Program-made: the position numbers and the translations under genes | Assembly (NCBI RefSeq): GCF_003933245.1 | Contig: NZ_QUSX01000001.1 | Coordinates: 1,674,001-1,738,000 of the forward strand | Direction of reading: 5' to 3' | DNA length: 64,000 bases | Origin: Maribacter algicola | GTDB taxonomy: Bacteria; Bacteroidota; Bacteroidia; Flavobacteriales; Flavobacteriaceae | Notes under the pieces: model-generated | Database searches by the model: none | The model's input: the letters and a program-made list of their open reading frames with translations, nothing else | Told to the model about the DNA's origin: nothing | Shown here: one piece after another, positions 1 to 64,000 of the stretch | Numbering within the stretch: position 1 is the first letter of the stretch | How the letters are laid out: every line of letters begins with the position of its first letter

Positions 1-1
1 T

Positions 2-1009
2 ACGGCGACCCCTTTTGAGGAGCACCTAAAGGAAGGTGCCCTCTATGCAAGTTCCTCAAACGGCAGCCAATTACACTTTACGATATCTGAACAACATGAA
101 GAAATGTTCAAGGCCGAATTGGATGCCGTTGGGGAGCGTGTTTCCAAAGATACAGGGATAGACTATTCGGTTAGCTACTCCTTTCAAAAACCATCCACGG
201 ATACCATTGCGGTGGATATGAACAATGAACCCTTCCGGAATCCGGATGGGACCGTATTGTTCCGCCCGGGGGGTCATGGTGCTTTGATAGAGAACCTGAA
301 CGAACAGGATGCCGATATTATTTTCATCAAAAACATTGATAATGTGGCCGTAATGCAGGATGCAAAAGCGGTCGCGGACAGCAAAAAGACCTTGGCAGGT
401 GTCCTGCTGAAAGTCCAGAAAAAAGCTTTTGAATATGCTAAAATGCTTGATGAGGGAAGTGTCTCCGAAAAAGAACTGGATATAATAAGGGTTTTCTTAT
501 CCGAAGAAATGAACGTAAAATTTTCCAAGGATTTCGATAGTCTATCCAATAAGGAAAAGACGGACGTTTTAAAATCCAAAATCAATAGGCCCATCCGCAT
601 TTGTGGTATGGTGAAAAACGAAGGCGAACCGGGTGGCGGTCCGTTTTGGATAAAAAATGCTGATGGTGAGATTTCATTACAGATTATAGAATCCGCCCAA
701 ATCGATATGGATAACCCAAAGCAAGTGGACATTCTACAAAATTCGACCCACTTCAATCCGGTCGATTTGGTCTGTGGTATTCGCGACTACAAAGGAAACA
801 AATTCAACCTTTTGGATTTTATCGACCCCAAACAGGGTTTTATCACCGAGAAAACTATGAATGGAAAGGAATTAAAGGCACTAGAGCTTCCTGGTCTATG
901 GAACGGTGCCATGGCACATTGGAATACCATTTTTGTTGAAGTTCCCTTGGTAACCTTTAATCCGGTAAAGACGGTTCTAGATCTTTTAAAGGATTCGCAC
1001 CAAGCTTAA
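2..1009 (+). CDS. DUF4301 family protein, 5' end outside the window
   Basis: About 335 residues are visible. The frame is open from base 2 and the first in-window ATG (104) lies inside conserved sequence, so the true start is upstream of the window. The sequence looks like the Bacteroidota DUF4301 family, a soluble protein of unknown function. It holds a glycine-rich FRPGGHGALIENL segment and a following IIFIKNIDNV strand, which recall a nucleotidyltransferase-like fold, but that fold link is inference. There is no signal peptide or membrane segment in the visible part. The gene stands alone, and a 223-base gap separates it from the next gene on the same strand. Confidence 0.75.
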   Translation, partial: TATPFEEHLKEGALYASSSNGSQLHFTISEQHEEMFKAELDAVGERVSKDTGIDYSVSYSFQKPSTDTIAVDMNNEPFRNPDGTVLFRPGGHGALIENLNEQDADIIFIKNIDNVAVMQDAKAVADSKKTLAGVLLKVQKKAFEYAKMLDEGSVSEKELDIIRVFLSEEMNVKFSKDFDSLSNKEKTDVLKSKINRPIRICGMVKNEGEPGGGPFWIKNADGEISLQIIESAQIDMDNPKQVDILQNSTHFNPVDLVCGIRDYKGNKFNLLDFIDPKQGFITEKTMNGKELKALELPGLWNGAMAHWNTIFVEVPLVTFNPVKTVLDLLKDSHQA

Positions 1010-1232
1010 AATTTAATCATAGGCAATAAAAAAAGTGTGTACTTGTTACGCAATATTTTTATCTCAAAGATTATAAGTCTTAACATAATGAATAGTGCCC
1101 ATGCTTTTTTGAGACATACTGGGTATGATCTCTTTATGCGTTAAAAAAAAGTAAAGTTTTATAGTCAAACATCCAACTTGGCAATGACCCCGTAAATAAA
1201 GGTAAGTACGAATCATTAACATAAAATATCTA

Positions 1233-1541
1233 ATGAAAAAGTATATCCTATTTAGCATAGTGGTTTTTGCAACGATAATGAGCGGCCATGCAAATTCTTA
1301 CCAAATGGAAAAAGTTTCAAAAATTGAAATGGTAAATGACGATTATGAAAGAATTCCGTCCAGTGAGTTGACCCCCGCCGTAGTGGAAGAAATTTTAAAG
1401 GAATATCCAACATCAAAGTTGGGAGCGGCCTATAGAAATTCTAAAGGAATATTTAAGTTGGTCATGGTATTGAAAAGTGGTACAAGAAGAACGGTCTATA
1501 TTGATCCTTATGGAAATTGGATTACCAATAAGAAAAGATGA
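1233..1541 (+). CDS. small exported protein, PepSY-like
   Basis: This is a 102-residue protein with a Sec signal peptide (residues 1-20, ending near GHANS). The mature part is one small alpha/beta domain with the pattern LTPAVVEEILKEYP, then AAYRNSKGIFKLVMVL, then VYIDPYGNWI. That helix-strand-strand layout resembles PepSY-like domains of Bacteroidota periplasmic proteins, but I do not recognise a specific family. It starts at ATG 1233 with no clear Shine-Dalgarno site, as is normal for this phylum. A strong intrinsic terminator follows 22 bases after the stop, so the gene is probably monocistronic. Its function is unknown. Confidence 0.7.
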   Translation: MKKYILFSIVVFATIMSGHANSYQMEKVSKIEMVNDDYERIPSSELTPAVVEEILKEYPTSKLGAAYRNSKGIFKLVMVLKSGTRRTVYIDPYGNWITNKKR

Positions 1542-1563
1542 CGAATACTGTATTCATTAATCT

Positions 1564-1593
1564 AAAAAAGGCTGCCTCGGCAGCCTTTTTTTA
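1564..1593 (+). terminator. intrinsic terminator
   Basis: A GC-rich stem (GGCTGC at 1570-1575 with GCAGCC at 1580-1585) around a CTCG tetraloop is flanked by an A-run on the left and a T-run on the right. It lies just after the stop of the small exported protein gene. The symmetry would let it work on either strand. Confidence 0.9.
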
Positions 1594-1804
1594 TTTTTCA
1601 AATGCGTATTAAAGATTTTCTTTTCAATGATTATTGACAAAAAAAAATATACTTCGTAAATCATTGATTTTCAAATAACAAAAATAAACGTATCAGTTTT
1701 TATTTTTAGAAAGGTGACCTTAGCGCTCAAACTGTGTCCTATAAGATGTAAAGAAATTTAAGAACCCTCGAAAGTCAAACACTAACCGTTAACTGTAAAG
1801 GGAC

Positions 1805-1964
1805 CATTAAGTTTCAGGACAATTCGACAAAAACGGGCTATTACAATTTGTGGTAGTTGTGTTATGGGAGTTTTCATAAGGTTTTGGTTGTTGTACCCTA
1901 GTTTTGGTCCTGAAATTAATCTTGATGGTGGTAAAGGGAGCTGGTCAGTCGGCTCCCTTTTTTT
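1805..1964 (+). ncRNA. candidate structured non-coding RNA (possibly 6S-like)
   Basis: No credible ORF lies between 1542 and 2201. Within it, TTTCAGGAC (1812-1820) pairs perfectly with GTCCTGAAA (1907-1915). Farther inside, AAAAC (about 1829-1833) can pair with GTTTT (1901-1905), and GGG with CCC, giving a long closing stem broken by internal loops. An apical hairpin TTATG/CATAA lies at 1862-1879. A terminator (1933-1962) follows directly. A long rod closed by its ends, then a terminator, is the architecture of 6S RNA, and a flavobacterial 6S family (6S-Flavo) is known. I cannot test membership here. The 5' end is not defined and could lie nearer 1710. Confidence 0.4.
1933..1962 (+). terminator. 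intrinsic terminator of the candidate RNA
   Basis: The stem AAAGGGAGC / GCTCCCTTT has a ten-base loop and is followed by a run of seven or more T. No protein gene ends just upstream, so it implies a separate non-coding transcript ending here, ahead of the riboswitch promoter. Confidence 0.8.
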
Positions 1965-2009
1965 ATCAATTTTTTGTCGATCAATATCAATTTATTCAAA
2001 CAAGCGGTG

Positions 2010-2017
2010 TATTTTTG
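2010..2017 (+). promoter_or_regulatory. -7 promoter element (TATTTTTG) for the thiamin receptor
   Basis: This is a perfect TAnnTTTG Bacteroidota -7 box. It sits 9 bases before the first conserved base of the TPP riboswitch, as expected if transcription starts at the riboswitch edge. No good TTG element is seen at -33. Confidence 0.65.
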
Positions 2018-2025
2018 CGCCATCT

Positions 2026-2108
2026 CAAAGGGGTGCCTAATCCTATAAAGGAGGAAGCTGAGATTATACCCAATGAACCTGGGCAGGTAATGCTGCCAAG
2101 GGATGGCA
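2026..2108 (+). promoter_or_regulatory. TPP riboswitch (THI element)
   Basis: The conserved THI-box segments appear in order: AAAGGGGTGC (2027-2036), CTGAGATTATACCC (2059-2072), GAACCTG (2075-2081), GGCAGGTAATGCTGCCAAGGGA (split over 2082-2103). These form the pyrimidine-binding CTGAGA arm and the pyrophosphate-binding arm of the class. It lies about 95 bases before a TonB-dependent receptor gene on the same strand, so that receptor should be repressed when thiamin pyrophosphate is plentiful. Confidence 0.95.
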
Positions 2109-2182
2109 ATCGCCACATTAGGATTATCAAGGTCCTTAGTTGGACAAAAATTCATGTTTAATTTAGAATAATAGCCCCTTTT

Positions 2183-2203
2183 ATTCGTAACACTTTTACG
2201 AAT
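2183..2203 (+). promoter_or_regulatory. hairpin covering the start codon of the thiamin receptor gene
   Basis: ATTCGTAA (2183-2190) and TTACGAAT (2196-2203) form a perfect 8-bp stem with a 5-base loop. The 3' arm includes the first two bases of the ATG at 2202. No U-tract follows, so this is not a terminator. It is a plausible translational expression platform for the upstream TPP riboswitch; that role is inference. Confidence 0.5.
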
Positions 2204-4382
2204 GAAACAATCTATGTTCGCAACATTGGCCTTACTAGGCCTTACCATGGGCTCGTACGCCCAACAACAACCAACGGAAACGGATTCCCTAGAAGGGAAG
2301 AAAGTGGTACTGGACGAAGTCTTTGTCTCCGCGGTACGTGTTACCAAGGAGTCCCCGGTAACCTTTTCCAATTTAACAAAGGAAGAAATCAAACCAAGAA
2401 ATTTAGGTCAGGACATTCCTATTTTAATGAATTTTTTGCCTTCTGTGGTTACCACCTCCGATGCTGGGGCCGGAGTAGGGTATACTGGTATTCGGGTACG
2501 CGGTAGCGATGCCACAAGGGTAAATGTTACTATTAATGGTATCCCGTACAACGATGCGGAATCGCAAGGAACGTTTTGGGTGAACATGCCCGATTTTGCC
2601 TCCTCTACCGAGAGTCTGCAGCTACAGCGCGGTGTGGGAACCTCTACCAATGGAGCAGGAGCCTTTGGTGCCAGTCTCAATTTGTTGACCGATGGTTTTT
2701 CCGAAGATGCCTATGCCCAGATATCTTCTTCCTACGGCAGTTTCAATACGTTTAGGCGGAATATCAAGTTCAGCACGGGTCTCCTAAACGATATGGTGGA
2801 AATTTCCGGGAGGCTTTCACGAATAAATTCCGACGGGTATATCGACAGGGCTACATCAGATTTGGATTCCTATTTTCTGCAAGGCGCCTACAAGGACGAT
2901 AATACCCTGATCAAGGCCCTACTTTTTGGGGGGCATGAAATCACCTACCAAGCTTGGTACGGTATCGATGCGGAGACTCTACGGACGGACCGCACCTTTA
3001 ATCCGTCAGGAATTTATACCGATGAAAATGGCAACATTCAATTCTATGAGAACGAGGTGGACGACTACAAACAGGACCATGCCCAGCTTTTATGGAACGA
3101 ACGGCTATCCGATTCCTGGAGTACCAACATCGCTCTGCATTATACCAAAGGTAGGGGATTTTTTGAGCAGTTTAGGGAGGACGATGCTTTTGAAACCTAC
3201 GGTTTTGAACCCCTTAACGTGAACGGGGAAGAAGTGAACACCACTGACCTGATCCGGCGACGTTGGTTGGACAATGATTTTTACGGTACCGTTTTTTCCG
3301 CAACGTATGATAGGGAAAACCTGAACCTGATTTTTGGGGGCGGATGGAACAACTACGAAGGAGACCACTTTGGCGAAGTCATCTGGGCAAGGTTTGCCAG
3401 CAATGGTGAATACAAGGACCGATATTATGATGACACCTCAAAAAAATCCGATTTTAATATCTATTCCAAGGCAAATTATAAGCTGAACGACCATTGGTCG
3501 CTCTACGGTGATTTACAATATAGAACGGTAGGGTATCAGGCCAATGGCGAGGATACGGGTATGGTAGATGATACCTTCAACTTTTTTAATCCCAAAGCGG
3601 GGGTTACTTATGATTTAAACCGAAATAATAATTTCTACTTCTCCTATGCCCGGGCTAACCGGGAACCCAATAGGAACGATTATGAAAATGGTAGTCCAAG
3701 ACCCGAAAAATTGGACGATTGGGAATTGGGATGGCGCTACATTTCTCCAGACGTTCAAGTGAACACGAACCTTTACTATATGAAGTATCAGGATCAATTG
3801 GTATTGACCGGGGAACTGAACGATGTGGGTGCCCCGTTAAGGGCCAATGTGGGGGATAGTTATCGGTTTGGACTGGAAGTTGACGCACAAGTGCGAATAG
3901 GCACTAAGTTTACTTGGGGACCTAACATCACATTGAGTACCAATAAAAACAGGGATTTCCTTTTCCAAAGGGACGGAGTGTTGCAAAATTTGGGAAATAC
4001 CAATATCGCCTATTCCCCAGATATTATAGCCGGAAACTTGATAACCTACAAGCCGGTGGAAGCATTTCAAATTTCCTTGTTGTCCAAATATGTGGGCAAA
4101 CAGTTTATGGGGAATATAGATGCCGAGAGTTCCGTACTCGATGCCTATACCCAAACCGACCTGAATTTTCAGTATGAACTCCCATTCAAGGGTTTTTTGA
4201 AGAGCATTGTATTTTCAGGTTTGGTAAATAACCTGTTTGATGCGGATATCGTATCGAATGGATATTTCTTTACGTTTGATGATGATTTTTCAAACCCCGG
4301 AGTGATTACCACTGTGGAAGGTGCGGGATATTATCCGCAGGCGGGCATCAACTTTTTGTTAGGGGCGACGGTTAATTTTTAA
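2202..4382 (+). CDS. TonB-dependent receptor, predicted thiamin uptake
   Basis: This 726-residue outer membrane receptor has a signal peptide (about residues 1-20, ending SYAQ), a TonB-box-like segment near LDEVFVSA, a plug domain (about 45-160, with IRVRGSDATRVNVTINGIPYNDAESQ split across its loops), and a 22-strand barrel ending in an aromatic residue (VNF). The upstream TPP riboswitch indicates that the substrate is thiamin or a precursor; this matches the known riboswitch-linked thiamin receptors of Bacteroidota. There is no carboxypeptidase-like N-terminal extension and no SusD partner, so it is a cofactor-type rather than a glycan-type receptor. The gene is monocistronic, with a strong terminator 42 bases after the stop. 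Confidence 0.9.
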   Translation: MKQSMFATLALLGLTMGSYAQQQPTETDSLEGKKVVLDEVFVSAVRVTKESPVTFSNLTKEEIKPRNLGQDIPILMNFLPSVVTTSDAGAGVGYTGIRVRGSDATRVNVTINGIPYNDAESQGTFWVNMPDFASSTESLQLQRGVGTSTNGAGAFGASLNLLTDGFSEDAYAQISSSYGSFNTFRRNIKFSTGLLNDMVEISGRLSRINSDGYIDRATSDLDSYFLQGAYKDDNTLIKALLFGGHEITYQAWYGIDAETLRTDRTFNPSGIYTDENGNIQFYENEVDDYKQDHAQLLWNERLSDSWSTNIALHYTKGRGFFEQFREDDAFETYGFEPLNVNGEEVNTTDLIRRRWLDNDFYGTVFSATYDRENLNLIFGGGWNNYEGDHFGEVIWARFASNGEYKDRYYDDTSKKSDFNIYSKANYKLNDHWSLYGDLQYRTVGYQANGEDTGMVDDTFNFFNPKAGVTYDLNRNNNFYFSYARANREPNRNDYENGSPRPEKLDDWELGWRYISPDVQVNTNLYYMKYQDQLVLTGELNDVGAPLRANVGDSYRFGLEVDAQVRIGTKFTWGPNITLSTNKNRDFLFQRDGVLQNLGNTNIAYSPDIIAGNLITYKPVEAFQISLLSKYVGKQFMGNIDAESSVLDAYTQTDLNFQYELPFKGFLKSIVFSGLVNNLFDADIVSNGYFFTFDDDFSNPGVITTVEGAGYYPQAGINFLLGATVNF

Positions 4383-4423
4383 ACCTATTGCTTGTACCTG
4401 AAAAGGTAACAGTTTAAAAATCA

Positions 4424-4458
4424 AGACCCCAAAGGTTTTAGTCTTTGGGGTCTTTTTT
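4424..4458 (+). terminator. intrinsic terminator after the thiamin receptor
   Basis: AGACCCCAAAG (4424-4434) pairs with CTTTGGGGTCT (4443-4453) around an 8-base loop, followed by a T-run. Confidence 0.92.
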
Positions 4459-4473
4459 ATGTGATATAATTAG

Positions 4474-4911
4474 TTAGTTTGTTACGGTAACGCTATTTCC
4501 GCCAAAGCTTGTTCTGTATTCCAACATGTCATAGTAGCGATTGCCATCGTCCGGTCTGTTGAGCATCTGTCCCGTAAAAAGACTGTATTCATAGTCCTCG
4601 CAGGAGCAGGTCGCTACCTGACCGTTCAAGGTCATGGTGGAACAATCGTTGGGCGCGTGGTTGGGACAACTGGCTTCAAAGGCTCGAAACTGGTTAAATC
4701 CGGCATTAATTATAAAAACCCCACGGGTACCCACGCCATCAAGTATAATTCGAACTGCACTTCCCGTATTGGTTAAAGGATTATACTCTGGTAAGTTGAG
4801 GTTGGCATCGAACCTAAAATTGATTTCCTGCAGATAGGGATTGCGGTTTGTGGTGTTATTGTCGCAGGCCAGAAAAAACAGAAAAAGAATAAGAGCGGAT
4901 ATGCGTTTCAT
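4474..4911 (-). CDS. lipoprotein with a degenerate Rieske-like domain
   Basis: The 145-residue product starts at ATG 4911, which places a proper lipoprotein signal (FLFFLAC lipobox) at the N-terminus; an upstream in-frame ATG at 4953 would add 14 unlikely residues. The C-terminal half resembles a Rieske fold: CPNHAP, about 17 residues, then CSCEDYEYSLFTG. True Rieske proteins have CxH and CxxH to bind a 2Fe-2S cluster. Here the first motif is CxxH and the second has Glu in place of His, so a cluster is unlikely. It is probably anchored to the inner face of the outer membrane. It is divergent from greA, and the two promoters overlap. Its function is unknown. Confidence 0.7.
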   Translation of the reverse strand: MKRISALILFLFFLACDNNTTNRNPYLQEINFRFDANLNLPEYNPLTNTGSAVRIILDGVGTRGVFIINAGFNQFRAFEASCPNHAPNDCSTMTLNGQVATCSCEDYEYSLFTGQMLNRPDDGNRYYDMLEYRTSFGGNSVTVTN

Positions 4912-4950
4912 GCTGTAAGAATGTTTGGGGATTCGATACTTAAATTTGTA

Positions 4951-4958
4951 CAAAATTA
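4951..4958 (-). promoter_or_regulatory. -7 element for the Rieske-like lipoprotein gene
   Basis: Read on the minus strand this is TAATTTTG, a perfect TAnnTTTG match 40 bases upstream of the ATG at 4911. It abuts the divergent -7 element for greA. Confidence 0.55.
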
Positions 4959-4960
4959 TA

Positions 4961-4968
4961 TATATTTG
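4961..4968 (+). promoter_or_regulatory. -7 element (TATATTTG) for greA
   Basis: A perfect TAnnTTTG match. The predicted start of transcription is near 4975, giving a greA leader of about 70 bases that begins with the left arm of the hairpin at 4973. Confidence 0.6.
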
Positions 4969-4972
4969 TGGG

Positions 4973-5030
4973 AAATCCTCTCTAAAAAAGTCATGGGTAT
5001 ATGGCTGTTATAGAGGATTTTGCTATTTAT
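4973..5030 (+). promoter_or_regulatory. inverted repeat in the greA leader
   Basis: AAATCCTCT (4973-4981) pairs perfectly with AGAGGATTT (5022-5030) across a 40-base loop in the 5' untranslated region. It is followed by TTGCTATTTATAAAA, a weak U-tract. It could be an attenuator or an RNA-stability element. Confidence 0.4.
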
Positions 5031-5044
5031 AAAACGATGAACTA

Positions 5045-5521
5045 ATGAGTAACGTATCATATTACACTGCTGAGGGACTTAAAAAGTTAAAGGAGGAATT
5101 GAATTACTTGAGGGATGTGGAGCGGCCAAAGGCTTCCCAGGCCATCGCGGATGCCCGGGATAAGGGAGACTTGTCCGAAAACGCGGAATATGATGCCGCC
5201 AAGGAGGCCCAGGGACTGCTGGAAATGAAGATTTCCAAAATGGAGGCCACCTTGGCAAATGCCCGATTGATTGACGAATCCCAATTGGATACGTCCAAGG
5301 TACTTGTACTGTCTACCGTAAAGTTAAAGAACCAGACCAACGGTATGGAGATGAAATATAAACTGGTCGCGGAAAGCGAAGCCGATTTAAAATCCGGGAA
5401 AATATCCGTGAACTCACCCATCGGAAAAGGATTGTTGGGGAAAAGCGTGGGCGAAGTGGCGGAAATATCCGTACCAAACGGCACCATGAGATTCGATATT
5501 CTTGAAATCACAAGGGAATAA
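5045..5521 (+). CDS. greA: transcription elongation factor GreA
   Basis: The 158-residue length is exact for the family. Residues 1-75 form the N-terminal antiparallel coiled coil (TAEGLKKLKEELNYL...), which reaches into the RNA polymerase secondary channel. The acidic tip falls at DKGDLSENAEYD, the signature that lets GreA stimulate transcript cleavage and rescue backtracked polymerase. Residues 80-158 form the FKBP-like domain, including the conserved SPIGKGLLGKSVGE. The ATG at 5045 is the only sensible start. It has its own promoter and leader hairpin and ends at a strong terminator. Confidence 0.97.
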   Translation: MSNVSYYTAEGLKKLKEELNYLRDVERPKASQAIADARDKGDLSENAEYDAAKEAQGLLEMKISKMEATLANARLIDESQLDTSKVLVLSTVKLKNQTNGMEMKYKLVAESEADLKSGKISVNSPIGKGLLGKSVGEVAEISVPNGTMRFDILEITRE

Positions 5522-5543
5522 TAGATTCGAATTGCTTAATTTT

Positions 5544-5580
5544 AATCCCACCATATTTCTACTATGGTGGGATTTTTATT
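5544..5580 (+). terminator. intrinsic terminator after greA
   Basis: AATCCCACCATA (5544-5555) pairs with TATGGTGGGATT (5563-5574) around a 7-base loop, followed by T-rich sequence. It separates greA from the HIT gene. Confidence 0.9.
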
Positions 5581-5596
5581 TACTAAAACCTGAACC

Positions 5597-5986
5597 ATGG
5601 CAACCCTATTCACTAAAATCATAAATAGAGAAATACCCTGCTACAAAATTGCTGAAGATGAAAACTATTTGGCATTTTTGGATATCAATCCCAATGCTAA
5701 AGGCCATACCCTATGTATCCCCAAGGTTGAGGTAGATAAAATATTGGACTTGGACGAGGCTACCTATATGGGGCTTATGGCATTTTCCAGAAAGGTTGGA
5801 AAGGCCCTTGAACAGGCCGTGGAATGTAAACGGGTGGGGATAACGGTGATTGGCCTGGAAGTGCCGCACGTACATGTACATTTGATTCCTTTGAACTCCA
5901 TGCAGGACGCTACTTTTCAAATTAAGGTAAAACTATCGGAAGAGGAATTTAAGCAGGTAGCTGAGGCGATCGCTTCTAAACTTTGA
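5597..5986 (+). CDS. HIT family nucleotide-binding protein
   Basis: This 129-residue single-domain protein of the histidine triad superfamily carries the HVHVH motif at residues 91-95, followed by LIPL. The N-terminus (FTKIINREIPCYKIAEDE) is typical of the HinT/HIT branch. Family members hydrolyse or transfer nucleoside phosphoramidates or dinucleotide polyphosphates in the cytoplasm; the substrate here cannot be told. The start at ATG 5597 lies 17 bases after the greA terminator. Its last 11 bases overlap the end of the convergent zinc-ribbon gene. Confidence 0.92.
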   Translation: MATLFTKIINREIPCYKIAEDENYLAFLDINPNAKGHTLCIPKVEVDKILDLDEATYMGLMAFSRKVGKALEQAVECKRVGITVIGLEVPHVHVHLIPLNSMQDATFQIKVKLSEEEFKQVAEAIASKL

Positions 5987-6332
5987 TCGTTCCTCCCAAA
6001 AAGAAGTAGACCCCAATACCCACAATCGCGATCATCAGCAAAAGAATAATAAAAAATAGGAAGGTAGGTTTTGCGGATTTTTTTTCCGGTACGACGGTTT
6101 TCTGATAATAGTCGAACATACGTTCAATATCATCGGTCCATTTGACGGGATAGATCATGGAGTTACACTTTCTGCAAACAATTTGATTGGTAATCTCATT
6201 CGTAGTCTTATGGAAGAAGGCACCGTAGGTGTGCTTTTGGTAAAAAGTGAGCTTTAAATCCTGATTAAAACACTCGGGACAATTATTGTTCAAGTCTGCC
6301 TCCTTAATTACTTTCAGTTTTTCCTTTGCCAT
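5976..6332 (-). CDS. zinc-ribbon membrane protein
   Basis: A 118-residue protein with two Cys pairs, CPEC (near residue 18) and CRKC (near residue 53), that should bind one zinc ion, and a single C-terminal transmembrane helix (about residues 90-112). It is a tail-anchored cytoplasmic zinc ribbon of unknown function, common next to the kinase gene in flavobacteria. It lies 2 bases downstream of the sensor kinase gene, so the two are surely cotranscribed and may work together. Confidence 0.75.
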   Translation of the reverse strand: MAKEKLKVIKEADLNNNCPECFNQDLKLTFYQKHTYGAFFHKTTNEITNQIVCRKCNSMIYPVKWTDDIERMFDYYQKTVVPEKKSAKPTFLFFIILLLMIAIVGIGVYFFLGGTIKV

Positions 6333-6334
6333 GA

Positions 6335-7483
6335 TTATTGATGTACTTTAAGTGTGATTTGCATGATGGTTCCTTCTTTTCCTGAGGAGAGCACTTTTAT
6401 CTTACCGTTATGATATTCCTCAATAATTCTTTTTACAAGGGATAAGCCAAGTCCCCATCCTCGTTTTTTAGTGGTTACGCCGGGGTTAAAAATAGTATTA
6501 AAACTACTTTTGGGGATTCCGTGACCGGTATCGGCCACAAGGATGTTCACATGTTTCCCATTGGGAACGATCTCAATGGCGATGCTTCCCTTGCCTTTCA
6601 TTGCATCGATGCCATTCTTTACCAAATTTTCAATGGTCCAATTATAGAGCGATCGGTTCAATAAAACCTGTGCATTGTCGACCTTTGAATTAAAGGAAAA
6701 ATGAATCAGTTTGGAACTCCTTCTTTTAAGATAATCATAGGCGTTCCTGGTTTCAATAACAATGTCGCTTGCATCCAGTTTTGGGAGGGAGCCAATTTTT
6801 GAAAACCGTTCCGTTATGGTCTGTAACCTCGCAATGTCCTTTTCTATTTCCTTCGTGATGTCCGTACTTATATTCTCGGTTTTCAAAAGCTCGTTCCATC
6901 CTAAAAGGGAGGAAAGTGGGGTGCCAATTTGGTGTGCCGTTTCCTTGGCCATTCCGGCCCACAGTTTGTTCTGTTCCGATGCCTTGTTCGTTTTAAAAAG
7001 AAAGTAAATAACGGCCCCAAACAACAGAATAATCAATAACAGGGCGATGGGGTAAAACTTCAATTTGTTCAATACTTCAGAATTACCATAGTAGAGTGTT
7101 GCCAAATGTTCTCCCTGCTGATCTATGGAGATGGGAACGTTCTCATCCTGGAACTGTTGTAACTTTTTGGAAATGTATAAAGAATCGGTAGCCAACTCAG
7201 AAGGAATATTGTTGGTCCTTATGGAACTATCCTTGTTTATAAGGATCATGGGCGTTGAGGTATTGTTTTGGAAAACCTTTAAATGAAGACTTCCTAAATC
7301 AACGTCTTCCGCAGATTGTAAAAATTCTGATTGGGCCGTGGCCCAAATCTCCATCTTTAAACGCTCTTCCTCCTTGAAGGTCTTAAAAAAGCTATTGGTA
7401 TTCCAAAGAATCAAACTCACCACGATAAAGGAGCCAATAACAAGGAATATGTTCGTAGTCTTGTTTTTAGGACTAAAATTCAT
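6335..7483 (-). CDS. membrane sensor histidine kinase, orphan
   Basis: A 382-residue kinase with transmembrane helices near residues 12-30 and 143-165, an extracytoplasmic sensor of about 110 residues between them, an H-box with phospho-acceptor His in ETAHQIGTPLSSL (about residue 186), an N-box (NLVKNGIDAM), a G1 box (DTGHGIP) and a G2 box (GWGLGLSLVK). The H-box HQIGTP variant is frequent in Bacteroidota. No response regulator is adjacent, so its partner is elsewhere. It forms a two-gene unit with the zinc-ribbon membrane protein. The signal it senses is unknown. Confidence 0.9.
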   Translation of the reverse strand: MNFSPKNKTTNIFLVIGSFIVVSLILWNTNSFFKTFKEEERLKMEIWATAQSEFLQSAEDVDLGSLHLKVFQNNTSTPMILINKDSSIRTNNIPSELATDSLYISKKLQQFQDENVPISIDQQGEHLATLYYGNSEVLNKLKFYPIALLLIILLFGAVIYFLFKTNKASEQNKLWAGMAKETAHQIGTPLSSLLGWNELLKTENISTDITKEIEKDIARLQTITERFSKIGSLPKLDASDIVIETRNAYDYLKRRSSKLIHFSFNSKVDNAQVLLNRSLYNWTIENLVKNGIDAMKGKGSIAIEIVPNGKHVNILVADTGHGIPKSSFNTIFNPGVTTKKRGWGLGLSLVKRIIEEYHNGKIKVLSSGKEGTIMQITLKVHQ

Positions 7484-7649
7484 CCAGAAATTTTATACTA
7501 TTAAAGATAACCTAAAATGTAATTATTTGTTGTGCTCGGGAGTTTATCTAGATCATTTCATGATGCGCTGTATCAGGGTTTTCGGATTAACCTTTCCTTC
7601 GGAGTGGTCGAATCGCAAATTTTCGGGATTCGGGTTAGGCAAAATACAG

Positions 7650-7667
7650 TCCCGAAAGCTTTCGGGA
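7650..7667. repeat. 18-base perfect palindrome
   Basis: TCCCGAAAGCTTTCGGGA equals its own reverse complement. A related half (TTTCGGGATTCGGG) lies 30 bases to the left at 7621-7634. No U-tract follows on either strand. It may be a copy of a dispersed palindromic repeat or a regulator site. Confidence 0.6.
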
Positions 7668-7773
7668 TCTATTTTAGATTTTTGGGCAGAAATGAAACCG
7701 GTGATATGCCATAATGAGTTGCCTAGAGGATAGTTGGTTCCAAGAAATTCTTTATTTCCCCATTCATTTTGTT

Positions 7774-7781
7774 TATTTTTG
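7774..7781 (+). promoter_or_regulatory. -7 element (TATTTTTG) for the DUF3127 gene
   Basis: A perfect TAnnTTTG box 27 bases before the ATG at 7809, giving a short leader. Confidence 0.6.
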
Positions 7782-7808
7782 GTTTCTGTTTATTAAAAGA
7801 GCATTAAG

Positions 7809-8183
7809 ATGGAAATAGAAGGAAAGGTAAAATTGATTGGGGATACCCAAACATTTGGTAATAACGGTTTTAGGAAGCGTGAAGTTGTTGTAACCACAGA
7901 TGAACAGTACCCCCAACATATTATGGTAGAGTTTGTACAGGACAAATGTGATTTGTTGAACAACTACAAGGTTGGGCAGGATGTAAAGATCAGCATCAAT
8001 CTAAGAGGTAGGGAATGGGTAAATCCACAAGGCGAAACCAAGTATTTCAATTCCATACAAGGGTGGAGAATTGAAAGTTTGGCAGCTTCTCAACCAGAGG
8101 GAATGCCACCTGTACCTCCAATGGAGGCCTTTGAACCTGCCGACAATTTGAATGAGGAGGACCATGATGATTTGCCTTTTTAA
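7809..8183 (+). CDS. DUF3127 domain protein (SSB-like OB fold)
   Basis: The 124-residue product matches the Bacteroidota DUF3127 family. The N-terminal 90 residues read as a single OB-like beta domain (EGKVKLIGDTQTFG, KREVVVTT, YPQHIMVEF, GQDVKISINLRGREW). The tail is acidic and ends NEEDHDDLPF. That acidic tip ending in an aromatic residue is strikingly like the C-terminal interaction tail of SSB (DDDIPF), which suggests a single-stranded DNA or protein-docking role; this is inference. It is followed by a terminator and then aat. Confidence 0.85.
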   Translation: MEIEGKVKLIGDTQTFGNNGFRKREVVVTTDEQYPQHIMVEFVQDKCDLLNNYKVGQDVKISINLRGREWVNPQGETKYFNSIQGWRIESLAASQPEGMPPVPPMEAFEPADNLNEEDHDDLPF

Positions 8184-8224
8184 ATAGATTGACGAAAGCT
8201 ATTTTTTATAATTACTTCGATATT

Positions 8225-8271
8225 CGAAAACTTGTTCGATCTGAAAAGGTTAAACAAGTTTTCGATTTTTT
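8225..8271 (+). terminator. intrinsic terminator after the DUF3127 gene
   Basis: CGAAAACTTGTT (8225-8236) pairs perfectly with AACAAGTTTTCG (8253-8264) around a 16-base loop, followed by ATTTTTT. Confidence 0.85.
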
Positions 8272-8306
8272 GGACTATTGTGTAATTTGAAAGAAAAGAA
8301 TTTACC

Positions 8307-8963
8307 TTGCAGCGAGGACAAAATGCTATTTATTTTTTGGACCAGGAACTGTATTTTCCGCCAGTAGAAAGGGCAAATTCAGAAGGGTTATTGGCCGTTG
8401 GCGGCGACCTTTCCCCAGAAAGACTGCTACTGGCCTATAGAAGTGGAATTTTTCCTTGGTTCAATGATGACTCCCTGATTTTGTGGTGGAGCCCCGATCC
8501 AAGAATGGTGCTTTACCCAGAAGAAATATGTATTTCGAAAAGCATGCGCAAAGTGATCAAGTCCGATAAATTCAGTGTTACCGTAAACACCTGTTTTGAA
8601 AGCGTTGTGGAAAACTGCTCCGCTATAAAGCGGGATGGGCAAAAGGGCACATGGATTACTCAGGAAATGAAGTCTGCCTATATCAAACTACACGAAATAG
8701 GAATTGCAAAATCCTACGAAGTCTGGGAGGAGGGCAGTTTAGTGGGCGGTCTTTATGGTGTGGATCTTGGCCATGTTTTTTGTGGCGAGAGCATGTTCAG
8801 TAAAAAATCAAATACATCAAAGTTAGCCTTTATAAGGCTTGCCCATGATTTGCTTGAAAAAGGGTATCGTTTTGTAGATTGCCAATTGTACACGGACCAT
8901 TTATCAAGTCTGGGTGCCAGGGAAATTTCCAGGGAATCTTTTATGGAACAATTAAAGGCTTAG
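8307..8963 (+). CDS. aat: leucyl/phenylalanyl-tRNA--protein transferase
   Basis: About 218 residues. The family signatures GLLAVGGDLSPERLL, GIFPWF and LILWWSPDPRMVL are near the N-terminus, and the GNAT-like core follows (GLYGVDLGHVFCGESMFS, FVDCQLYTDHLSSLGA). The enzyme adds Leu or Phe to N-terminal Arg or Lys of proteins in the cytoplasm, making them N-degrons for ClpS/ClpAP. The start is a problem: there is no in-frame ATG before the conserved core. TTG at 8307 or 8337 are the candidates, while the only nearby ATG (8323) is out of frame by one base. The last 12 bases overlap the convergent DUF2490 gene. Confidence 0.92.
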   Translation: MQRGQNAIYFLDQELYFPPVERANSEGLLAVGGDLSPERLLLAYRSGIFPWFNDDSLILWWSPDPRMVLYPEEICISKSMRKVIKSDKFSVTVNTCFESVVENCSAIKRDGQKGTWITQEMKSAYIKLHEIGIAKSYEVWEEGSLVGGLYGVDLGHVFCGESMFSKKSNTSKLAFIRLAHDLLEKGYRFVDCQLYTDHLSSLGAREISRESFMEQLKA

Positions 8964-9644
8964 GACAAGTTCTGTTAAAAAGAACAATACATTTTCTGTC
9001 GTATGTAAGTAATTTTCCGCCCTGTATTCCCCTCCAATCTGAAATTTGGTCGTTGGGCTAAGGATCCAACCTAGTTTGGGCGTTATCCTCTGGTCATATT
9101 CTGGATTCATGGATTTACCTACGCTTAAAAGGGCCTCTGTGGAGAGTACCAGGTATGGTTCGCCAACATCAAGTTCTTCGCCCTTCAATGGAAAATCTAT
9201 CGCGAAACGATACCGAAACCTATGAACCGTATTTTCGTTGGTAATCCTTTGTTCTGCCCTAAATCGGTTTCCGTACCGGATACTTCCATTTTTAAAGGTG
9301 ACGTTGAACTGTTGGGTGAGTCGGAGTTCGTTATTGGCGTTGTTGTCAAAGGAATTTCGGATCCTATATTTTATGCCAAAACCAACACTTTGGTTGTCCC
9401 TTGTTTTAAGATTGGAAAAATGGTTGATGTCAATTTGCCTGACAGTAAGTTGAACATCGGAGTCCCTATAAAGAAAGGACCGGTTTTCAATTGAAAAGTT
9501 GTGGGAATAATTGGGCGTTACATCATAATTCAAGGCCACCTGTGGATTCCAATAGCCCGTAAGGTTGTCTTGGGCCAAGTTCACGGATGGGGCCATAAAA
9601 ACAATCAGAAAAAGTAGTACGGAAATACGTTTAATACAGGACAT
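8952..9644 (-). CDS. DUF2490 family exported protein
   Basis: A 230-residue product from ATG 9644, chosen because it gives a signal peptide (SVLLFLIVFMAPSVNLAQ). The mature part is made of alternating beta strands with many aromatic and basic residues and ends LTELVLSL, like a small outer membrane beta-barrel. The DUF2490 family is abundant in Bacteroidota and has no known function. The start overlaps the end of the upstream gene by 14 bases, so it is translationally coupled to it, and its 3' end overlaps aat. Confidence 0.8.
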   Translation of the reverse strand: MSCIKRISVLLFLIVFMAPSVNLAQDNLTGYWNPQVALNYDVTPNYSHNFSIENRSFLYRDSDVQLTVRQIDINHFSNLKTRDNQSVGFGIKYRIRNSFDNNANNELRLTQQFNVTFKNGSIRYGNRFRAEQRITNENTVHRFRYRFAIDFPLKGEELDVGEPYLVLSTEALLSVGKSMNPEYDQRITPKLGWILSPTTKFQIGGEYRAENYLHTTENVLFFLTELVLSL

Positions 9645-10215
9645 GGTCGTAATTGGGGGGTAGGGACTTACGCATTTTCTTAAAACTACCATCGGACCCA
9701 AAAAGCAGTTCGTAGTCAAAGTATTCCTTGTCCTTTTTTCCCGCCACGACGAATTCATAGTTTATGCCGGGTAGAATGAGGTTTTGAAATGCGTTACTTA
9801 TCGTTTTCTCCTTCGTCTCTTTCTTGGAAACTGGATATTGTTGTTGAATTCTTTTGATACGGTATTTGCGAAAGGATTTATCTAGATACTTTCTTATTTC
9901 CTGCATGGGCTCAGAAGGGATATCCACTTCTTTGATTAGGATTTCAACATCCTCCAAGGTTCCCTCTTTATCAAACTCAATACTATACCATAGCCTATCT
10001 TTTTTAAACTTGGCCTCATAACTGATTTTGGTGCTATCCGTTTCCTTGTAGTATTTGATTCTTTTGGAGTCTTCCAGTCTATCTTTAATAAGACCAATGG
10101 CTGCTGGTGGAAACTGTGATTTCCGTATTCTAAATTCCCGCTCATATTTGTTTTGGGCGTTTACAAAACATCCTATAAGGAGTAAAAAAATTAGAACTGG
10201 GCTATATCTCTTCAT
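9631..10215 (-). CDS. exported protein of unknown function
   Basis: A 194-residue product from ATG 10215, which gives a signal peptide (VLIFLLLIGCFVNAQ). It is rich in Lys, Tyr and Glu, with repeated patterns of short strands (KISYEAKF, LWYSIEFDKEGTLEDVEILI, YFDYELLFGSDGSFKKM). Two PepSY-like halves are possible, but I do not recognise a family. It overlaps tag upstream and the DUF2490 gene downstream by 14 bases each, so the three form one operon with translational coupling. Confidence 0.7.
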   Translation of the reverse strand: MKRYSPVLIFLLLIGCFVNAQNKYEREFRIRKSQFPPAAIGLIKDRLEDSKRIKYYKETDSTKISYEAKFKKDRLWYSIEFDKEGTLEDVEILIKEVDIPSEPMQEIRKYLDKSFRKYRIKRIQQQYPVSKKETKEKTISNAFQNLILPGINYEFVVAGKKDKEYFDYELLFGSDGSFKKMRKSLPPNYDHVLY

Positions 10216-10780
10216 ATCTAAAACAACTTGTTTCGTGGTCATTAACCATTCCGGTCGCCTGCATCATGGCATAGACCACGGTGCTCCCCACAAACTTGAA
10301 GCCTCTTTTTTTTAAATCCTTGCTTATGGTATCTGAAAGAGGCGTCGTGCTAGGGGCTTCCTTATAATTGGAAACTTTATTTTTTATCGGTTTGTTGTCT
10401 ACGAATGACCAATAATACGTGCTAAAACTTCCAAATTCATTTTGGATTTCCATAAAGGCAATGGCATTGGAAACCGTTGCATGTACCTTTAACTTGTTTC
10501 TAATGATACCTTCGTTTTCTAAAACTTCGTTTATTTCATTTTGATCGTACAGGGCTATTTTTTTGTAGTCGAATTGATCAAATGCTTTTCTAAAATTCTC
10601 TCGTTTCCTTAAGATAGTAATCCAACTAAGTCCCGCTTGAAAGGTTTCCAATACGAGAAATTCGAAAAGTGTGGCATCGTCCATCACAGGTACGCCCCAT
10701 TCCGTATCATGATAGGCTTTGTATAATGGGTCGCCCATACACCAACCGCATCGTTTTGGTTCATCTTGATTTGCTTTCAT
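10202..10780 (-). CDS. tag: DNA-3-methyladenine glycosylase I
   Basis: A 192-residue product from ATG 10780. It opens with the family zinc-ligand signature KRCGWCMGDPLYKAYHDTEWG, where two Cys and one His contribute to the zinc site. It continues with DDATLFEFLVLETFQAGLSW, the Glu region that lines the base pocket, and ends with GFKFVGSTVVYAMMQATGMVNDH. It removes 3-methyladenine from alkylated DNA. It is the first gene of a three-gene minus-strand operon. A longer frame from 10888 would cross a terminator, so it was not used. Confidence 0.95.
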   Translation of the reverse strand: MKANQDEPKRCGWCMGDPLYKAYHDTEWGVPVMDDATLFEFLVLETFQAGLSWITILRKRENFRKAFDQFDYKKIALYDQNEINEVLENEGIIRNKLKVHATVSNAIAFMEIQNEFGSFSTYYWSFVDNKPIKNKVSNYKEAPSTTPLSDTISKDLKKRGFKFVGSTVVYAMMQATGMVNDHETSCFRYEEI

Positions 10781-10807
10781 ACATGATCTACCTTTAGGGC
10801 AAAAGTA

Positions 10808-10846
10808 AAAAATCCCGCTACAAGAATTTTTGCGGCGGGATTTTTG
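10808..10846 (-). terminator. intrinsic terminator for the 10906-11283 gene
   Basis: AATCCCGC (10811-10818) pairs with GCGGGATT (10835-10842), with A/T runs on both sides. Read on the minus strand it ends in a run of T, between the small exported protein gene and tag. Confidence 0.8.
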
Positions 10847-10905
10847 TTTCGGTATTTGTTCCCAAATAATAGATAAGGGCAGAGGCACTTATCTATGAGG
10901 AGGGA

Positions 10906-11283
10906 CTAATTCGTAGCTACGGTCGATTTGCTTCTCAAATCAAGGTATTGCAACTCGCCATCCTCAAGGGCTTGAGTCATATCGGCCTTAACATATTTAT
11001 ACGTATTAAAGAATTTTTTTCCATTGACCGATGTAAGCTTGGCCATTCCATCGTCCAGTAATTCCACAACCTTTACCTTGACATCGTCAAGACCTTTATA
11101 ATCGGCAACGCCTCCACGTTTTATGATAAAATTTGCCTTTGGAAAATGAATGTGGTCAAAGGGCAGGTTGCTGCTTTTTTGAATACTGAATATATCTCCA
11201 ACCTTAATTTCGGCCGATTCTGTTTGGGAAAAAGCACCAAAAGAGACTAAAAATAATGTTAATAATGATAATAAATGTTTCAT
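10906..11283 (-). CDS. small exported protein of unknown function
   Basis: A 125-residue product with a signal peptide (residues 1-19, LFLVSFGAFSQ). The mature part has a stretch of short beta segments (VGDIFSIQ, HFPKANFIIKRG, VKVKVVELL, MAKLTSVNGKKFF). I do not recognise the family. It is a single gene with its own terminator. A -7 box on the minus strand lies at 11413-11420. Its upstream region is shared with the divergent TetR gene and holds the composite operator motif, so the TetR protein may also control it. Confidence 0.65.
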   Translation of the reverse strand: MKHLLSLLTLFLVSFGAFSQTESAEIKVGDIFSIQKSSNLPFDHIHFPKANFIIKRGGVADYKGLDDVKVKVVELLDDGMAKLTSVNGKKFFNTYKYVKADMTQALEDGELQYLDLRSKSTVATN

Positions 11284-11412
11284 AGTTCTTTCATTTTTGG
11301 GTTAATAATCAGGTTGTTAAACCAGTCTGATAGGACCTGAAAATAAATATTTGAAAAATATTCATCTTTTAATTTACCATATTCTCAGAATATCCCCATC
11401 AAACTTTCAATT

Positions 11413-11420
11413 CAAAAATA
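11413..11420 (-). promoter_or_regulatory. -7 element for the 10906-11283 gene
   Basis: Read on the minus strand this is TATTTTTG, a perfect TAnnTTTG match. The leader would be about 120 bases. The sequence AAACTTTCAAT, also part of the operator at 11466-11476, occurs just downstream of it at 11401-11411. Confidence 0.45.
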
Positions 11421-11462
11421 TAAAACCCTTTGGATATAAAAGTATAACTTCTGTTAAAAAAG

Positions 11463-11499
11463 GTTAAACTTTCAATATATAATAGTAATGCTATTATAT
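11463..11499. promoter_or_regulatory. composite operator upstream of the tetR gene
   Basis: A 23-base inverted repeat has 9-base arms ATATAATAG (11477-11485) and CTATTATAT (11491-11499) around TAATG, 30 bases before the TetR ATG. Next to it lies GTTAAACTTTC (11463-11473). A near-copy of the whole composite in the opposite orientation lies at 17538-17570. A weak -7 box (TATATTAG, 11495-11502) overlaps the right arm, the arrangement expected for autorepression. Confidence 0.7.
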
Positions 11500-11528
11500 T
11501 AGCGGGTGTTAATTATTAAAATTTTGGA

Positions 11529-12215
11529 ATGGAAGAGCTTTTTCAAGGTGTAAAAATTCGCGTGAACGACAAGTTGTTTGTCAAAGATCCAGAATCTTCG
11601 GAACTGGGAAAATCCATTGTAAAGATGAGTATTGTAATGATGGGGGAGCTTGGTTTCGAAAAATTTAATTTTAGAAAATTGGGCGAGAGAATTGGATCGA
11701 ACGAAAGTTCCATTTACCGCTATTTTGAGAACAAACACAAATTGTTGCTTTATTTGACCTCTTGGTATTGGGGTTGGATGGAGTACCAACTGGTATTCGC
11801 CACACACAACATTCCAGAGCCCAATGATAAATTGACAAAGGCCATCTATATGATTACGCGCGAGATTACCGAAGATTCCAATTTTTCCCACATCAATGAG
11901 GTATTGTTGAACCAAATCGTAATTAACGAATATTCCAAATCCTATTTGACCAAAGAGGTAGACGAGGAAGATAAGGAAGGATATTTTGCCAGCTACAAGC
12001 GCTTGGCAAAAAGGTTGAGTGAAATGATCAGGCAATACAATCCAGATTATAAATACCCTTCTAGTTTGGCCAGTACCATTTTAGGCGGTGCCCTGCACCA
12101 ACATTTTCTTAAGGACCACTTTTCTTCCATGACGGATTGTGGCGGTGATATAACACCTACTGAATATTTAACAAACTTGGTTTTCAATGTTTTAAAACAA
12201 GACTCAAATGAATAA
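11529..12215 (+). CDS. TetR/AcrR family transcriptional regulator
   Basis: A 228-residue regulator. The DNA-binding domain is at about residues 25-75: MGELGFEKFNFRKLGERIGSNESSIYRYFENKHKLL has the usual TetR turn, with an SSIYRYF recognition helix. The remainder is the helical ligand and dimer domain, including a hydrophobic LTSWYWGWMEYQL segment. It heads the ABC-HlyD-TolC-YitT operon and overlaps the ABC gene by 8 bases, so it should control that exporter. A 23-base palindrome 30 bases upstream is the obvious operator, and a near-copy sits before the 17646 gene. Confidence 0.92.
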   Translation: MEELFQGVKIRVNDKLFVKDPESSELGKSIVKMSIVMMGELGFEKFNFRKLGERIGSNESSIYRYFENKHKLLLYLTSWYWGWMEYQLVFATHNIPEPNDKLTKAIYMITREITEDSNFSHINEVLLNQIVINEYSKSYLTKEVDEEDKEGYFASYKRLAKRLSEMIRQYNPDYKYPSSLASTILGGALHQHFLKDHFSSMTDCGGDITPTEYLTNLVFNVLKQDSNE

Positions 12216-13881
12216 AGAGGTATTGACCCCTTGGCAAAGGCTACTGGGTATGTTGCGTTTGGATAAGCGAGATGTCTTTCAAATTTTCTACTACGCTATC
12301 TTTGCGGGTCTTGTGAGTCTTTCCCTTCCGCTAGGAATTCAGGCCATTATCAATTTGATTCAAGGTGCTCAGATCAGTACTTCATGGATCGTGCTAGTAG
12401 TTCTGGTTACTTTAGGGGTAGTTTTCGTTGGTATATTGCAGTTAATGCAGATACGTATTATTGAAAACCTTCAGCAAAAAATATTTACAAGGGCGTCTTT
12501 CGAGTTCGCCTATAGATTTCCCAAAATAAAAATGAAGGAACTCTATAATTATTATCCGCCAGAGCTGGCCAATCGTTTTTTCGATGTCCTTACGATTCAA
12601 AAATCGCTATCCAAGGTATTAATTGATTTTCCGGCTGCCCTGTTGCAAATAATCTTTGGTTTATTGTTGCTGTCTTTTTACCACCCATTCTTCATAATCT
12701 ATGGTATTTTGTTATTGGGACTTATTTATGTGGTATTCAGGTTCACCGCAAAGAAGGGTTTGGATACCAGTTTGGATGAATCCAAGAACAAATACAAAGT
12801 GGCCCATTGGATACAGGAGGTCGCAAGGTCCATCATAAGCTTTAAGCTTTCAGGTAGAACTTCCCATGCAATTGACAAAAATGACAAACTAGTTTCCAAA
12901 TATTTGGAAGCCAGGGAAAGCCATTTTAGGATTTTGGTCATACAATTGATTCAAATGATCGGTTTTAAGGTATTGGTTACTGCCGGATTACTTTTGATTG
13001 GTGGATTGTTGGTCTTGAATCAAGAAATGAATATAGGCCAATTTGTTGCAGCGGAAATCATAATTCTACTGGTTATAAATTCCGTCGAGAAATTGATATT
13101 GGGCCTAGAAACATTTTATGACCTGCTTACTTCCCTGGAAAAAATGGGACAAGTAGTGGATAAGGAATTGGAGACGCAAGATGGGGAAAGACCTTTTGTA
13201 GAAGGGGAGGGTTTTAACATAGAATTGGATAATGTGCATTATAGCCTGCCCGATACCGGCAAAAAGGTCCTCAACGGCATCAATCTAACAATCACACCCA
13301 AAAGTATAATACATTTAAAAGGGGGACGCAATTCTGGCAGGACGAGCTTTTTAAGGGTAGTAGCCGGTATTCTGGAACCCGATTCCGGTGGAGTCTATGT
13401 CAACAATGCCTCTTTAAAGGGCATGAACCTAAATTTTTATCGTTCTCACGTTGGGCAATCCTTATTGGAGGAATCCCCTTTTGAGGGAACCATTCTTGAT
13501 AATATAACTTTTGGGGACAAGTCGATTTCTGAAGAACAGATATATTGGGCCATGGAAAAAGTAGGGCTGACCAGTTTTGTCAAGGAACAACCTAATGGGA
13601 TTCAAACGATTATTTATCCGGAAGGCAAGCAGATTCCATATACCATTTCAAAAAGAATCGTACTGGCCAGAAGTATTGTAATCAAGCCTAAGTTGCTAGT
13701 GTTAAAGGATCCCTTGGATCAGATAGGCAAAGAGGAAGCGGAAAAAATAATCCAGTTTTTGACAGACCCTACAAATGGATGGGCACTTTTAGTAGTTAGT
13801 GAGAACGATTTATGGTCCAAGTACTGCAATGGTGTGGTTACTTTGGAAAAGGGTAAGGTTGTAAACGAAAAATATAAATAA
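12208..13881 (+). CDS. ABC exporter subunit with a degenerate ATPase domain
   Basis: A 557-residue half-transporter: six transmembrane helices in residues 25-310, then a nucleotide-binding domain in 335-557. The catalytic motifs are decayed. Walker A is GGRNSGRTS (372-380) with Arg for Lys. The LSGGQ signature region reads IPYTISKR. Walker B reads LLVLKDPL (496-503) with Lys for Asp and Asp for Glu. The switch His is replaced in VVSEND. The Q-loop Gln (417) is kept. The layout is that of HlyB/PrtD-type exporters without a peptidase domain. It is likely inactive as an ATPase, or powered by a partner. It is cotranscribed with the HlyD and TolC genes. Confidence 0.88.
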   Translation: MNKEVLTPWQRLLGMLRLDKRDVFQIFYYAIFAGLVSLSLPLGIQAIINLIQGAQISTSWIVLVVLVTLGVVFVGILQLMQIRIIENLQQKIFTRASFEFAYRFPKIKMKELYNYYPPELANRFFDVLTIQKSLSKVLIDFPAALLQIIFGLLLLSFYHPFFIIYGILLLGLIYVVFRFTAKKGLDTSLDESKNKYKVAHWIQEVARSIISFKLSGRTSHAIDKNDKLVSKYLEARESHFRILVIQLIQMIGFKVLVTAGLLLIGGLLVLNQEMNIGQFVAAEIIILLVINSVEKLILGLETFYDLLTSLEKMGQVVDKELETQDGERPFVEGEGFNIELDNVHYSLPDTGKKVLNGINLTITPKSIIHLKGGRNSGRTSFLRVVAGILEPDSGGVYVNNASLKGMNLNFYRSHVGQSLLEESPFEGTILDNITFGDKSISEEQIYWAMEKVGLTSFVKEQPNGIQTIIYPEGKQIPYTISKRIVLARSIVIKPKLLVLKDPLDQIGKEEAEKIIQFLTDPTNGWALLVVSENDLWSKYCNGVVTLEKGKVVNEKYK

Positions 13882-13885
13882 GGTT

Positions 13886-15238
13886 ATGTTGAACATTTCA
13901 CACAATAAACTAAATAAAAGTGTTTCCATTGAGCACTTTATTTCTGTGCAAAAAGTGTTTCATCAGAGACACTATAAGCATTTCAACAGATTCCTTTTGA
14001 CTTTTGCCATCATTGGAGTTATAATACTTTTTTTGCCCTGGACTCAGAATATAACGGGAACGGGTTCTGTAACTACCCTGACACCCGATCAACGCCCACA
14101 GACGATTCAATCCCCTATTCCAGGTAAAATAGAGAAGTGGTTCGTACGGGAGGGGGACTACGTAAAAAAAGGGGATACCATACTGTTTATTTCGGAAATT
14201 AAAAATGAATATTTTGATCCAAGATTGGTGGAAAGAACCGGCAATCAGTTAAAGGCAAAAGAGGCCTCGGTAAATTCATACCAAGGAAAGGTAAAGGCAC
14301 TCAATGTACAAATCGAAGCCTTGGTCAAGGAACGGGGACTCAAATTGCAACAGGCCCAAAATAAGCTGTTGCAGGCCAAACTTAAGGTTCAGAGCGATAG
14401 TATCGACCTGGAAGCGGCAAAGACAAATATTTTAATAGCCCAAAGACAGTTCGATCGTACACAACAACTGGAAAGTGAAGGTTTAAAGGCGGTTACCGAT
14501 GTTGAAGAGAAGCGAATGAAACTTCAAGAGGCTCAGGCAAAATTGATATCCCAAGAAAATAAACTTCTGGCGGCCAAGAATGAGGTAATCAATTCTGAGG
14601 TTGAAATCAACAGGGTACAGGCGGAGTATACGGACAAGATATCCAAGGCCCAGAGCGATATGTTTACGGCCCAGTCAAATCAATTTGATTCTGAGGCACA
14701 GGTCAATAAGTTGGAGAGTGAAGTGACCAATTATGAAATACGGAACGATCTATATTACATCCGTGCTCCGCAGAATGGTTTTATAAACAAGGCTATTCAG
14801 GCGGGAATTGGGGAGACCTTTAAGGAGGGTGATCGATTGGTGGGTATCATGCCTTCAGATTACGATGTAGCCGTAGAGACATTTGTAGAACCCATTGACC
14901 TTCCATTGATTCATTTAGGGGAAAAAATTAGAATTCAGTTCGATGGTTGGCCTGTGATTGTATTCAGTGGCTGGCCCAATGTATCCTATGGAACCTACGG
15001 GGGTAAGGTCGTTGCCATAGAAACCTTTATAAGTTCCAATGGAAAATATCGTATTCTGGTAGCTCCTGACGAAGATGATCATCCTTGGCCAGACGCCATA
15101 CGGGTGGGTTCTGGCGCAAGAACCATTGCCTTGCTGGAGGATGTTCCTATTTGGTTTGAACTATGGAGACAGTTAAATGGATTCCCTCCCAATTATTACC
15201 AACCTGAGGGAGCACAAGGGGAACCGGTCAAAAAATAA
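13886..15238 (+). CDS. HlyD family periplasmic adaptor
   Basis: A 450-residue adaptor. One transmembrane helix lies at about residues 37-58 (FLLTFAIIGVIILFLPW), followed by a lipoyl-type half (PIPGKIEKWFVREGDYVKKGDTIL), a long coiled-coil hairpin (about 115-285, rich in Lys, Gln and Glu) and the returning lipoyl and beta-barrel half (YYIRAPQNGFI, then MPSDYDVAVETFVEP). It joins the inner membrane ABC subunit to the TolC-like outer membrane channel. It starts 4 bases after the ABC gene and ends 2 bases before the TolC gene. Confidence 0.93.
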   Translation: MLNISHNKLNKSVSIEHFISVQKVFHQRHYKHFNRFLLTFAIIGVIILFLPWTQNITGTGSVTTLTPDQRPQTIQSPIPGKIEKWFVREGDYVKKGDTILFISEIKNEYFDPRLVERTGNQLKAKEASVNSYQGKVKALNVQIEALVKERGLKLQQAQNKLLQAKLKVQSDSIDLEAAKTNILIAQRQFDRTQQLESEGLKAVTDVEEKRMKLQEAQAKLISQENKLLAAKNEVINSEVEINRVQAEYTDKISKAQSDMFTAQSNQFDSEAQVNKLESEVTNYEIRNDLYYIRAPQNGFINKAIQAGIGETFKEGDRLVGIMPSDYDVAVETFVEPIDLPLIHLGEKIRIQFDGWPVIVFSGWPNVSYGTYGGKVVAIETFISSNGKYRILVAPDEDDHPWPDAIRVGSGARTIALLEDVPIWFELWRQLNGFPPNYYQPEGAQGEPVKK

Positions 15239-15240
15239 AT

Positions 15241-16647
15241 ATGAACAAGTATTTTATCCTAAGCCTACTTTTTTGTAGTAGTTTTTTGGTGAATGGACAG
15301 CAGAGCGATACGTTGGTCCTTAAGTTCAACGAATATCTTGGGTATGTCAAAAGGTTCCATCCCATTGCCAAACAGGCAGAATTGGCCTTGAGTTCAGGAC
15401 AGGCCAATCTCTTAAAGGCGAGGGGCGGTTTTGACCCAAAGTTGGATGTGGACTACGAACGAAAGGATTTTAAGGGTACGGAATACTATGACCGTTTAAA
15501 CGCAACTTTTAAGATACCCACGTGGTACGGCATTGAACTCAAGGGAAACTTTGAACAAAATGAGGGAGCATTTATAAATCCGGAGGAATCCGTTCCTGAA
15601 AATGGACTCTACAGTGCCGGGGTAGCGATGTCCTTGGGACGTGGTTCGTGGATAAACGAACGTATGGCGACCCTAAAAAGGGCCAAGTTTTTTAGGGAAC
15701 AAAGTAAGGCCGACCGTGATTTGCTGGTCAACCAAATCCTTTTCGATGCGTCCCTGGCCTATTTTAAGTGGTTACAGGCTTATAGGGACAGTAAGGTGTA
15801 CTCCAATTTTCTGGATAACGCGCAAATTCGGTTTGTGGGAATTAAAAGGAGTGCCATTGCAGGAGATATACCGGCCATTGATACGGTAGAGGCCAAAATT
15901 GCCGTTCAAAATAGGGCCCTTGAATTGGAGCAGGCAAAGGTTACCTTGGTCAACCAATCTATGGAACTGTCCAACTTTTTATGGTTGGGGGACAATATAC
16001 CCGTAAACTTACAACCCAATGTCATTCCAGAAGAGGATCTTGATATGGAGATAGACCAGACTTTTGAGATATTGGGCAAACCCCTTGACAGTTTCTCGTT
16101 AGAAAATCATCCAAAATTGAAAAGCCTTGGCTTTAAGGTAGATGGACTGCGGGTGGATAAACAATTGAAAACGAACAAGCTCCTACCAGCCATCGACCTT
16201 GAGTACAATCTTCTTACGGAAACACCAGAATTTGCAAATTCATTTCAAACGGATTTTTACAAGGGTGGGGTAACCTTTCAGTTACCTTTGTTTCTAAGAA
16301 AGGAGCGTGGTGACTTAAGATTGGCCAAAATCAAATTACAAGATGCCCAGTTCGAATTGGACAATGCTGAAGTGGCAATTCAGAACAAGGTAATAGCCAT
16401 ATACAATGAGTTGGACTCATTTGATAATCAAAACCAACTGATACAGGATATTGTCACAAACTATCAAAGCCTTTTGACCGCCGAGGAGCGCAAGTTCAGT
16501 TTTGGGGAAAGTTCCCTTTTCCTTATCAATTCAAGGGAAAGCAAATTGATAGATGCTGTGCTAAAACAAAATGCCGTACAGAACAAATACTATACGGCCA
16601 AGGCAAAGCTTTTTAACAGTTTGGCGGTAAACCCTGAAAACCTTTAA
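15241..16647 (+). CDS. TolC family outer membrane channel
   Basis: A 468-residue protein with a signal peptide (residues 1-19, ending VNGQ) and two OEP-type helical repeats. Each holds long amphipathic helices rich in Ala, Gln and Leu (LALSSGQANLLKARGGFDPKL, and AKIKLQDAQFELDNAEVAIQ). It should trimerise into the outer membrane channel of the HlyD-ABC system just upstream. The 2-base gap to hlyD indicates one transcript. Confidence 0.93.
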   Translation: MNKYFILSLLFCSSFLVNGQQSDTLVLKFNEYLGYVKRFHPIAKQAELALSSGQANLLKARGGFDPKLDVDYERKDFKGTEYYDRLNATFKIPTWYGIELKGNFEQNEGAFINPEESVPENGLYSAGVAMSLGRGSWINERMATLKRAKFFREQSKADRDLLVNQILFDASLAYFKWLQAYRDSKVYSNFLDNAQIRFVGIKRSAIAGDIPAIDTVEAKIAVQNRALELEQAKVTLVNQSMELSNFLWLGDNIPVNLQPNVIPEEDLDMEIDQTFEILGKPLDSFSLENHPKLKSLGFKVDGLRVDKQLKTNKLLPAIDLEYNLLTETPEFANSFQTDFYKGGVTFQLPLFLRKERGDLRLAKIKLQDAQFELDNAEVAIQNKVIAIYNELDSFDNQNQLIQDIVTNYQSLLTAEERKFSFGESSLFLINSRESKLIDAVLKQNAVQNKYYTAKAKLFNSLAVNPENL

Positions 16648-16658
16648 AGATTCTTTTC

Positions 16659-17540
16659 ATGGCACAATCTCCGTTTAATATTGGTCCCAATGTAAAATTA
16701 TTGGTGAAGGATACTTTTTTTTTGGCAGGTGGAATCCTATCCGCGGCCTTTGGACTGGAAAGTTTCCTTTTGCCAAACCAATTCATTGATGGAGGTGCCA
16801 CAGGTATTTCCCTACTAATGGCAGAAGTCTATGAAATACCTTTATATGTTCTGATCATTTTGGTCAATATTCCGTTCATTTTTTTAGGCTATAAGGTCAT
16901 AGGAAGACAGTTTACCATCAAGACTTCTTTGGCCATTATGGGTTTGGCCCTGGTTTTGGTAACCTTGGATTTTCCTGAAGTCACTCAGGACAAACTTTTG
17001 GTTGCTGTATTTGGAGGTTTCTTTCTTGGGGCGGGAATAGGGCTATCAATCCGTGGGGGTGGCGTTCTTGACGGTACTGAAATCCTGGCTATCTATCTCA
17101 GTAGAAAGCTGGGAACTACCATAGGAGACATTATTATACTTATTAACATCTTGGTATTTATGGCAGCGGCCTATCTACTTTCCGTAGAATCTGCACTGTA
17201 TTCGATGCTGACGTACTTGGCGGCATCTAAGACATTGGACTTTGTAATAGAAGGTATCGAGGAATATACCGGGGTTACCATTATATCGGATTCAAGTGAG
17301 GAGCTTCGGGAAATGATCACGAACGTTTTAGGAAGGGGAGTAACCATATATCAGGCAAAAGGGGGCTACGGAAAAAATGGTGTACACAATGAGTATGATG
17401 TGCTTTTTACGGTCATTACAAGATTGGAGATAAGAAAATTGAATATTGAAATCTCAAAAATCGACCCCAAAGCCTTCGTGGTTATGAGTAAAATAAACGA
17501 TACGAGGGGAGGGATGATAAAGAAAAGGACTATAAAATGA
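16659..17540 (+). CDS. YitT family membrane protein
   Basis: A 293-residue protein. The first 200 residues form five or six transmembrane helices (YitT/DUF161), with the conserved GLESFLLPNQFIDGGATGIS near the start. The last 80 residues form a cytoplasmic DUF2179 domain (VTIISDSSEELREMI, then YDVLFTVITRLE). YitT proteins are of unknown function; transport has been suggested. It lies 11 bases after the tolC-like gene, at the end of the TetR operon, so it may support the exporter. Its stop codon lies inside the second copy of the operator motif. Confidence 0.9.
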   Translation: MAQSPFNIGPNVKLLVKDTFFLAGGILSAAFGLESFLLPNQFIDGGATGISLLMAEVYEIPLYVLIILVNIPFIFLGYKVIGRQFTIKTSLAIMGLALVLVTLDFPEVTQDKLLVAVFGGFFLGAGIGLSIRGGGVLDGTEILAIYLSRKLGTTIGDIIILINILVFMAAAYLLSVESALYSMLTYLAASKTLDFVIEGIEEYTGVTIISDSSEELREMITNVLGRGVTIYQAKGGYGKNGVHNEYDVLFTVITRLEIRKLNIEISKIDPKAFVVMSKINDTRGGMIKKRTIK

Positions 17541-17570
17541 TAGTAATACTATCAAAAAAGAAAGTTTAAC
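17538..17570. promoter_or_regulatory. second copy of the composite operator, before the 17646 gene
   Basis: TGATAG (17538-17543) and CTATCA (17549-17554) form an inverted repeat around TAATA. Its 13-base core differs by one base from the core at 11482-11494. After seven bases comes GAAAGTTTAAC (17560-17570), which is the exact reverse complement of the element at 11463-11473. It overlaps the yitT stop codon and lies 45-77 bases upstream of the next -7 box. Confidence 0.65.
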
Positions 17571-17614
17571 ACTCAATTAACGTAGTAAGTATTTTAAATC
17601 TGTTGCTTCGACAT

Positions 17615-17622
17615 TATCTTTG
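17615..17622 (+). promoter_or_regulatory. -7 element (TATCTTTG) for the 17646 gene
   Basis: A perfect TAnnTTTG box 24 bases before the ATG at 17646. The operator-like composite lies upstream, in a place where binding could block or aid polymerase. Confidence 0.6.
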
Positions 17623-17645
17623 CATCATATTATTAATTAAATATT

Positions 17646-18014
17646 ATGAAGAATAATTTTTATTTTTTGTTGATTTCGTGTGTAACTTTTTCAATGGTCC
17701 ATGCCAACGACGTGGATCGAAATGTTGAACTTATAAATAGCGAAGGTTCCATAGTATGCAAGTTAATGGACTCTAATGGCCTAAGCGGCACCCCCCAATT
17801 CACTCTAAATGAGGGATTATCCTTGACCGAGGTAGAACATGAGGTAGATTTAGGTTTTGATCCCTACCTGTTTCTTTCACCGGATTTTGATCCTTATTTT
17901 GGAATGGAGTTAAACCTTGATTCGCTAAACCCCCTAGAGGAAGAAGAAGTAATTTTGGATTTTGATACTTCCCTTTATTTGCCTAAGAATTTTAACCCTT
18001 ATTCGGGTATTTGA
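17646..18014 (+). CDS. small secreted protein with a tandem FDPY-type repeat
   Basis: A 122-residue protein with a Sec signal peptide (residues 1-20, ending VHAN). The C-terminal half holds two copies of a 19-residue unit: LGFDPYLFLSP followed by DFDPYFGM, and LDFDTSLYLPK followed by NFNPYSGI. They are separated by an acidic linker (LEEEEVI). The mature protein is strongly acidic. I do not recognise a family. It has its own promoter and terminator. A near-copy of the tetR operator stands upstream, which points to joint control with the ABC-HlyD-TolC operon. Confidence 0.7.
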   Translation: MKNNFYFLLISCVTFSMVHANDVDRNVELINSEGSIVCKLMDSNGLSGTPQFTLNEGLSLTEVEHEVDLGFDPYLFLSPDFDPYFGMELNLDSLNPLEEEEVILDFDTSLYLPKNFNPYSGI

Positions 18015-18038
18015 GTTTTGTTTGGTTTGGTTGGTTTG

Positions 18039-18077
18039 GGCTGGTCTTGACTCTTCTTTAAGACCAGCCTTTTTTTA
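18039..18077 (+). terminator. intrinsic terminator after the 17646 gene
   Basis: GGCTGGTCTT (18039-18048) pairs with AAGACCAGCC (18060-18069), followed by seven T. Confidence 0.92.
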
Positions 18078-18230
18078 TTTTTACTGCCAAAGTACCTAAT
18101 ATCCATAGGCCTATCTTGAAATTAAAACATATATTCTACGAACGCCTTCTAGACCTGTTCTTAGATGATTTACTTAAAATGATATTATTGGATTGTAAGG
18201 TTTGCGGTATATTTCCAACCAATAAACTCA

Positions 18231-18860
18231 ATGTCAATTTTCATTCATATGGACGTATTTGAGAAAACATCTTTGGCCCAAGCCCTTAAAGTAGCCTTTA
18301 CCTATCAACAATATTCGGACCTCATGACAACCATGGCGAACGAGGGAAAGTCTACAGGAGAAGCACCTACGGATGCCTATATAAATTATACAAAGTTGAA
18401 CGCACGGAGAATGCAGCGATGGGACAAGACCCTTACATTTTCTGAAGCCGATATAGACTCCATACAATCTTTTTCCTACGAAGTGAATTGGTTGGTATTT
18501 ACTGAAAGTTGGTGCGGTGACGCATCTCCCGCACTGCCCGTAATGCACAAGATTACAGAAATCAACCCCAATATTGCGTTGAAAATTATTCTAAGGGATG
18601 AACATCCAGAACTCATGCAACGGTTTTTAACGAACGGCGCATGGTCCATTCCCAAGCTCGTCCAGCTTGAACCTCAAACCAATAGAATTTTAGGGACCTG
18701 GGGCCCCCGTTCTACTAAAGCGACCCAACTGGTTGAAGCTTTTAAAATGGAGCATGGGACCTTGACCGCTGCGTTCCGGGAAAGCCTTCAAATATGGTAT
18801 AATAAGGATAAGGGGCAGAGTATCCTTGAGGATCTGTTGTTGCTACTTGCCTTGAAATAG
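18231..18860 (+). CDS. thioredoxin family protein
   Basis: A 209-residue cytoplasmic protein of the thioredoxin-like group common in Bacteroidota. The active-site position reads WLVFTESWCGDASPALP, so it has a single Cys (WCGDA) rather than CxxC. A cis-Pro segment follows (WSIPKLVQL). A monothiol site rules out ordinary disulfide reduction by a CxxC pair; the role is unknown. The ATG at 18231 is used, and the ATG at 18249 is an equally possible start. The last 18 bases overlap the convergent TonB-like gene. Confidence 0.85.
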   Translation: MSIFIHMDVFEKTSLAQALKVAFTYQQYSDLMTTMANEGKSTGEAPTDAYINYTKLNARRMQRWDKTLTFSEADIDSIQSFSYEVNWLVFTESWCGDASPALPVMHKITEINPNIALKIILRDEHPELMQRFLTNGAWSIPKLVQLEPQTNRILGTWGPRSTKATQLVEAFKMEHGTLTAAFRESLQIWYNKDKGQSILEDLLLLLALK

Positions 18861-19568
18861 ATACGTAATCGTGCCTTTTTGACTTGGTTTATCGGAAGTG
18901 CTAAATTGCGCCTTATAAGCATAAGCAATAGCATTATCCACAAGGCAGCCGTTGGATGTTCCGGAACTTTTTTCATTGAAACTGGCATCCGTCACTTGAC
19001 CTAGGTTATTCACCTCTATATTGACAACTACTTTTCCGCCTTCTATACAGGTATATATTGGTGGAGGTAATCGGTATCCATTTCTATCGACCAACGAGAA
19101 GGAAATGGAGGTACGCCTTTCGGCCAAATAGTTCGTGTATTCCTCCTTTTTTGCTTCCTTTTCACCGAGCATTTGCTTTTTTTCCTCCCTTTTTTTTGCC
19201 AGTTCCTTGACCCTCTCCACAAAATCCCCATCAGACATAAGGTTTTCGGCAAGTTCCCCATTATTTTCCATGGCCCTTTCCTCCATAATTTCCTCCAAGG
19301 TCTGCAAGGGTTCCGGGTTGTCAACACTGGGTTTGGCAGTTTCGTTAAAGGCCATATGACTTTTTATGGCTTCGGCCTTGGCAAGTTCTTCAAGGATCTC
19401 CTGCTCTTCCTCTGTAAGTTCTTCGGGTTCTTCCAAGACCATTTCCACCACATAGTCGTCATCATCTTCCTCTTGGCCGCCCAAGTGGATATTGTATAAC
19501 GTCAAGACAACGATACCCATGGAAAATAGGGTAATCAAAAAGGATAAATGTTGTCTGTTGAAATTCAT
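18843..19568 (-). CDS. TonB-like energy transducer, C-terminal domain protein
   Basis: A 241-residue protein with one N-terminal transmembrane helix (about residues 8-27), a long charged Glu- and Lys-rich periplasmic region (30-150), and a C-terminal TonB-like domain (about 160-240: IYTCIEGGKVVVNIEVNNLG, then NAIAYAYKAQFS). The middle is acidic and Lys-rich rather than Pro-rich, so it is not a classical TonB. No ExbB or ExbD gene is near. It may energise a receptor or act as an envelope spacer. Confidence 0.75.
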   Translation of the reverse strand: MNFNRQHLSFLITLFSMGIVVLTLYNIHLGGQEEDDDDYVVEMVLEEPEELTEEEQEILEELAKAEAIKSHMAFNETAKPSVDNPEPLQTLEEIMEERAMENNGELAENLMSDGDFVERVKELAKKREEKKQMLGEKEAKKEEYTNYLAERRTSISFSLVDRNGYRLPPPIYTCIEGGKVVVNIEVNNLGQVTDASFNEKSSGTSNGCLVDNAIAYAYKAQFSTSDKPSQKGTITYLFQGK

Positions 19569-19648
19569 GTGTATATAACCGATTTTTTCTAAAAATATTT
19601 CAGTAAATCGACGAACGGGAATTTACTAAAAATCCATCGATATAACGA

Positions 19649-20347
19649 TTACTGCAAAATCCGTTCCGATAAATCCGATGGATCCTGGGCTATATTTACG
19701 GTAAAATCACCTATTTTGGTTCTTCTGAGCTTGGACAGATGCCCGCCCGAATCCAAGGCCTTTCCAAAATCGTGGGCAATGGAACGTATATAAGTTCCTT
19801 TGCTGCAGGAGATTCTAAAGTCGACTTCGGGCAATCGAACATCCGTTATTTCAAAGGAATGGATCAATACCTTTCTCTTTTGGATGGGAACGTCCCTCCC
19901 TTCCCTGGCATATTCGTACAAGCGCTTCCCGTCTTTTTTAATGGCCGAAAAAACCGGAGGGGCCTGCTCAATCTCCCCTATAAATTGGGATGTGGTTCTA
20001 GTAATCAGGTCTTCGGTAATATGGGCTGTAGGGAAACGTTCGTTTATTTCGGTTTCCAAATCAAAGGAGGGCGTCGTGCCGCCCAACGTGATCGTGCCTG
20101 TATATTCTTTGGATTGTCCCTGATATTCTTGAATTTTTTTGGTAAACTTCCCGGTACAGATAATTAAAAGTCCGGTAGCGAGAGGATCTAAGGTACCTGC
20201 ATGGCCAATCTTGATTCTTTTAAGGCCGAATTTTTTCCGGATGGCCCATTTTAACTTGTTCACCGCCTGAAAGGAGGACCACCCCAAAGGCTTGTCTATG
20301 AGTATAAGCTGACCATTCAAATAATCTTCCTTGGTCAAGATTTCCAT
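19649..20347 (-). CDS. truB: tRNA pseudouridine(55) synthase
   Basis: A 232-residue product with the TruB motif I (LLIDKPLGWSSFQAVN, residues 16-30) and the catalytic Asp (D54 in HAGTLDPLATGLL). Later come GKRLYEYAREG and CSKGTYIRSIAHDFG. It makes pseudouridine 55 in the T-loop of tRNAs. It is shorter than the E. coli enzyme because it lacks a full PUA domain, as usual in this phylum. It is the last gene of the ftsX-DUF3098-uppP-truB operon, with a 20-base gap to uppP. Confidence 0.96.
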   Translation of the reverse strand: MEILTKEDYLNGQLILIDKPLGWSSFQAVNKLKWAIRKKFGLKRIKIGHAGTLDPLATGLLIICTGKFTKKIQEYQGQSKEYTGTITLGGTTPSFDLETEINERFPTAHITEDLITRTTSQFIGEIEQAPPVFSAIKKDGKRLYEYAREGRDVPIQKRKVLIHSFEITDVRLPEVDFRISCSKGTYIRSIAHDFGKALDSGGHLSKLRRTKIGDFTVNIAQDPSDLSERILQ

Positions 20348-20367
20348 TACGGTTTCTGTTTTATGGA

Positions 20368-21165
20368 TTACCTATTCGTTAGTCCGTAGATGATGGCAAT
20401 AAGCCCAACAATCAGGCAGTAGATGGCGAAGTAGGAAAGTTTGCTTTTACGAACAAGGCGGATCATCCAGGTACATGCGGCCAATCCTGCAATAAAAGCG
20501 GCTAAAAAGCCTGCTCCCATAGCCAAATTGTTTTCTCCGTTCAATGTGAGTTCGCCACCCATTAGGTCCTTTGCAATTTTACCGAATATCAGCGGCACCA
20601 CCATCAAAAAGGAAAATCTAGCGGATTTGGATTTGTCTACGCCCAACAGTACGGAGGTAGAAATAGTGGCTCCACTCCGCGAAATTCCTGGCAACATGGC
20701 GATGGCCTGGGAAACTCCAATGATAAACGCACTACCAAAGCCAACCTTTTTACCGGTATCCTTTGCTTTATCGGCAAAATATAATAGTATGGCGGTTATA
20801 AGCAACATAAAACCAACGAACATAACATTGCCCCCAAAAAAGGCTTCCAACTGCTTCTCAAAGAAGAGGCCTACAAAAACGGCGGGTAACATGGAAACGA
20901 TGATTTTGGCAGTGAATTGACTTTCCTCGTTCCATTTAAATTGAAATAGTCCTCTAAGGATTTCCCAAACATCCTTTCTAAACACCACTATGGTACTTAA
21001 AGCCGTGGCGAAATGTAATACTACGGTAAACAATAAACTTTCCTCGGGAACGGAGTTGTCGCCCAAAATAGCCTTGCCCAATTCCAGATGTCCGCTTGAG
21101 GAAACGGGCAGGAACTCGGTCAGCCCTTGAACGATTCCGAGAATGATTGCGTCTAAAATATCCAA
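20368..21165 (-). CDS. uppP: undecaprenyl-diphosphate phosphatase
   Basis: A 265-residue integral membrane enzyme (BacA family) with about eight helices. The two conserved catalytic segments are present: GLTEFLPVSSSGHLEL (residues 15-30) and PGISRSGATIS (about 160). It dephosphorylates undecaprenyl diphosphate so that the lipid carrier can be reused for peptidoglycan and glycan synthesis; family overexpression gives bacitracin resistance. One base separates it from the DUF3098 gene, so they are cotranscribed. Confidence 0.96.
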   Translation of the reverse strand: MDILDAIILGIVQGLTEFLPVSSSGHLELGKAILGDNSVPEESLLFTVVLHFATALSTIVVFRKDVWEILRGLFQFKWNEESQFTAKIIVSMLPAVFVGLFFEKQLEAFFGGNVMFVGFMLLITAILLYFADKAKDTGKKVGFGSAFIIGVSQAIAMLPGISRSGATISTSVLLGVDKSKSARFSFLMVVPLIFGKIAKDLMGGELTLNGENNLAMGAGFLAAFIAGLAACTWMIRLVRKSKLSYFAIYCLIVGLIAIIYGLTNR

Positions 21166-21166
21166 A

Positions 21167-21430
21167 TTAGTCTTTCTTTTTGTGAGGATTCAATAATATG
21201 GCGTAGACCTCTATTCCCAGTCCTATCAAGACTAGGGTAGGTGCCAAACGGATTCTTCTAAAATTAAAGATTTCCGGATTAAAAACGTTCGGGTCATCGC
21301 TACCGCCGCCACTCATCAATATAAATCCCAATGCTAAAAACGCAACGCCAATGAACATGAAGAGGTAATTTTTTTTCTGAAAAATAAATTCACGTCTTGG
21401 GGCCTGTTCCACTTTGTCCTTTTTGCTCAT
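21167..21430 (-). CDS. DUF3098 family membrane protein
   Basis: An 87-residue protein with two transmembrane helices (about residues 24-42 and 65-82) and a basic N-terminus (PRREFIFQKKNY). DUF3098 is a small Bacteroidota family with no known function. It is nearly always found between ftsX and uppP, as here, which suggests a link to envelope synthesis or division. The gap to ftsX is 9 bases. Confidence 0.88.
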   Translation of the reverse strand: MSKKDKVEQAPRREFIFQKKNYLFMFIGVAFLALGFILMSGGGSDDPNVFNPEIFNFRRIRLAPTLVLIGLGIEVYAILLNPHKKKD

Positions 21431-21439
21431 AGGGCAAAT

Positions 21440-22318
21440 TTAATAATATAATTCGTCTGTTCTTAGATTTAAGAAACGTTGGGTGGCAAAGTATGTGCTG
21501 AGCAAGGAAATAATCATCCCCAAAAGAAACACACCTACTAAAAGAATCACTAGTATCATGGGGTCTTCCAAAAGTCCCAAATCTTGAAAATTGGTGTTTA
21601 CATAATAGATGACCCCCGCTATGGCAATAAGTGCAATGAGGGCCCCCAACATTCCCAACTTTATGTTCTGCCAGATAAATGGTTTGCGAATAAAACTCTT
21701 GGTGGCCCCAACCATTTGCATGGTCTTGATAATAAAGCGTTTGGAATAAATGGATAGTCGTATGGAGCTGTTGATCAACAAAACCGCGATTACGGTAAAA
21801 ATGGCACTGGCAACTAAAATCCAAAACCCTATTTTTTCTACGCTCTTGGCGACCATACTTACCAATACACGGTCATAGCTTACCTCGTCCACATAGCTTT
21901 TTTCTTCAAGGGTGGCTGCGATTTCCGCAACCTTCTCCGCGGTGACAAAATCGGCATTTAATTTAACATCTATGGAATTCTTGAGCGGATTATAACCCAA
22001 ATAATCCACAAAATCCTCTCCTATCTCCTTGCTGTGTTGGGCGGCCGCTTCCTCTTTGGATACATAGGTGGCAGACTTGGTGTATTCAGACATCGCCAAG
22101 GTTTTCTGCAATTGTTCCACCTCCATATCCTTCGCATCCTCTTTTAAAAATACGGAAATAGTAATCTGCTCTTTGGAACGATCGGCCATTTTTTTGGTGT
22201 TAAGTACCAGAAGACCTAGGATACCCAATAGAAACAACACCAAGGCAATACTCAATACGACCGAGAAATAGGACGAAATCAATTTTCTTCTCTGATATCT
22301 TTCAAATGCTTTGCTCAT
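21440..22318 (-). CDS. ftsX: cell division protein FtsX
   Basis: A 292-residue product from ATG 22318, giving the usual N-terminus (SKAFERYQRRKLISSYFSVV). It has four transmembrane helices: one near residue 20-42, then an extracytoplasmic domain of about 130 residues (QITISVFLKEDAKDMEVEQL...), then three in the C-terminal half. With FtsE it forms an ABC-type complex that activates peptidoglycan hydrolases at the septum. ftsE is not in this window. It heads the operon with DUF3098, uppP and truB. Confidence 0.94.
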   Translation of the reverse strand: MSKAFERYQRRKLISSYFSVVLSIALVLFLLGILGLLVLNTKKMADRSKEQITISVFLKEDAKDMEVEQLQKTLAMSEYTKSATYVSKEEAAAQHSKEIGEDFVDYLGYNPLKNSIDVKLNADFVTAEKVAEIAATLEEKSYVDEVSYDRVLVSMVAKSVEKIGFWILVASAIFTVIAVLLINSSIRLSIYSKRFIIKTMQMVGATKSFIRKPFIWQNIKLGMLGALIALIAIAGVIYYVNTNFQDLGLLEDPMILVILLVGVFLLGMIISLLSTYFATQRFLNLRTDELYY

Positions 22319-22471
22319 AAGTAACCGATAGTGATGTAAAAATAGAAAAGTAATGTGACATGAGCCATAACAAATCGTGATACGCAACTAGAAGTTGCAT
22401 AGGGAATTAGATATGACCGACAAATAAAAATAAAAACGAACAGATACAATGAATCATGAAACCCAAAACTA

Positions 22472-24424
22472 TCATCGCTTCAAGGTAAAATGCCCGGTAC
22501 GTACCAAGGTGTCCAATTTTATACGGTACCAATAATCCGATTCGGGCATGGGCGACCCCAAAAAGTTTCCGTCCCAAGAGGCATTGCCACCGCTGCCAAA
22601 TTTTAACAATTTCCCATACCGATCAAAGATGGAAAGCTCCACATGGTTAAAGGACTCGATTCCTTCCGGAATTAAAAAGTCATTGGAGGTATCCCCATTC
22701 GGTGTAAAGAAATTGGGGACAACAATATGTAGATAATCGGTCGTGATGATGCCGCAGTTGGTCTTGTCCCTAATGGAAATGGTATACGGTCCTCCCGTAA
22801 CTGATTCAAAAACGGGGCTGTCCTGAAAATTAATTCCATCTAAGGAATATTCAAAACCCCCAGAATTTTGGGTGGCAACGATGATGGAGCGTCCGTTGGA
22901 AGTAATCGAATCCAATCTAGGTGCATCGATCTGTTCCAAAATAATGGTTCGCGTGTTGGAGCATCCATTTACATCCGTTACGGTAACGGAATACTCTCCT
23001 GGAGCGCTAACGGAAATATCACGCGTTGACGCTCCAGTACTCCAGGCATAGGTTACGTTATCTATTTCAGCAGATAACATTGCCGCATCTCCCTCGCAAA
23101 AAGTTACCTTGCTATCAAAAACGGGGGGTAAAGGATTAAAGGTCAGGGTGACTGCAGTTCTGGAATTCGAAGGACAATCAACTTCACTTGAATTTGCTTC
23201 TGCGTAATATGTACCGGCAACTGTTGGGGAGATTTCCCTTCTGTTTTCAAAAAGCAGGTTGCCTCCCGCAGGGGCATCGTACCAATTTACCGTATAAATT
23301 TGCGGACTTTGTACGGATACTATAGCGGTTTCATTTTCGCAGGCGACTCTATTTCCATTGCTTATTGGCGGCGGCGGAATGGGTACGATATTGATCTCGA
23401 ATACATCCGATAGCACATTACAAAGATCATTGGACACGTTGATGGCATCTTCCGCAACTTTTACACGGTAAAAACGGGTCGAATTTACCAGTGGGGTGGT
23501 AAAGGTATTGGACGTTTCACCGGGAATGTCGGTCCAAACTTGATTATCTGTACTTTCCTGCCATTGGTAGGCATGGGTCGAAAAAATGGAATTGTCTGGA
23601 TTGGCCATCAAGGTTGCGCCAATAGCCCCTTGGTTCTCACAAGTAATGATAAAATCTTCCGATTGGTCTGTGGTGACCGATACGGAATCCCCACAGGATT
23701 TAAATACGATATCGTCTATGGCGAGGTCATTTCCACATCCACCATTACTATTGTTTCGCATTTTGAGGATAACGGAAGTCTGTCCTGGTAGCGTTTGAAA
23801 GACCAGTGCATATTGTTCCCACTCGGCGTTTGTACGTGCTGGAATATTTCCCGTATCTCCTTGGGCCAAAAGATTTGTATCTGTCTCGTCCCATATCTGA
23901 AATCGTACGTTTACAGGGATACTATTTCCCTCACACCCTCCTTGGGGCTGTAAGTTTACCAACCAAGATGAAAACTCGTAGGTGGTATTTTCGCAAAGAC
24001 CTACCACCTGTCTTTGATAAAACTCGCCGGCCGTAAAACTTGCGTTGACAATAAATGCCTTTCCATTATTGTCTCCAGGAGTATGGTCCTCTAAATTCTG
24101 CCAGTCAAAATAATTGGTAGTGCTGGAAATGGTATAGTCACCGTCGTTGGGCGTTCCTGTGGTAAAATTATAGGTGGTGGTTCCTGGTGGTAATGCGGGG
24201 CCATCTACAATACCAGAACCAAAGTCTTCGGTAAAAATAGGGTCTCCGGAACTACCAGTACAAAAACCGAGCTGGGCCCTTCCTTCCAAAGAGACCAAAA
24301 ATAGGAAGAGAAGAAAACAAATAAAGTATTTGGGACTTAGTGTATTCACGGAATTAAAGATACGGTTTTGGTATAGAAAGTACCGGTTTTTTAGTTCAAT
24401 GAAGTTATAGGTGTAATTCGTCAA
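22472..24424 (-). CDS. T9SS type B sorting domain protein with Ig-like repeats
   Basis: About 650 residues. The N-terminal signal peptide ends at EGRAQ. An N-terminal jelly-roll-like region (about 55-240: TEDFGSG, WQNLEDHTPG, CGNDLAIDDIVFKSCG) is followed by Ig-like or PKD-like repeats (about 245-540) and a gliding-motility-type C-terminal domain (570-650: VVPNFFTPNGDTSNDFLIPEG, ending FTLKR). That domain directs export through the T9SS and cell-surface attachment. An alternative GTG start at 24349 gives a more normal signal peptide (NTLSPKYFICFLLFLFL). The likely role is adhesion. Confidence 0.9.
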   Translation of the reverse strand: MTNYTYNFIELKNRYFLYQNRIFNSVNTLSPKYFICFLLFLFLVSLEGRAQLGFCTGSSGDPIFTEDFGSGIVDGPALPPGTTTYNFTTGTPNDGDYTISSTTNYFDWQNLEDHTPGDNNGKAFIVNASFTAGEFYQRQVVGLCENTTYEFSSWLVNLQPQGGCEGNSIPVNVRFQIWDETDTNLLAQGDTGNIPARTNAEWEQYALVFQTLPGQTSVILKMRNNSNGGCGNDLAIDDIVFKSCGDSVSVTTDQSEDFIITCENQGAIGATLMANPDNSIFSTHAYQWQESTDNQVWTDIPGETSNTFTTPLVNSTRFYRVKVAEDAINVSNDLCNVLSDVFEINIVPIPPPPISNGNRVACENETAIVSVQSPQIYTVNWYDAPAGGNLLFENRREISPTVAGTYYAEANSSEVDCPSNSRTAVTLTFNPLPPVFDSKVTFCEGDAAMLSAEIDNVTYAWSTGASTRDISVSAPGEYSVTVTDVNGCSNTRTIILEQIDAPRLDSITSNGRSIIVATQNSGGFEYSLDGINFQDSPVFESVTGGPYTISIRDKTNCGIITTDYLHIVVPNFFTPNGDTSNDFLIPEGIESFNHVELSIFDRYGKLLKFGSGGNASWDGNFLGSPMPESDYWYRIKLDTLVRTGHFTLKR

Positions 24425-24452
24425 TATCTTTTCAACTTTCGTCGAATAGGCC

Positions 24453-24460
24453 TATTTTTG
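24453..24460 (+). promoter_or_regulatory. -7 element (TATTTTTG) for leuS
   Basis: A perfect TAnnTTTG box, placing the transcript start near 24467 and giving leuS a leader of about 75 bases. It lies 8 bases from the divergent -7 box at 24469-24476. Confidence 0.6.
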
Positions 24461-24468
24461 TGCCCTAA

Positions 24469-24476
24469 CAAAACTA
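24469..24476 (-). promoter_or_regulatory. -7 element for the T9SS type B gene
   Basis: Read on the minus strand this is TAGTTTTG, a perfect TAnnTTTG match, 45 bases upstream of the ATG at 24424. The two divergent promoters overlap face to face. Confidence 0.5.
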
Positions 24477-24540
24477 AGGTCCAAAATGATAAAGCCGTAT
24501 GGCATAAATTGGTTTGGACCAACCATATAGTACAGAGATA

Positions 24541-27500
24541 ATGAATTACAATTTCAATGAAATTGAGGCCAAATGGCAAAAATATTGGGCGGATAATCAA
24601 ACCTTTAAAGCCGAAAATGTATCGGACAAGGAGAAGTTCTATGTGTTGGATATGTTTCCCTATCCTTCTGGGGCCGGACTCCACGTAGGCCATCCGTTGG
24701 GGTATATCGCAAGTGATATCTATGCCCGTTATAAGAGACACAAAGGATTTAATGTTTTGCATCCGCAGGGATATGACTCCTTTGGTCTGCCGGCGGAACA
24801 ATATGCCATTCAAACCGGGCAGCACCCTGCCATTACTACCGAGGCGAACATCAAAACCTACAGAAGGCAGTTGGACCAATTGGGGTTTTCCTTTGATTGG
24901 AGTAGGGAGGTACGTACTTCGGATCCTAGCTATTATAAATGGACCCAGTGGATTTTCATTCAATTGTTCAATTCCTGGTACAATACCGATGCCGATAAGG
25001 CCGAGGATATAGAGACGCTGATCAAGATTTTTGAAACCGAAGGTAATAAAAGCGTCCATGCAGTTTGTGATGATGATACTCCAATTTTTTTAGCGGAGGA
25101 TTGGAATTCTTTTTCTTCCAAAGAAAAACAGGAGATTCTATTAAAATATAGGCTTACATATTTAGCCGAAAGTGAGGTCAACTGGTGTCCGGCTTTGGGG
25201 ACCGTGCTCGCCAATGATGAAATTGTGAACGGAGTTTCTGAGCGTGGGGGACATCCCGTTATCCGAAAGAAAATGACGCAATGGAGCATGCGCATCACCG
25301 CTTATGCCCAGCGATTGTTGGATGGGCTGGACAAAATCGACTGGCCACAGCCTCTAAAGGATTCCCAGACCAATTGGATCGGGCGTTCTGAAGGAGCCTC
25401 GGTAACTTTCCCCATCCTAACCTTCCCCATAGGGGAAGGAACCAAACCGGGTTATTTAACGGGCGGAAACAATTCACATTTATTATTGGAAAGGGCCAAG
25501 GAAATGAGAAATAATCCTACTGCAGCCGAGTCAGTTTTATGGGATGGTTTAAAATCTAAGCAACTGGGCTTCAAATTTAGGAGACAACACTTAATAGCCG
25601 ACTACATTGTAGATTTTGTGTGTCTTTCCAAAAATTTGGTGATAGAGGTCGATGGTGGTATCCATGATTCACAAATAGAAGCCGATGCATCCAGAACAGA
25701 AGTGTTAAATCAGCAAGGATTTGAAGTCCTACGGTTTAGAAATGAAGAGGTGATAGGCGATCTGGATACCGTTTTAACTAAAATTCAAAGGAATTTAAAT
25801 GAACGCAATATTCCCCCATTGGGGGCTAGGGGGATTGAAGTTTTCACCACCCGCCCCGATACCATTTTTGGGGTTTCTTTCATGACCCTGGCACCGGAGC
25901 ATGAATTGGTGTCCCAAATCACCACCCCTGAACAAAAAGCTGAGGTTGAGGCCTATATCGAGGCTACGGCAAAGCGCTCCGAACGCGACCGTATGGCGGA
26001 TGTAAAGACGATTTCAGGAGCCTTTACCGGGGCGTATGCCGAGCATCCTTTTACCAAGGAACCCGTACCTATTTGGATCGGTGATTATGTATTGGCGGGT
26101 TATGGTACGGGAGCGGTGATGTCCGTTCCCTGCGGCGACCAGCGCGATTACGATTTTGCGACCCATTTTGGGATAGCTATTCCTAACATATTCGAGGGAG
26201 TGGATATTTCCGAAGAAGCTTATGCCGAAAAATCCGGATTTGTATTGAAGAATTCTGGGTTTTTGAACGGATTGGGGTACAAGGAAGCTGCCAAAATGGC
26301 CATAGCCGAATTGGAAAAATTGGGTCAGGGTAAGGGCAAAGTGAACTACCGTTTGCGCGATGCCGTCTTTAGCCGTCAACGCTATTGGGGCGAACCCTTT
26401 CCGGTCTATTATGATGCCGATGGTATACCTCAGATAATCGAAACTCAATATTTGCCCATTACCTTACCGGAAGTAGAAAAGTACCTGCCTACGGAAACAG
26501 GGGAACCACCTTTAGGCAATGCTACGGAGTGGGCTTGGGACACTAAAAATAATGAAGTGGTATCCAATGAGCGCATAGACCATAAAATCGTTTTTCCCTT
26601 AGAGTTGAACACCATGCCGGGTTGGGCGGGGAGTTCCCAGTATTTCAATCGCTATATGGACCCGCATAACGACGAGGCCATTTTCTCTCAAGAAGCCATC
26701 AACTATTGGCAGGATGTGGATCTATACATAGGCGGTAGCGAGCATGCGACAGGCCATTTGCTGTATTCCCGTTTCTGGCAAAAGTTCATGTTCGACAAAG
26801 GTTTGGTGCCCAAAGATGAGTTTGCCAAAAAACTCATCAATCAGGGGATGATTACTGGTGAAAGTGCATTTGTAAACATTATTGAGGGAAGATTAAGAAA
26901 TGGCAATGAAGATATAAGTGGACAATGCCAAATTATTGTGAGCAAAGAACTGTATGAAAGCTTAGAAAAAAATGAGGGGAGCTTAGGTCAACTACCGAAA
27001 AAAATATCGTCTTTCTTGGATGAAAGACTGAGTTATCACCAAGATTTTAATCCTGACAATAGTGAATACGATAAATATTACAAAGCCTTTAAATCGACTC
27101 AAATAAATGTTGATTTTGTTAATCTTAAAAATGAATTTAGATTTTTAGACTTAAAGGATGATGCTAGGTTGTCGGAAATTGGAAGTGCACACTTTTTTGA
27201 TGGTGAAAATATTATACCGAATGAAAAAATGACCAAAGAAACTTTGGGGAAAGTTTATCGTGAGGTTGAAAAAATGTCCAAATCCAAATACAATGTGGTC
27301 AATCCAGATGCCATTTGTGAAGAATATGGGGCGGACAGTCTACGGTTGTACGAAATGTTCCTGGGGCCTTTGGAGCAGTCCAAACCTTGGAACACGGCAG
27401 GGATTACGGGGGTGCATTCCTTCTTGAAAAAACTTTGGAGGCTTTATCACTCCGGTCCTAACGGAGAATTTTATGTAACGGACACCCCTCCATCGGAGGG

Positions 27501-27966
27501 GCAGGGGGAGGCTTTAAAAACCCTTCACAAAACCATCAAAAAGGTAGAGGAGGATATTGAAAACTTTAGTTTTAATACCTCGGTATCGACCTTTATGATC
27601 TGTGTCAACGAATTGTCAGCGCAGAAATGCAATTCCAGGGCCATCTTGGAACCTTTGGCCATTTTGGTTTCGCCCTATGCGCCACATATCGCGGAGGAAC
27701 TTTGGGAGCAATTGGGCCACACGGAGTCCATTTCCACAGCACCTTTCCCAAAATTCGAGGAAAAGTATCTGGTGGAAAGCAGCAAGGAATACCCCATTTC
27801 CTTCAATGGGAAGATGCGCTTTAAACTGGAACTTCCTATGGACATGGGCAAAGAGGAAATCGAAGCGGCTGTTATGGCCCATGAAAAAACCCAACAACAA
27901 TTAGAAGGGAGAACCCCTAAGAAGGTCATCGTAGTTCCTGGGAAAATTGTAAACATTGTTGGCTAA
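24541..27966 (+). CDS. leuS: leucyl-tRNA synthetase with an in-frame DUF559 nuclease insert
   Basis: 1141 residues, against about 920-960 in relatives. The class I core is intact: HVGH (PSGAGLHVGHP, near residue 50), a CP1 editing domain with TTRPDT (about 436-441), and KMSKS (911-915). The start ATG at 24541 matches the usual YNFNEIEAKWQKYW beginning; TTG at 24514 is not needed. Three additions are seen: a full DUF559 nuclease domain in residues 291-431, just before TTRPDT; an extra AT-rich stretch of perhaps 60 residues before KMSKS; and a REP-like hairpin translated as TPPSEGQGEA near the C-terminus. All keep the frame. As the only leuS seen and with no broken motif, it is probably functional. 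Confidence 0.95.
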   Translation: MNYNFNEIEAKWQKYWADNQTFKAENVSDKEKFYVLDMFPYPSGAGLHVGHPLGYIASDIYARYKRHKGFNVLHPQGYDSFGLPAEQYAIQTGQHPAITTEANIKTYRRQLDQLGFSFDWSREVRTSDPSYYKWTQWIFIQLFNSWYNTDADKAEDIETLIKIFETEGNKSVHAVCDDDTPIFLAEDWNSFSSKEKQEILLKYRLTYLAESEVNWCPALGTVLANDEIVNGVSERGGHPVIRKKMTQWSMRITAYAQRLLDGLDKIDWPQPLKDSQTNWIGRSEGASVTFPILTFPIGEGTKPGYLTGGNNSHLLLERAKEMRNNPTAAESVLWDGLKSKQLGFKFRRQHLIADYIVDFVCLSKNLVIEVDGGIHDSQIEADASRTEVLNQQGFEVLRFRNEEVIGDLDTVLTKIQRNLNERNIPPLGARGIEVFTTRPDTIFGVSFMTLAPEHELVSQITTPEQKAEVEAYIEATAKRSERDRMADVKTISGAFTGAYAEHPFTKEPVPIWIGDYVLAGYGTGAVMSVPCGDQRDYDFATHFGIAIPNIFEGVDISEEAYAEKSGFVLKNSGFLNGLGYKEAAKMAIAELEKLGQGKGKVNYRLRDAVFSRQRYWGEPFPVYYDADGIPQIIETQYLPITLPEVEKYLPTETGEPPLGNATEWAWDTKNNEVVSNERIDHKIVFPLELNTMPGWAGSSQYFNRYMDPHNDEAIFSQEAINYWQDVDLYIGGSEHATGHLLYSRFWQKFMFDKGLVPKDEFAKKLINQGMITGESAFVNIIEGRLRNGNEDISGQCQIIVSKELYESLEKNEGSLGQLPKKISSFLDERLSYHQDFNPDNSEYDKYYKAFKSTQINVDFVNLKNEFRFLDLKDDARLSEIGSAHFFDGENIIPNEKMTKETLGKVYREVEKMSKSKYNVVNPDAICEEYGADSLRLYEMFLGPLEQSKPWNTAGITGVHSFLKKLWRLYHSGPNGEFYVTDTPPSEGQGEALKTLHKTIKKVEEDIENFSFNTSVSTFMICVNELSAQKCNSRAILEPLAILVSPYAPHIAEELWEQLGHTESISTAPFPKFEEKYLVESSKEYPISFNGKMRFKLELPMDMGKEEIEAAVMAHEKTQQQLEGRTPKKVIVVPGKIVNIVG
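25408..25439 (-). repeat. REP-like hairpin, left edge of the DUF559 insert
   Basis: CCTTCCCC (25421-25428), a 3-base loop ATA, and GGGGAAGG (25432-25439) form a perfect 8-bp hairpin. It is preceded by TTCCCCATCCTAA, the reversed form of a TTAGGATGGGG tail. It points opposite to the hairpin on the right edge. Confidence 0.75.
25811..25834 (+). repeat. REP-like hairpin, right edge of the DUF559 insert
   Basis: CCCCC (25813-25817), loop ATT, and GGGGG (25821-25825), followed by CTAGGGGG. It has the same plan as the left-edge hairpin in inverse orientation. It is translated as IPPLGARG, and the ordinary editing-domain sequence resumes at IEVFTTRPDT. Confidence 0.75.
26905..27105 (+). other. AT-rich extra segment in leuS before the KMSKS loop
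   Basis: The stretch between GMITGESAFV and KMSKSKYN is about 140 residues, against about 80 in the Bacteroidota LeuRS I recall. The extra part (about SGQCQIIVSKEL to YKAFKSTQ) is visibly richer in A and T than the rest of leuS. It is not flanked by obvious repeats. It may be a transferred allele segment or a lineage-specific insertion. The edges are approximate. Confidence 0.5.
27486..27512 (+). repeat. REP-like hairpin read in frame near the leuS 3' end
   Basis: CCCCTCC (27485-27491), loop ATC, and GGAGGGG (27495-27501), followed by CAGGGGGAGG. It has the same design as the two hairpins that bound the DUF559 insert, but here it stands alone. It is translated as TPPSEGQGEA between GEFYVTD and LKTLHKT. 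Confidence 0.75.
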
Positions 27967-28016
27967 AAGGATCTTCAACCCCGCCAAGTACTAAAAGGCA
28001 ACCAGTAACATTATTC

Positions 28017-28064
28017 ACGCCCTCCTTCTTTAGGGGTATACTAAAGCGGGAGGGTGTTTTTTTT
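28017..28064 (+). terminator. intrinsic terminator after leuS
   Basis: ACGCCCTCC and CTTTAG on the left pair with CTAAAG and GGGAGGGT on the right across a short loop. A run of eight T follows. Confidence 0.85.
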
Positions 28065-28223
28065 AATATTTTATTTATTTTTTTGAATATCCCCCCATAA
28101 AAATTAGGGGTAAGTATCTAAGAATTGTATTTAATAAGTATTAACCCTTCCTTTTATCGAATAATTGTTCTATAAAAATTAAAATTATCGCACCTTTACC
28201 CCATAATTTTAAATTTGATCATT

Positions 28224-29324
28224 ATGATTGTGGGTATTCCAAAAGAGATTAAGAACAACGAAAGCAGGGTTGGCATGACACCGGCCGGTGTTTTTGAATT
28301 GGTAAAAAACAACCATACCGTATATGTGCAATCTGGCGCGGGGAAAGGAAGCGGCTTTTTCAATAAAGACTATCAACAGGCTGGGGCCGTTATTTTGGAT
28401 ACTATTGGGCAAGTATATGCCATGAGTGAAATGATCGTAAAGGTCAAGGAACCCATAGAAGAAGAGTATGAACTGATTCAGGAAGGGCAAATATTGTTCA
28501 CCTATTTTCACTTTGCCTCCAGCGAGGCACTTACGAAGGCCATGATCCGACGGAAGGCCATCTGTATCGCTTATGAAACGGTGGAAGACGAAGATGGAAC
28601 CTTGCCTTTGTTGACACCAATGTCCGAAGTGGCAGGTAGAATGGCCATTCAGCAAGGAGCAAAATATTTGGAAAAACCAGTCAAGGGGCGAGGCGTACTT
28701 TTAGGAGGCGTTCCCGGAGTGGCTCCCGGTAGGGTATTGGTGTTAGGTGCCGGTGTCGTTGGGATACAAGCTGCTAAAATGGCAGCCGGTCTTGGCGCGC
28801 ATGTAACCATTTTGGATATCAATATGAAGCGTTTGCGCTATGTAAACGATGTGATGCCACCACACGTAGTGACCGAATTTTCGAACGAATTCAATATTAG
28901 AAAACATATAAAGACCCATGATTTAATCATTGGTGGGGTACTTTTAAAGGGAGCAAAAGCTCCAAACTTAATCACTAGGGACATGCTAAAGGACATGCGA
29001 CCCGGTACCGTAATCGTGGATGTGGCGGTAGACCAAGGCGGATGTGTTGAAACTACTAGGCCAACTACTCACGAAGATCCAGTATATATTATTGACGACG
29101 TGGTGCACTATTCCGTAGCGAATATGCCTGGTGCCGTTCCATATACCTCTACCATGGCATTGACCAATGTTACCTTGCCATATGCGCTCAAACTTGCCAA
29201 TCTCGGTTGGGAAGCGGCTTGTAAGAAGGATGCTTCCTTGGAAAAGGGATTGAACATTGTGTCTGGTAAAGTGGTTTATGAAGAAATAATTGAGGCCTTT
29301 GGATGGAAAGAAGCCTTTGCCTAA
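28224..29324 (+). CDS. ald: alanine dehydrogenase
   Basis: A 366-residue product from ATG 28224, giving the family start MIVGIPKEIKNNESRVGMTPAG. The N-terminal substrate domain holds the conserved RVG and the later FTYFHFA segment. The NAD-binding Rossmann motif is VLVLGAGVVGIQAAKMA (about 168-184). DVAVDQGG and the C-terminal MPGAVPYTSTMALTN complete the signature. It catalyses reversible NAD-dependent oxidative deamination of L-alanine to pyruvate and ammonia in the cytoplasm. The gene is monocistronic with a terminator on each side. Confidence 0.96.
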   Translation: MIVGIPKEIKNNESRVGMTPAGVFELVKNNHTVYVQSGAGKGSGFFNKDYQQAGAVILDTIGQVYAMSEMIVKVKEPIEEEYELIQEGQILFTYFHFASSEALTKAMIRRKAICIAYETVEDEDGTLPLLTPMSEVAGRMAIQQGAKYLEKPVKGRGVLLGGVPGVAPGRVLVLGAGVVGIQAAKMAAGLGAHVTILDINMKRLRYVNDVMPPHVVTEFSNEFNIRKHIKTHDLIIGGVLLKGAKAPNLITRDMLKDMRPGTVIVDVAVDQGGCVETTRPTTHEDPVYIIDDVVHYSVANMPGAVPYTSTMALTNVTLPYALKLANLGWEAACKKDASLEKGLNIVSGKVVYEEIIEAFGWKEAFA

Positions 29325-29349
29325 ACGTACAAATTGTCAGATTTTAAAG

Positions 29350-29397
29350 ACCCCATCAGCTCGTGTATATTAAATTACGGGTTTGGCGGGGTTTTTG
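29350..29397 (+). terminator. probable terminator after ald
   Basis: ACCCC (29350-29354) and the following CATCAGCTCG pair, with mismatches, with ACGGGTTTGGCGGGGT (29377-29392). A short T-run (TTTTTGCTTTT) follows. The stem is imperfect. Confidence 0.6.
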
Positions 29398-29468
29398 CTT
29401 TTCAGTAATCGATTCCTGTAGAGAATGGAATCTTATGTATATTTATTGAAACTAAAAATTGAAACGTT

Positions 29469-30164
29469 ATGATGGGATATTATATATTAATCGGTGCTAT
29501 CGCTTTGGTAAGTTGGCTGGTCAGTAGCAGATTAAAAAGTAAATTCAAACATTATTCAAAAGTCCATTTACAAAATGGTATGAGCGGGGCCGAGATTGCC
29601 GAAAAAATGTTGTCAGATCACGGCATTCGTGATGTAAAGGTTATTTCTACTCCTGGTATGTTATCCGACCATTACAATCCTAAGAATAAAACTGTAAATT
29701 TAAGTGAAGGTGTTTATAATCAGCGAAATGCGGCTGCCGCGGCGGTTGCAGCGCACGAAGTAGGCCATGCCGTACAACATGCGCAGGCCTACGAGTGGTT
29801 GACCATGCGTTCCAAATTAGTTCCTGTGGTAAGTGTTACTTCCGGAATGTCTACATGGGTCGTTTTTGGCGGATTGGCCCTAGGTGCTGCAGCAGGTGTT
29901 GGATTCGGATATTGGGTGGCCGTAGCGGGATTGATAATGATGGGGATGGCTACCTTGTTCAGCTTTATTACACTTCCTGTTGAATATGATGCTAGTAACC
30001 GTGCTCTAGCATGGCTTAAAAGTAAGAATATGGTAACTCAATCTGAATATAAGGGTTCAGAAGATGCCTTAAAATGGGCGGCCAGAACCTATTTGGTAGC
30101 TGCTATTGGTTCCTTGGCTACCTTGGTCTACTGGGGACTTCAGGTTTTTGGAAGTAGGGATTAA
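29469..30164 (+). CDS. zinc metallopeptidase, YugP family
   Basis: A 231-residue membrane protease. An N-terminal helix (residues 3-20) is followed by the catalytic HEVGH motif at residues 96-100, with the further acidic ligand downstream near EYDASNRA. Three more hydrophobic helices lie in 120-175 and near the C-terminus. It belongs to the neutral zinc metallopeptidase family (YugP-like), whose substrates are unknown. Starts at ATG 29469 (ATGATG, either is possible). The gene stands alone, with a strong bidirectional terminator after it. Confidence 0.92.
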   Translation: MMGYYILIGAIALVSWLVSSRLKSKFKHYSKVHLQNGMSGAEIAEKMLSDHGIRDVKVISTPGMLSDHYNPKNKTVNLSEGVYNQRNAAAAAVAAHEVGHAVQHAQAYEWLTMRSKLVPVVSVTSGMSTWVVFGGLALGAAAGVGFGYWVAVAGLIMMGMATLFSFITLPVEYDASNRALAWLKSKNMVTQSEYKGSEDALKWAARTYLVAAIGSLATLVYWGLQVFGSRD

Positions 30165-30178
30165 TCTATTCTATCAAA

Positions 30179-30215
30179 ATAAAAAAGCCTTCCCAAATTT
30201 GGGAAGGCTTTTTTA
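30179..30215. terminator. bidirectional intrinsic terminator
   Basis: GCCTTCCCAAATTTGGGAAGGC (as two 11-base arms at 30186-30207) is a perfect palindrome with an A-run on the left and a T-run on the right. It can end both the metallopeptidase transcript and the convergent Lrp transcript. Confidence 0.92.
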
Positions 30216-30305
30216 TATGATAAAATTTTGGGAAACCATCGGAATATGAGCCATTACCCTTTGGGAGGGTATTTTGATGGCCAACTCAAAAACCCCGATT
30301 GTGGG

Positions 30306-30776
30306 TTATATCGTTATTTGTCGGTCAATCTGTTGTGCCAGTGAAATGAAGGTTTCCGTTCTGGACACCCCTTCTATTTGTTGGATTTCCTTGTTGAGGA
30401 CATGCATCAAGTGTTCGTTGTCCTTACAAAGAATTTTGATAAGGATGGACCAGTTGCCCGTAGTATAATGGCATTCCAAAACTTCGGGGATTTTCTCCAA
30501 TTGTTTCACCGCAGCGGGATTGCTCATTGCTTTGTCCAAATAAATGCCGATATAGGCCATCGTAGTATAGCCCATGGCCCTAGGGTTGATAATGAACTTG
30601 GAACCGGCCAATAGTCCTGAAGCTTCCAGTTTGCGCAACCTTTGGTGTATCGCCGCCCCGGAAATACCGATGCTTCGGGCAATCTCCAACACCGGTTTAC
30701 GGGCATCTTCCATTAAGAACCGTAAAATTTTTTTGTCGATACCGTCAATCTTGGTGTTCTTGTTATCGGACTTCAT
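30306..30776 (-). CDS. Lrp/AsnC family transcriptional regulator
   Basis: A 156-residue regulator. The N-terminal winged helix (about 10-70: IDGIDKKILRFLMEDARKP, then SGAAIHQRLRKLEASG) and the C-terminal RAM ligand domain (about 75-150: AYIGIYLDKA, VLECHYTTGNWSILIKILC) are complete. Such proteins sense amino acids and act as octamers or dimers of dimers. It lies 54 bases downstream of the saccharopine dehydrogenase-like gene on the same strand, so it probably regulates lysine or related amino acid metabolism; this is inferred from position. Confidence 0.93.
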   Translation of the reverse strand: MKSDNKNTKIDGIDKKILRFLMEDARKPVLEIARSIGISGAAIHQRLRKLEASGLLAGSKFIINPRAMGYTTMAYIGIYLDKAMSNPAAVKQLEKIPEVLECHYTTGNWSILIKILCKDNEHLMHVLNKEIQQIEGVSRTETFISLAQQIDRQITI

Positions 30777-30830
30777 AATAATGATTTCAAATTGAAATCA
30801 AAATTACGTAAATACCTTGAATGTGTGAGT

Positions 30831-32204
30831 TTAACTCGCGACGGAATCGGGATTGTAACCCAAATAAGGAACTTCGTATTCCTTGAAGTTGATACCCAAG
30901 CCCTCCAATTCCTTGAGGATGGGTTGGTAGACTTCCTTGGTAATAGGGATTTGAACTCCGGGCGTGGTGATTTTTCCGTTCAGGATTTTTAAGGCGGCAA
31001 TGGCTACGGGCAAGCCCACCGTTTTGGCCATGGCGGTATGCACCCTATCATCACCAATGACTACCAATTTGGAATCGATTTGTTTTTTTTCCCCGTTCAA
31101 TTCGTAACCAAACTTATGGTACATGACAATCATATCCTTTTCCTTTTCGCCCAAGGTCCATTTGTCTTCCAAAATTTTCTGTAGTGCCTGTGCCGGAGTA
31201 GCATCAGGGATACCGATGGTCCTCGTTTTATCGAAAAGGTTCAGTTCCACTAGCTTTTCCCAAGTACTGTCGTCCTGATCTATTTTGAGATAATGCCTCA
31301 GTTTCAGTTCCACGGAATCCGTTGGGGAGTAGGGAAGAAAGAGATTGATAAATTCCCGATAGGTCATATTTTCCGAATCCTCGATAGTATAGGTGTCGTC
31401 CGTGGCCCCAAGTTGCACAAAAATGTTCCATGCCTTTGAGAACCCTACGCGCCGCATGGTACCCCTATAGATGGTGAGTGCATCCTGTAAGCCGTAGGCT
31501 TCCCGGTAATTGAGGGAATCCCTATTGGCATAGCCCTCAAACTTGCCATATCCCTCCACTTCAAAAAATTCCGTACGTCTAAATAATTTATGGTAGGGAA
31601 TGTACTTGTACGTACCCTCCTGAATAAACTTGGCAGTTCCCCCTTGCCCGGCGAGGACCACATTTCTAGGGTTCCAGGTAAACTTATAGTTCCAAAGATT
31701 GTTATCAAACTCGGGTGCTACGAGTCCGCCGCAGAACGATTCGAACAACAGGATTTTTCCGCCTTTATCCCGTATACGGTCAATGACCTGCATGGCGCTC
31801 ATATGGTCAATGCCTGGATCAAGCCCTATTTCGTTCATAAAGACCAAACCGCTTTCGGTGACTTTTTCGTTCAGTTTTTTAAGTTCTGGGCTGATGTAGG
31901 ATGCCGTTACCAAATGCTTTTTGTACGTTAGACAGTCTTCCGCAATTTTGATGTGAAAGCGTGCCGGTAACATAGAAATTACCAAATCCGACGCTGCTAT
32001 TGCCGATGTTCGCTCATCTTCTTTGAAGATATCCAAGGTGCGAACCGAGCAATTGGGGTGTGACTTAATATGCTCTGAAATGGAAGCCGTATCAAGGTCG
32101 GCAATGGTAATCTTTAGATTTTCAGAATCCGATTTTTCCAATAAATAATCCAACAAAAACGAAGTGGATTTACCTGCCCCTATAATCAAAATTTTTCGCA
32201 CCAT
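30831..32204 (-). CDS. saccharopine dehydrogenase family protein
   Basis: A 457-residue enzyme. The N-terminal Rossmann motif is ILIIGAGKSTSFLLDYLLE (residues 5-23). The core DLVISMLPARFH and MNEIGLDPGIDHMSAM are the conserved substrate region of the LYS9-type family, and the C-terminal domain follows (GGTAKFIQEGTYKYIP onward). The enzyme converts between saccharopine and 2-aminoadipate semialdehyde plus glutamate, or a related compound. In Bacteroidota it serves lysine breakdown. The Lrp-type regulator gene lies just downstream. Confidence 0.9.
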   Translation of the reverse strand: MVRKILIIGAGKSTSFLLDYLLEKSDSENLKITIADLDTASISEHIKSHPNCSVRTLDIFKEDERTSAIAASDLVISMLPARFHIKIAEDCLTYKKHLVTASYISPELKKLNEKVTESGLVFMNEIGLDPGIDHMSAMQVIDRIRDKGGKILLFESFCGGLVAPEFDNNLWNYKFTWNPRNVVLAGQGGTAKFIQEGTYKYIPYHKLFRRTEFFEVEGYGKFEGYANRDSLNYREAYGLQDALTIYRGTMRRVGFSKAWNIFVQLGATDDTYTIEDSENMTYREFINLFLPYSPTDSVELKLRHYLKIDQDDSTWEKLVELNLFDKTRTIGIPDATPAQALQKILEDKWTLGEKEKDMIVMYHKFGYELNGEKKQIDSKLVVIGDDRVHTAMAKTVGLPVAIAALKILNGKITTPGVQIPITKEVYQPILKELEGLGINFKEYEVPYLGYNPDSVAS

Positions 32205-32367
32205 GCTTATTATGTACTTTTGAGTGTGATTGACTATACGAAGGTATCAATTTGTTACATATGTAAGAATACATATCGATAAAGTTATATAATTAACTTT
32301 AAATCGTTACTGAACAATTGAGTACCTTGTAAAGTGAACCTTAGTATTCCATATAGTTTTTGGTTAG

Positions 32368-32757
32368 ATGAAAAAAATAATACTGATTACCGCTTCCCTT
32401 TTAGGATTTTTGGCGGTTGCTTTAGGTGCCTTTGGGGCACACGGGTTGGAGAAATTGGTAACTGCGGATGCCGTTGCTACTTTTGAAACAGGAGTTCGCT
32501 ACCAAATGTATCACGCCTTTTTCCTGTTCATTTTGGGATCATTGCCCGGAATCAATGAAAAGTCCCAAAGGATAGTATACGGGCTGGTCTTGATCGGCGT
32601 GGTCTTCTTTTCATTTTCTATTTATCTCTTGGCCTTAAATGAAGTTACTGCATTTGATTTTAGGACCCTTGGGTTTATAACTCCCATTGGCGGAACATTT
32701 TTGCTGGCCGCATGGGTATATTTGGGAGTTCAAATCTATAAATCAACCCTAAAATGA
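32368..32757 (+). CDS. DUF423 family membrane protein
   Basis: A 129-residue protein with four transmembrane helices. It has the family N-terminal signature LGAFGAHGLEK (residues 19-29) and GVRYQMYHA. DUF423 proteins (YgdD-like) are small inner membrane proteins of unknown function. It starts 163 bases after the divergent saccharopine dehydrogenase gene. The next gene, a DASS transporter, begins 10 bases after its stop. Confidence 0.93.
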   Translation: MKKIILITASLLGFLAVALGAFGAHGLEKLVTADAVATFETGVRYQMYHAFFLFILGSLPGINEKSQRIVYGLVLIGVVFFSFSIYLLALNEVTAFDFRTLGFITPIGGTFLLAAWVYLGVQIYKSTLK

Positions 32758-32767
32758 AATATATTTT

Positions 32768-34237
32768 ATGAACAAAACAAGATTAATGGGACTCTTTTTA
32801 GGCCCTCTTTCCTTTGTATTGATCCTTAGTTTTTTTCATCCGGAGGGATTGTCCAAGGAAGCGAACGCCGTTTTGGCATCCACGGCCTGGATTGCCATCT
32901 GGTGGATTACGGAGGCCATTCCCATTGCCGTTACGGCATTATTGCCCATAGTGCTTTTTCCGCTTTCGGGAGGGTTGGACCTTACGGCTACTTCGGGTTC
33001 TTTTGGGCATAAATATGTATTTCTCTATATGGGCGGTTTTGTCATCGCCATCGCTATCGAAAAATGGAACCTACACAAACGAATTGCACTTAACATTATC
33101 CATTTAATAGGTGCCGATATCCGAAAAATTATTTTGGGGTTTATGGTGGCGACGGCCTTTTTATCCATGTGGATTTCAAATACGGCAACGTCGGTCATGA
33201 TGTTGCCCATTGGTCTGGCGATTATCAAACAATTAAAGGATAATCCGGCTACGGTGGAGGACGAGAACTTGTTGTTTGGAAAATCCCTGATGCTTGCCAT
33301 CGCCTACAGTGCTTCCATTGGGGGAATGGCGACTTTAATTGGTACCCCTCCCAATTTGGTATTGGCTGGTGTGGTATTGGATACCTACGGTTATGAAATT
33401 ACCTTCATGCAATGGTTCATGTTCGGGCTTCCCATTTCCGTGGTGCTGATTTTCATCTGTTGGAAATATTTGACACGGTTCGCTTTTTCCTTCAAACAAG
33501 TCGAATTCCCCGGAGGTAGGGCAGAAATAAAAAGACTTAAGAATGGCCTGGGGAAAATCACCTATGAGGAAAAATTGATAGCCCTGGTCTTTGGCGCTAC
33601 GGCCTTTTGTTGGATTACACGTTCCTTTCTGTTACAGAAACTGTTACCGGGTCTGGACGATACCATCATCGCCATCTTTTTTGCCATTTTACTTTTCCTG
33701 ATTCCGGCCAAAAAAAGGGGGGAGCAGCTGCTGAATTGGGACGAGGCCGTTAAAATGCCCTGGGGAATCATTTTACTTTTTGGTGGCGGTATGGCCTTGG
33801 CAAAGGGTTTTGATGAAAGCGGTTTGGCCGTATGGATCGGTGGGCAGATGACGTCACTGTCCGGACTCCCCATTTTCATTTTGGTATTGGTGTTGATCGC
33901 TGCGGTAAATTTCTTGACCGAGATCACCTCCAATCTGGCCACAACGGCGATGCTGTTACCCGTTTTGGCTCCCATGGCCCTTTCCATAGACGTACATCCG
34001 TTCGTTTTAATGGTGGGTGCCGCCGTGGCGGCCTCCTGTGCCTTTATGTTGCCCGTTGCTACCCCGCCCAATGCGGTGGTTTTCGGGTCCGGTTACCTAC
34101 GGATTCCCGATATGGTCCGAAAAGGCTTTTTCATGAACATCATGTCCATCATCGTACTGAGCCTTTTCGTTTATTTTTTATTACCCCAGCTGTGGGACAT
34201 TGTCATAAATGGATTTCCTGAAAACCTAAAGAAATGA
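32768..34237 (+). CDS. SLC13 (DASS) family sodium/anion symporter
   Basis: A 489-residue transporter with about eleven transmembrane helices. The two conserved anion and sodium sites are present: MWISNTATSVMMLPIG (about residue 139) and TEITSNLATTAMLLPVLAPM (about 384). There is also the GTPPNLVL motif near 194. It should import C4-dicarboxylates, citrate or a similar anion with sodium. It overlaps the glycerate kinase gene by 4 bases (ATGA), so uptake of a C3 or C4 hydroxy acid such as glycerate or tartronate is possible; the substrate is inference. Confidence 0.93.
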   Translation: MNKTRLMGLFLGPLSFVLILSFFHPEGLSKEANAVLASTAWIAIWWITEAIPIAVTALLPIVLFPLSGGLDLTATSGSFGHKYVFLYMGGFVIAIAIEKWNLHKRIALNIIHLIGADIRKIILGFMVATAFLSMWISNTATSVMMLPIGLAIIKQLKDNPATVEDENLLFGKSLMLAIAYSASIGGMATLIGTPPNLVLAGVVLDTYGYEITFMQWFMFGLPISVVLIFICWKYLTRFAFSFKQVEFPGGRAEIKRLKNGLGKITYEEKLIALVFGATAFCWITRSFLLQKLLPGLDDTIIAIFFAILLFLIPAKKRGEQLLNWDEAVKMPWGIILLFGGGMALAKGFDESGLAVWIGGQMTSLSGLPIFILVLVLIAAVNFLTEITSNLATTAMLLPVLAPMALSIDVHPFVLMVGAAVAASCAFMLPVATPPNAVVFGSGYLRIPDMVRKGFFMNIMSIIVLSLFVYFLLPQLWDIVINGFPENLKK

Positions 34238-35364
34238 GATTCCTGATCATCCCCGATAAATTTAAGGGTTCCATGACGAGCGAGGAAGTGTACCGATCGT
34301 TCAGAAGTGGAGTGGAGCAGGTTATAAGCGAGGCTTCTTTTCATTTTGTAAAGGCATCGGATGGAGGTGATGGTTTTTTGGACGCTATTTCAATGTATAA
34401 GGACTGCAAAAGGGTAGCTATGAAAACCCTAGATCCCTTGGGAAGGGAAATTTCCTCATACTATCTTTTGGATGCGAAATCCAAATCGGCCTTTATAGAA
34501 TTGGCCAATAGCTCGGGCATGGAGCTTCTGGAACCTTCAGAACGAAACGCCTCCTTGACCTCGACTTTTGGTACGGGACAGCAGATCTGCGACGCCATAG
34601 AAAAAGGTGCCAAAAAAATATATGTCGGTTTGGGGGGCAGTGCTACGAACGATGGGGGAATTGGCATTGCGAATGCCTTGGGGTTCGAATTTTTGGGTTC
34701 TAACGGCAATCCGATGGAACCCATAGGAAAAAATTTAAGTGAGCTTCAAAGGATTGCTAAATCCGATAATTCTATAGAAATCAAAGGGATACAATTCTTT
34801 GCCATCAACGATGTCAAAAACCCGTTATTCGGAAAAGATGGGGCCGCTTTTGTATATGCCGCCCAAAAGGGTGCCGATGCTGCCATGATAATGGAGTTGG
34901 ACAAAGGATTGCGAAATTTATCGGATGTATACGAAGGACAATTTGGTTCCGATTTCTCAGAAGTACCAGGTTCAGGAGCTGCCGGGGGAACCGGATTTGG
35001 TCTTAAGGCCTTTTTTGAGGCCGAGTTCCTCAGTGGGGTCGCTTTTATTTTGGAACTATCCGGCGTCAAGGACGTGTTGGATTCGGAGAAGTTTGATTAT
35101 ATCGTAACCGGTGAAGGCAAAATCGACGAACAGACACTTCAGGGAAAATTGATTCAAGGGGTTATGGAACTTGCCAACTGTTACAATATTCCAGTGCTGG
35201 CCGTTTGTGGTAAATTGGACGTTCCCATGGACAAGCTTACTTCAAGTGGCGTTAAGGATGTCATTGAAATTAGGGACCCCAACAAATCTTTGGAATATAA
35301 TATGCAAAATGCCAAGAACCTACTTGAAAAGAAGGTATCGAAGTATTTTAAGGCCTTTTACTAA
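34234..35364 (+). CDS. glycerate kinase, GarK/GlxK family
   Basis: A 376-residue enzyme with the family hallmarks IIPDKFKGSMTSEEV at the N-terminus, SDGGDGFLDA, the glycine-rich KIYVGLGGSATNDGGIG, and GSGAAGGTGFGLKAFF. TGEGKIDEQTLQGK is near the C-terminus. It phosphorylates D-glycerate to 2-phosphoglycerate (or 3-phosphoglycerate) with ATP. It is translationally coupled to the DASS transporter upstream, so the pair probably imports and uses a glycerate-type acid. A 259-base gap with no feature seen separates it from pckA. Confidence 0.94.
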   Translation: MRFLIIPDKFKGSMTSEEVYRSFRSGVEQVISEASFHFVKASDGGDGFLDAISMYKDCKRVAMKTLDPLGREISSYYLLDAKSKSAFIELANSSGMELLEPSERNASLTSTFGTGQQICDAIEKGAKKIYVGLGGSATNDGGIGIANALGFEFLGSNGNPMEPIGKNLSELQRIAKSDNSIEIKGIQFFAINDVKNPLFGKDGAAFVYAAQKGADAAMIMELDKGLRNLSDVYEGQFGSDFSEVPGSGAAGGTGFGLKAFFEAEFLSGVAFILELSGVKDVLDSEKFDYIVTGEGKIDEQTLQGKLIQGVMELANCYNIPVLAVCGKLDVPMDKLTSSGVKDVIEIRDPNKSLEYNMQNAKNLLEKKVSKYFKAFY

Positions 35365-35623
35365 GCCCTTATTCGTTAAGAATACGGCCGTTTTAATTGT
35401 GTAATCGACAGAAAAACCATATTATTTTATCAATTTAAAAATATAAACTCTAAGAATTTACAGCTTGCTTAATAAATATTATGTATACCGATATTTATTT
35501 GTTGAAAATTCAATCATTCATCGTAGATTTCATATTTCTTGCCGATAAATACACGAATACCTCTTGATTTTCAAGGGCTTCAAGGTTAAATTTAATAGCT
35601 TTGAAGAAATAATTGTTCGAGTT

Positions 35624-37240
35624 ATGCATAGTTCATTTTACAAATCGAAAACGATATCTTTAAAGAATTACGGAATTGACCACGATAATTTTCACTATCA
35701 AGAAACACCGGAAGCTCTTCAAAAGGCAACTATAGACCTTGGTATGGGGGTAGAGACCAAAAATGGCACCCTTGCCGTTAATACAGGGGAATTTACGGGA
35801 AGGTCTCCTCAAGACCGCTTTATTGTGAAGGACGATATTACCAAGGATAGAATTTGGTGGGGATCTGTAAATATTCCTTTTGAACCTGAAAAATTCAAGG
35901 CACTTTATGACAAGGTTATCGATTATTTGAATAATAAGGAACTTTTCGTGCGGGACTGCTATGCCTGTGCTGACCCAGAATATAAATTGAACATAAGGGT
36001 TATAAACGAATATCCATGGTCCAACATGTTCGCCTATAATATGTTTTTAAGACCAACGGAGGAGGATTTGGAGAATTTCAATCCCGAGTGGACGGTCATC
36101 AATGCACCGGGATTTATGGCCGATGCCCAAGTAGATGGAACAAGGCAACATAACTTCGCAATCCTGAACTTCACTGAGAAAGTTGCCTTAATTGGTGGCA
36201 CTGGATATACAGGGGAAATTAAAAAGGGAATTTTTTCAGCCCTCAATTTTATTTTGCCAATATTCAAGGAGACCTTACCCATGCATTGCTCGTCAAATAT
36301 TGGGGAGGATGGGGATACAGCGATATTTTTCGGCCTGTCCGGAACCGGAAAAACAACATTGTCCACAGATCCAAATAGGCGTTTGATCGGGGATGATGAA
36401 CATGGGTGGACTAGTAGAAATACCGTGTTTAATTTTGAAGGAGGGTGTTATGCCAAGGTCATAAACCTGTCTCAAGAGCAGGAACCTGAAATTTATAATG
36501 CCATAAAACCGGGGGCCATACTTGAAAATGTCATTTTGGACAAGGATGGTAATGTGGATTATACAGATACCTCAATAACTCAAAACACTAGGGTAAGTTA
36601 CCCAATCTACCATATAGACAACATTCAGCAGCCTTCCATTGGGAAAAATGTAAAAAACATATTCTTTTTGACCGCGGATGCATTTGGGGTACTGCCTCCA
36701 ATTTCTAAGCTAACACCCAGTCAGGCCGCCTATCATTTCATTTCCGGTTATACCGCAAAAGTTGCCGGTACTGAAGCCGGGGTCGTGGAACCGCAACCTT
36801 CTTTTTCAGCTTGTTTTGGTGCACCGTTTATGCCTTTGCATCCCACTAAATATGCTGAGATGTTGAGTAAAAAAATGAAGGAAACAGGGGTGGCAGTCTG
36901 GTTGGTGAACACGGGTTGGACCGGTGGCCCATATGGAATTGGTACCCGTATGAAGTTAAAGTATACCCGTGCAATGATTAGCGCTGCACTCAATGGCGAC
37001 CTTGGCCTGTATTCCTATGATACCTACCATATTCATTCCGTTTTTGGCGTGGCGCAACCCAGGGAATGTCCTGGAGTACCCACCAGCGTATTGAGTCCTA
37101 GGGCAACTTGGAACAATGATGAAAAATATTATACCACGGCCTTTAAGCTTTCCAATGCATTTAGGGAGAACTTTAAAAAGTTTGAAAAATACGCCAACGA
37201 GGAAATTAGACGCGGAGGACCACAGCGATACGCGTTTTGA
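35624..37240 (+). CDS. pckA: phosphoenolpyruvate carboxykinase (ATP)
   Basis: A 538-residue product from ATG 35624, the usual length; an in-frame start at 35564 (TTG) would add 20 atypical residues. The substrate signature GEFTGRSPQDRFIV, the kinase-1a loop GLSGTGKTTLSTDP and the kinase-2 GDDEHGW are all present, with the EGGCYAK and ENV segments after them. It makes phosphoenolpyruvate from oxaloacetate with ATP in gluconeogenesis. It is monocistronic and ends at a strong bidirectional terminator shared with hemD. Confidence 0.96.
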   Translation: MHSSFYKSKTISLKNYGIDHDNFHYQETPEALQKATIDLGMGVETKNGTLAVNTGEFTGRSPQDRFIVKDDITKDRIWWGSVNIPFEPEKFKALYDKVIDYLNNKELFVRDCYACADPEYKLNIRVINEYPWSNMFAYNMFLRPTEEDLENFNPEWTVINAPGFMADAQVDGTRQHNFAILNFTEKVALIGGTGYTGEIKKGIFSALNFILPIFKETLPMHCSSNIGEDGDTAIFFGLSGTGKTTLSTDPNRRLIGDDEHGWTSRNTVFNFEGGCYAKVINLSQEQEPEIYNAIKPGAILENVILDKDGNVDYTDTSITQNTRVSYPIYHIDNIQQPSIGKNVKNIFFLTADAFGVLPPISKLTPSQAAYHFISGYTAKVAGTEAGVVEPQPSFSACFGAPFMPLHPTKYAEMLSKKMKETGVAVWLVNTGWTGGPYGIGTRMKLKYTRAMISAALNGDLGLYSYDTYHIHSVFGVAQPRECPGVPTSVLSPRATWNNDEKYYTTAFKLSNAFRENFKKFEKYANEEIRRGGPQRYAF

Positions 37241-37259
37241 TTCGATAATCAAAAATAGA

Positions 37260-37298
37260 AAAACAAAAGGCCTTGCAATTTGCAAGGCCTTTTGTTTT
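37260..37298. terminator. bidirectional intrinsic terminator
   Basis: A 19-base arm (AAAACAAAAGGCCTTGCAA, 37260-37278) pairs perfectly with its complement at 37280-37298. A/T flanks on both sides serve pckA and the convergent hemD operon. Confidence 0.95.
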
Positions 37299-37315
37299 AG
37301 CATAAAAAGCAAACA

Positions 37316-38059
37316 TTATTTGTTTGCGTTCGTAATATATTTTTGCAATGCCATGGTCATGGACGGTGTCTCCGGCGTTGGGGCTTTTATGTCGATTCTA
37401 AGACCTGCACCTGTAGCGGCTTCTACGGTAGAATTTCCAAAAACGGCGATCCGGGTATCATTTTGTTTAAAATCCGGAAAGTTATGTAGTAGTGACTCAA
37501 TACCCGATGGACTAAAGAACACCAAAATATCATAGTAAACGTCCCTTAAATCTGATAGATCACTGATGACCGTTTTATAAAAAATACCTCTTTTCCAGAT
37601 GATATCAAGAGCATTTAGAGATTCAGGTACTTCAGGCTTGAGCACGTCTGAAGAAGGTAACAAAAACTTTTCGTCCTTGTATTTTTTGATCATCGGAGCT
37701 AAATCGGAAAACAAACGTTTACCTACATAAATTTTTCTTTTCCTATATACTACATACTTCTGTAAATAGTATGCCACAGCCTCGGATTGACAAAAGTATT
37801 TCATGGTATCAGGCACCTTGAAACGCATTTCTTCCGCAATCCTGAAGAAATGATCTACCGCATTTCTACTTGTAAGAATTATAGCTGTATAATCCTTTAA
37901 ATCAATTTTTTGTTGACGGACACCTTTGGCATCTACTCCTTCCACATGGATAAAGGGTCTAAAGTCGACCTTCACTTTTTCTTTGTCTATGAGCCTGGAA
38001 TAGGGAGAATTTTCCATTTTTGGCTCGGGCTGAGAGACCAAAATTGTTTTTACTTTCAT
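37316..38059 (-). CDS. hemD: uroporphyrinogen-III synthase
   Basis: A 247-residue protein of the HemD fold: two alpha/beta halves with KTILVSQPEPKMENSPYSRL at the N-terminus, TSRNAVDHFFRIA in the middle and ILVFFSPSGIESLL, then AVFGNSTVEAATGAGLRIDI near the end. The SPSGIESL segment is the usual family marker. It closes and isomerises hydroxymethylbilane in haem and sirohaem synthesis. It lies 8 bases after the DUF4271 gene; this pairing is standard in Bacteroidota. Confidence 0.93.
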   Translation of the reverse strand: MKVKTILVSQPEPKMENSPYSRLIDKEKVKVDFRPFIHVEGVDAKGVRQQKIDLKDYTAIILTSRNAVDHFFRIAEEMRFKVPDTMKYFCQSEAVAYYLQKYVVYRKRKIYVGKRLFSDLAPMIKKYKDEKFLLPSSDVLKPEVPESLNALDIIWKRGIFYKTVISDLSDLRDVYYDILVFFSPSGIESLLHNFPDFKQNDTRIAVFGNSTVEAATGAGLRIDIKAPTPETPSMTMALQKYITNANK

Positions 38060-38067
38060 AGGTTACA

Positions 38068-38721
38068 CTATTTTAGAAAGCTTCCCAATATGATTAGGGG
38101 TGCAATTTCGAGTGCGCAAAGGTACAAAATAAAATAGAAAAAGTAGGAACTAATGAATTTTTGATGAATCCTAATAACTGAAACCCAGCCTATAATATTA
38201 ATTAAGAGAAATAGTGCAAATGCTGATAATACTACAGGCATGGAGTTAATAAAAACAAAGCACAAAAGTATATTGGCAAGAAAAAGGACAAGGCTGCCAT
38301 AGTTCAAATAAGAGGTTTTTTTGAACAGTAATTCATTAATGGTACTATAGGACCCAAAAATGAAACTGTTTCCCAGTTGTAGGAACAACTTTGCGAAAAC
38401 GAAAAGAAACAGATAGCCTAGGATTACAAAAAATGTCACCTTTGAGACGAATGTTGTGGGGCTTTCATAACTCTTCCAAACGAGAAAGGCGAACAATGAT
38501 ATATTGATGATTTGGAATAAGGTAAGCAGTATATGAAACCAATTGAAAAGCTTCTCTTTTTTGTTGTACATAATTATGTACTTGTTGTTGAAAGGCAAAA
38601 TGATAAAATTCAGGAACCGTGTATAGAAAATCTTTTTGGCGATGACAATTAAGAGCAGACTGCCAAACAAGATAAGGGTAATCCAGTCCAAGTTATCGGT
38701 AATCCTGTCAATTGGCTCCAT
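38068..38721 (-). CDS. DUF4271 family membrane protein
   Basis: A 217-residue protein with about six transmembrane helices and little loop sequence. DUF4271 is confined to Bacteroidota and regularly precedes hemD, as here. Its function is unknown. Its start overlaps the stop of the glycosyltransferase gene by one base, so it is translationally coupled to both neighbours. Confidence 0.88.
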   Translation of the reverse strand: MEPIDRITDNLDWITLILFGSLLLIVIAKKIFYTRFLNFIILPFNNKYIIMYNKKEKLFNWFHILLTLFQIINISLFAFLVWKSYESPTTFVSKVTFFVILGYLFLFVFAKLFLQLGNSFIFGSYSTINELLFKKTSYLNYGSLVLFLANILLCFVFINSMPVVLSAFALFLLINIIGWVSVIRIHQKFISSYFFYFILYLCALEIAPLIILGSFLK

Positions 38722-40391
38722 TAGTTCACTGGTATTGGTTTGGAATTCAGGCCGGGATACAGTCCGTTTTCTGAAATTACGATTCTAATATAGCCTACTT
38801 TTTCTTGATCAAACGAAGGAATGTCCAATGTAAAGTCCGTAGTGTCCTTTTTGGACAACACCAAAAGGTCACTGGTTATAGGTTTGGGAATGACAGGTTT
38901 TAAGCCCAAGGTATTTTTATATGGGCTCAAATAGGCTATTGAAAATGTAAGCTGGGACAATGCTATATCAAAGTCATAGGGATTGATGACCTGTAGATGA
39001 TAATCGGAACTACCTAGCACTACGATTTCCTCTTTCAAAGTACATTCAAGCTTTCTAAAGGAATTGAAATCTTGAATGTATTTGCCTTTATAGTCCCAAC
39101 CATCGGGTTTGGTATATGAAAAAGTATTATCATTGATGTATTTGGATAAATAGGCCACTTTTTTGCCCCGTACCCGTTCTTCGGATGTATCTATGGAATA
39201 TTGGTTCTTCCTGTACATCACATTGTTCAGGGAGAAGGTCGGGATTCCTCCCGAATAAAATTCGTACATAGGAGCGTTACGATAAGAATTCTCAAAAACT
39301 ACAGGAATTTCCCCAACCTCCTCGCGAATTCCATTGACCCAGGTCTTGTTGCCATGACTTTCATAATGGAAATCGAAAAGTAAGGGTTGGTAAATGAGTC
39401 CGGCCCGTAAATAAAGAATCAGCAAAGCATTGATGATGCCCAAGCGAACCATCCATTTAAGGACCTGTTTATGTCCCAACATAAAATTATATACGATGAC
39501 CACCAGGGGAATACAGATAATAATGATCCATTGGGTCTGTACCCTTCTGTTGAAGCTGGAAATAAAGAAAAACAGGATTACGCCATAGGTCAAGAACAAG
39601 AGTGCCCTATTGAACATGTCCTTGCCCTTGGTTTTAAACAGGGCAAAATAGATTAGCGGGAAGGTAAGCCCAAAAAGTGCGATCAGGTTTACAAAGAAGC
39701 CTAGCGTATATTTCTCAAACTGATAGGCATCGTTGGGACGTTCATAAAGATGGTATTTGATACTGACAAAATCATTTTGATACAGCCAGTAAAAATGCGG
39801 GGCATAACAGAGTAGTGCAACCAAAACGCTAAGCCAGGCAAACTTGCTCTTAACAAGGTTCAGGTTGGATAGCAACACAAAAACGATGACCAGTACGGCG
39901 TGGTATTTACTGTACATCAAGGCCGCCATAAAAATACCCAATAGCATAGCCGCAGGATACTTTGGGTTCTTTAAGAAATGTTTATATGTAAGTAAAAAGC
40001 AGGATGTAAAAAATAGTAAAGGGGTATCCGGAAGTGTAAAAAAGCCGTATGCGTTCAACAAGGTCATGGAAAAGACCAGAATGAAAAAATGAGGTATATA
40101 TCGATTCTTTTCCGGTCTATCGATAAGTAACCATAATACCACCAGATTTAGGGAGGAAATTATGCAGCTCATAAAACGTACTCCAAGCTCACCGTCAAAA
40201 AATAGACTGCTAATCTTTATTAGCAATGAAACCATAGGCGGATGGTCAAAATAGCCCCAGGCCATATGTTGGCTATAATACCAATAATAGGCCTCATCGA
40301 AAATTAATTCCGTAAATACGGACTGTATTAGGTTCAAAACAAAAAATGCCGTGAGAAAATAATAGAATAGCCTTGGGATTTTTTCAAACAT
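38721..40391 (-). CDS. ArnT-like glycosyltransferase family 39 protein
   Basis: A 556-residue protein. The N-terminal two-thirds hold about eleven transmembrane helices. The first periplasmic loop has the PMT/ArnT motif TELIFDEAYYWYYSQHMAWGYFDHPP, where the Asp-Glu pair is catalytic. The C-terminal 170 residues form a beta-rich periplasmic domain. It transfers a sugar from a polyprenyl phosphate donor. The divergent polyprenol monophosphomannose synthase gene makes exactly such donors, so the two may be functionally paired. Confidence 0.9.
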   Translation of the reverse strand: MFEKIPRLFYYFLTAFFVLNLIQSVFTELIFDEAYYWYYSQHMAWGYFDHPPMVSLLIKISSLFFDGELGVRFMSCIISSLNLVVLWLLIDRPEKNRYIPHFFILVFSMTLLNAYGFFTLPDTPLLFFTSCFLLTYKHFLKNPKYPAAMLLGIFMAALMYSKYHAVLVIVFVLLSNLNLVKSKFAWLSVLVALLCYAPHFYWLYQNDFVSIKYHLYERPNDAYQFEKYTLGFFVNLIALFGLTFPLIYFALFKTKGKDMFNRALLFLTYGVILFFFISSFNRRVQTQWIIIICIPLVVIVYNFMLGHKQVLKWMVRLGIINALLILYLRAGLIYQPLLFDFHYESHGNKTWVNGIREEVGEIPVVFENSYRNAPMYEFYSGGIPTFSLNNVMYRKNQYSIDTSEERVRGKKVAYLSKYINDNTFSYTKPDGWDYKGKYIQDFNSFRKLECTLKEEIVVLGSSDYHLQVINPYDFDIALSQLTFSIAYLSPYKNTLGLKPVIPKPITSDLLVLSKKDTTDFTLDIPSFDQEKVGYIRIVISENGLYPGLNSKPIPVN

Positions 40392-40493
40392 GGGCGGTCG
40401 TTAAGGGCGTAAAATTACAAATTCCGATGGTTTTCTATTTTTCAAAATCCGATTTAAACACACTATGCCATTTTTTCGCCATTATTAAAATAG

Positions 40494-40501
40494 TACTTTT
40501 G
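40494..40501 (+). promoter_or_regulatory. -7 element (TACTTTTG) for the 40516 operon
   Basis: A perfect TAnnTTTG box 15 bases before the ATG at 40516, implying a very short leader. Confidence 0.6.
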
Positions 40502-40515
40502 TGCCCATATAGTAT

Positions 40516-41253
40516 ATGCCGATGTCCAGCAGCAGTGTTGTAATCATTCCTACTTACAATGAAATTGAGAATATTGACGCGATAATCAATGCTGTTTTTG
40601 AATTGCCAAAAGATTTTCATGTACTTATTGTGGACGACAACTCTCCCGATGGTACTGCGCAACGTGTACGGGAATTACAGAAACAGTATAAGGATAAGCT
40701 GTTTTTGGAAGTGAGGCAGGAGAAATCGGGGTTGGGAACTGCCTATATCCATGGATTTAAATGGGCTATCGGTAAAAAATATGATTATATATTTGAAATG
40801 GATGCCGATTTCTCACATAATCCTACAGACCTATTGCGATTGCTCAAGGCATGTGAAAAGGGAGCGGACGTATCGGTCGGGTCCAGATATAAAAAAGGAG
40901 TGAACGTGGTCAACTGGCCGTTGTATAGGATTTTATTGTCCTACGGGGCGTCCTTTTATGTAAAAATGATTACGGGCATGCGGGTGCATGATCCAACGGC
41001 GGGGTTTGTTTGCTACAAAAGGTATGTTTTGGAGAATATCGATTTGGATTCCGTTCGTTTTGTGGGTTATGCATTTCAGATAGAAATGAAGTTTAGGGCC
41101 TACCTGAAGAATTATAAAATAGAGGAGGTTTCCATTATCTTTAAGGATAGGGTAAAAGGGAAATCCAAAATGAGTTCATCCATAATTAGCGAAGCTATCT
41201 GGGGTGTTTTTGTGATGAAACTCCGAAGCCTTTTCCAAAAAAATAGATTTTAA
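40516..41253 (+). CDS. polyprenol monophosphomannose synthase (GT2)
   Basis: A 245-residue GT-A enzyme. Motifs are VVIIPTYNEIENI at the N-terminus, VDDNSPDGT, the DxD-type EMDADFSHNP (about 92-101), and the C-terminal FKDRVKGKSKMS. This is the DPM1-like family, which moves mannose or glucose from a nucleotide sugar to polyprenyl phosphate at the inner membrane face. There is no membrane segment, as in the soluble DPM1 type. pyrC begins one base after its stop. ATG 40522 is an alternative start. Confidence 0.93.
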   Translation: MPMSSSSVVIIPTYNEIENIDAIINAVFELPKDFHVLIVDDNSPDGTAQRVRELQKQYKDKLFLEVRQEKSGLGTAYIHGFKWAIGKKYDYIFEMDADFSHNPTDLLRLLKACEKGADVSVGSRYKKGVNVVNWPLYRILLSYGASFYVKMITGMRVHDPTAGFVCYKRYVLENIDLDSVRFVGYAFQIEMKFRAYLKNYKIEEVSIIFKDRVKGKSKMSSSIISEAIWGVFVMKLRSLFQKNRF

Positions 41254-41254
41254 A

Positions 41255-42589
41255 ATGGGTAAGACATTGTTAAAGAACGCGAATGTCGTAAATGAAGGTG
41301 TCATTGAGGAACTAGACCTTCTTTTGGAGGGTGATTATATTTCCCGAATTTCCAAGGATATATCCGATGCGGACGCGACCGTCATCGATTTGGAGGGGAA
41401 ATACATACTACCGGGAATCATAGACGACCAAGTACATTTTAGGGAACCGGGCCTTACGCACAAGGGCACTATTGCATCGGAGAGTAGGGCGGCCGTGGCC
41501 GGGGGAATCACCACCTTTATGGAGCAGCCCAACACCAACCCACAGACCACAACGATTACCAAACTGGAGGAAAAACATGCGATGGCAAGGGAAACTTCCT
41601 ATGCCAATTATTCTTTTTTGTTTGGGGGAACCAACGATAATCTGGAAGAGTTAAAACGTTTGGACAAAAATGCCTGTTCTGGGATCAAGTTGTTTTTGGG
41701 TTCCTCTACAGGGAATATGTTAGTGGATGATGAATTGGTCATAGAAAGTATTTTTAGCAATACGGAAATGGTCATTTCCGTGCATTGCGAGGATGAAACT
41801 ACCATCCGTCGGAATTTGGAAGCATACAAGGAAAAATATGGCGAGGATATCCCAATCCAATACCATCCGCTGATCAGAAGCGAGGAAGCCTGTTATCTTT
41901 CTTCTTCCAAAGCGATTTCCTTGGCCAAAAAAACAGGTGCAAGATTGCACGTTTTCCACCTTTCAACGGGGAAGGAAATGGATTTGTTCAGAAACGATAT
42001 TCCATTGGAGGAAAAGAAAATTACGGCCGAGGTCTGTATCCATCACCTGTGGTTTTCAGACGCGGATTATTTGGACAAGGGGACGTTGATAAAATGGAAT
42101 CCTGCGGTGAAGACGGCCAAGGACCGTGACGCTCTATGGAAAGCTTTGTTGGATGATAGGATCGATGTCATAGCAACAGATCATGCACCGCACTTACTTT
42201 CGGAAAAGGATAACCCCTATACAAGTGCCCCAAGCGGAGGGCCATTGGTGCAACATGCTCTGCCCGCTATGTTGGAAAAACATTTGGAAGGTGTTATTGG
42301 TTTGGAAAAAATCGTAGAAAAAATGTGTCATAATCCGGCCAAATTGTTCGATATAGACAAAAGGGGCTATATCAGGGAAGGATATTTTGCCGATTTGGCC
42401 GTGGTTTCGTTGCAAGAACCTTGGCAGGTCTCCAAGGATAATATCTTGTACAAATGTGGCTGGTCGCCATTTGAAGGAAATTCCTTTAGTGCCAAGGTTA
42501 CCCATACCTTTGTCAATGGGTATTTGGCCTATGACAACGGGAAACTATCGGAGAAAAGGAATGCCAAAAGACTCACTTTTGATAGATGA
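41255..42589 (+). CDS. pyrC: dihydroorotase
   Basis: A 444-residue amidohydrolase. The N-terminal metal-site motif reads PGIIDDQVHFREPG, with Gln at the first His position; this is the normal form in Bacteroidota dihydroorotases. The middle holds KLFLGSSTGNM, then HCEDE, and HVFHLSTG. ATDHAPH carries the catalytic Asp. It closes carbamoyl aspartate to dihydroorotate in pyrimidine synthesis. The gene order mannose synthase, dihydroorotase, DUF4296, epimerase is a typical flavobacterial block. Confidence 0.94.
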   Translation: MGKTLLKNANVVNEGVIEELDLLLEGDYISRISKDISDADATVIDLEGKYILPGIIDDQVHFREPGLTHKGTIASESRAAVAGGITTFMEQPNTNPQTTTITKLEEKHAMARETSYANYSFLFGGTNDNLEELKRLDKNACSGIKLFLGSSTGNMLVDDELVIESIFSNTEMVISVHCEDETTIRRNLEAYKEKYGEDIPIQYHPLIRSEEACYLSSSKAISLAKKTGARLHVFHLSTGKEMDLFRNDIPLEEKKITAEVCIHHLWFSDADYLDKGTLIKWNPAVKTAKDRDALWKALLDDRIDVIATDHAPHLLSEKDNPYTSAPSGGPLVQHALPAMLEKHLEGVIGLEKIVEKMCHNPAKLFDIDKRGYIREGYFADLAVVSLQEPWQVSKDNILYKCGWSPFEGNSFSAKVTHTFVNGYLAYDNGKLSEKRNAKRLTFDR

Positions 42590-42677
42590 AAACCACATAG
42601 GAGGACTTTGTTGCATAATCGTATGGTCCCTGAAAAGTATTTATGAAATATCAAATAGTTAACCTAGAATTAAAGGT

Positions 42678-43121
42678 GTGAATAGATTTAGGATAGTCAT
42701 AATCGTATTGGCATGCCTCACCGCTTGTGGTGAAAAACTCATAGAACAACCGGAAAACCTTATTCCAAAGGATAAGATGGTCTTGATTTTAAGGGACATG
42801 GCGTTAATAAATGCTGCAAAAGGGGCCAATTTGGGAATTTTAAAGGACAATGCCGTAGAGCCCACAAGGTATGTTTTTGAAAAATATGGGATAGATAGTG
42901 CGCAATTTGTGGTAAGTGACCGATACTATGCCTCGTTGCCAGTAGAGTATGAGGCTATTTATACCGAGGTGGAGGCCTCTTTGGATGCCACTAGAATTGA
43001 GCTTGAGGAGGAAAAAAAGATTACCGATAGTCTTAAGCTTCTTGAAAGCAAACGCACAAGAGAGACTGTTTTGGATAGCTTGAAGCCTTCCTCTATTGTT
43101 GGTAAAGACAGTCTTCCATAA
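42678..43121 (+). CDS. DUF4296 lipoprotein
   Basis: A 147-residue product from GTG 42678, the only start giving the lipoprotein signal (VIIVLACLTAC). DUF4296 features follow: PENLIPKDKMVLILRDMALINAAKG, then FEKYGIDSAQFVVSDRYYAS. The tail is a charged helix (TRIELEEEKKITDSLKLLESKR). Function is unknown; it sits in the outer or inner membrane by its lipid anchor. It is 88 bases after pyrC, and its last 29 bases overlap the end of the convergent epimerase gene. Confidence 0.85.
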   Translation: MNRFRIVIIVLACLTACGEKLIEQPENLIPKDKMVLILRDMALINAAKGANLGILKDNAVEPTRYVFEKYGIDSAQFVVSDRYYASLPVEYEAIYTEVEASLDATRIELEEEKKITDSLKLLESKRTRETVLDSLKPSSIVGKDSLP

Positions 43122-44109
43122 ACTTTTTGGAAGTAAAGGCAATAGATGCTTCCAAAGGTTCAAATGATATGTTCAATACCGTTCTGACTTTTTCACTGTT
43201 ATACGTTTCAGGATGTAACAGGGAATAAACCGAGTTTTTGGTAAGTGTTCTAGGTTTTCCGGTAAATAAGGTTTTCAAAAAATCAAAATACCGGCCTATT
43301 TCCAATTGCCATTTTTTAAGTTCCTTCTTAGGGGGTTTCCTTCCAAGAATATGGGATATGGAGGTCATTATTTCCTTGTAGGTAAGATTTTCGGATACAA
43401 GGATAAACCGATCGTTTTTAATGGTGCTCGCCATGAGAAGCGTCATAACGGAAACTACATCGGTTACGGAAACAAATCCAGTTCCCCCTGGGGGATAATA
43501 GGAATAGCCCTCGTTTACAGTGGTAAACAACTTGCCACTGCCGCTATTCCAAAATCCAGGACCCAGGATCACCCCAGGGTTTACGATTACCACGTCCAGG
43601 TTTTCTTGGGAACCCCTCCACACCTCCATTTCGGCAGAATATTTGGTAAGGGCGTATACGTTCGTGTGCAATTCGTTCCAATCATTACTTTCTGTAGCTT
43701 CCTTGCCCCCGATGCTTCTACCAATGGTACCAATGGTACTTACATAACAGAGTTTCCGGATCTTATGATGGATGCACATATTTACAATGTTTGCCGTTCC
43801 CTCCACATTCACTTTCCGTAATTTTTTAAAATCCCTTGTGTCAAACGAAATAAGTGCCGCAGCGTGGTATACCTGTTCAATGTCCAAAAAGGCGGATTCC
43901 AAGGAGGGTACATCGAGAATATCTCCCTTTACCCATTCTATTTGATTAAAAATGGTTTCTGGAGCTTCCTCATAATAGGAGAAGACTTTTTTAACGTCCC
44001 CCAGTTTTTCTACGGACCTATAAATAGCGCGGACTTTTACCTTAGACAGCACCAATCTTAAAAGTAAGTGAGATCCCACCAAGCCTGTACCTCCGGTAAC
44101 TAAAACCAT
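43093..44109 (-). CDS. NAD-dependent epimerase/dehydratase
   Basis: A 338-residue short-chain-type protein from ATG 44109, which begins directly with the Rossmann motif MVLVTGGTGLVGSHL. The catalytic YxxxK is YALTKYSAE (about residue 150), and a Ser-Thr pair (YVSTIGTIG) precedes it. This is the dihydroflavonol reductase-like or 3-beta-HSD-like group. The substrate is unknown; in Bacteroidota it accompanies pyrC and DUF4296. It overlaps the DUF4296 gene tail to tail. ATG 44154 would add 15 residues that look non-coding. Confidence 0.9.
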   Translation of the reverse strand: MVLVTGGTGLVGSHLLLRLVLSKVKVRAIYRSVEKLGDVKKVFSYYEEAPETIFNQIEWVKGDILDVPSLESAFLDIEQVYHAAALISFDTRDFKKLRKVNVEGTANIVNMCIHHKIRKLCYVSTIGTIGRSIGGKEATESNDWNELHTNVYALTKYSAEMEVWRGSQENLDVVIVNPGVILGPGFWNSGSGKLFTTVNEGYSYYPPGGTGFVSVTDVVSVMTLLMASTIKNDRFILVSENLTYKEIMTSISHILGRKPPKKELKKWQLEIGRYFDFLKTLFTGKPRTLTKNSVYSLLHPETYNSEKVRTVLNISFEPLEASIAFTSKKFMEDCLYQQ

Positions 44110-44274
44110 ATTCCATGTGTTTATAGCAATGTCAATCAGTTGATATTTAAACAATTACTTTTGCTTAAGCATCTTGGATTGTACTGCCAAATCCCTCTAT
44201 GACGTTTCAAATGTAGGAAATAGACTTGGATAAATTCCTCCCAAGATAGGTATGATCAGCGGCGTATTTCCTTT

Positions 44275-44282
44275 TATATTTG
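44275..44282 (+). promoter_or_regulatory. -7 element (TATATTTG) for tyrS
   Basis: A perfect TAnnTTTG box 27 bases before the ATG at 44310. The remaining part of the 44110-44309 gap shows nothing else. Confidence 0.6.
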
Positions 44283-44309
44283 CAAAGAATTAAAATGAAA
44301 TAGTTTCAA

Positions 44310-45608
44310 ATGGCTTTAAACTTTGTAAAAGAGCTGGAATGGAGAGGAATGTTGCATGATGCAATGCCTGGAACGGAAGAGTACCTTATGGAGGGAATGC
44401 AATCTGCCTATGTGGGGATAGACCCAACGGCAGATTCCCTGCACATAGGTCATTTGGTTAGTGTCATGATGCTGAGACACTTTCAATTGGCAGGACATAA
44501 ACCTATTGCCCTAGTAGGAGGTGCAACCGGTATGATCGGGGATCCATCCGGTAAATCCGCAGAGCGAAACCTTCTGGACGAAGCCACGCTTAGGTATAAT
44601 CAGGAAGCCTTAAAAAACCAACTTTCCAGATTTCTTGATTTTGAAAGCGATGCGGATAATGCCGCTGTCTTGGTCAATAATTACGACTGGATGAAGGATT
44701 TTTCTTTTTTGGATTTTATCCGGGATGTTGGCAAGCATATTACCGTCAACTATATGATGGCGAAAGACTCCGTAAAAAAGCGGCTTTCCGCCGAAGCAAA
44801 AGAAGGAATGTCGTTCACTGAATTTACGTATCAACTAGTACAGGGATATGATTTTCTTCATTTATACAAAACCCTTAACTGTACCCTTCAAATGGGTGGC
44901 AGTGACCAATGGGGGAATATAACGACGGGCACGGAACTGATTCGTAGAATTGGCGGAGGAAAGGGCTATGCCCTTACCTGTCCTTTGATAACCAAGGCCG
45001 ATGGCACCAAATTTGGAAAGACCGAAAGCGGAAACGTCTGGTTGGATGCAGAGCGGACCTCCCCGTATAAATTTTATCAATACTGGCTCAATATCTCCGA
45101 TGCCGATGCGGAAAAATATATCAAGATTTTCACCTTTCTTTCAAAGCAGGAAATCGAGCATCTAGTTTCGGAGCATTCGCAGGCCCCCCATCTAAGGTTA
45201 CTTCAAAAGCGATTGGCCGAGGAAATAACGGAAATGGTACATTCAAAGGAAGAACTGGAGAATGTGGTCAAGGCCAGTGACATTCTTTTTGGCAAGTCCA
45301 CATCACAAGACCTCAAAGCGTTGAATGAAAAAACCTTCTTGGATATTTTTGAAGGGGTTCCACAGGCCCAGGTTCCCATGGCTTCTTTGGAAGGCGGATT
45401 GGATATGATTGCGGCCCTATCCGCACAGACAGGGTTTTTAGGGTCCAACGGAGAAGCAAGGCGCGAATTGAAACAGAATTCCATTTCCGTAAACAAGGAA
45501 AAGGTGAAGGAGGACTATTTGATCGGAAGGGAGGACCTTATCAATGGAAAGTTTGTGCTGCTTCAGCGCGGTAAGAAGAATTACTTCGTACTTACGGTAA
45601 CTGAATAG
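44310..45608 (+). CDS. tyrS: tyrosyl-tRNA synthetase
   Basis: A 432-residue class I synthetase. The HIGH motif is in [15 protein letters not shown] (about residue 47). [13 protein letters not shown] and [13 protein letters not shown] line the tyrosine site, and the KMSKS-type loop is [11 protein letters not shown] (about 233). An S4-like RNA-binding domain ends the protein ([19 protein letters not shown] onward). It charges tRNA-Tyr. Length and motifs are normal for the bacterial TyrS type with the short C-terminus. Confidence 0.97.
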
Positions 45609-45650
45609 GCAACCTTTGCAGCATTTTACCATCTACAGAAAAAATGGTTT

Positions 45651-46040
45651 ATGAAACGAATTTTAGGGCTGATGATTTTGGTTTTTTTGATTTCCTGTGA
45701 TTCGGACAATGACCCCATTATACAGGAAACCGGTTTGAACGGGGAATGGATATTACAGGAAGTTAGCTGTTTCTGTGCGTTTGATGCCAACGTTGATTTT
45801 TCGGAAACAAGGCTGATTTTCGAAACCGATACGAATACCCTTACCGTCATTAATGAGGGTACCGATCGGTTTTTCAAGGAATCGGGGGAATACCGGTATG
45901 GCGGTCAGAACAATATTCTAGATTTTACCGATAATACCAGCTATCAATTCGAAGTTACCGGAAACCAATTGACTTTGGTCTACTTGGACAACCCTCAGAT
46001 TGCGGATGATGAGGTAGTCTATTCCTTTAGAAGGCCTTAA
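45651..46040 (+). CDS. lipocalin-like lipoprotein of unknown function
   Basis: A 129-residue lipoprotein (lipobox VFLISC at residues 11-16). The mature part is an eight-strand-like beta domain: LNGEWILQEVSCFC, TRLIFETDTNTLTVINEG, NILDFTDNTSYQFEVTGNQLTLVYL. This is the pattern of META/lipocalin-like small lipoproteins of Bacteroidota. It lies 42 bases after tyrS. The next gene encodes a second lipoprotein of similar size and layout, so the two may be a functional pair. Confidence 0.75.
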   Translation: MKRILGLMILVFLISCDSDNDPIIQETGLNGEWILQEVSCFCAFDANVDFSETRLIFETDTNTLTVINEGTDRFFKESGEYRYGGQNNILDFTDNTSYQFEVTGNQLTLVYLDNPQIADDEVVYSFRRP

Positions 46041-46135
46041 TTTGCTGGTTTAAAGATATTTATTGAAAATACTTCACATTCCCTGAACGCAACCCATTGT
46101 TATTTGTAGTATCTTAAGATAGAATTAGTTAACCC

Positions 46136-46597
46136 TTGGAAATTGTGCAAAACCGATTTTTGTTTTTAGTTACGATTATTCTACTTTTTACGGCAGGATG
46201 CACCAACGATGATTTGGTGCTAAAGGGAAAGGATTTGCAATTTTCAAGTCAAAAATGGAGACTGGTTCAAATGACAGGAAGTTTTGTTAATTCAACAACT
46301 GTGGGCGAGGCTATGGATTGGCAGGAATACTATATTTTCAATCCAGATGGTTCATTTATTAAAAGCAGGGAGCGTGATGGTGCCGTTTTGGAAGCTACTG
46401 GAACCTTTGAGGTGGTCGAGTACGATAATGATGATGCGGATTATCTGGAGCTACTTTTCGAGACTGGAGGGGAGTTGGCAGGCGGTTGTTATGGATTTGG
46501 TAGGGAAACCTTGCAATATGTTACCGAGGATAGGCTTCAAAGCTCTTGGATGGCATGTGACGGACCTGGTCTATTTTATGAAATACAAAAGGATTAA
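46136..46597 (+). CDS. lipoprotein of unknown function, non-ATG start
   Basis: A product of about 150 residues with a lipoprotein signal (LFLVTIILLFTAGC). No ATG lies in frame ahead of the signal; TTG 46136 (used here) and GTG 46145 are the candidates. The mature part has lipocalin-like beta segments (SQKWRLVQMTGSFV, YYIFNPDGSFIKSRE, TGTFEVVEYDNDD, YLELLFETGGELAG), much like the neighbour upstream. The last 4 bases overlap the end of the convergent acyltransferase gene. Confidence 0.7.
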   Translation: MEIVQNRFLFLVTIILLFTAGCTNDDLVLKGKDLQFSSQKWRLVQMTGSFVNSTTVGEAMDWQEYYIFNPDGSFIKSRERDGAVLEATGTFEVVEYDNDDADYLELLFETGGELAGGCYGFGRETLQYVTEDRLQSSWMACDGPGLFYEIQKD

Positions 46598-47571
46598 AGC
46601 GCCATCAAATTACATCCTCTGATATCTGAATGGTCAAAACGGCCCAATACTTCAAATTTTCCACTTTCATATAATTTTCCCAAATCCTGGGTGGCTATAA
46701 ACGAACAAGAGTTCACATTGGCAAGATCGATTACATTGATGCCTCCAGTCTTTGCTTTGGGTAGTAAGGATAAAGGGTCTTCTGTATCCCTAACCAAAAT
46801 CTTCATCCAAGGGGGACATTCAAAAAGACTATCCCCTAGAGAGTAGGCCTGTGAAAGGAGTTCCGTCATACCATATTCGGAATGAATATGTTTCACGCCA
46901 AACCCTTGCTTTAGTTGCTCGTGCAGTTCCTTACGTATCAATTCCTTTCTACGTCCCTTCATGCCGCCTGTCTCCATCACGATGGTATGTTCCAATTCTA
47001 ATTTAAACGCATCGGCAAAATCCAAAAGAGCAAAGGAAACACCAATTAAAAGGGTCTTTTGTTTTTGGGCTTCCAGTTCCTTAAGGACGGATGCCAATTT
47101 AGACAGGTCATTGAGAAAAAATCCGCTAAAGGGATGTTTGCTTTTATCGATTAAATCGTTCACCATGTAAATCAGGGAAGAACCATCGCGCTCTAAATAG
47201 GAGGGCAGCAGGGCCAAAACACAATAATTTTCAATAGGCCCGTAGAAGTTTTCAAAGCCTTTTAGGTAGCTCTGTTCGTACAGGTTGAGGTCCGTAACAT
47301 AGTGCTTACTTGCAACGGAGCCCGTGGTTCCGCTACTGGTAAAAATGATTTCTTCATTGTCCAAAGTACTAACAACCTTGTGTTCCTTGAAGAATTGAAT
47401 GGGTAGAAATGGAATTTCGGTAAGCGTATTGATTTGCTCCGATTTTATATTAAGATAGTCGCAGAACCTTTGGTAAACCTGATTATTTTGATACTGAAAC
47501 TGAAATATTTCCAAACATTTGGTTTCAAATTCAGTTTTGGATGAAATATCAAAAATACCTTTTGGGCCCAT
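46594..47571 (-). CDS. LuxE/PaaK-like acyltransferase
   Basis: A 325-residue protein of the LuxE acyl-protein synthetase group in the ANL-like superfamily. The AMP-binding P-loop reads IIFTSSGTTGSVASKH (about residues 78-92). METGGMKGRRKE and HSEYGMTELLSQAY are the further signature segments. Members activate a carboxylic acid as an acyl-adenylate or acyl-enzyme. There are no luciferase genes here. In Bacteroidota it is a single conserved gene with unknown substrate. Confidence 0.88.
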   Translation of the reverse strand: MGPKGIFDISSKTEFETKCLEIFQFQYQNNQVYQRFCDYLNIKSEQINTLTEIPFLPIQFFKEHKVVSTLDNEEIIFTSSGTTGSVASKHYVTDLNLYEQSYLKGFENFYGPIENYCVLALLPSYLERDGSSLIYMVNDLIDKSKHPFSGFFLNDLSKLASVLKELEAQKQKTLLIGVSFALLDFADAFKLELEHTIVMETGGMKGRRKELIRKELHEQLKQGFGVKHIHSEYGMTELLSQAYSLGDSLFECPPWMKILVRDTEDPLSLLPKAKTGGINVIDLANVNSCSFIATQDLGKLYESGKFEVLGRFDHSDIRGCNLMAL

Positions 47572-47651
47572 GGAATATTTAATTCCCTGTAAAGGTAAAG
47601 AACCCTGTAGAATGTATCTTCAAAAGTAGGGTAAATCGGGTTAGGTAACAG

Positions 47652-47975
47652 TTACTTTACCACCAGTTTTCTGTTGATCGTTTTTTTGTTCTCGGTTACT
47701 TGGATAACATAGACACCGGGTGAAAGTCTGGAGATGTCCAAGGTTTTGTTCGAGATACGATCGGTCAAAACCAACTCACCAAAGACGTCATATATTCGTA
47801 TTTCCTTGGTCTCGTTGTTCTCCGTGGTCACATAAACCATGTCTGCCGTTGCTGGGTTGGGATATAGTTTAAAACCTGAGATCTCCTCATTTTTTAAATT
47901 CCTAAAATCAATGGTGTCCTGACCATAAATCGTAAAGGAAAACCCCATTAAAAGGATAAAGTAGATTTTTTTCAT
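47652..47975 (-). CDS. minimal T9SS type A sorting-domain protein
   Basis: A 107-residue product from ATG 47975, with a signal peptide (residues 1-16, ending IYGQ), a 15-residue linker, then a complete type A sorting domain: GFKLYPNPATADMVYVTT, IRIYDVFGELVLT, LDISRLSPGVYVIQV, ending INRKLVVK. There is no cargo between signal and sorting domain. Normally this domain is the export tag of a large surface protein. It has its own -7 box and a near-identical neighbour (48143-48451). Confidence 0.85.
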   Translation of the reverse strand: MKKIYFILLMGFSFTIYGQDTIDFRNLKNEEISGFKLYPNPATADMVYVTTENNETKEIRIYDVFGELVLTDRISNKTLDISRLSPGVYVIQVTENKKTINRKLVVK

Positions 47976-48001
47976 TGGGCATCGATTTGGGATCAACACC
48001 T

Positions 48002-48009
48002 CAAAGTTA
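48002..48009 (-). promoter_or_regulatory. -7 element for the 47652-47975 gene
   Basis: Read on the minus strand this is TAACTTTG, a perfect TAnnTTTG match 27 bases upstream of the ATG. Confidence 0.55.
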
Positions 48010-48142
48010 CTTCAGTCTTAAAGGGTAAAAATAAAAATGTTGTCAATGATACTATTTTGTATGTCAATAAGATAGCACTTGCAATATATCGGATTTTTTG
48101 TACCGATTATCGATATGAGAATATATTAGGTAGCGGTAAAAT

Positions 48143-48451
48143 TTATTTGACGATGAGCTTTCTGGTAGCCATTTTATCCTTTTCAAAAACTCTTAGGACG
48201 TACACCCCGGCATCCATATCGTTAAGGGAGAGTTCCTTGCCAAGTATGGTCGTTTTTAGAATTAGGGTTCCAAAAACATCGTAAATGAAAATTTCCTTAG
48301 GACTATTGTTAGCCGTTGTAATATACACCTTACCATTCGTAACCGGGTTTGGATACATACTAAAACCGTCTATATCCCCTTGATTTTTGGGACTTTGTCC
48401 AAAACCAACAGCACAAAAAAGAAAGAAAATAACGAGGTAAAGGTGCTTCAT
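48143..48451 (-). CDS. minimal T9SS type A sorting-domain protein, paralogue
   Basis: A 102-residue product from ATG 48451, with a signal peptide (ending VGFGQ), a short linker, then the type A sorting domain: GFSMYPNPVTNGKVYITT, IFIYDVFGTLILKT, LSLNDMDAGVYVLRV, ending ATRKLIVK. It aligns along its length with the product of 47652-47975, so the two arose by tandem duplication. Like that protein it carries no cargo. Its own -7 box lies at 48479-48486. A 167-base gap lies between the two genes. Confidence 0.85.
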   Translation of the reverse strand: MKHLYLVIFFLFCAVGFGQSPKNQGDIDGFSMYPNPVTNGKVYITTANNSPKEIFIYDVFGTLILKTTILGKELSLNDMDAGVYVLRVFEKDKMATRKLIVK

Positions 48452-48478
48452 ATATAGCTGGTTACAAATGCTATGCCA

Positions 48479-48486
48479 CAAATATA
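48479..48486 (-). promoter_or_regulatory. -7 element for the 48143-48451 gene
   Basis: Read on the minus strand this is TATATTTG, a perfect TAnnTTTG match 28 bases upstream of the ATG. The spacing is almost the same as for the paralogue. Confidence 0.55.
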
Positions 48487-48551
48487 GGAATTATAGCCTC
48501 TGGACGTCAATAGGATATGACTCTTTCTTTAAATTTTTCGATGAAATGCAA

Positions 48552-48586
48552 AAGGCCCGTCCGAGAATGGTATCGGGACGGGCCTT
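48552..48586 (-). terminator. intrinsic terminator of the receptor/beta-helix operon
   Basis: AAGGCCCGTCC (48552-48562) pairs with GGACGGGCCTT (48576-48586). On the minus strand the stem is followed by TTTTGCATTTC. It lies 24 bases after the beta-helix lipoprotein stop. Confidence 0.8.
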
Positions 48587-48609
48587 ATTCGTAAACTTTG
48601 GATATGTTT

Positions 48610-49800
48610 TTAATTGATTCCTACGGTCCAACCCGCACCCCAAGTAGCAATGTCAGTACCCGTTCCGTTGCCATCCCCAAAAATAAATTCAGCTTCCGTA
48701 AACGCGGCACCTGTATCATTTTTCAATTTAGTGGTTACATTGTTGAACGTAACATCTGTAACGTTTAAATCGCCACTTAGAACTCCAGCTCCGGTATCAG
48801 CATCGTCAAGATCGAAAGCTTCATCAAAGTCATTGAATACCATGTTGGTAAAAATTCCTTGTGTACCTGCTCTTAACCGAATGGCCTCACTGGCATCGTT
48901 AGCGCCAACGATTGTTACATTGGTTACTGTTGGTTTTGAGAAATAGCCACCTTCGTTACTAAAATCAGTATTGAAACCGTCACATTCAAAAGCCTTATCA
49001 TGAGCAGTACCGTGTTGGACATATACGTCGGTCAATGTTCCAACGAAGCCTTCTGTCCAGTCAATTGAATCGTCCTCAGAGTTAACTACCACCAAGTGGC
49101 TTGCGCTCACAGTACCTCCAAAAAACTCGAATCCGTCATCGGATCCTTCATATACCTGAACATAATCAATAGTGGTAGCACTACCTACACCGTAAACGGA
49201 AAGTCCGTTCAATTCCGCATTTCCATCAATGGCACCACCAGCATATTCAATACGCACGTACTCTAAGATTCCACTATTATCGGTTGGGTTGTTGCCACCA
49301 TAGGAAAGACTACCTACCTCTGAAGTTGCGGTATCATCTGAACCATCAGGAGTAGAGTTAATGGGCGCTCTTCCACAAAGAACAATTCCTCCCCAATCAC
49401 CAGATGCAGGTGAAGCAGCGTTCGATGTAAATACAATAGGTTCACTGGCGGAGCCGTCGGCTATAATTCTACCGCCTTGTTGAATGGCGATGTAGGCATT
49501 GACCCCAACTGGTTGCGCTTTAATGGTCATGCCCGCGGGTATGGTTAGAGTTGCACCATTGGCAATCAAAACGGGACCGGTAACGATGTATTCAATTGAT
49601 GGGTCTAAAGTGATATTCTCTGTAAATACCCCACTTAAGTTTACACTAGTTACCTCGGGGGTTTCACCACCTCCGGTCGTATTGTTTGTCGTATTGTTGA
49701 CGACGCTATTGTCATTAATAATGATTTCAGCGGTGTCATCGCTTTCGCATGACCAAAATAGGCCAGCAGCTATACATAAGAGTAATAAGTTGTTTTTCAT
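48610..49800 (-). CDS. surface lipoprotein with a parallel beta-helix-like domain
   Basis: A 396-residue lipoprotein (lipobox LFWSC, residues 14-18), a low-complexity Asn/Thr linker (NTTNNTTGGG), then a repeated right-handed beta-helix pattern (YVRIEYAGG, YVQVYEGSDDGFEFFGG, HLVVVNSEDDSIDWTEG, VYVQHGTAHDKAFECD). It has many Asp-rich turns that could bind calcium. The function is not known. It lies 20 bases after a large TonB-dependent receptor gene, so it is probably the surface-exposed partner of that receptor, much as SusD-type proteins partner SusC. Confidence 0.85.
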   Translation of the reverse strand: MKNNLLLLCIAAGLFWSCESDDTAEIIINDNSVVNNTTNNTTGGGETPEVTSVNLSGVFTENITLDPSIEYIVTGPVLIANGATLTIPAGMTIKAQPVGVNAYIAIQQGGRIIADGSASEPIVFTSNAASPASGDWGGIVLCGRAPINSTPDGSDDTATSEVGSLSYGGNNPTDNSGILEYVRIEYAGGAIDGNAELNGLSVYGVGSATTIDYVQVYEGSDDGFEFFGGTVSASHLVVVNSEDDSIDWTEGFVGTLTDVYVQHGTAHDKAFECDGFNTDFSNEGGYFSKPTVTNVTIVGANDASEAIRLRAGTQGIFTNMVFNDFDEAFDLDDADTGAGVLSGDLNVTDVTFNNVTTKLKNDTGAAFTEAEFIFGDGNGTGTDIATWGAGWTVGIN

Positions 49801-49820
49801 TTTTAAGAATCTATTAAATA

Positions 49821-52646
49821 TTAAAATTTATACTTGAGTGTTAGTCCAATGTTCAATCCAAGGTTGAATTCTCTGATCACAATGTCACCTAGTTCAGTAC
49901 CTTCCCTTACCAAGCTGATATCTGGATTCAATAAATTTTTTGCGGATAGATTAGCCTCAAAATTGTCGCCAAATGAGTTCTTCCAGATAAAATTGAGTGT
50001 TGGAACCGCCTTTTCCACGATATTCCCCAAACTGCCAGCACCTAAAGAGAAAATTCTATCGGAAAAATAGGAATAGGCAAGAGTTGCTTTGGGTTTATAG
50101 CTACCAAATGTTGGGCTGTAATTTATATCCGTATTGATGATAAAAGGAGAAGCTCCTTCCAATTCATCAGAATCCCTGTCAAATGATGTTCCAAAGGTGT
50201 TCAAATCTCCGGCAGGAATATCTTTTAGGTCTTGTTTTGTTTTTGTGTAGGCCGTATTTAAACCTAGTGAAACTATGGCATTCTCGTCTTCATCCATGAT
50301 AAGATTTTTTCTAAGCTCAAGTTCTACACCGTAAACATCTGCCCTATCACCTGTTCTAAAGTAACGTTGCGTTCCAGTTGCATCCGCTGCAACGACCCTG
50401 TTCACGGGGTCATTTATAGTCTTTGCAAATGCCGCCAAGGAGAATATTTCTCCGCGCTCGCGGAACCACTCATATTTTAAATCAAAATTATATACGTTTG
50501 AATAGATTGCACCCGTTCCATCCAGTCCTCCTAAAAGGTCAGGATTACCGCCTACACGCTGTGTAACCGATTCGTAAACAAAAGGTGCTGCTTCCTTAAA
50601 CTCAGGGAAAGAAGCCGTTTTGCTAAATGCAAACCTCAAATTGGAATCATCGTTCAATGAATACTTAAGATTTAAACTAGGGAGGAATAAATTCTCGTAT
50701 ACTATTCTCACTCCAGGATCATCAGGTCTAATGTTGATTACATCATATTGTACTCTTTGACTAAAGGATTCAGCCCTAAAACCGGGTATGAATGTCCATT
50801 TTTCACCGGCCTTGATGGTTGCGGTAATGAAACCAGCGTGGATATCCAGATTTCCTTGATATGTGTTCTCTGGCAATCCAGGTCTGTTCACATTTCCAAT
50901 ATCATTATTGATTGGATTAAGGACCAATAGATTGTATATGCCGGTCCCATTTGGAATATTTATATTGTCTACATTAAATATGCTGTTGAAATTGTTCACA
51001 TCTGTAATTGGGTTACCATCCCTGTCTTGGATATCATAGCCGTACCTAATACTACTGAACCTTCTTTCTTTTGTCCTACCGTTATATCCAAAGTTCCAAG
51101 TTAGATTTTCAGATGTTTTATAAGTCAAATTAATGTAGCTGTTTAATTCATCGTCCTTTATATCTTGGAAAAACCGTTGGTTGTCAAAAGGAATATTTGT
51201 ATAGAAAACAGGGTTTGTGGAGGCATCCCCATCTAGAGCCAATTGATAATTTTCCAAGGTTATCCTTTTTCTATCAGGCTCATAGGAAAATACTTTGTTG
51301 TAACCAGTTCCCCAGTCAAGACTAAATTTTTCGTCGAAAATATGCTGGCCAGTTAATTGATTTACGAATATCATATCTTGATTGAACTGAACGTTCATTA
51401 CATAGAAACCTTGATCTGTATCCAATATGGCGTCCCTATTTTTCCCTTGTCCGTTCACACCATAGAATCCAACGGCATCAGTGGCACTATTGATGAAAAG
51501 ACTGTTATAATTTACCTTATGGTCATTATTAATCTTATAGGTAGTATTCAATAGTGCCGTTGTGGATGTTTTGTACGCATATTCCTCCACATTGGGAAAA
51601 TCTATTTTCAATACATTCGTGAAGTCCCTGGCCGGGCCTTCTAATAATTGATATCCGCTATCGAAACCTGCAGAGGCAAAAAAGCTCAGTCTTGATTCGT
51701 CCCCAAAATTAAATGAGTAACCTCCTTCGACCGCTCCGTTCAAATTGATGGGGTCCCATGAATTTTCCGGGTCAACACCATGAGAAAGCACAACGGCAAA
51801 AGGGTTGTTATCATACCTATTATAAAAGCCATATGCACTGGTGCCTTCACTTTTAAAGAAATCTTCTCCAAAGGCATTTGTATTCAGTCCACTTCCAAGG
51901 GATATGTCAAAATATCCATCGCCTGTATACTCTTTGGGTTTAATATTTACATTACCTGCCGCAAAATCAGAATAATAAGAGCTATTATATGCCTTACTTA
52001 CAGATACGTTTTCAATAATGCTCGATGCAAACAAATCTAGATTAATATTCTTTTTATTCACATCATTGGATGGTAGGGACAAGCCGTTCATAGTCGTATT
52101 TTGATACCGATCTCCAAGTCCACGAACATATACGTTGCTAGAACCTTGTTGCTTTGAAATACCTGAAATTTGCGCCACTGCCGCAGCGGCATCATCAATA
52201 CCCTTTAAAGTCAACGCCTCGGCACTAATGGCTTCTTGCATAATCGCCGCATTTTTTTGTTGAAGCAATAGGGCTACCTCCGAGTCCTTTCTTGATGTGG
52301 TTACTACGGTTACCTCTTCCAACGCCATACCTTCTGATGCGCTCATAGGAACATTTACCGTTGTTACCTTGCCTGCGACTACATTTACCTGTGGAACTTC
52401 TATGGTCTCGTATCCCAAATAACTAAACACAACAATATAAACCCCTGGTTCTAGGTTGTCAATCTCATAAAGTCCATCAAAATCTGAAGTAGCGCCCTTA
52501 GTAGTACCCTTAATAAGTACATTGGCAAAAGCAAGCGGTTCATCATTATATTCCTTGTCCGTTAGCTTACCAACAATGGACCCGGTGCTCTGCGCAAAGG
52601 CTCCTGCGCTAAAAATCAATAATATACTTACCAAAAATTTTTTCAT
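49821..52646 (-). CDS. large TonB-dependent receptor with carboxypeptidase-like N-terminal domain
   Basis: A 941-residue product from ATG 52646, which gives the signal peptide (LVSILLIFSAGAFAQ). Domain order: CarboxypepD_reg-like (about 20-105, GSIVGKLTDKEYNDEPLAF), plug (about 115-230, with VYVRGLGDRYQNTTMNGL), and a barrel ending LTLKYKF. The partner beta-helix lipoprotein follows at 20 bases. The divergent PhoB/PhoR-like pair suggests a phosphate or organophosphate substrate; that is inference only. It is not a classical SusC because no SusD gene follows. Confidence 0.9.
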   Translation of the reverse strand: MKKFLVSILLIFSAGAFAQSTGSIVGKLTDKEYNDEPLAFANVLIKGTTKGATSDFDGLYEIDNLEPGVYIVVFSYLGYETIEVPQVNVVAGKVTTVNVPMSASEGMALEEVTVVTTSRKDSEVALLLQQKNAAIMQEAISAEALTLKGIDDAAAAVAQISGISKQQGSSNVYVRGLGDRYQNTTMNGLSLPSNDVNKKNINLDLFASSIIENVSVSKAYNSSYYSDFAAGNVNIKPKEYTGDGYFDISLGSGLNTNAFGEDFFKSEGTSAYGFYNRYDNNPFAVVLSHGVDPENSWDPINLNGAVEGGYSFNFGDESRLSFFASAGFDSGYQLLEGPARDFTNVLKIDFPNVEEYAYKTSTTALLNTTYKINNDHKVNYNSLFINSATDAVGFYGVNGQGKNRDAILDTDQGFYVMNVQFNQDMIFVNQLTGQHIFDEKFSLDWGTGYNKVFSYEPDRKRITLENYQLALDGDASTNPVFYTNIPFDNQRFFQDIKDDELNSYINLTYKTSENLTWNFGYNGRTKERRFSSIRYGYDIQDRDGNPITDVNNFNSIFNVDNINIPNGTGIYNLLVLNPINNDIGNVNRPGLPENTYQGNLDIHAGFITATIKAGEKWTFIPGFRAESFSQRVQYDVINIRPDDPGVRIVYENLFLPSLNLKYSLNDDSNLRFAFSKTASFPEFKEAAPFVYESVTQRVGGNPDLLGGLDGTGAIYSNVYNFDLKYEWFRERGEIFSLAAFAKTINDPVNRVVAADATGTQRYFRTGDRADVYGVELELRKNLIMDEDENAIVSLGLNTAYTKTKQDLKDIPAGDLNTFGTSFDRDSDELEGASPFIINTDINYSPTFGSYKPKATLAYSYFSDRIFSLGAGSLGNIVEKAVPTLNFIWKNSFGDNFEANLSAKNLLNPDISLVREGTELGDIVIREFNLGLNIGLTLKYKF

Positions 52647-52743
52647 TGTACGTTTGATCTCTAAAATCTTGCGCAAAGAACGCTTGGGGTTGTAAAAGTC
52701 GGGTTACGGTCATGTTAAATGTGGTTTGCAAAAAGGTTACCTA

Positions 52744-52769
52744 AACGTTACTATATTAAATCAACGTTA
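52744..52769. promoter_or_regulatory. AACGTTA direct repeat in the receptor/phoB intergenic region
   Basis: AACGTTA occurs at 52744-52750 and 52763-52769, a 19-base period. Each contains the palindrome AACGTT. It lies between the receptor start and the phoB promoter, where a response regulator site would be expected. The spacing does not match the 11-base period of enterobacterial Pho boxes. Confidence 0.4.
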
Positions 52770-52776
52770 AGCGATT

Positions 52777-52805
52777 TTGTCATACGGGGATAATCTGTAC
52801 TTTTG
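52777..52805 (+). promoter_or_regulatory. complete promoter for the phoB-phoR pair
   Basis: TTG (52777-52779) and TACTTTTG (52798-52805) are separated by 18 bases, matching both the -33 and -7 elements of the Bacteroidota primary sigma factor. The leader would be about 95 bases. Confidence 0.7.
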
Positions 52806-52907
52806 ATAAATTAACACGTCCAAAAAACGATTGGGGATACTGCTAAACCATTGCATTTTAATACTTTTAGTTGCCTCTGACCATTAAAGACCAAACCATA
52901 GGATAAA

Positions 52908-53594
52908 ATGAAGAAAAAGGATATTACCATACTTTTAGTGGATGACGAACCGGATATTTTGGAAATCTTAAGTTATAATCTCTCTTCTGAAGGCTATGAA
53001 ATCATTACGGCCAAAAACGGTGCAGAGGGCGTTAGCAAAGCCAAAAAGAAGCTCCCTAATTTGATTATCCTGGATGTCATGATGCCCGAGATGGACGGTA
53101 TAGAGGCATGCGAAATCATGAGGAAGACGCCGGGATTGGAAAATACCATAATTACCTTTTTGACCGCCAGAGGCGAGGATTATTCACAGGTGGCCGGGTT
53201 TGATGCGGGAGCCGATGACTATATTACGAAACCCATAAAACCAAAGGTTTTGGTTAGCAAGGTAAATGCCTTGCTTAGAAGATTATCCAAGGAAGATGTG
53301 CCTGTAGAGGACATTACGAAGGTGGGGGACATCGTAATCAATAGGGAAGAATACAAGATCATCAATCAGGGGGAGGAAATCATACTTCCGCGAAAAGAGT
53401 TTGAACTATTGGCCCTATTGACTTCAAAGCCCAATAAAGTATTTAAGCGAGAGGTTATCTTGGATCGGGTTTGGGGCAATGAGGTGGTCGTTGGTGGAAG
53501 GACCATTGATGTCCACATCCGTAAGCTACGTGAGAAAATAGGGGAAGATCATTTTAAGACCGTTAAGGGCGTGGGGTATAAGTTTGTACTGTAA
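52908..53594 (+). CDS. OmpR/PhoB-type response regulator
   Basis: A 228-residue regulator. The receiver domain (1-120) has the acidic pair in LLVDDEPD, phospho-acceptor Asp in LIILDVMMPEMDG and the conserved Lys in YITKPIKP. The winged-helix DNA-binding domain (about 130-228) has LPRKEFELLALL, the recognition segment GGRTIDVHIRKLREKIG and the wing KTVKGVGYKF. It shares one base with the kinase gene that follows. It is PhoB-like by overall similarity, but the true signal is not proven. Confidence 0.93.
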   Translation: MKKKDITILLVDDEPDILEILSYNLSSEGYEIITAKNGAEGVSKAKKKLPNLIILDVMMPEMDGIEACEIMRKTPGLENTIITFLTARGEDYSQVAGFDAGADDYITKPIKPKVLVSKVNALLRRLSKEDVPVEDITKVGDIVINREEYKIINQGEEIILPRKEFELLALLTSKPNKVFKREVILDRVWGNEVVVGGRTIDVHIRKLREKIGEDHFKTVKGVGYKFVL

Positions 53595-54661
53595 TGGCCG
53601 TACGATCTAAAAAATCCTATAGGTTTGCCTTTCGGTCGGCATTATACATAGGAGCTATTTCTTTTTTTGTTCTTGGGGGTCTTTTGTGGTATTTCAATAT
53701 GTTTGACGGGTTGCTATTGGGCATTGCCTCCTTGCTCATTTTCACCCTTTCCTTTGTCACCCTTCAATTAAGGATCGAGCGATTCATCTACCGCCGGATC
53801 AAGAAAATTTATGACGATGTGGAATTGTTGGAATCCACTCCGCTCTCTACCAACCCGGTAACTACGGATATGCGTACCCTTACCGCCGAAATCGAAAAGT
53901 TTGCCAAGGACAAGAAGATAGAAATAGATACGCTAAAGATTAGGGAAGAGTATCGAAGGGATTTTTTGGGCAACGTTTCGCACGAGTTAAAGACTCCTTT
54001 GTTCACCGCGCAGGGTTATTTGGAAACACTTTTGGACGGGGCCATTGAGGACAAAAATATCCGAAGAAAATACATTTCCAGGGCCAATAAGGCAGTGGAG
54101 CGACTTATTTATATTGTACGTGACCTGGATTTGATCACCAAACTTGAGGTGGGCGATTTGCGATTGGAAAAGGAGGATTTCAATATTATCGAGCTCATAC
54201 AAAATGTGTTCGACCTCCTAGAAATGAAGGCTCACAAAAAGAAAATTGTCCTCACTTTTGATATGGCCTATCCAAATCCTATAATGGTATATGCCGATAA
54301 GGAAAAAATCCAACAAGTATTGACCAACCTACTTGTGAATTCCATCAAATATGGGAACGAGAACGGCACTACAGAGGTCAGTGTTGAAAATTTGGTCAAG
54401 AACAAGGTTATTGTACGGGTAACCGATAACGGGGAGGGCATCCCTGCCAATCACTTGCCCAGATTGTTCGAACGTTTTTATAGGGTCGATCCAAGTGGTA
54501 GTAGAAAGGAAGGGGGCAGTGGCCTGGGTCTATCTATCGTAAAGCACGTAATTGAGGCACACGGTGAAAAAATTTATGTGGAGAGTTCCGAGGATGTGGG
54601 CTCCGAGTTTTCCTTTACCCTGGAGAAGAGTAAGTTAGAAAATACAAAATCCAAAAAATAA
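53594..54661 (+). CDS. PhoR-type sensor histidine kinase
   Basis: A 355-residue kinase with two closely spaced transmembrane helices (about 14-34 and 38-58) and almost no periplasmic loop. This is the architecture of PhoR-type kinases that read the state of a membrane transporter rather than an outside ligand. The H-box is FLGNVSHELKTPLFTAQGYLE. N, G1 (DNGEGIP), F and G2 (GGSGLGLSIVKH) boxes are intact. There is no clear PAS domain. It pairs with the regulator upstream. Confidence 0.92.
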   Translation: MAVRSKKSYRFAFRSALYIGAISFFVLGGLLWYFNMFDGLLLGIASLLIFTLSFVTLQLRIERFIYRRIKKIYDDVELLESTPLSTNPVTTDMRTLTAEIEKFAKDKKIEIDTLKIREEYRRDFLGNVSHELKTPLFTAQGYLETLLDGAIEDKNIRRKYISRANKAVERLIYIVRDLDLITKLEVGDLRLEKEDFNIIELIQNVFDLLEMKAHKKKIVLTFDMAYPNPIMVYADKEKIQQVLTNLLVNSIKYGNENGTTEVSVENLVKNKVIVRVTDNGEGIPANHLPRLFERFYRVDPSGSRKEGGSGLGLSIVKHVIEAHGEKIYVESSEDVGSEFSFTLEKSKLENTKSKK

Positions 54662-54679
54662 GTGCCTTCTCAATTTTCT

Positions 54680-54687
54680 TAGCTTTG
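54680..54687 (+). promoter_or_regulatory. -7 element (TAGCTTTG) for trmB
   Basis: A perfect TAnnTTTG box 20 bases before the GTG start at 54707. Confidence 0.6.
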
Positions 54688-54706
54688 TGGTTTTAAAGAA
54701 CAAATT

Positions 54707-55375
54707 GTGGGCAGTAAGAACAAGCTAAAAAGATTCAAGGAAAACGAAACCTTTCCAAACGTAATCCAACCAACCCGGAAAGAAGTCACGAATGGTTTTG
54801 CATACCAGGGAAATTGGAAGGCACATTTTAAAAACGACCATCCGATTGTGTTGGAACTGGGTTGCGGAAAGGGCGAGTACACCATAGGTCTGGCCAAAAG
54901 GAACCCGCATAAGAATTTCATAGGTATCGACATCAAGGGCGCCAGATTTTGGAGGGGCGCCAAAACTGCCTTGGAGGAAGAACTGTCAAACGTAGCCTTT
55001 CTAAGAACCCAGATAGAGCTGGTGGACCTTTTGTTCGGAAAAAATGAAGTTTCTGAAATCTGGATTACTTTTCCCGACCCCCAAATCAAGTACAAACGTA
55101 CCAAACATAGAATGACCAATGCCGCTTTTTTGGAGAAATACAAACGAATTTTGGAGCCCCAAGGATTGATGCACCTTAAGACCGATAGTGAGTTTATGCA
55201 CGGCTATACATTGGGACTTTTGCATGGTTTGGGGATGGATGTCATTTACGCCAATCACGACGTCTACAAAAATGAAGGCAGCCCAAAGGATGTCTTGGAG
55301 ATACAGACATTCTACGAAAATCAGTATCTTGAGAAAGGGAAACCCATAACCTATATTCAGTTTAGGATACACTAG
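54707..55375 (+). CDS. trmB: tRNA (guanine(46)-N7)-methyltransferase
   Basis: A 222-residue methyltransferase from GTG 54707, which yields the usual flavobacterial start GSKNKLKRFKENETF. The SAM motif is IVLELGCGKGEYTIGLA (about 45-60). NFIGIDIKG follows, and the catalytic region ITFPDPQIKYKRTKHRM (about 124-139) carries the conserved Asp. It methylates G46 in the variable loop of tRNAs. The LysE-type exporter gene follows after three bases. Confidence 0.95.
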   Translation: MGSKNKLKRFKENETFPNVIQPTRKEVTNGFAYQGNWKAHFKNDHPIVLELGCGKGEYTIGLAKRNPHKNFIGIDIKGARFWRGAKTALEEELSNVAFLRTQIELVDLLFGKNEVSEIWITFPDPQIKYKRTKHRMTNAAFLEKYKRILEPQGLMHLKTDSEFMHGYTLGLLHGLGMDVIYANHDVYKNEGSPKDVLEIQTFYENQYLEKGKPITYIQFRIH

Positions 55376-55378
55376 CCC

Positions 55379-56011
55379 ATGCAACATTTGCTAATCCTTT
55401 TCTTCGCTACCTTTTCAGCGGCGTTCATGGCCACGGTACCGCCGGGTCTTTTAAATTTAAACGCCGCCAAGACCAGTGTGGAGAAAAATAAGCTTAACGG
55501 GGTTATTTTTAGTCTTGGGGTATCTACGGTCATTATGCTACAGGCAACCATAGCTGTTTTTATCTCTAAATTCTTGGATAGAAACCCCCAAGTGGTATCT
55601 ACCCTGCTGGAAGTGGCCATCGTAGTCTTCGCCTCTTTGGCCGTCTATTTTTTCATAGCTGCCAAACGAAACAAAAAAACAAAGATCAAGGCGATCAAAA
55701 TCAGTAAGCGCAATAGTTATCTAAAGGGAATGTTCCTGGCTGCGATTAATTTTTTGACGATTCCTTACTACAGCGGACTGAACATCATGTGGAATGCATC
55801 GGGTTGGATCAAGTTCATGTTTTTGGATATAGCAATCTTCGTTTTGGCGGCCGGATTGGGCACCTTTTCGGTGCTGTACCTGTATGTATTTTACTTTGAC
55901 AAACTGGAGCACAAAACGAATCGGTTTGAGAAAAATGCCAATTACATTCTTTCCTTTCTTATGATGATTTTGTTGATTATTACCGTGGTAAGGGTGCTAA
56001 ACAGGCAGTGA
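55379..56011 (+). CDS. LysE/RhtB family exporter
   Basis: A 210-residue protein with six transmembrane helices. The N-terminus has the family pattern FSAAFMATVPPGLLNLNAAKTSVEKNKLNG (about 12-40), where LysE proteins have a PGP-type turn. The family exports amino acids or similar small molecules by proton exchange. The substrate is unknown. It lies 3 bases after trmB and 1 base before the alkyltransferase-like gene. Confidence 0.88.
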   Translation: MQHLLILFFATFSAAFMATVPPGLLNLNAAKTSVEKNKLNGVIFSLGVSTVIMLQATIAVFISKFLDRNPQVVSTLLEVAIVVFASLAVYFFIAAKRNKKTKIKAIKISKRNSYLKGMFLAAINFLTIPYYSGLNIMWNASGWIKFMFLDIAIFVLAAGLGTFSVLYLYVFYFDKLEHKTNRFEKNANYILSFLMMILLIITVVRVLNRQ

Positions 56012-56012
56012 T

Positions 56013-56354
56013 ATGGCAGATAGCGGTAATTTTTTTGAAAAGGTCTATGAAGTAGCCAAACAGATACCTTATGGAAGGGTGACCTCCTATGGGGCCATTG
56101 CCAAATATTTAGGGGCTGCCCGGAGCGCCAGAATGGTAGGTTGGGCCATGAACGCCTCCCACAATAGGGATGATATTCCCGCCCATAGGGTGGTCAACAA
56201 AGCGGGACTATTAACAGGGAAACACCATTTTGAGGGTACGAACCTAATGCAGCAATTGTTGGAAAGTGAGGGAGTAAAGGTCAAGGACAACCAGATACAG
56301 AATTTGGAGCATCATTTTTGGGATCCTTGGAAGGAATTGGGCGAAACGCTTTAA
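56013..56354 (+). CDS. alkyltransferase-like protein (ATL, MGMT family)
   Basis: A 113-residue protein of the O6-alkylguanine alkyltransferase C-terminal domain, with the DNA-binding helix pattern IPYGRVTSYGAIAKYLGAARSARMVGWAM. The active site, normally PCHRV, reads PAHRVV, so the acceptor Cys is Ala. It is therefore an ATL protein, which binds O6-alkylguanine and hands it to nucleotide excision repair rather than removing the alkyl group. Its last 4 bases overlap the end of the convergent kinase gene. Confidence 0.93.
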   Translation: MADSGNFFEKVYEVAKQIPYGRVTSYGAIAKYLGAARSARMVGWAMNASHNRDDIPAHRVVNKAGLLTGKHHFEGTNLMQQLLESEGVKVKDNQIQNLEHHFWDPWKELGETL

Positions 56355-57697
56355 TCAAAAATCAAGGTAAATACCGTGTTTTCACCGGTAAGTACTTGGA
56401 TACTTCCACCGTGCAACCGCATGATTTGTTTTGAAAGGCTCAAACCAATGCCCGTTCCGGATTTTTTGGTGGTAAAAAACGGCACGAAAATGGCATCCAA
56501 TAAATCAGGGGGAATGCCGGGGCCATTATCCCGTACTTGAATGTATTTTTTATTCATTTCATTGATGCCACAGATAAACCTTACTTCCCCATTTTCTTGC
56601 CCCTCCAAGGACTGCTTGGCATTTTTTCCCAGGTTTAACAACACTTGGGAGATTTGCTTTTGGTCCACGAACAGCGCTAGGTCTCTTGGGGTGATTTCAA
56701 GGTCGATCGTGATCTTGTTTTCCGCATCCTGTTCATCCAACAACAGTTTTACACGTTCCAAAAGTTTATGGGCGGGAATCAATTCCTTATCCGGTTCCGG
56801 TACGCTTAAAAAGGTCCTATAGGATTGTACAAAACTCATGAGGTCGTTCCCTTGATCTTTAATAACTTCCAATCCTTTGGCCGTATTCTTGATTTGATCT
56901 TTGTTGAATTCGCTCGGGTCGGTAAGTAAGCTTCCTTTTTTGAAATATCGTAGGATGGACTCGGATATCGAGGTTATTGGGGTAATTGTATTCATGATTT
57001 CATGGGTGAGCACGCGGATCAACTTCACCCAGGAATCTGTTTCCTTATCGTCCAATTCCCTATGGATATCGTGCACAACGACCAACAACAATTCCTGTTC
57101 CTCAATGGTCAAGGGGGTACATTTTATACTCAAATCCCTTTTACCCCTTTCATTTCCCAATTGGAATATTTTATTTTCAAAAGGGGCCAGATTTTGAAAG
57201 AGTTGGTAAAGTTCCGTGTCCACTTGATTGAGTTGCTTTATGTGGTTCAAGGGCCTGTAATTGAGCAAATCCTGAACGGTGGGATTGGCAAAAAGAATAT
57301 GCCCCTTGGGATTGATGGTAAAAATCCCAATATCCGCCTGCCTCAAAATTTCTTGATAGTACTGCTCTTGCGCCTGTTTTTTTAAATGGATGTCCTGTAT
57401 CATGCTATTCAGCATGTTCAGGCTATGGTTTAGTTCCTCCAAGGATTTTACGCTTAATTTTTCCGGAAATCGTAGGGTGAAATCCTCATTCTTTATGGCA
57501 TCAAAAAAATAGGCAATCTTACGATTGGTCTGATTCACGTAATTGATAAGTGCTGATGTTTGTCCAATCAATATCAAAATACCAATACCACATCCTACAT
57601 AGTTTCCCTTAAAAAAGAGATAGGTCGAAACCACAACGGTCAGTACGATCAAAACAATCCTAAAGACCAGTTGGAGGTATATATTGCGGCTTACCAT
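56351..57697 (-). CDS. NtrB-like sensor histidine kinase
   Basis: A 448-residue kinase. Two transmembrane helices near residues 8-25 and 30-50 have almost no loop between them. A PAS-like domain follows (about 110-200: ILRQADIGIFTINPKGHILFANPT). The H-box is IRVLTHEIMNTITPITSI (about 240), the N-box NLGKNAKQSL, and G boxes DNGPGIP and GTGIGLSLSKQIM. It lies 2 bases after the sigma-54 activator gene and forms a two-component pair with it. Confidence 0.92.
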   Translation of the reverse strand: MVSRNIYLQLVFRIVLIVLTVVVSTYLFFKGNYVGCGIGILILIGQTSALINYVNQTNRKIAYFFDAIKNEDFTLRFPEKLSVKSLEELNHSLNMLNSMIQDIHLKKQAQEQYYQEILRQADIGIFTINPKGHILFANPTVQDLLNYRPLNHIKQLNQVDTELYQLFQNLAPFENKIFQLGNERGKRDLSIKCTPLTIEEQELLLVVVHDIHRELDDKETDSWVKLIRVLTHEIMNTITPITSISESILRYFKKGSLLTDPSEFNKDQIKNTAKGLEVIKDQGNDLMSFVQSYRTFLSVPEPDKELIPAHKLLERVKLLLDEQDAENKITIDLEITPRDLALFVDQKQISQVLLNLGKNAKQSLEGQENGEVRFICGINEMNKKYIQVRDNGPGIPPDLLDAIFVPFFTTKKSGTGIGLSLSKQIMRLHGGSIQVLTGENTVFTLIFD

Positions 57698-57699
57698 AA

Positions 57700-59064
57700 T
57701 TATTTAGAGGTTTTTTTAAGCTTATTATAAAGCGTTTGTCTAGAAATCCCCAATGCTTCCGCAGCGGCACTATAATTCCCTTCATGTTTGTTCAAGGCGT
57801 TGGTAATCATCATCAACTCCATTTCTTCCAAGGTACTGGGACCATTTTCCAAGGAAAGGATATTTTTAGATTCCAGTAAAAAATCATCGGGTTTTAACAC
57901 ATTGCCCTCGCTCAAAATAACGGCTCTTTCCATTGTATGCAACAATTCACGAACGTTTCCGGGCCAGGCATAGCCCAGTAGTTTTTCCTGCGCCTGTTGG
58001 TTGATGCGCAATCCTTGTTTCCCGTATTTGTTTATGAATTTGTTCAAATAAAAATCGGCTAGAACAAGAATGTCGTTTTCACGTTCCCTAAGGGGCGGCA
58101 CTTCCACACGAATGGTATTGATGCGGTACAATAGGTCTTCCCGGAACAGTCCATCGGCAACCATTTGATCCAAATTGCAGTTCGTGGCACAAATTAATCG
58201 GATATCAATGGGGATGTTTTTATTGGATCCCACCCTTACTATAACCCTGTTTTGAATGGCAGAAAGCAATTTGGCCTGCATTTGTAGGGAAAGATTCCCT
58301 ATTTCGTCCAGGAACAAAGTACCGCCGTTGGCCGCTTCAAACTTCCCGGCCCTATCATCCTTGGCATCTGTAAAAGAGCCCTTTACATGGCCAAAAAGCT
58401 CACTTTCAAATAAATTTTCAGAAATTGATCCCATATCCACCGAAATGAATACTTCGTTTTGCCTTGCCGATAGTTTATGAAGCTCCCTGGCTATCAACTC
58501 CTTTCCCGTTCCGTTTTCCCCAGTCACCAAAACGTTTACATCCGTTTTGGCCACTTTCTGTACTAAGGATAACATTCGGTTTAGGGCCTTGGAATTCCCA
58601 ATGATGTAGTTGGAATTTTGGTTGATGACCTGCTTTAGATTGGATTCCTTCTCCTTTAACTGAAGTACTTCCTTTTTGGTTTTTCTTAATTCGTATGCCG
58701 ATTTAACGGTTGTCAATAACCGCTCATTGTTCCAGGGTTTAAGGATAAAGTCGGAAGCACCTTCCTTTAGAGCTTCTACGGCAAGGTTTATTGCGCCGTA
58801 TGCTGTCATCATGATGACGGAAATATGGGGCGCTTTTTTTTTGATTTCCCGTAACCAGTAGAGTCCTTCGTTTCCCGTGTTTACTCCTGCGGAAAAATTC
58901 ATGTCCAATAAAATGATATCCAAAGAATTAAAACTTGGAAAGGACGTAATTTGATTGGGGTTTGAGATGGTCTGTACGCTCTTATACTCGAATTGCAATA
59001 GTATTTCCAAAGCACTTAAAACGCTCTTATTATCATCAATGACCAATATTTTTGCATCCACCAT
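57700..59064 (-). CDS. sigma-54-dependent response regulator (NtrC family)
   Basis: A 454-residue activator. The receiver (1-125) has phospho-acceptor Asp in IILLDMNF. The AAA+ domain (about 160-390) has Walker A VTGENGTGKELIA, Walker B GGTLFLDEIG, the sigma-54 contact loop reading GSFTDA in place of GAFTGA, and the arginine finger region FREDLLYRINTI. A Fis-type HTH ends it (GNYSAAAEALGISRQTLYNKL). It is divergent from a TolC-HlyD-MacB operon with repeat sites between, so that operon is its likely target. Confidence 0.94.
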   Translation of the reverse strand: MVDAKILVIDDNKSVLSALEILLQFEYKSVQTISNPNQITSFPSFNSLDIILLDMNFSAGVNTGNEGLYWLREIKKKAPHISVIMMTAYGAINLAVEALKEGASDFILKPWNNERLLTTVKSAYELRKTKKEVLQLKEKESNLKQVINQNSNYIIGNSKALNRMLSLVQKVAKTDVNVLVTGENGTGKELIARELHKLSARQNEVFISVDMGSISENLFESELFGHVKGSFTDAKDDRAGKFEAANGGTLFLDEIGNLSLQMQAKLLSAIQNRVIVRVGSNKNIPIDIRLICATNCNLDQMVADGLFREDLLYRINTIRVEVPPLRERENDILVLADFYLNKFINKYGKQGLRINQQAQEKLLGYAWPGNVRELLHTMERAVILSEGNVLKPDDFLLESKNILSLENGPSTLEEMELMMITNALNKHEGNYSAAAEALGISRQTLYNKLKKTSK

Positions 59065-59139
59065 AATGTGAATAATTTGTGGGTTGATACGGATAAAGCT
59101 ACAAATTGAGGGGATCGGTAATTAGCAAGTGTCAAAATA

Positions 59140-59186
59140 TTTTACAATATCTGTACAACTATTTTACAGTGTGTTATTGTTTTACA
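59140..59186. promoter_or_regulatory. TTTTACA repeat cluster, candidate activator binding sites
   Basis: TTTTACA occurs at 59140-59146, 59162-59168 and 59180-59186. CTGTACA lies at 59151-59157, so three units are spaced exactly 11 bases apart. Inverted TACA/TGTA pairs are formed within the cluster. It lies 90-135 bases upstream of the TolC gene, where an NtrC-type upstream site belongs. Confidence 0.5.
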
Positions 59187-59231
59187 CCAAATCAAAATTT
59201 TAATGTATTGAAAATCAATTTTTTGTATTTG

Positions 59232-59247
59232 TGGCATGTAAATAGTA
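59232..59247 (+). promoter_or_regulatory. sigma-54-like promoter for the efflux operon
   Basis: TGGCATG at 59232-59238, four bases, then TAGTA at 59243-59247. This matches the -24 element (TGGCAyr) well and the -12 element (TTGCw) weakly. It is placed 27 bases before the ATG at 59274, downstream of the TTTTACA cluster. Confidence 0.4.
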
Positions 59248-59273
59248 TGTTTTTTGGCATAGCATAAAAAAGT

Positions 59274-60620
59274 ATGATACATTTTCTAAGATTATTACTG
59301 TTTATCTTTCTATTATGGAGTACGTCTCTAATGGCGCAAAAGCCATGGACCTTGGATGAATGCATCTCCTATGCCTTGGAAAATAATTTACAATTGAACA
59401 ATTTTGAATACAACAATCTTTCCAATAAGGAAAGCTATAGACAATCGGTGCGAAACCTATTGCCGGTTTTGAACGCCAATTCAGATTATACCATAAATTC
59501 CGGTAGGGCGGAAGACCCCAATACGGGTACCTTTGTGGTTCAGGATTTCTTTTCCAATAGTTATTCGTTGCAGTCCAATATCGATTTGTTCAGGGGTTTT
59601 CAAAAAATAAATTCCATTAAGGCGTCCAAATTATTGTACAGTGCCACTAAAGAAGAGGTATTGCAACAAAAGTATCTTTTGGCCTTTAGGGTGATGCAGG
59701 CATTCAACAACATCCGCTTCTTTGAAGGGCTGGTGGCGATCGCAAAAGAGCAATTGGAAGTTTCCAGAACCAATTATCGACTAGTGGAGAAACAAATCGA
59801 GTTGGGATTAATGGCCGGTGCCGATATGTACGGGGCGCAATCCCTTTTATTGGCCGATGAGCTAAACCTTACTCAATCAGAAAACCAATTGGCTGCGGCG
59901 AAGTTGACATTGATCCAGGAAATGAACCTGAAGAATACTTCAGACATTCAAATTATCACAGATATGGGCCAAGAGGCAGAAGCCCAAGTTTCAGGAGCCA
60001 TGGAATCTGATTCCGTATATGAGAAGGCCAGGGATTTTTTGCCTTTGATAAAGGCGCAGGAATTTCGGGCACAAGCCGCTAAGAAACAGGTGGGCGTTGC
60101 CCGGGGAAATCTATATCCGTCGTTGAGCCTTTTCGCGGGTATTGGAACAGGTTACTTTGAAACCTTTCAGGATTCCCTGGGCAATACCTTCCCTTTTCGT
60201 CAGCAGTTCAGGGACAATACTTCAAGGTTTTACGGTATCAGTCTTAGTGTTCCAATAAGCAATGGTTGGTCTGCAAGGTCTAGGGTGAAACAGGCCAAAA
60301 TAGAAAAACTGCGTCAGGAAAATAATCTGGAAGTTCAGGAGCAAGTCCTTTTCCAGACCATACAGCAGCTGGTTCAAGAGTATAATTCTTTGCTGGTTGA
60401 AATGGAGCAAAGCCAACAAAATATGGAGGCGCAACGATTGTCCTTCACCATAGCGCAGAAGCGCTACGAGAAAGGCATGATCAACGCCATTGAACTTTTC
60501 ACGGCAAAAAATCTTTTTGCTAGTGCCCAAAACGAGAACTTACAAGTAAGGCTTCGGTCAGAAATAAACAGGAGTACCTTGGATTTTTATAGGGGATTGC
60601 CGGTGTTTGCTATTAATTAG
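59274..60620 (+). CDS. TolC family outer membrane efflux protein
   Basis: A 448-residue protein with a signal peptide (residues 1-20, ending SLMAQ), then two OEP repeats with long helices (WTLDECISYALENNLQLNNFEYNN and ISLSVPISNGWSARSRVKQAKIEKL). It forms the outer membrane trimer of the efflux operon. It is preceded by the candidate sigma-54 promoter and activator sites. The adaptor gene follows after 77 bases. Unlike the other TolC-type gene in this window it partners a MacB-type rather than a HlyB-type transporter. Confidence 0.93.
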   Translation: MIHFLRLLLFIFLLWSTSLMAQKPWTLDECISYALENNLQLNNFEYNNLSNKESYRQSVRNLLPVLNANSDYTINSGRAEDPNTGTFVVQDFFSNSYSLQSNIDLFRGFQKINSIKASKLLYSATKEEVLQQKYLLAFRVMQAFNNIRFFEGLVAIAKEQLEVSRTNYRLVEKQIELGLMAGADMYGAQSLLLADELNLTQSENQLAAAKLTLIQEMNLKNTSDIQIITDMGQEAEAQVSGAMESDSVYEKARDFLPLIKAQEFRAQAAKKQVGVARGNLYPSLSLFAGIGTGYFETFQDSLGNTFPFRQQFRDNTSRFYGISLSVPISNGWSARSRVKQAKIEKLRQENNLEVQEQVLFQTIQQLVQEYNSLLVEMEQSQQNMEAQRLSFTIAQKRYEKGMINAIELFTAKNLFASAQNENLQVRLRSEINRSTLDFYRGLPVFAIN

Positions 60621-60697
60621 GAGTTAGGGTACAGGGGTTAGGTATTTATAAAACGAAAGACTAGAAACGAGAAAAGAACAACGAACAACAGAAAAAA

Positions 60698-61948
60698 ATG
60701 GATATTAAATTAGAAAAGAAAAAAGGATTGCGTCCCAAACATTATGGGTATATAGCTTTGGGATTATTGTTGTTATTTGTGGGGTATCAGTTGCTTTTTG
60801 CTACTTCGGTCTCAACATTTAGGACCGAGAAGGATAAATTGTCCATTGCGGAAGTTTCCCAAGGCAAGTTTGACGATTACATCACTATAAACGGGAATGT
60901 AGCGCCGATCACCACCATTTACATGGATGCGTATGAAGGTGGAAGGGTTACAGAAAAATTGATCGAGGAAGGTGCGATGGTAAAAAAAGGGGACATTATC
61001 CTAAAACTCGAAAACATGAACCTGTACGAGCAGATTTTGGCCAGCGAAAGTAATTTGGCCTTGAAACAAAATGATCTTCGTTCCACAAAATTGACCTTTG
61101 ATTCCCGTCAGGTAGAGGGAAGGCGTTCCTTGGCCACGGCGAGCACAGACCTTCAACGTTTAAAGAGAAACTATGAGCAGAACAAGGCCCTATTTGAGGA
61201 TGAACTAATTTCCAAGGAGGCTTACCTTACGTCAAAGGAAAACTATGAACTGTCCCAGAAGCAATATGAGATCATCAAACTACAGACAGAGAACGATGAT
61301 GAGTTGCGTGAAACATCCTTAACAGGTCTGGACAAGGATTTGGCCCGAATGCAGAAGACATTGGGGATGGTATACCAGCGATTGGACCATTTAAATGTGC
61401 GCGCCCCTGCCGATGGTCAACTAGGCTTTTTGGATGCCGAAATTGGACAAAATATATCGCAAGGGCAACGTATTGGACAGATCAATGTTTTGACCGATTA
61501 TAAAATCGAAGCCGATATTGATGAGCATTATATCGACCGGGTGAAAAGGGATTTGAACGCCGTTCTTGAACGGAATGGAACGGAATTTCCTTTAAAGGTA
61601 AGAAAAGTATACCCTGAGGTTCGGAATGGAAGATTCCGTGTGGATTTGGTCTTTACGGGTGATAAACCCGAAACGATTCGTACCGGTCAGAGCTATAACA
61701 TACGGTTGCAATTGGGGGAATCCAGCGATGCCTTATTGGTGCCCAAAGGAAGTTTTTTCCAAAGTACGGGGGGGCAGTGGATATTTGTGGTAGGTAAGGA
61801 TGGTGAAGAAGCCTTAAAAAGACCTATACGGATAGGGAAACAAAATTCAAGGTACTATGAGGTGCTGGAAGGATTGGACGCGGGTGAAAAAGTGATTACA
61901 AGTAACTACGATAGCTTTGGGGAGGCGGAAAGAATCGTATTAAAATAA
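60698..61948 (+). CDS. periplasmic adaptor, HlyD/MacA-like
   Basis: A 416-residue adaptor. The N-terminal transmembrane helix is at about residues 16-34 (YIALGLLLLFVGYQLLF). The lipoyl half (YEGGRVTEKLIEEGAMVKKGDIIL) precedes a coiled coil (about 105-210). The second half follows (VRAPADGQLGFLDAEIGQNI), then a beta-barrel and a membrane-proximal domain (GKQNSRYYEVLEGLDAGEKV). It should link the FtsX-like permease and the TolC channel. Confidence 0.93.
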   Translation: MDIKLEKKKGLRPKHYGYIALGLLLLFVGYQLLFATSVSTFRTEKDKLSIAEVSQGKFDDYITINGNVAPITTIYMDAYEGGRVTEKLIEEGAMVKKGDIILKLENMNLYEQILASESNLALKQNDLRSTKLTFDSRQVEGRRSLATASTDLQRLKRNYEQNKALFEDELISKEAYLTSKENYELSQKQYEIIKLQTENDDELRETSLTGLDKDLARMQKTLGMVYQRLDHLNVRAPADGQLGFLDAEIGQNISQGQRIGQINVLTDYKIEADIDEHYIDRVKRDLNAVLERNGTEFPLKVRKVYPEVRNGRFRVDLVFTGDKPETIRTGQSYNIRLQLGESSDALLVPKGSFFQSTGGQWIFVVGKDGEEALKRPIRIGKQNSRYYEVLEGLDAGEKVITSNYDSFGEAERIVLK

Positions 61949-62013
61949 GCGACTAATCAAAGGAGAGGGGACTTGTAGTCTACGGTTACAAAGAAAAACA
62001 ATAAGAAAGTGTC

Positions 62014-62035
62014 ACATCGAGCGCAGTCGAGATGT
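62014..62035. repeat. dispersed palindromic repeat between efflux genes
   Basis: ACATC and GATGT close a short hairpin around GAGCGCAGTCGA. This string belongs to a family of about 20-base repeats often seen between genes in flavobacteria. A related unit is at 62782-62822. Confidence 0.5.
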
Positions 62036-62067
62036 CTTTATAACGAACAATTTAATCAAAAGTAGAG

Positions 62068-62763
62068 ATGATAACAATCAAAAATTTAAAAAAGAGCTTT
62101 CGGACCGAGGAAGTGGAAACCTTGGCGCTAAATAACGTAAACCTAAAAGTGGAAGATGGTGAATTCGTGGCCATTATGGGACCCTCTGGTTGTGGAAAAT
62201 CTACCCTATTGAACATTATTGGTATGTTGGACAATCCAACCGATGGCAGTTACAACTTTGCCGGTCATGAAGTGGGGGGACTCAAGGAAAGCCAGCGTAC
62301 ACAATTGCGAAAGGGCAATCTTGGTTTTGTATTCCAAAGCTTTAACCTTATCGATGAACTAACGGTATACGAAAATGTGGAGCTTCCGTTGATCTATTTA
62401 AAAATGGGGAAAAGTGAGCGAAAGGAGAAAGTAATGAAGGTGCTGGAACGCATGAAAATTGCACATCGGGAAAAACACTTTCCACAGCAATTATCCGGTG
62501 GACAACAACAACGTGTAGCCATATCAAGGGCCGTAGTAACAAACCCAAAACTGATCCTTGCGGATGAGCCCACCGGTAACCTAGATTCCAAAAATGGTAT
62601 CGAGGTCATGAATTTGTTAACGGAGCTGAACCAAGAAGGAACGACCATAGTTATGGTTACCCACTCGGACAGGGATTCCCATTATGCCCACAGGGTGGTT
62701 AACCTGTTTGACGGACAGATAGTTACAGAAAGTCAAAACCGAGCAATTGGGGCAATGATGTAA
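62068..62763 (+). CDS. ABC transporter ATP-binding protein, MacB/LolD type
   Basis: A 231-residue ATPase with all motifs: Walker A GPSGCGKST (about 38-46), Q-loop FVFQSFNLIDELT, signature LSGGQQQRVAISRA (about 137-150), Walker B LILADEPTGNLD and switch His in MVTHSD. It has the LolD/MacB insertion ELTVYENVELPLIY. It energises the FtsX-like permease encoded downstream. The 119-base gap before it holds a dispersed repeat. Confidence 0.95.
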   Translation: MITIKNLKKSFRTEEVETLALNNVNLKVEDGEFVAIMGPSGCGKSTLLNIIGMLDNPTDGSYNFAGHEVGGLKESQRTQLRKGNLGFVFQSFNLIDELTVYENVELPLIYLKMGKSERKEKVMKVLERMKIAHREKHFPQQLSGGQQQRVAISRAVVTNPKLILADEPTGNLDSKNGIEVMNLLTELNQEGTTIVMVTHSDRDSHYAHRVVNLFDGQIVTESQNRAIGAMM

Positions 62764-62781
62764 AAAGGAGTTTATTCACTA

Positions 62782-62822
62782 GCCCTGAGCAAGCTTGTGC
62801 CGAGCCAAGTCGAAGTAAAGGG
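62782..62822. repeat. dispersed repeat, second unit
   Basis: CCCTGAGC (62783-62790) on the left and AGTCGAAG (62808-62815) with AAAGGG (62817-62822) on the right resemble the flavobacterial CCCTGAGC...GTCGAAGGG repeat. A 17-base insert (AAGCTTGTGCCGAGCCA) separates the halves. It lies in the leader of the GIN-domain gene. Confidence 0.45.
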
Positions 62823-62823
62823 T

Positions 62824-62856
62824 CAATCAAAAAACAATCAAAAAACAATCAAAAAA
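62824..62856. repeat. three tandem copies of CAATCAAAAAA
   Basis: An 11-base unit repeated three times exactly, ending 9 bases before the ATG at 62866. A tract like this can change copy number by slippage and lies where it could alter translation initiation. Confidence 0.7.
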
Positions 62857-62865
62857 CGAACGGTC

Positions 62866-63633
62866 ATGAAAATTTTCAAAAATAAGGTTCTTACCCTGAG
62901 AAGGATCGTCATTGCAGTCACGGCTTTGTTTGCAACTTCATCGATTTTAGCCCAGAAGGAAATAGCAGTGGATCCCTTTGAGAAGGTGATTGTAAGCCCA
63001 CATATTGAAGTGAACTTTGTTGAAGGTACCACTGAAAAGGTAGAAGTACATGCTAGCACCCAACCGCTTTCAAAACTGAATATTGAAGTAGTTGGTAAAA
63101 CCCTTCGAATGTACCTAGATGGCGCTAAGACCTATACGGAAAGTAAAGACATAGAGGGAGATAATTATGATTACAAAGTACCCATTTATAACGGCACAGT
63201 GGTCAAGGCAACGGTTACTTATAAAAACCTGGAAGAATTGTCTTTGCGGGGAGAGGAAAAATTCATTTGTAAAAGTACAATCGACCAAAATGAATTTACC
63301 CTTAAAATCTTTGGCGAATCCCAGGTCTATTTTAACGAGGTACAGTTGGGTGACTTGTCCACGACCATTTACGGAGAAAGTTTTCTAGAACTTAAAGAAG
63401 GCAGGGTTGACAGCCAAAAAATTACCGCTTATGGAGAAACCAAGGTAAACACCTTGAATGTTGATTGCAATGATGCGAAAATAACGGCCTATGGAGAGGG
63501 AAGTTATCGACTTTCGGTAAAGGACAAGCTAAAAGTTACGGCCTTTGGCGAAGCTACCATTGCCTATGAAGGTTCGCCCGAAGTTAAAAAGGGATTGGTT
63601 ATTGGCGAGGCCACCATTCAAAGAATGAATTAG
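62866..63633 (+). CDS. exported GIN-domain (DUF2807) protein
   Basis: A 255-residue product from ATG 62866, which gives a signal peptide (VIAVTALFATSSILAQ); a GTG at 62797 lies in repeat sequence and is not needed. The mature part is a repetitive beta-helix-like head domain (PFEKVIVSPHIEVNFVEG, then repeated TAYGE and ITAYGEGSY and VTAFGEATI units). Function is unknown. It lies between the ATPase gene and the permease gene of the efflux operon, 3 bases before the latter, which suggests a link to the transporter. Confidence 0.88.
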   Translation: MKIFKNKVLTLRRIVIAVTALFATSSILAQKEIAVDPFEKVIVSPHIEVNFVEGTTEKVEVHASTQPLSKLNIEVVGKTLRMYLDGAKTYTESKDIEGDNYDYKVPIYNGTVVKATVTYKNLEELSLRGEEKFICKSTIDQNEFTLKIFGESQVYFNEVQLGDLSTTIYGESFLELKEGRVDSQKITAYGETKVNTLNVDCNDAKITAYGEGSYRLSVKDKLKVTAFGEATIAYEGSPEVKKGLVIGEATIQRMN

Positions 63634-63636
63634 GCC

Positions 63637-64000
63637 ATGTTTAATAACTACATAAAAATAGCCTGGAGAAATATCAAGGCAAACAGATTGTTTTCCTTGA
63701 TTAATATTATTGGTCTTTCCATAGGTTTGGCGATTGTTATTCTGCTGTTTTTGTTCATTTCACATGAACAGAGTTTTGATACTATGTTCTCTAAAAAGGA
63801 CAGAATTCATAGGGTTTTGGTAGAAACGGATGGTGATTTTGGTTATGAAACTTGGGCCACTGCACCTCCCGTTGTAGCAAGTAGTTTGCAAAAAGAAGTA
63901 ACCAATGTGGAAAAAGCGGCCAGAATGCTGAAACATGATTTTGGTGGTACAGCATCACTTCGTGTTAACAACCAGAACTTTACGGAAGATCGGTTCTATT
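63637..64000 (+). CDS. FtsX/MacB-like ABC permease, 3' end outside the window
   Basis: The first 121 residues are visible. They begin FNNYIKIAWRNIKANRLFS, the usual start of Bacteroidota MacB-type permeases. A first transmembrane helix follows (about 20-42: LINIIGLSIGLAIVILLFLF), then the start of the MacB periplasmic core (HEQSFDTMFSKKDRIHRV). It is the membrane part of the ABC system whose ATPase, adaptor and channel are encoded just upstream. The frame is open to the last base. Confidence 0.9.
   Translation, partial: MFNNYIKIAWRNIKANRLFSLINIIGLSIGLAIVILLFLFISHEQSFDTMFSKKDRIHRVLVETDGDFGYETWATAPPVVASSLQKEVTNVEKAARMLKHDFGGTASLRVNNQNFTEDRFY

Follow-up and report, generated by a model that had tools for sequence, protein, structure and literature searches.

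Inteins that carry homing endonucleases occupy conserved regions of essential proteins without breaking the reading frame, hold the nuclease within themselves and are sporadic in distribution. By the usual account, homing nucleases can occupy conserved genes since the harm they do there is undone by introns and inteins. Rickettsia palindromic elements (RPEs) are short and non-autonomous and are not known to encode a nuclease. In PMC3733652 their palindromic DNA is described as lying in frame within open reading frames. Homing nucleases of the EDxHD or Vsr-like type have already been described (PMC3943268 and PMC9403480), and one of them, I-Bth0305I, is credited in PMC3943268 with extra DNA-binding regions; its PDB entry, 3r3p, is titled mobile intron protein.

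The locus considered here lies in a 64,000-nucleotide stretch of the Maribacter algicola genome (the window), where a DUF559 nuclease domain interrupts the editing domain of leucyl-tRNA synthetase (LeuRS) without breaking the leuS frame. We consider it probable that this insert is a compact homing-type mobile element, namely a Vsr-fold nuclease between inverted terminal hairpins, in one open frame and unspliced. Read from its sequence, the insert would be a homing-type element whose nuclease is a candidate, rather than a proven, homing endonuclease.

The insert in leuS

The leuS gene (24541-27966, + strand) reads through 1141 codons without interruption. The same frame is open throughout over 1150 codons from 24514 to 27966 (+), with an alternative TTG start at 24514, and the database copy of this LeuRS (P0001), at 1141 residues, fits the ATG at 24541. 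A reading made from the sequence only had proposed a frame of about this length containing 141 codons of DUF559, and it was borne out by P0001 and by the profile searches: NCBIfam leuS_bact (TIGR00396), whose cut-off is 548 bits, scored 901 bits, and in Pfam the editing domain PF13603 (7.3e-50), tRNA-synt_1 and Anticodon_1 surround DUF559 (PF04480), which matched with E values of 6e-36 in the whole LeuRS and 1.7e-37 in the insert alone (128.1 bits against a curated cut-off of 20.6). The extra part comprises codons 291-431 (25411-25833), 141 codons in frame, and ends 4 residues from TTRPDT, the Thr-rich motif of the LeuRS editing domain, right before which it had been placed. From NWIG..GAS to TTRPDT the distance is 148 residues in this LeuRS and 15-34 in 24 genus alleles without the domain (exactly 15 in 14 of the 24).

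The junctions read VTF/PILTF and GARG/IEVF. Genus and structure alignments assign to the host the sequence 5' of the insert, NWIGRSEGASVTF (residues 278-290; 25372-25410, +), and the sequence 3' of it, IEVFTTRPDT (residues 432-441; 25834-25863, +); the LeuRS structure 1h3n aligns on either side of the insert, to query residues 205-292 and 432-777. AlphaFold, run on the whole LeuRS with 30 rows, returned a poor model (pLDDT 53.7, pTM 0.27) in which the strands flanking the insert are both below pLDDT 50. Several named species have a similar LeuRS, which rules out an assembly artefact, and the insert, rather than being confined to this genome, is widespread in relatives.

By comparison with 29 genus leuS alleles, and with its ends placed by eye, the element occupies 25410-25833 (+). 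The left terminal repeat CCCCATCCTAA with its hairpin CCTTCCCC-ATA-GGGGAAGG, a palindrome evident in the sequence, spans 25410-25439 (hairpin at 25421-25439, +), the left inverted GC-rich end reading CCCCATCCTAACCTTCCCC-ATA-GGGGAAGG; the right terminal repeat (25813-25833, +) consists of the hairpin CCCCC-ATT-GGGGG (25813-25825) and CTAGGGGG, and is an imperfect inverse of the left end. Between them the profile match places the nuclease core at residues 318-423 (25492-25809, +), with predicted active-site residues D358 (25612), E369 (25645), D371 (25651) and H375 (25663). The insert retains the DUF559 fold and the catalytic D, E-x-D and H, and is related to the catalytic domain of the EDxHD homing endonuclease I-Bth0305I, which has the Vsr fold. 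A Pfam scan found no transposase domain in the element.

As had been expected from the sequence, we found no sign of splicing. The Pfam scan of this LeuRS gave no intein/Hint domain and neither junction has splice residues, which together exclude an intein. A search of 24400-28100 gave no intron family up to an E value of 1; with no catalytic RNA core family at that threshold and an uninterrupted frame, a group I or II intron is excluded as well. No removal step having been found, the insert should stay in the host protein.

Hosts, ends and domain lineages

A protein search with residues 300-440 matched 1557 proteins in the database (E <= 0.001), with lengths of about 630-2010 aa and source names including Maribacter, Cellulophaga, Gillisia and Aequorivita; among the 120 matches listed, motifs identify 110 as LeuRS, the other 10 being methionine synthase (MetH) or isoleucyl-tRNA synthetase (IleRS). 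A DUF559 match of any kind occurs in 143 of 299 sampled genomes of the family, and a profile of seven embedded domains (E <= 0.001) found matches in 196 of 395 genomes of the phylum, which the named relatives show to be Bacteroidota. Reading of the frames gave about 19 host gene families. The domain lies in frame in three synthetases (LeuRS and IleRS, three sites each, and ValRS) and in MetH (two sites), RecG, RecJ, UvrD/RecB-like helicases, acetyl-CoA synthetase, CoA transferase III, MeaB-methylmalonyl-CoA mutase, an M23 peptidase, two restriction-modification proteins and an amino acid kinase; it is also fused to the start of HemD, IspF, Gmk and a TrmH-like gene and to the end of HisD. Among the frames scanned, Pfam confirmed ten besides LeuRS, and the protein listing shows domains of MetH and IleRS; the names RecG, ValRS, HemD, HisD, IspF, Gmk and TrmH are assigned by motif. 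One LeuRS (P0003) has tandem copies, and other LeuRS or IleRS genes have pairs at different sites. In genome G323 there is, besides its leuS match, a DUF559 match within a 1062-aa frame on another contig (C545, 2646-2975).

The inserts lie shortly 5' of conserved motifs: TTRPDT in LeuRS (KMSKS in one LeuRS), TTRPET in ValRS, TTTPWT in IleRS, VHDIG in MetH and ATPIPRT in RecG, with medians of 12-25 residues from domain end to motif, right end included, at the nine sites measured. LeuRS, ValRS and IleRS, which are related synthetases, are presumably entered at corresponding positions before these motifs. Such placement would be consistent with targets lying in conserved DNA, although loops often adjoin such motifs anyway.

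GC-rich hairpins had been said to bound the leuS insert, and they recur in most embedded copies. Of the 121 copies whose flanks were long enough, 97 had such a hairpin at the left end, as against 5 of 578 control windows from the same loci, which excludes chance palindromes; 98 of the 121 had one at the right end and 82 at both, and HemD was the weakest host (left 3 of 9, right 4 of 9). Comparison by eye of left ends with reverse-complemented right ends gave a layout common to most hosts: a C-rich foot, a short spacer (often with A), a pyrimidine arm, a loop of about 3 bases and a purine arm. The sequence-only reading had also pointed to free-standing DUF559 genes with palindromic flanks. Such copies do exist elsewhere (frames of less than 240 aa lacking any known host motif had a left hairpin in 21 of 25 cases and a right hairpin likewise in 21 of 25), but not in this M. 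algicola genome, where the sole other DUF559 match (L002, contig C1 near 1197285) is weak (E 8.9e-5) and looks by eye like an ordinary Vsr mismatch endonuclease.

We also asked how the domains themselves are related. From 306 matches of at least 40 bits we obtained 238 distinct domains, and 197 after thinning near copies and pieces of less than 95 residues; since domains were collected by similarity, the set may miss badly decayed copies. The resulting tree, weak at 93 of its 194 inner branches, clusters by host site: it needs 44 label changes, where shuffled labels gave 120 and none of 200 shuffles came as low. The RecG, HemD and RecB-like copies each form one group, the RecB-like and RecJ copies are placed among LeuRS copies, and LeuRS site 1 requires 15 label changes and is therefore no single lineage. 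Site grouping with such exceptions indicates that lineages tend to stay at one site and sometimes jump.

The strongest competitor to a homing-type element, in our view unlikely, is a small transposon defined by its hairpin ends and moved by a transposase acting in trans or by replication slippage, with DUF559 as passenger or helper. It would account for the similar inverted ends in most hosts and for the one MetH of G215 (L032) that holds two element copies, 81% identical over 300 nt, at different sites, that is, for movement to a new place. It would also fit what the M. algicola genome holds besides the leuS copy: two inverted ends without a nuclease, 17 bases apart between core palindromes (L226/L227, contig C7, 2312-2362), with a tRNA-Ala gene, itself next to tRNA-Ile, about 13 bases away, a pair of ends that is possibly a miniature copy of the element; a solo end (L223); and a photolyase-like frame (L225, contig C3 near 94819) that starts with an apparent right-end remnant, MTNENSSPSGRSGGATLRLILGDQLN. 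Against it, the active site is kept in 172-173 of the 173 non-free domains compared (9 of these are labelled 'other', some with unproven hosts), although we know of no host gene that requires it; copies cluster by site; and no target-site duplication is apparent by eye at the leuS or recG junctions, where a few host codons are replaced.

A genome-wide REP family in this genome is excluded by a single match to the end pattern (<= 3 mismatches) and only 5 core palindromes, the element's own included (control 0). The core palindrome is present in 171 of 395 phylum genomes; one of them, G595, has 143 against 0 in its control, and some others also lie far above 5.

Filled, empty and scarred alleles in the genus

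The leuS region was matched in 35 of 36 genus genomes, and a query with one 303-residue leuS editing region gave a single match in the M. algicola genome. The domain is absent from leuS in 30 of the 35. None of the three circumstances that the sequence-only reading had listed against itself applies: the close relatives do not all share the region, the DUF559 profile does match, and no second match to the leuS region was found. Among the 29 alleles that were read, 5 carry the domain; the loop takes the plain 15-residue form in 14 and is 18-34 residues long in 10, several of these last holding other short repeats or a lone hairpin; the leuS of G314 has a possible remnant of the element. Three alleles (L071, L074 and L076, in G320, G304 and G306) carry another in-frame palindromic repeat in the loop, coding NNTVTERSRSDENVIST (TGAGCGTAGCCGAAGTGAC), and L064 has a third kind of short repeat. 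The LeuRS loop thus appears to be a place where repeats of several families can land.

In a tree of the leuS flanks, which is a gene tree and not a species tree and omits L080 (G326) for lack of a motif match, the type A inserts (in G000, which is the genome of the window, and in G303 and G321) fall in three places separated by well-supported branches, and the two type B inserts in two places. For the pair G303-G321, silent sites agree at 118/137 within the insert and at 146/234 in the flanks (100 codons 5' and 150 codons 3'; Fisher p 8.4e-7), and NG86 dS is 0.25 in the insert against 0.71 in the 150 codons before and 100 after it. Recombination in the flanks could account for part of this contrast, since the first 252 leuS codons are about as alike as the insert (silent identity 0.83 against 0.86). 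Homing usually leaves long co-conversion tracts. Here each allele reverts at once, by eye, to its own lineage's sequence at the right junction. Similarity within leuS is lowest in the flanks closest to the insert (11/22 and 8/24 silent matches), so that long tracts are not seen, a point against the homing reading.

The recG gene displays the corresponding range of states. In 36 genus genomes the site is filled in 4, partial in 1 (L197, G323), empty in 28 (23 read, 5 judged by a 3-base gap between matches), a remnant in 2 and not seen in 1. The remnants, in G306 and in the M. algicola genome itself (L208, contig C2 near 937553, KGSPRNGEVGGATPP), are right ends in frame.

These alleles bear on two further explanations. 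Vertical descent of an accessory domain that serves the cell, perhaps in LeuRS regulation or defence against foreign DNA, could explain why 1557 long proteins match and why the insert is under purifying selection (dN 0.029 and dN/dS about 0.12 between G303 and G321). We nevertheless regard it as very improbable: only 5 of 35 genus genomes have the domain in leuS, in separate lineages; silent sites indicate exchange; and the same domain sits in unrelated enzymes, with a plain loop in empty alleles. The least credible proposal is ancestral presence in leuS with many losses and no horizontal movement, because although losses occur (the two recG remnants and possibly that in G314), those observed leave hairpin remnants, yet 14 of 29 leuS alleles have the plain 15-residue loop, and neither the two insert types at the same site in one genus nor the silent-site contrast fits.

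A proposed cycle and its relation to described systems

Returning to the homing-type element, what the comparisons support, at the level of sequence, are allele-to-allele mobility, a retained active site, losses that leave in-frame scars, clustering by site with jumps, and no splicing signals. The resemblance to a homing-endonuclease strategy without splicing, raised earlier, is favored by the sporadic, exchanged and site-clustered copies, by the kept active site and by the I-Bth0305I/Vsr fold. In our working model the element would insert into a conserved Bacteroidota gene at a loop that tolerates an extra surface domain and would be translated as part of the host protein, never being spliced out. 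We infer that the nuclease cuts empty alleles, which would be encountered via gene transfer, that repair of the cut allele copies the element into it, and that the host enzyme keeps working. Decay would end in an in-frame deletion, with a scar or nothing left, and the site would be free for re-entry.

With somewhat less assurance, but still leaning in its favor, we propose that such elements form a separate class: an autonomous unspliced homing cassette, built of an EDxHD-type nuclease between two hairpins and open over its whole length, that enters highly conserved genes throughout the phylum, gives essential enzymes an additional translated domain, repeatedly hits the equivalent LeuRS/IleRS/ValRS editing loop and passes through a homing-like cycle of gain, decay and loss without splicing machinery. 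If this is true, it suggests that selfish DNA has a little-noticed way of living within essential genes; it would also account for many annotations of the form 'LeuRS + DUF559', point to a likely role for DUF559 and reveal protein loops that tolerate a 140-residue domain. One genus supplies natural filled, empty and scarred alleles for direct homing tests.

Our literature search found no description of an unspliced nuclease cassette inside essential proteins, though one may exist elsewhere; the parts are known (EDxHD/Vsr-like homing nucleases, in-frame palindromes), and it is their combination that we did not find described. The EDxHD enzymes are by criterion encoded in an intron or intein or free-standing, whereas the insert is located in frame within leuS; unlike I-Bth0305I, it has no intron or intein around it and its ends are inverted hairpins. 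It differs from inteins in having neither a Hint domain nor splice residues. Here a related nuclease fold occupies conserved genes, no removal step having been found, and an essential enzyme bears the extra domain. With REP/RAYT and MITE repeats the element shares short GC-rich palindromes at both ends and a possible gene-less miniature copy, but it lacks a transposase domain and has few copies in this genome. Like RPEs, it has palindromes that are read in frame in a coding gene; unlike them, it holds between those palindromes 141 codons with a DUF559 enzyme domain.
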